A DNA stretch of 13,398 nt, from positions 1 to 13,398 of the forward strand of contig QNBQ01000012.1 in NCBI GenBank assembly GCA_003645735.1, in the 5' to 3' direction. Under the pieces are notes generated by a model. That model saw nothing but the letters and a program-made list of their open reading frames with translations, did no database searches and was not told the DNA's origin. Origin of the DNA: Candidatus Poribacteria bacterium (GTDB lineage: Bacteria > Poribacteria > WGA-4E > B28-G17). A program made the translations under genes and the position numbers. Each line of letters starts with the position of its first letter. The stretch's first letter is position 1. Positions 1-13,398 of the stretch are shown piece by piece.

Positions 1-341
1 GGCGCGGGCCTCCTCAACAGCGCCGTCAGCAGCGAGAAGACGATCACGATCACGCCCACTATCAGGTAGTTGAGCCACAGGGCCAGGTGGCGGGAGGGCT
101 CAGCTCCCTCGGCGGCCCTCTCTATCGGCAGAACCCAGCTTGCGACGATCGACCAAGCCCCCATGACGACGTTGACCCAGCTCAGATGAGCTCTCCTCAG
201 CGCGGCCCAAAGCGCAAACCCCAAAACGATTGCCCCGACGATCGTGAAGTTGATCCCCACCGCCGCCCTGGAAAGCGGCAGGACAAACCCGGCTATGATC
301 GTCCAAACACCCAAAACAAGCGTCACCCATCCCTGCCACAT
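1..341 (-). CDS. SPW-repeat membrane protein (partial, 3' end outside window)
   Basis: Reading the minus strand from ATG at 341 gives an open frame of 113 residues that runs off the left edge. It begins MWQGWVTLVLGVWTIIAG and holds about four hydrophobic segments (residues about 6-23, 29-47, 54-70, 86-108). Two tandem W-x-x-(V/I)-x-x-G-x-W-x-I-(I/V)-A stretches (around residues 5-22 and 54-70) match the repeat of the SPW family, small integral membrane proteins of unknown function. The second copy reads SWVNVVMGAWSIVASWVL. The start is supported by a purine-rich site (GGGAGGGGAG) a few bases upstream and by a strong promoter at 391-420. It diverges from the sulfatase operon. The family call is from pattern memory; the role is unknown. 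Confidence 0.75.
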   Translation of the reverse strand, partial: MWQGWVTLVLGVWTIIAGFVLPLSRAAVGINFTIVGAIVLGFALWAALRRAHLSWVNVVMGAWSIVASWVLPIERAAEGAEPSRHLALWLNYLIVGVIVIVFSLLTALLRRPA

Positions 342-390
342 ATCGACTCCCCTCCCTCGACCTTTTTTGCGGAATTTAACCTCGCAAAGG

Positions 391-420
391 ATTATAAAAC
401 AAATTCTGACCGGAAGTCAA
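391..420 (-). promoter_or_regulatory. Sigma-70-like promoter for the SPW-repeat gene
   Basis: On the minus strand TTGACT (415-420) and a perfect TATAAT (391-396) are separated by 18 bases. Transcription would start near 384 and leave a leader of about 40 bases before the ATG at 341. The region is locally AT-rich in an otherwise GC-rich window. Confidence 0.65.
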
Positions 421-436
421 CAAGGCCGGGCGGGGC

Positions 437-465
437 TTGTATTCGAGCTTCATCCGTGGTATCAT
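437..465 (+). promoter_or_regulatory. Sigma-70-like promoter for the sulfatase operon
   Basis: TTGTAT (437-442) and TATCAT (460-465) are separated by 17 bases on the plus strand. The -10 box matches 5 of 6 consensus bases and the -35 box 3 of 6. It sits about 34 bases before the ATG at 499 and 72 before the GTG at 537, and is back-to-back with the minus-strand promoter. No other promoter is apparent between the four operon genes, so it may serve all of them. Confidence 0.45.
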
Positions 466-498
466 AGCTCGGCGGGATCAAGCGGCGGGGGGAGATGA

Positions 499-561
499 AT
501 GGCCCAAAGGCTTTCACGGCGTGAGGTGTTATCGATGTGGTTGAAAGGGGCACTATCTTAA
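499..561 (+). other. Out-of-frame twin-arginine signal peptide of the sulfatase
   Basis: ATG at 499 has a strong ribosome site (GGGGGGAGA at 487-495) and opens a 20-codon frame starting MAQRLSRREVLSMW and ending at TAA 559-561. The SRREVL segment followed by a short hydrophobic stretch fits a Tat (twin-arginine) export signal, as many bacterial sulfatases of this type carry. The sulfatase body lies in another frame. One extra base near 556-559, for example TCTTTA in place of TCTTA, would join signal and enzyme in a single frame. This is either a true frameshift or a sequence error. Confidence 0.65.
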
Positions 562-1967
562 GCTCGGTCGTTTCGAAAACCGGTTCGAAACCCAAGGGGG
601 ATTACAACGTCTTATTCATCGCCGTCGACGACCTCAGGCCCCAGCTGCGCTGCTACGGCTATGAGCAGATGGTCACGCCGAACCTGGATCGACTGGCCGA
701 AAGCGGGACGCTCTTCATGAGGGCATACTGTCAACAGGCCGTGTGCGCCCCCTCCAGGGCAAGCCTGCTAAGCGGCTGCCGACCCGATACAACGAGGATA
801 TATGACCTCCAAACCCCTCTACGCGACAAATTGCCGAGCGTGGTCACCCTTCCCCAGCTGTTCAGGGAACACGGGTATCATACCGTCTCGCTCGGAAAGG
901 TCTACCATCACGGCTACAAGGACGACCCGCTCGCCTGGAGCGAAACCCCCTGGGAGCCCCCGAACGCCTTCCCCGGCTACGCGCTGGAGGAGAACCTCGA
1001 AATCATGGAGAGATACTGGGAGGCGAGGAGACAGGGGAGACGGATCAAACGGGGGCCGTCCGTTGAGTGCGCCGACCTGCCGGATGAGGCCTACCCCGAC
1101 GGCAAGCTGGCCGAGGAGGCCGTTCAGCGGCTCCGGGCTCTCAAAGATAAGAAGTTCTTCCTGGCGGTCGGGTTTTACAAGCCGCATCTGGCCTTCGCCT
1201 GCCCCAAGAGATACTGGGATCTCTACCCGCCCGAGTCCATCAAACTTCCCGACAACATGTATAAGCCCAAGGGGGCGCCCGATATAGCGATGCACAACTG
1301 GGGCGAGCTGAGGCAATACGCGGGGATACCCGATCGGGGGGAGCTCTCGGAGGAGCAGGCCAAGGAGCTGATCCGCGGGTATTACGCCTGCGTCAGCTTC
1401 CTGGACGCCCAGGTCGGCAAGCTATTGGACGAGCTCGAACGGCTCGGGCTGTGGGAGGAGACGGTGATAATCCTCTGGGGCGACAACGGTTGGAACCTGG
1501 GCGAGCACGGTCTGTGGTGTAAGCATTCGAACTTCGAGACCTCGGTCTGGTGTCCGCTCACGGTCAGGGCGCCGGGTCAGAAGGCGCCCGGGGGCAAGAC
1601 GAAGGCGCTTGTCGAGTTCGTGGACATCTACCCGTCGCTGTGCGACATCTGCGGCCTGCCCAAGCCCGATCACCTGGAGGGGCTGAGCTTCGCGCCGCTG
1701 CTGGACGACCCCGACCTCCCCTGGAAGAAGGCAGCCTTCAGCCAATACCCGAGGGGGAAAGTTATGGGCTACACGATGAGGACGGATCGATACAGATACA
1801 CCGAGTGGATCGATGGGGAAAGCGGCGAGGTCGTAGCCAGGGAGCTTTACGATCACGAGGCCGACCCCGGCGAGAACGTCAACGTCGCCGAGCTGCCCGA
1901 AAACAGGGAGCTCGTCGAAAGGCTGAGCCGGATGTTGCGCGCCGGATGGCGCGCGGCCTTGCCTTGA
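537..1967 (+). CDS. Arylsulfatase, iduronate-2-sulfatase-like (type I formylglycine sulfatase)
   Basis: Hydrolyses sulfate esters, probably on a carbohydrate. The open frame from GTG 537 gives 476 residues. Metal ligands D31-D32 sit in FIAVDDLRP. The formylglycine motif C70-A-P-S-R74 lies in AVCAPSRASLLSG, so the cysteine would be oxidised by a formylglycine-generating enzyme or anaerobic maturase not in this window. K121 and H124/H125 sit in GKVYHHG, and the second metal site is D316-N317 in LWGDNG, followed by H324 and K329. Order and length fit the iduronate-2-sulfatase/choline-sulfatase-like branch. GAGGTG at 523-528 could serve the GTG start, but a Tat signal peptide begins at 499 in another frame, so the natural start is probably 499 with a frameshift near 558. 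The stop is 11 bases before the next gene. The exact substrate cannot be read from the sequence. Confidence 0.92.
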   Translation: MVERGTILSSVVSKTGSKPKGDYNVLFIAVDDLRPQLRCYGYEQMVTPNLDRLAESGTLFMRAYCQQAVCAPSRASLLSGCRPDTTRIYDLQTPLRDKLPSVVTLPQLFREHGYHTVSLGKVYHHGYKDDPLAWSETPWEPPNAFPGYALEENLEIMERYWEARRQGRRIKRGPSVECADLPDEAYPDGKLAEEAVQRLRALKDKKFFLAVGFYKPHLAFACPKRYWDLYPPESIKLPDNMYKPKGAPDIAMHNWGELRQYAGIPDRGELSEEQAKELIRGYYACVSFLDAQVGKLLDELERLGLWEETVIILWGDNGWNLGEHGLWCKHSNFETSVWCPLTVRAPGQKAPGGKTKALVEFVDIYPSLCDICGLPKPDHLEGLSFAPLLDDPDLPWKKAAFSQYPRGKVMGYTMRTDRYRYTEWIDGESGEVVARELYDHEADPGENVNVAELPENRELVERLSRMLRAGWRAALP

Positions 1968-1978
1968 GGAGGGAAGCG

Positions 1979-3394
1979 GTGACGTGGAAGGTCATAGGAG
2001 GTGCTCTGATGACGGCGATCCTCACGGGGATCGTCGGGGCGGCCTTTGGGGCCGTCCCAAACGAGGAGAGGATAAAGCCTCACCCGAAAAACCCGTTTTA
2101 CTGGCAGTATAAGGGCGAACCGGTGCTGCTCCTGGGCGGATCGGACGACGACAACCTCTTCCAATGGACGGGCGAAAAGCTGAGGGGACATCTCGACCTG
2201 CTCAAATCGGTCGGCGGAAACTACGTCAGATGCACGATGAGCTCGCGCGACCCGGGCAACGTCTGGCCTTTCGCCAAGGTCGGCGATAAATACGACCTGG
2301 AGAGGATGAACGACGAGTATTGGAGGAGGTTCGAGGAGTTCCTGGAGGAAACGGCCAGGCGGGATATCATCGTCCAGATAGAGCTTTGGGATCGGTTCGA
2401 CTTCGCCCGCGAGCCGTGGCAGCACAACCCCTTCAACCCCAAAAACAACATCAACTACACCGCACAGGAGAGCGGGCTGAAGGAGAGGATCGACACCCAT
2501 CCCGGCCTGCGCGAGAACGCCTTCTTCCGAACAGTTCCCTCACTGGAGAACAACCAGGTTGTTTTGAAATACCAGCAGGCCTTCGTCGACAAGCTGCTCT
2601 CCATCTCCCTCCGCTACGGCCACGTCTTATATTGCATCGACAACGAGACGAACGAGGATCCCAGATGGCCCGAATACTGGGCGCACTACATCCGGAGGAG
2701 GGCGGAGGAGATGGGGGTCGAGGTGCACGTGACCGAGATGTGGGATCCATGGGATTTAGCCCATCCGATGCACGACAACACCTTCAAACATCCGGAGATT
2801 TACACCTTCGTCGACATCTCCCAGAACAATCATCAGAAGGGGCAAAGACATTACGACAACGCCCTCAAACGGCGCGTGAGCATAGCCGATAACCCCCGTC
2901 CGATGAACAACGTCAAAATCTACGGCGCCGATACGGGCCGGTTCGGGACGACGAGGGACGGCGTGGAGCGGTTCTGGCGTAATATCTTCTGCGGCTGCGC
3001 CTCGGCCCGGTTCCACCGCCCGCCCAGCGGGATAGGCTTGAGCGAGCTGGGACAGAGGATGATCAAAGCCGCCCGCGAGGTGACGAGCGCCTTCGACATC
3101 TTCTCATGCGAGCCGCGCAACGATCTGCTGGGCGATCGGGAGGAGAACGAGGCCTACTGCCTGGCCGAGCCCGGAAGACAATACGCCGTCTACTTCCCGA
3201 ACGGGGGCGAGGTGACGTTGAACCTGAAGGAGGCCCCCTCCGAGCTGACGTTGAGGTGGTATGACATCGACAACCTCCGGTGGTCAGCTCCCCGGGCGGT
3301 TCGGGGCGGCGGAACGCTTAAGCTCAAAACCCCGGGGAGCGGCCAATGGGCAGCGGTTATAACGCGGCTCACCATGAAAGGAGGGGAAGGATGA
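1979..3394 (+). CDS. Exported TIM-barrel glycoside-hydrolase-like protein with C-terminal beta domain
   Basis: The protein has 471 residues from GTG 1979, which has AGGAGGG overlapping the sulfatase stop region. A second candidate start, ATG 2009, also has an AGGAGGTG site. The GTG form is preferred because it gives a full signal peptide: a lysine at residue 4, a hydrophobic run to about 23, and an A-x-A-like cleavage site near AFGA-V. The body resembles cellulase-like/DUF4038-type barrels: residues 47-62 read EPVLLLGGSDDDNLFQ, and DNETNE at 221-226 looks like the acid/base Asn-Glu of clan GH-A on strand 4. A nucleophile glutamate is not obvious. Residues about 393-463 form a beta domain ending LKLKTPGSGQWAAVI, which resembles the end of the apiosidase-like protein two genes downstream. 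Its stop overlaps the next start (ATGA). The substrate is unknown, and activity is inferred. Confidence 0.75.
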   Translation: MTWKVIGGALMTAILTGIVGAAFGAVPNEERIKPHPKNPFYWQYKGEPVLLLGGSDDDNLFQWTGEKLRGHLDLLKSVGGNYVRCTMSSRDPGNVWPFAKVGDKYDLERMNDEYWRRFEEFLEETARRDIIVQIELWDRFDFAREPWQHNPFNPKNNINYTAQESGLKERIDTHPGLRENAFFRTVPSLENNQVVLKYQQAFVDKLLSISLRYGHVLYCIDNETNEDPRWPEYWAHYIRRRAEEMGVEVHVTEMWDPWDLAHPMHDNTFKHPEIYTFVDISQNNHQKGQRHYDNALKRRVSIADNPRPMNNVKIYGADTGRFGTTRDGVERFWRNIFCGCASARFHRPPSGIGLSELGQRMIKAAREVTSAFDIFSCEPRNDLLGDREENEAYCLAEPGRQYAVYFPNGGEVTLNLKEAPSELTLRWYDIDNLRWSAPRAVRGGGTLKLKTPGSGQWAAVITRLTMKGGEG

Positions 3395-4161
3395 AATGGT
3401 CGCTCAACACGTATAAAACTGCCCAGGATTGGGAGCTTGACTACTTGATTGAGATGGCCAAGAAGACCGGCTATCACGGGATAGAGTTTCTCATGGATTA
3501 CAACCAGAGGCACGGGCTGGAGTGGGACACGCCGAGGGAGAGGTGGGACGAGGTCAAGAGGAAGATGGAGGAGGCCGGGCTGGAGTTCGCATCGCTGACG
3601 AGCTGTCAGGTCTTCCACCACCCGACCGAGGAGGAGAGGCGCAAAAGCGTCGAGCGGGTCAAAAGGGTGATCGATATGGCCCATTTCTTCGGATGCAAAC
3701 ACGTCAGGGTTCTGGGGGACAGGTTCACGTCCGAAAACCGGGACGAGGTGATCCGCAACGTGGGGAGCTGTCTGAGGGAGCTGGGCGAATACGCCGAGGA
3801 ATACGGCATAACCGTCTCGATCGAAATGCACGGCAGCTTCACCGATCCCGACCCCGCCCTGGAGGTCATCTCCATAGCCGACAGGCCCAACGTCGGGCTG
3901 GTCTTCAACTGCGTCTGGCCGAACGTGACGATCGAGACGGTCGACGAGTTCCACGACCGGATCATGCCCTACGTGACGATGGTTCACGCGCATCGGGTGG
4001 AGGATCCGGCCACCTTCGAGTTCTACAGGCGGATGTTCGCCAAGCTCAAGGAGAGGGGGTTCGACGGATACATCTCCAACGAGTCGGCCTACACAGGCCC
4101 CGATCCCGAGAAGGTCCTGGCCATGTATGTGGCGCTTTATAGGGCGCTTTCGGGCGAGTGA
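3391..4161 (+). CDS. Sugar phosphate isomerase/epimerase family protein (xylose isomerase-like TIM barrel)
   Basis: The protein has 256 residues from ATG 3391, which overlaps the previous stop as ATGA and is preceded by GGAGGGG. It starts MKWSLNTYKTAQDW, typical of strand 1 of these barrels. Candidate divalent-metal ligands are E145 (SIEMHG), N173 (VFNCVWPN), H199 (MVHAHR) and E231 (ISNESAYTG), close to the ligand order of the AP endonuclease 2/xylose isomerase-like family. The length is usual for the family. Members isomerise or epimerise sugars and inositols, and some are lyases or hydrolases. There is no signal peptide, so it is probably cytoplasmic and acts after sugar release by its operon partners. 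The exact reaction is not determinable from sequence. Confidence 0.85.
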   Translation: MKWSLNTYKTAQDWELDYLIEMAKKTGYHGIEFLMDYNQRHGLEWDTPRERWDEVKRKMEEAGLEFASLTSCQVFHHPTEEERRKSVERVKRVIDMAHFFGCKHVRVLGDRFTSENRDEVIRNVGSCLRELGEYAEEYGITVSIEMHGSFTDPDPALEVISIADRPNVGLVFNCVWPNVTIETVDEFHDRIMPYVTMVHAHRVEDPATFEFYRRMFAKLKERGFDGYISNESAYTGPDPEKVLAMYVALYRALSGE

Positions 4162-4173
4162 GGAGGTGGTTCG

Positions 4174-5739
4174 ATGATAACCGTCCCTATTTTCACGGTC
4201 TTCGAGGCCGAGCTTACGAGCGAGATGGACTACGACAGCCCGCTGTGGGACGTGACGGTGGAGGTGATCTTCACCTCGCCGTCCGGAAAACGGCATGTCG
4301 TGGAGGCTTTTTGGGACGGCGGGAGGACGTGGCGGATCAGGTTCTCGCCGGACGAGGTGGGGGAGTGGAAATGGGAGACGAGGTGTTCGACCGATGACAG
4401 GGGGTTAAAGGGCCGATCCGGCTCGTTCCGATGCGTCCCCTATGAGGGCGATAACCCGCTTTACAAACACGGCCCGATCCGCCTCTCCGACGATCGGCGC
4501 CGCCTCGTCTTCTCCGATGGGACGCCCTTCCTCTGGCTCGCCGACACCGCCTGGAACGGGGTGTTGAAGGCGAAGCCGAGGGATTGGGAGCGTTATCTGG
4601 AGAAGCGGCGCCAGCAAGGGTTCACGGTCATCCAGTTCGTCTCGACCCACTGGCGGGCCTTCCCCCAGGATGAGAACGGCGAGAGAGCCTACACCGGGAC
4701 GGAGCGGATAAAGATCAACCCCCGTTTCTTCAGGAAGCTCGATCCGAAGGTGGAGGCGATCAACCGGCACGGGCTGATCGCCGCGCCCGTCATCCTCTGG
4801 GCGCTGGGGGATATCTCGCCGGGCGTTGCTCTGAAGGAGGAGGACGCGATCAAGCTGGCCGGATACATCGTCGCCAGGTGGGGGGCCTATCAGGTGATCT
4901 GGATACTGGGCGGGGATGGGAACTACAAGGGGGAGCGGGCCGAGCGGTGGAGGAGGATAGGCCGCGCGGTTTTCGGGGATCGGCACGACCGGCTCGTCAC
5001 GATGCATCCGGGCGGGAGGATGTGGGTCGCCGGTGAGTTCCGGGATGAGGAGTGGTATGATTTCATTGGCTATCAAAGCGGGCATGGGGACGGGGTCGAT
5101 CACCTGAGCTGGCTCGTCTTCGGGCCGCCGGCGCGGGAGCGGTCGAAGGAGCCGCCCAGGCCCGTGATCAATTTGGAGCCGAATTACGAGGCGCACCTGG
5201 CCTACCAATCGCGCCGCCCCTTCACGGCCTACCACGTCCGAAGGGCGCTTTACTGGAGCCTGTTGATCTCCCCGACCGCCGGGGTCACCTACGGACATCA
5301 CGGGGTGTGGTTCTGGGCCGAGAGGCCGGAGGTGCCGACCGATCACCCGCACAGCGGGGTCGCCCCGCCGTGGCACGAGGCGATCGGAAGCGAGGGGGCG
5401 AGGTGCGTGGGGCATCTCAGGAAGTTGTTCGATTCGATCCCCTGGTGGAAACTCTGGCCTGCTCAGGAGCTTCTGGCCGAACAGCCCGGCACGCCCCAGG
5501 AGCCGCATAAGTTCATCGCCGCCGCCAAATCCGAGGACGGCTCGCTCGCGGTCATCTACACACCTATGGGAGGGAGGATCATGTTAAACGCCGCGCTTTT
5601 GAAGCTCCCCGCCGCCGCGAGGTGGTTCAATCCCAGGACGGGGGAGTGGAGGGAGGCCGGGAATATAGTTGAGCCGGGGGTTCTAAAACTTCGAACTCCC
5701 GACGACGGAGATTGGGCCTTGGTCATCTCGGCGGATTGA
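4174..5739 (+). CDS. DUF5060/DUF4038 apiosidase-like glycoside hydrolase (GH140-like)
   Basis: The protein has 521 residues. ATG 4174 follows AGGAGGTGG and lies 12 bases after the previous stop. Residues about 1-90 look like the DUF5060 N-terminal beta domain (tryptophan-rich, VGEWKWE at 62-68). Residues about 95-430 are a DUF4038 TIM barrel (DGTPFLWLADTAWNG at 115-129). Candidate catalytic residues are D248 in WILGGDGN and E335 in NLEPNYE, matching the Asp/Glu pair described for GH140 apiosidases. The C-terminal part (about 445-520) is a beta domain like the putative collagen-binding domain common in this family, ending LKLRTPDDGDWALVI. No signal peptide is visible, which is odd beside two partners with export signals: the enzyme may be cytoplasmic and act on imported oligosaccharides. 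Apiose specificity is only family inference. Confidence 0.85.
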   Translation: MITVPIFTVFEAELTSEMDYDSPLWDVTVEVIFTSPSGKRHVVEAFWDGGRTWRIRFSPDEVGEWKWETRCSTDDRGLKGRSGSFRCVPYEGDNPLYKHGPIRLSDDRRRLVFSDGTPFLWLADTAWNGVLKAKPRDWERYLEKRRQQGFTVIQFVSTHWRAFPQDENGERAYTGTERIKINPRFFRKLDPKVEAINRHGLIAAPVILWALGDISPGVALKEEDAIKLAGYIVARWGAYQVIWILGGDGNYKGERAERWRRIGRAVFGDRHDRLVTMHPGGRMWVAGEFRDEEWYDFIGYQSGHGDGVDHLSWLVFGPPARERSKEPPRPVINLEPNYEAHLAYQSRRPFTAYHVRRALYWSLLISPTAGVTYGHHGVWFWAERPEVPTDHPHSGVAPPWHEAIGSEGARCVGHLRKLFDSIPWWKLWPAQELLAEQPGTPQEPHKFIAAAKSEDGSLAVIYTPMGGRIMLNAALLKLPAAARWFNPRTGEWREAGNIVEPGVLKLRTPDDGDWALVISAD

Positions 5740-5742
5740 ACC

Positions 5743-5756
5743 CCCTCAACGGAGGG
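5743..5756. terminator. Hairpin after the apiosidase-like gene
   Basis: CCCTC-AACG-GAGGG is a perfect 5-base stem with a 4-base loop, 4 bases after the TGA of the operon's last gene. There is no T-run, so classic intrinsic termination is uncertain. It may instead protect transcript ends. Confidence 0.35.
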
Positions 5757-5784
5757 CCGAGGCGATCAAAGTATCTCCTGCGCT

Positions 5785-5802
5785 TCCCCTCCATTGAGGG
5801 GA
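5785..5802. terminator. Hairpin between convergent genes
   Basis: TCCCCTC-CATT-GAGGGGA is a perfect 7-base stem with a 4-base loop in the 96-base gap between the plus operon and the converging sigma-factor gene. TTTTCCCC lies about 10 bases to its right on the plus strand. It could act for both directions. Together with the hairpin at 5743-5756 this is all that is visible in the gap. Confidence 0.4.
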
Positions 5803-5835
5803 TCCGACAGGTTTTCCCCACCCAGTCGGCATATA

Positions 5836-8652
5836 TCACCTATCGACCGCAGCCGTAGCTCTGGTGACGAACGCTATATACCATCGGTTGCCTTTTTGCG
5901 AGGCGACTACAAGCAGATCCTCGAAAACCCTTCCGCTTTCCTCGTCCTTCCACCTGTAGCGCCATCTGTTCCCCAAGGCCATCGGCAGGTAATCCTCGCC
6001 GAGCTCCTTTACCTGATGCTCCACCAGCTGTATATCCGTCACCCGCCCGTTTTTGTGCTGATACAGCAGCCGCACCAACCCCACCCCGGGCGCAAACCAC
6101 GCCCTTTTAACCCCGGCATAGTAGCCTCGTATCCGCTCGATCTCAGGGACGAGCTCCTTCTCCTCCCCGCTGGCCGATATGGTCGTCTCTATTAGAGCAC
6201 ATCCCTCGAACTCCCCTGCTGGGACCTCGACCCTCTCATCCTTGCTCACGAGGACGCTCCCCACCTTCATGTGGTCGCCGGTTACGGAGCCGTTCACGGC
6301 GATCCCTATGTTCCACCCGTCGTAAAGCGAACTGCCCACCTCCTGGGACAGAAGCTCCGCTCCTGAGAACGGCTCATACCAGAACAGATCGGTCATCGGT
6401 GTTCCTTCAGATCCCGAAGGACGCTCCCCGATCGAGCTTCGATCCGATCCTTTGGAATACAAACCGCCTTCGCGTTCGATCAAGCAACCGACCCCTCGGA
6501 TATAGAAACACCGCCGGGACGGAGGCGATCCGATCATCTCCCTCGCCGTCTCCGAGAGGGACGTATAAGAGGCGGAGAGGTAAGCATCGCCCCCCTCGGC
6601 CGCTATATCAGCTGCCTTCCTGTAAAGCTCGGCAGCTCGCTCGTATTCCCCTCTCAGCAGGTGCTCCTTCGCCAACGCCCCGAGAGCTTCCATGATCTTC
6701 CTCCTATCGCCTATCTTCCGAGCGAGGCGAAGCTTCTCCTCACGCCATCTCACTTTATCCTCATCCGACAGCCCCTCCCTCGCCTCTTTAAGCAGCCACC
6801 GGGCATCGATCAGCCTCGGCTCATCGCCCAAAGCCTTGTAGATCTCGATCAACCGCTCATAGCAGTCGATCCCCCTCTCCTTGGATATCCAGGCGATCCA
6901 TCTGAGGATAGCGGCTTCCCCGGCTAAATCGCCCGACTCCCTCTCCAGCTCCGCTATCCCCTCAAGATAGCTCAGAGCCCCGCCTCTCCCCTTCACGCCC
7001 ACCGTAGCCGATGAGATATAAAACGTGTTCCCACAGCAGCTCACAACCCTGCACACATCCTCGAACATCTCCTCCGGCGAGTGATCCTTCGTCCAACGGT
7101 AACGCCACATCCTCCCGATCGATAGGGGGAAATATCCCTCGCCACCTGAGCCGGCGTGCTCAACGAGGTGGACGACCCATGTCATTCCGTTCTGATCCTC
7201 ATGACGCAGCTTCACCAGACCCACGCCGGGGGCGAACCACGTCAGCCTCGTCCCGCAGTAGCTCCGGGTTCTGAACTCCGTTGCAACGCCCACGTTTGGA
7301 GGGGTTATGACCGTCCTAACCCTGAGACACCTTTCAAACCTCCCGGCGGGCGTCAGGACGAGGTCGTCATCGCTCTCAACGACCGACCTCGCTATGAGCT
7401 CGTCCCCCTCCTCGATCCCCCAGCTCAGGCCGTCCGGCCGGCGCGTGATCCGATCCTCCCAGGTCTCCCCGACCTTCGGGGATGGCTTCAGAAACCTCCT
7501 CGGACGGAGCAGATGGACGAGGGCGGCGCATCGGGACGGGCATCCCCATGAGTAGTTGCGGACGGATTTGGGGTCGAGGAACACGTATCCCTCATCGGCG
7601 AGCTGGACGGGGAAGACCGCCATGACGTATCCCCCGGGCTGTCCCGGCCTCCACATCCCCGGCAACATATCCGCCAGATCCAAAGCCGCTCTCGTCAACG
7701 CCTCGTTCTCCCTATCGCCGAGCTCGGAGAACAGCTTCAGAGCCTCCTCGGCCCTCCGTCGCATCTCACTGTATTCGCCGCGGCGACAATGGGCGATGAA
7801 GAGCGCCTTGAGGACCTCCGCTTCCCTCCCTTTATCGCCTCGCTTTCGAGCGAGCTTCAAGGCGGACTCGTAATCCTCAACCCCCTTCTCCGGCTCGCCG
7901 AGCCATGTGGATCGGGCTTCGCCCAACATCAAAAGCAGCTCCACTTGAGCTCCGACATCCCCGAGCTTCCCGGCGGCTTCCATAGCCTCACGACATGACC
8001 GGATGAACTCCTCACCTGCCCACCGCCCTCGGGCCTCCCTCGCCCTTTTCATCGCCTCGTCCAAAACCCTCCTGATGAACTCATCGGACAGCCTCTCCTT
8101 CCGCAAGCCCTCTTCGATCAACCTCATCAACCTCCCCTTAAGCTGTCTTTTCGCCCGGTGCATCCTCCCCTCGACGGTGCTTAAAGGGACGTCGAGGAAC
8201 CGGGCGATGTCCCTGTAGCTGAGGCCGGTGAGGTAATAGAGGGTTATGACGAGCCTGTTCCCCTCGGGCAGCTGACTCAACGCTTCGGCGAGAAGCCTGC
8301 GCATCTCCTCCCGCTCGATCTCCTCGGCGGGCGAGGGGACCGTTCCCAGCAACTCTTCATCGACCTCCTCCAACGGGACGCTCTCCCTCCGCCCCCGCAT
8401 CCACATCTTGCAACAATTGACGGTTATCCGCCGGAGCCACGAGGCGAACCTGTCGGGATCGCGGAGCTGCGATAGCTTAAGATAGGCGGTTATGAAAACC
8501 TCCTGGGCTATGTCCTCGGCGTCCTCGAAGCTTCCCGTCATGTGATAGGCCAGCCCCTGAACGGCTCCCCGATACCTGCGCACAAGCTCGCCGAAGCTGT
8601 CCACATCCCCGGATAAAGCTCTCCTGACCAGCTCCTCATCGCCTGGCTTCAA
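5836..8652 (-). CDS. ECF-type sigma factor fused to two TPR/beta-domain modules
   Basis: The protein has 938 residues from a TTG start (8652-8650) preceded by GAGGAGGGAT. Residues 1-180 are a complete sigma-70 family ECF factor: region 2 with DAEDIAQEVF (44-53) and SWLRRITVNCCK (71-82), region 4 helix-turn-helix with GLSYRDIARFLDVPLSTVEGRMHRAKRQL cut into 143-171. Ordinary ECF factors stop there, near 180-200 residues. This one continues with TPR-like helices (about 200-325), a beta-rich domain (about 340-553), more TPR-like helices (about 555-705) and a second beta-rich domain (about 715-938). The beta domains share WFAPGVGLV (472-480 and 852-860), a PAG-x-FE-x-C motif (435-442 and 811-818) and a G-x-x-W-R-Y-R-W motif (513-520 and 894-901). 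No membrane segment is seen, so the extension is probably cytoplasmic and may sense a ligand or partner or hold the sigma part inactive. No anti-sigma gene lies beside it. Role inferred, target genes unknown. Confidence 0.9.
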   Translation of the reverse strand: MKPGDEELVRRALSGDVDSFGELVRRYRGAVQGLAYHMTGSFEDAEDIAQEVFITAYLKLSQLRDPDRFASWLRRITVNCCKMWMRGRRESVPLEEVDEELLGTVPSPAEEIEREEMRRLLAEALSQLPEGNRLVITLYYLTGLSYRDIARFLDVPLSTVEGRMHRAKRQLKGRLMRLIEEGLRKERLSDEFIRRVLDEAMKRAREARGRWAGEEFIRSCREAMEAAGKLGDVGAQVELLLMLGEARSTWLGEPEKGVEDYESALKLARKRGDKGREAEVLKALFIAHCRRGEYSEMRRRAEEALKLFSELGDRENEALTRAALDLADMLPGMWRPGQPGGYVMAVFPVQLADEGYVFLDPKSVRNYSWGCPSRCAALVHLLRPRRFLKPSPKVGETWEDRITRRPDGLSWGIEEGDELIARSVVESDDDLVLTPAGRFERCLRVRTVITPPNVGVATEFRTRSYCGTRLTWFAPGVGLVKLRHEDQNGMTWVVHLVEHAGSGGEGYFPLSIGRMWRYRWTKDHSPEEMFEDVCRVVSCCGNTFYISSATVGVKGRGGALSYLEGIAELERESGDLAGEAAILRWIAWISKERGIDCYERLIEIYKALGDEPRLIDARWLLKEAREGLSDEDKVRWREEKLRLARKIGDRRKIMEALGALAKEHLLRGEYERAAELYRKAADIAAEGGDAYLSASYTSLSETAREMIGSPPSRRCFYIRGVGCLIEREGGLYSKGSDRSSIGERPSGSEGTPMTDLFWYEPFSGAELLSQEVGSSLYDGWNIGIAVNGSVTGDHMKVGSVLVSKDERVEVPAGEFEGCALIETTISASGEEKELVPEIERIRGYYAGVKRAWFAPGVGLVRLLYQHKNGRVTDIQLVEHQVKELGEDYLPMALGNRWRYRWKDEESGRVFEDLLVVASQKGNRWYIAFVTRATAAVDR

Positions 8653-8757
8653 TCCCTATCCCTCCTCGACCGACCTCCATAAATTTAGATGCGCCCAGTT
8701 CGAGAGAACTTACGGCCCCCAATGAATCGGGTCTGATCGCGACGCCGGACTTCCGGG

Positions 8758-9296
8758 AAAGTTTACCATATCGCCTGGACAGGCGTGCCCGCTTGATGTG
8801 AACCCTTATCCCTTTCCAATTCCAGCGGGATGGGCAGCACAAGGGCGGTGATGCAGCAGAAGGGGATCTTCGATATGGCCGAGGAGATGGGGTGATTCGA
8901 CATGAAGGACAGCCGCTGGGAGAGAGGCTTGTTTTTCCCGAAGCTCTTCATCGAGGCGGAGAGCATCGCGCAGACCTGCTGCCTAAAAACCCATCGGTTC
9001 GGACTCGGTCGGCATAGTGGCCAAATTTTCCCGATCGATAACCACAACTTCATGAACGAGCTGCACTCCTCCCCCACATGAGGCTGATGATAGTGGTTTA
9101 TCCCGGGGTGATGATCGCGGGAACCGATAGGGTTGCCGTGGACGCGGTGGGCGTGGCGATACTGAAGCTGATGGACGCCACGCCGCAGGTGTTGGCGGGC
9201 GAAATTTTCGATCAGGAGCGGATAAAGCGGGCGGTCGAGCCGATAAGCTGCCCGCCAGATGGGGCGAGTTGTAGTAAGGTGGAAGGTGAAGAGTAG
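8758..9296 (+). pseudogene. DUF362-family protein remnant
   Basis: Pieces of a DUF362 protein occur in order on the plus strand, in shifting frames: YHIAW (about 8761-8775), SSGMGSTRAVM to AEEMG (8821-8892) then TGA at 8893-8895; LFFPKLFIEAESIAQTCCL then KTHRF in the same frame (ending about 9000); DSVGIVAKFS in the next frame (9002-9031); PIDNHNFMNELHSSP (9031-9075); and HMRLMI plus VMIAGTDRVAVDAVGVAIL (9075-9170) in a third frame. Compared with my recollection of intact members, about 30 residues are missing after HMRLMI and some around the stop. DUF362 proteins often carry iron-sulfur or unknown redox functions; this copy cannot make a full product. The gene presumably lost function recently, since motifs are still clear. 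The exact ends are uncertain. Confidence 0.75.
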
Positions 9297-9385
9297 GGAG
9301 TTACTGGTGAGGATGGCCGCCTTGGCGGGGCTTTGGGCTGATAAGCTCAAGGGGATCGCGCGGTATCAAACGCCTATTTTCAGGC

Positions 9386-10375
9386 TTATCCCACGCGCTC
9401 CACGACCGCCCCTCGGTTGTCGGCCCTGCTCAGCAGGCAGATCCCTCCGCCTCCCGACGATCCGAGGAACTCCTCCGTCTTTTCGAGAAGCTCCTCGGGG
9501 TTCTCCGAGAAGGCGTAAAGGGCCGGCCCCCAGCTGCTGAGGCCCACCCCCAGGGCGCCGTTCTCCCTCAGGAACCTCATCGTCTCCCTGACCACCTCGT
9601 CCTGAACTTCGACCTCGATCCGCTTCCACCCTATCTCCTGAACCCTGTTGACCGCGTCGCCGAACTTTTCAAGATCCCTCTCGATCAGGGCGGGCAACAT
9701 CTCCATCAGTATGACCCTGCACAACCTCTCCACATCGCATGCGGGGATGGGGCAGAGCCTCTTGAACAACCTCACCTCCTCCTCACCCGACACATGCCTG
9801 CCCGGCGGGATGACGATCAGTATATCCCAATCCTCGGGGAAGTCGGTCCTCAACAGCACCGGCGGGGGAGGGACGTCCTTAGAGGCGGAGGAGGGGAGAT
9901 AAGAGCTTTTCTGGTCGGGGAACCTATGTCCCCCGTCGATTATGAACCCGCCGCGATGGAAGGCCGTCACGCCTATGCCCGACGTCCCGCCTCTCCCGAC
10001 CAGAAGCGGCGCTTCTTCCTCCGACAGGTCGATCCCGTAAAGCGCCGCAGCGCCGTATGCGACCGCCAGGGAGATCTGCGTGCCCGACCCCAGGCCGCAG
10101 TGCGGGGGGATGTGGCGTTTGATCTCCACCTCAACCCCTCCGATATCGAACCTCTCCCTCAGCCTCCCGATCACGCGTCGTATCCTGTCCGAAAACCGCC
10201 CGGCCCCTTCGCCCTTGACCTCAACCCCTTCGGCTTTGCGCAGGTAGATCTCGAAGCCGGGCCGCTCGAGCGCCACGCCGACGCTCCCGTCTATCCGGCC
10301 CAGCGAGCCGTTCAGATCTATGAGCGCGAAGTGAAGCCTTGAGGGGGTTTTAACCCTGACGGTCACCCGGATCAC
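9386..10375 (-). CDS. GHMP-fold protein, beta-RFAP synthase-like
   Basis: The protein has 329 residues. The start is GTG 10375, chosen because homology begins with IRVTVRVKTPSRLHFALIDL and because it overlaps the upstream lipoprotein stop as GTGA, which suggests translational coupling. A longer open frame to 10543 lies inside that gene and is rejected. The GHMP phosphate-binding loop is PPHCGLGSG (90-98). A GRGGTSGIG stretch (128-136) and SWGPALYAF (281-289) follow, typical of the beta-ribofuranosylaminobenzene 5'-phosphate synthase group. In methanogens and some methylotrophs and Planctomycetes that enzyme joins p-hydroxybenzoate or p-aminobenzoate to PRPP for methanopterin synthesis. No other methanopterin gene is in the window, so the specific reaction is uncertain; family membership is fairly secure. 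Confidence 0.82.
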   Translation of the reverse strand: MIRVTVRVKTPSRLHFALIDLNGSLGRIDGSVGVALERPGFEIYLRKAEGVEVKGEGAGRFSDRIRRVIGRLRERFDIGGVEVEIKRHIPPHCGLGSGTQISLAVAYGAAALYGIDLSEEEAPLLVGRGGTSGIGVTAFHRGGFIIDGGHRFPDQKSSYLPSSASKDVPPPPVLLRTDFPEDWDILIVIPPGRHVSGEEEVRLFKRLCPIPACDVERLCRVILMEMLPALIERDLEKFGDAVNRVQEIGWKRIEVEVQDEVVRETMRFLRENGALGVGLSSWGPALYAFSENPEELLEKTEEFLGSSGGGGICLLSRADNRGAVVERVG

Positions 10376-11007
10376 TCCCCCGGAACCAAAACCTTTCCCA
10401 CGCCGTTCCAAACCCTCGTCGCCGAGAAGATGATCTTTCCGGCGTAGCCGTTCAGCACGATCACCCCGCCGAAATCGCCGCTCATGTAGGAGTAGATGTA
10501 ATTGCCGCCGAACTCCACCAGATCGGCCGGATCGACCCTCCAATCGACCATCCAGCCGTATTGGGGGTTTTGGGAGATGATCTCCGCCGCCTCGGCGGGC
10601 GTGATCAGCTCGCCGGCGGGGAGCTGCATCTTGTGCGCCTTTTTCAGGGACATCGACTCATAATCGAGCCTCAAAACCGCTATCTTGACCGGCCTCCCCT
10701 CTTCGGGGATCGATGTGACGATCCCTATCCACTCGGCGGCCTTGGGATCGAAAACCCCGATGGAGAAGGGGTGCATGAAGACGATGGCGACGTATGACCC
10801 CTCGGAGGAGACGAACTCGACCTCCGGCAGATCCTTCATCGAGACCCACGCCTTCTCGGCATCCCTGGGGGTCTCCGTTGAAAAGTCGGTCTCGCTGTAG
10901 TAGAGGATGTCGAAGAACTCCGGCTCCTCGACCGTCTCGCTCCCCCAGCCGCATCCCAGAAGCGGGAGGCAGATCAGGGCGAGGAACAGCCTGGCTTGAA
11001 AGCCCAT
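10372..11007 (-). CDS. Putative lipoprotein of unknown function
   Basis: The protein has 211 residues from ATG 11007, with a strong AGGAGGTGAG site. It begins MGFQARLFLALICLPLLGCG: a short positive n-region, a hydrophobic core and the lipobox LLGC, with C19 as the predicted lipidated residue. The mature part is acidic near its start, with alternating hydrophobic segments, and ends VWNGVGKVLVPGE. I recognise no domain. It lies 59 bases after the aspartic protease gene and overlaps the GHMP gene, so it is probably co-transcribed. It may be anchored to a membrane on the periplasmic face. Confidence 0.8.
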   Translation of the reverse strand: MGFQARLFLALICLPLLGCGWGSETVEEPEFFDILYYSETDFSTETPRDAEKAWVSMKDLPEVEFVSSEGSYVAIVFMHPFSIGVFDPKAAEWIGIVTSIPEEGRPVKIAVLRLDYESMSLKKAHKMQLPAGELITPAEAAEIISQNPQYGWMVDWRVDPADLVEFGGNYIYSYMSGDFGGVIVLNGYAGKIIFSATRVWNGVGKVLVPGE

Positions 11008-11066
11008 CGCCTCACCTCCTGAAAGTCAATCCGCTTTGGGAACGATCGGGGGGCGAGCCCGGGTTA

Positions 11067-11450
11067 CTACTCTATCTCGGCCATCGGCACCTCGGGCGAT
11101 CTGGGGTTCGGGTAAAGCTTCATCTCCCTCGGCTCGACTATCAGATCCAGCTCCTCCATCACTATGGCCCCGAGCAGCCCGTATTCTTTGTGTGGCTCGA
11201 TTATCGCATCGAACACCCCTTTTCTGCCGCACACCTCAACCTCGACCCCGTAGACCACGTCCCTAAGCTCCGTCCGCTCGTCGGCGTATTTGACCTGCTG
11301 TTTTCTGATCACCGGGAACTTGAGCCTCTCCTGAACCCACCCGGGCAGGACGAGCATCGTGGCGCCGCTGTCCACCTTGACCCTGAGCTCCAAAGCCTCC
11401 GAGCCGGTTATGATGTTCCTGACCTTGATGGTCGCATAGGCCACCCCCAT
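11067..11450 (-). CDS. Clan AA (retropepsin-like) aspartic protease
   Basis: The protein has 127 residues from ATG 11450 with GGGAGGTGAG upstream. The catalytic motif D27-S-G-A-T sits in VKVDSGATMLVLP. A later hydrophobic-hydrophobic-Gly motif in YGLLGAIVMEELDLIV (about 90-105) matches the second half of the retropepsin fold. Size and layout fit the single-domain bacterial/archaeal clan AA family (AF_0612-like), which act as dimers. No signal peptide is seen, so it is likely cytoplasmic. It lies 17 bases after the cyclase-like gene and 59 before the lipoprotein gene. The substrate is unknown. Confidence 0.85.
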   Translation of the reverse strand: MGVAYATIKVRNIITGSEALELRVKVDSGATMLVLPGWVQERLKFPVIRKQQVKYADERTELRDVVYGVEVEVCGRKGVFDAIIEPHKEYGLLGAIVMEELDLIVEPREMKLYPNPRSPEVPMAEIE

Positions 11451-11467
11451 CCCTCACCTCCCGGGCC

Positions 11468-12136
11468 TCAGACGAAGGCGAAAACCCTGGCCGGGGCGCC
11501 CGAGCTTTTGGCCAGCTTCATCGGAGCGACCACGACGAAAAACTCCCTCGGAAGCTTGTCCAGGTTGGTCAAGTTTTCGACGTTCGGTATGTCGTGTTTC
11601 AGGAAGGTGTGATGTGCGGGGAAATCCAGCTCCTTGCCCTCAACGCAATCTATGTTGGGCGAATCGCTGCCGATGAGCTTGATCCCCTTGGAGCAGAGGA
11701 AGGAGGCGGCGTTGCCGTCCAGCCCGATCCACTGGCGGTTGTATATCGGCTGGCCGACGTATCGCTGCATCCCCGTGTAGATGAACAGGATGATCCCCTC
11801 GGGTATGTCGCCGTATCTGTTTATCCACCTCTGGATCATCCCCTGGGTGATCGTCGCGCCCGGCTTCAGGAAGGAGAAGTCCATCAAAACCGCCCTGCCG
11901 TAGAGCCTCCAGGGATCTATCTGATCGACCGTCTTGCCATCGGCATACATCAGCGCGGGCGCGTCTATGTGGGTCGAGCAGTGCCCCGAAAGGTCGACCC
12001 TCCCCTCGAAATACCCGTCCCTCTCTATCGTGGCGGTGGCGTATATCCGAGGGGGATCTATCGGCAGCTCACGCGGCGGATCCTCATCCACCGGATAGGA
12101 GAGATCTATGACCCTCTCAAACCTGACCTCGATCAT
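11468..12136 (-). CDS. Cyclase / kynurenine formamidase-like metal hydrolase
   Basis: The protein has 222 residues from ATG 12136, preceded by AGGGAGGTG. A longer frame from 12178 has no such site and extends before the family start. It opens with VIDLSYPV, typical of the cyclase family (PF04199). The metal-binding motif H52-C-S-T-H56-I-D58-AP replaces the usual HxGTHxDAP glycine with serine, and the usual third histidine after AP is absent (APALM). Further family features are SDSPNID (157-163) and HHTFLKHDIPNVENLTNL (175-192). Relatives hydrolyse N-formylkynurenine or cyclic amides. No tryptophan-catabolism gene is adjacent, so the substrate is unknown. It heads the minus-strand operon with the protease, lipoprotein and GHMP genes. 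Confidence 0.88.
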   Translation of the reverse strand: MIEVRFERVIDLSYPVDEDPPRELPIDPPRIYATATIERDGYFEGRVDLSGHCSTHIDAPALMYADGKTVDQIDPWRLYGRAVLMDFSFLKPGATITQGMIQRWINRYGDIPEGIILFIYTGMQRYVGQPIYNRQWIGLDGNAASFLCSKGIKLIGSDSPNIDCVEGKELDFPAHHTFLKHDIPNVENLTNLDKLPREFFVVVAPMKLAKSSGAPARVFAFV

Positions 12137-12333
12137 AGAGACACCTCCCTCGCTTTCTCCGGAGCTTGGCTTATGCAAACTACATGCCTAACAAACGGCT
12201 TCGAAAAATCGAGTTCATCAGAGGCCGAGCTGCACGATTTGGGGCAGCGGGGAGCACGATTTCGTGCACCTCACCCCTTAAGCCTCTAGAGATACCCTGT
12301 CGTCTGTGCCGGCTCGAACCTCCCCTCCCTCAG
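12137..12333 (-). other. Intergenic region between propeller gene and cyclase operon
   Basis: These 197 bases hold no convincing gene. They contain the direct repeat and inverted repeat noted at 12232-12267 and an imperfect stem GCTGC/GCAGC (12229-12248). No hairpin with a T-run and no clear -35/-10 pair were found, so whether the operon has its own promoter here is open. Confidence 0.5.
12232..12262. repeat. Direct repeat GCACGATTT, two copies 22 bases apart
   Basis: GCACGATTT occurs at 12232-12240 and 12254-12262 in the intergenic region before the cyclase-like gene, with start-to-start spacing of 22 bases, about two helical turns. The second copy is part of a 6-base inverted repeat GCACGA-TT-TCGTGC (12254-12267), flanked by matching GG and CC. 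It may be an operator or part of a terminator for the upstream propeller gene; the evidence is spacing and symmetry only. Confidence 0.3.
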
Positions 12334-13398
12334 TCATTTAGACGTGAACCACAGGCACAGCCTGCCGTCGGGCAGCCAGTCGATGTCGGCCAAATCGATC
12401 TTGGAGATCAAAACAAGCTCTTTTGCCCCACTTCTCGGATCCATCGCCCAGACCTTCCATTCGATCCCCTCCCGCTCGTCATACTCCATGAAGGCCAGCT
12501 TCGACCCGTCCGGCGACCAGGCGGGAGAGCGGCCCTTGAAGGCCCGAACCTTCAAGCTCTCCATGTCCAGCAGATGTATCTCCCTGTCGACCGTCATGTA
12601 AGGCTTGTAATCGGGGTTGCCGCTCAAAACGTAGGCGAGATACCTCCCATCGGGCGACCACCTCAGCTCCAGAACCTTCTTCGATCTCGTGTTGACCAGC
12701 TTGTTCTCGATCCCCGGCTTGAGCCCGTAAAGCCTAACCTTGGCGTAACCCGATTTGTAATACTCGGCGTCCGTCCCCAGCGCGATCATCCCGCCGTCGG
12801 GCGACCAGGCCGGCGGAAGCAGGTAGAGATACTGCTGGGGCGTCCCCTGGATCAGTATGTCGTCGATCTTCTTCAGCCCGCCCCCGTCCAAGTTGACCAC
12901 CCACAGCGAATCGACCCACTCCCTCCTCCTCCGGAGGGCTATCCTGTGCGCCACAGGCGAGAAGGAGGGCGCCTCCCCCTTCGTCACCCTCCTCAGATCC
13001 CTCCCCTCCCTGTCGACCGCCCAGATGTGGCTGACGTTCGAATCATACGTCTCGAAGATGATCCACTTGCTGTCGAGCGACCAGGAGAGATAGGGGTTGT
13101 AGATGCTGGCGGAGCAGAGCTTGCGCGATTCGCCCGTCTCAAGCGAGGTGACCCATATCTCATCGGCGTGCCAATACTGCCCCTTGATATCCGTCCTCAC
13201 CGGATAGGCGACGAATTTCCCGTCGGGCGAGAGGGAGGGATACTCCCCGCCCAGATGGAGGTCGATCTCGTCGTAGCCCTCCACGAGCTCGGCGTTCAGG
13301 ATGAACCTGTCATCCTCCTCCACCGGGACGACCGAATCGCTCCAGCCGGGCCGCCCGTCCGGCAGCTTAATCTTCAGCCAGCCCTTCCTCCTCTCGAC
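12334..13398 (-). CDS. SH3-like domain plus TolB/PD40-type beta-propeller protein (partial, 5' end outside window)
   Basis: The minus-strand frame is open to the right edge. The first residues in the window read RKGWLKIKLPDGRPGWSDSVV, which matches the end of a bacterial SH3 (SH3b) domain. After an acidic linker, seven PD40/TolB-like motifs follow, e.g. SPDGKFVAYPV, SWSLDSKWIIF, PAWSPDGGMIAL, RWSPDGRYLAYV, PAWSPDGSKLAF and DWLPDGRLCLWF, implying a seven-bladed propeller. A GTG at 13323 is an internal codon, not a likely start. Such proteins are typically exported binding or scaffold proteins. The stop TGA lies 197 bases before the cyclase-like start. Function unknown. Confidence 0.85.
   Translation of the reverse strand, partial: VERRKGWLKIKLPDGRPGWSDSVVPVEEDDRFILNAELVEGYDEIDLHLGGEYPSLSPDGKFVAYPVRTDIKGQYWHADEIWVTSLETGESRKLCSASIYNPYLSWSLDSKWIIFETYDSNVSHIWAVDREGRDLRRVTKGEAPSFSPVAHRIALRRRREWVDSLWVVNLDGGGLKKIDDILIQGTPQQYLYLLPPAWSPDGGMIALGTDAEYYKSGYAKVRLYGLKPGIENKLVNTRSKKVLELRWSPDGRYLAYVLSGNPDYKPYMTVDREIHLLDMESLKVRAFKGRSPAWSPDGSKLAFMEYDEREGIEWKVWAMDPRSGAKELVLISKIDLADIDWLPDGRLCLWFTSK

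Follow-up and report, generated by a model that had tools for sequence, protein, structure and literature searches.

An ECF sigma factor of Candidatus Poribacteria with a duplicated TPR-beta tail that probably acts in cis

The window, a stretch of 13,398 nucleotides from a Candidatus Poribacteria contig (QNBQ01000012.1), encodes on its minus strand an ECF sigma factor whose sigma domains are followed by two homologous TPR-beta units. This protein is probably a self-contained cytoplasmic regulator, independent of any separate anti-sigma factor and controlled in cis by its tail. The minus-strand frame from 8652 to 5836 contains 938 codons and no internal stop. The plus strand was rejected as the coding strand, as frame 1 of 5836-8652 holds eleven stops. 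The gene and its domains are arranged as follows.

5836..8652, minus strand: ECF sigma factor gene with a duplicated TPR-beta tail (938 aa, starting at a TTG; the range includes the stop)
8661..8667, minus strand: GAGGAGG, a likely ribosome-binding site as read from the sequence, 8 nt before the TTG
8371..8652, minus strand: sigma region 2 (residues 1-94)
8107..8331, minus strand: sigma region 4 (residues 108-182)
7657..8097, minus strand: TPR1 (residues 186-332), alpha-helical repeats
6988..7656, minus strand: beta module 1 (residues 333-555), a permuted DUF3108-like barrel
6532..6987, minus strand: TPR2 (residues 556-707), helical and less conserved than any other part
5839..6531, minus strand: beta module 2 (residues 708-938), with the PF21347 match

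A sequence-only reading of the window had described a full ECF sigma factor in the first ~180 residues and a tail of ~750 residues ordered TPR, beta, TPR, beta, and both parts of this description were borne out. Pfam matched Sigma70_r2 (PF04542; 4.7e-15, 55.6 bits, cut-off 24) and Sigma70_r4_2 (PF08281; 5.9e-15, 55.1 bits, cut-off 25.7), and TIGR02937 (sigma70-ECF) scored 100.5 bits against a cut-off of 42.9. With sigma2 and sigma4 above curated cut-offs, the window protein is an ECF sigma factor of the sigma70 family. The tail comprises about 755 residues, over half of them beta. TPR_12 (PF13424) was matched in TPR1 at residues 242-308 (6.9e-08, 33.0 bits, cut-off 30.1), and DUF3108_like (PF21347) in beta module 2 at residues 795-871 (E = 2e-07, 31.5 bits, cut-off 27), a match that spans only profile positions 129-193 of 199. 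TPR2 fell below the Pfam cut-off (PF07719, 23.7 versus 27 bits), but it is helical in the model and its profile resembles that of TPR1. The AlphaFold2 model, built on 32 sequences (mean pLDDT 87.1, pTM 0.72), showed sigma2, sigma4, seven helices at residues 190-329, strands at 340-554, eight helices at 556-708 and strands at 715-933. No membrane segment was found in the window protein, as had been noted before, the highest 19-residue hydropathy being 1.05.

The two TPR-beta units of the window protein are homologous. Alignment of residues 185-555 with 556-938 by BLASTP gave 105 bits (32% identity over 357 positions, E = 5e-30), whereas the best of 200 shuffles of the second half reached 24.3 bits. 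When family profiles were compared, unit 1 matched unit 2 with E = 1.4e-39 over the whole units, E = 2e-32 for the beta parts alone and E = 2.6e-10 for TPR1 against TPR2 alone. The model likewise repeats helices followed by strands. The C-terminal half thus does contain a repeat, which upholds the duplication proposed in the sequence-only reading. The four motifs on which that proposal was based, WFAPGVGLV, PAGxFExC, LVEH and GxxWRYRW, each occur exactly twice in the window protein, at matching places in both halves.

7213..7239, minus strand: WFAPGVGLV copy 1 (residues 472-480), exact match
6073..6099, minus strand: WFAPGVGLV copy 2 (residues 852-860), exact match
7327..7350, minus strand: PAGRFERC (residues 435-442), PAGxFExC copy 1
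6199..6222, minus strand: PAGEFEGC (residues 811-818), PAGxFExC copy 2
7156..7167, minus strand: LVEH copy 1 (residues 496-499), exact match
6016..6027, minus strand: LVEH copy 2 (residues 876-879), exact match
7093..7116, minus strand: GRMWRYRW (residues 513-520), GxxWRYRW copy 1
5950..5973, minus strand: GNRWRYRW (residues 894-901), GxxWRYRW copy 2

Homologues were sought among 7994 scored candidates, which yielded 39 matches. Alignment A1 holds 31 of these plus the window protein; the match to the window protein itself (P0002) and the seven weak matches P0034-P0040 were omitted. The full layout was present in 24 of the 32 rows, the window's included (23 full-length homologues). Seven of the other rows are partial proteins, and P0030 starts after sigma2 owing to an in-frame stop. 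In the named Poribacteria homologue (L009/G011), an in-frame TAG lies within the sigma part, and four of the five cysteines conserved in beta module 1 are missing. Within the phylum of the window the long tail is uncommon: 2 of 84 genomes have it at full length, and a third has two pieces at contig edges. Three relatives carry the label Latescibacterota. In Armatimonadota, 9 of 201 genomes gave 11 matches, ten of which join the sigma factor to a single beta unit in the same frame; the eleventh (L136) is sigma-less and cut by the contig end. Matches were found in 51 of 146 genomes of one Clostridia family, and all 10 distinct genes checked for layout encode a sigma factor with two beta units. 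Among the scanned Armatimonadota and Clostridia genes, the first helical stretch matched TPR at the cut-off in L010 and, just, in L016; the profile was weak or absent there in L013, L023, L134, L140, L145, L147, L150 and L156, and no TPR at cut-off was found between two beta units. No relative was found on viral contigs.

These matches bear on whether the tail has a regulatory role at all. The tail might instead be an enzymatic domain or a passenger, or the fusion might stem from the assembly: the Pfam name of PF21347 carries no known function, and TPR2 diverges fast. We consider this very unlikely, because the fusion is found repeatedly, on many contigs and in several phyla, and beta module 1 is as conserved as the sigma domains. 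An assembly artefact was rejected on the same recurrence, and no separate sigma and tail genes were found, the sigma-less L136 ending at a contig edge. Mean pairwise identity over the 24 full-layout rows was 0.56 for sigma2, 0.53 for sigma4, 0.47 for TPR1, 0.53 for beta module 1, 0.32 for TPR2 (gap fraction 0.17) and 0.45 for beta module 2, so that beta module 1 is about as conserved as the sigma domains. Residues 333-400 reached 0.59 (0.62 without P0033), and the most conserved tail segment lies within beta module 1 only.

7480..7560, minus strand: most conserved tail segment, NYSWGCPSRCAALVHLLRPRRFL and flanks (residues 365-391), from A1 columns

Five cysteines of beta module 1 are well kept in A1: C371 (26/32), C375 (29/32), C442 (32/32), C466 (31/32) and C534 (28/32). 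Redox or metal sensing by these cysteines was not adopted as the family mechanism, as P0030 lacks four of the five and other rows lack one or two.

Modelled on its own, beta module 1 (13 of 32 rows) gave pLDDT 85.4 and pTM 0.86, and its profile matched lipoprotein 4fvs (BDI_3050) with E = 9.5e-05. The fold match of the module to solved structures was weak, with no Foldseek hit at E<=0.001, and no close PDB fold was listed; a LolA/YmcC-type barrel is a candidate fold. For comparison with its relatives the module was divided into two parts.

7144..7656, minus strand: h2, first part of beta module 1, strands up to APGVGLV/LVEH (model-based; we chose the cut)
6988..7143, minus strand: h1, second part, the YFPLxxGxxWRYRW strands; in exported-type relatives these are the leading strands

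In the sigma-fused modules the YFPLxxGxxW strands (h1) follow the APGVGLV strands (h2). Among 53 short sigma-less relatives, h1 preceded h2 in 48 and followed it in 0, with no pair in 4 and an overlap in 1. By this order of its parts, the beta module is a circularly permuted DUF3108-like barrel. The N-terminal parts of the short relatives matched h1 at the lax threshold of E<=10 in 49 of 53, compared to 12 of 53 when shuffled. This count left out 12 rows: Clostridia sigma-type or cut ORFs (L035, L037, L048, L063), L033 by name, and, by length >460, L051, L052, two of L065, L075 and two of L082. The evidence for circular permutation is this positional test. The whole-module profile test was not decisive: native and permuted profiles scored nearly alike on the short relatives, since one half carries most of the score, and L033, L039, L044 and L046 scored 3 to 7 bits higher with the permuted profile. 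In the multi-copy L033, L052 and L065 the phase is unreadable because an h2-h1 stretch precedes further h2. Searches of Pfam and the PDB with h1 alone gave nothing useful.

The earlier suggestion that such modules otherwise belong to exported proteins agrees with their contexts. Upstream of the domain, the 53 short relatives carry a hydrophobic 19-mer in 31 and a lipobox-like motif in 33; the module also occurs in lipoprotein-M61 proteins, and an M56/BlaR1-type membrane protein (L026, M56 E = 1.7e-51) has two beta modules after its last membrane segment, a receptor-like context. The PAGxF...WYAPGVGLV half of PF21347 DUF3108-like proteins and BDI_3050 matches the window module by profile, but PF21347 relatives are exported-type, mostly single-domain and ordered h1-h2, whereas the window modules are cytoplasmic, tandem and ordered h2-h1. 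Should the barrel bind a ligand, it would exemplify an exported-type module put to new use as a signal sensor in the cytoplasm. Other genomes of the window's class have ECF-beta-M61-like and ECF-TM-beta fusions, which join an ECF sigma factor to the same permuted module; the scanned L112, L114 and L130 have one beta module and no TPR match, then a peptidase-like or other domain, and one type has a membrane segment, unlike the window protein. Such genes raise another explanation, in which the barrel would be a cytoplasmic mimic of the exported module and report the level of its ligand or client before export. In f2-family genomes of this class, ECF-beta-M61-like genes do lie near beta-M61 genes (at L130 the two share position 7608), and in the tree their beta modules fall together with the lipoprotein-M61 ones (100/97). 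We nevertheless regard this explanation as unlikely for the window protein, whose own modules fall outside that group and whose window yielded no exported beta gene in the 17 ORFs scanned.

By its conserved tail after sigma4 and the lack of an anti-sigma gene found adjacent, the window protein belongs to the broad kind of ECF sigma factors with a C-terminal extension. ECF sigma factors that lack an anti-sigma partner form an acknowledged gap in knowledge: according to a 2022 review (PMC8999054), at least 26 ECF groups have N- or C-terminal extensions, 15 of them awaiting study. C-terminal tails that control the sigma factor in cis have precedent in the same review. ECF41 (SnoaL tail) and ECF238/CorE (cysteine-rich tail) are, like the window protein, one-protein systems with a C-terminal tail, which would also exert control here. 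The window protein showed no SnoaL match at E<=0.01, no CXC and no cysteine in its sigma2-sigma4 linker (residues 88-107), although beta module 1, unlike that linker, has conserved cysteines. ECF57 (WD40-like tails) and ECF48/52/53 (membrane-spanning tails) also have large C-terminal additions, but the window protein has no WD40 match and no membrane segment. The series of natural forms (sigma plus one beta, plus two, plus beta without a TPR match, plus membrane segment and beta) makes the probable one-protein switch dissectable by truncation.

We propose that the two TPR-beta units probably form the regulatory part acting in cis. The barrel would bind a partner or a small molecule. The TPR part would relay this state by docking, either to sigma2/sigma4 or to a partner protein, and docking would alter whether the sigma factor can join RNA polymerase or read its promoter. 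Counting against this proposal are the weak conservation of TPR2, the sparse TPR matches in the Armatimonadota and Clostridia genes, the TAG and missing cysteines of L009/G011, the rarity of the long tail in the phylum and the weak fold match of the beta module. By analogy, control could take either sign, with the unbound tail inhibiting, as proposed for ECF41, or the tail being needed for activity, as in ECF42. Since the ECF42 tail is reported to be needed for activity (PMC8999054), an intramolecular anti-sigma is one of two possible signs. In its strict form, by analogy with the proposal for ECF41 SnoaL tails, the apo tail would block sigma2/sigma4 until a barrel ligand releases it. This is possible, although we lean against it: Pfam found no known anti-sigma domain in the window protein, and the TPR part separates the barrel from sigma, which makes direct contact between the two unnecessary.

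The opposite sign would make the TPR-beta tail an activating adaptor, required for activity and recruiting, or switched by, another protein and not a small ligand. In ECF42 (e.g. Sven_0747), as in the window protein, TPR directly follows sigma4 and no anti-sigma gene is found; its tail is described as ~200 residues, TPR-rich and essential for activity, with a YCII-domain neighbour (PMC8999054). An Armatimonadota gene aligns with sigma and TPR1 in a single block (41% over residues 4-316), and the TPR matches include the protein-binding LGN and RapF. Against the adaptor, no recurring neighbour that could be its partner was seen at 12 homologous loci (gene lists compared by eye), and none of 17 window ORFs scanned by Pfam matched YCII, the contig ending with the window. 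Compared with ECF42, the window protein differs in its ~755-residue tail of two TPR-beta units, more than half beta. We consider the adaptor reading possible but not likely. For control in cis by the tail, whichever its sign, the earlier remark that no anti-sigma gene is adjacent held among the 17 scanned of 44 listed window ORFs, none of which has an anti-sigma domain; Rfam and tRNA searches gave no match within the window.

On a broader and rather doubtful view, sigma-(TPR-beta)n would be an old one-component switch spread over at least 4 phyla. A carrier-like barrel from exported proteins would have been circularly permuted and turned into a cytoplasmic sigma sensor, replacing both anti-sigma factor and membrane receptor, with independent doublings in Clostridia and in Poribacteria/Latescibacterota. 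The unit tree, which left out one short row (L111_1), placed the Clostridia units together (91/88, not starred). Independent duplication in Clostridia is favoured by this tree, but constrained trees joining window-family m1 with Clostridia m1 (p-AU 0.11) or m2 with m2 (p-AU 0.09) were not rejected. A single clade of window-family m1 and m2 was absent from the tree and was likewise unrejected (p-AU 0.14). The window family's second units fell into one group in 13 of 14 cases (98/98), and that of P0033 lay beside first units.

The sigma factor gene starts at a TTG codon preceded by a GAGGAGG box:

8652 down to 5836, minus strand: sigma factor gene with a long tail, a single open frame of 938 aa

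Pfam identified sigma2, sigma4, a TPR stretch and, close to the C-terminal end, DUF3108_like (PF21347) in the encoded protein. An AlphaFold2 model (mean pLDDT 87.1, pTM 0.72), for which the family alignment of 32 rows served as input, placed sigma2 and sigma4 before seven helices (190-329), strands (340-554), eight helices (556-708) and further strands (715-933). The sequence-only reading had proposed that a TPR-beta unit was duplicated, and self-alignment bore this out: unit 1 (TPR1 and beta1, residues 185-555) aligned with unit 2 (TPR2 and beta2, 556-938) over 357 residues with 32% identity (E=5e-30), scoring 105 bits compared to at best 24.3 bits in 200 shuffles. Profile-profile comparison of the first and second copies gave E=1.4e-39 for the units, 2e-32 for the beta modules and 2.6e-10 for the TPR parts, and each half of the tail carries one copy of every one of the four motifs that the reading had listed as repeated. 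Maximum hydropathy was only 1.05, so the protein lacks a membrane segment, as had been claimed; among P0001-P0033, two of the 33 proteins slightly exceeded 1.6, around residue 430.

The tail search matched 39 proteins, 31 of which were accepted as family. Homologues with the same sigma-TPR-beta order, the check that the reading had suggested, were found: 24 of the 32 aligned rows are full length, and an assembly artefact as the source of the fusion was rejected on that count. Source labels include Latescibacterota (P0023, P0027, P0032) and Poribacteria (P0030). Within the window's phylum, tail matches at E<=1e-10 occurred in 48/84 genomes and full-length copies in 2/84; a third genome, G005, holds two contig-edge pieces that by eye resemble P0033. 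P0030, the predicted protein of the named Poribacteria homologue at locus L009, begins after sigma2. Upstream of 8211, this locus (= match G011:C114:216087-218891, from a genome of the window's class) has one in-frame TAG within the sigma part.

Mean pairwise identity among the 24 full-length rows was 0.56 for sigma2, 0.53 for sigma4, 0.47 for TPR1, 0.53 for beta1 (0.59 in its segment 333-400), 0.32 for TPR2 and 0.45 for beta2. Columns with >=95% identity numbered 35 in beta1, 18 in sigma2, 17 in beta2, 15 in TPR1, 10 in sigma4 and 1 in TPR2. Because of its high identity and its largest share of such columns, beta1 appears to serve a specific function under constraint.

A W[FY]A[PRA]GVGLV scan of GTDB r220 species genomes returned 298 stretches, 104 of them confirmed relatives, of which the best 80 were kept. 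Matches occurred in 9/201 Armatimonadota genomes (11 genes) and in 51/146 genomes of one clostridial family. Sigma is followed by exactly one beta unit in 10 of the 11 Armatimonadota genes, the eleventh (L136) being cut by a contig end, and by two in all 10 distinct clostridial genes checked. Sigma with one or two beta units is therefore a recurrent architecture. Sigma and TPR1 of the window protein aligned with an Armatimonadota gene in one block (residues 4-316, 41%). The helical stretches are well shown to be TPR in the window's family; among ten Armatimonadota and clostridial genes scanned with Pfam (L010, L013, L016, L023, L134, L140, L145, L147, L150, L156), two had a TPR profile match at cut-off, L010 and (narrowly) L016, and none had one between two beta units. 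Clostridial L150, L152, L153 and L156 (1049-1086 aa) have an extra C-terminal segment beyond the second beta module, with weak TPR matches in that of L156. A tree of 65 module rows put the window family's first units in one group (92/72), 13 of its 14 second units in another (98/98), and the units from Clostridia likewise together (91/88). The grouping suggests that doubling took place separately in the window's family and in Clostridia, with the alternatives left standing by AU tests (p 0.11 and 0.09, no rejection).

The PAG...APGVGLV half lies at the end of the Pfam DUF3108_like profile (positions 129-193 of 199), and in sigma-fused modules the YFPLxxGxxWRYRW strands follow it. Among 53 short sigma-less relatives (ORFs <460 aa, loci L027-L088; 12 others from that range left out), these strands came before the PAG...APGVGLV strands in 48 and after them in none; four had no pair and one an overlap. 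The lax threshold used for the YFPLxxGxxWRYRW strands matched 49/53 N-terminal parts and 12/53 shuffled ones, and a YFPL...W.Y motif was discernible in most of the matches listed. Upstream of this motif, most short relatives look exported, because a hydrophobic 19-mer occurs in 31/53 and a lipobox-like motif in 33/53. The order in the fusions might have been a mere phase shift of a tandem array; this was ruled out by single-module ECFs (Armatimonadota; ECF-beta-M61-like), which already have the permuted order. The permuted beta domain is therefore a stand-alone module.

The module also occurs in other proteins. A planctomycetotal M56/BlaR1-type peptidase (L026:1548-4448, plus strand; M56 E=1.7e-51) has two DUF3108-like modules past its last membrane segment, possibly a sensor domain for this receptor class. 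Three further kinds were read from loci of the window's phylum, with Pfam run on L111, L112, L114 and two genes of L130. ECF-beta-M61-like proteins (L114, L118, L120, L123, L124, L126), in which sigma is joined to a single permuted beta module and a domain resembling M61 peptidases, have no membrane segment by hydropathy. ECF-TM-beta proteins (L112, L125), from genomes of the window's class, have further domains after the beta module, with a weak Big_5 match in L112. Lipoprotein-beta-beta-M61 proteins were found at L111, L113, L115, L116, L119, L121 and L122; L114 has HVVGY in place of the HEVFHIW of lipoprotein relatives. At L130, an ECF-beta-M61-like gene (7608-10619, minus strand; one permuted beta module, no membrane segment by hydropathy, HExxH absent) has its position 7608 in common with a beta-M61 gene (5212-7608), in which HExxH is preserved.

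The neighbours of the sigma gene on the contig, which ends at 13398, are:

Plus strand: sulfatase, Collagen_bind_2 protein, TIM barrel, apiosidase
Minus strand: PD40 propeller, cyclase, aspartyl-protease-like protein, lipoprotein-like protein (by eye), GHMP kinase, then the sigma gene
11067-11450, minus strand: the aspartyl-protease-like protein, 127 aa (PF13650, E=1.6e-05)

Between the GHMP kinase and sigma genes lie 733 bp without a clear gene. The plus strand of 8740-9260 there holds no intact gene; one frame resembles a broken DUF362 protein, and the piece tried gave no Pfam match. The 17 scanned of 44 listed window ORFs contain no anti-sigma domain, in agreement with the claim that no anti-sigma gene is adjacent, and no recurring neighbour was seen by eye at 12 homologous loci.

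ECF sigma factors that carry a C-terminal extension are already known as a kind. We propose a one-protein ECF switch in which the TPR-beta tail would control sigma in cis: the barrel would bind something, and the TPR part would relay its bound state. The tail may either inhibit or activate sigma; both cases are described for other ECF tails in the part of PMC8999054 covered. That part makes no mention of a tandem TPR and permuted DUF3108-like extension; literature coverage was partial, and unpublished status is not claimed. A different ECF fusion, with a tail of ~400 residues after sigma and no noticed likeness to the TPR-beta tail, occurs at L093 (genome G001), and a gene similar to it by eye, at L002 in the window's own genome, extends past the end of the locus.
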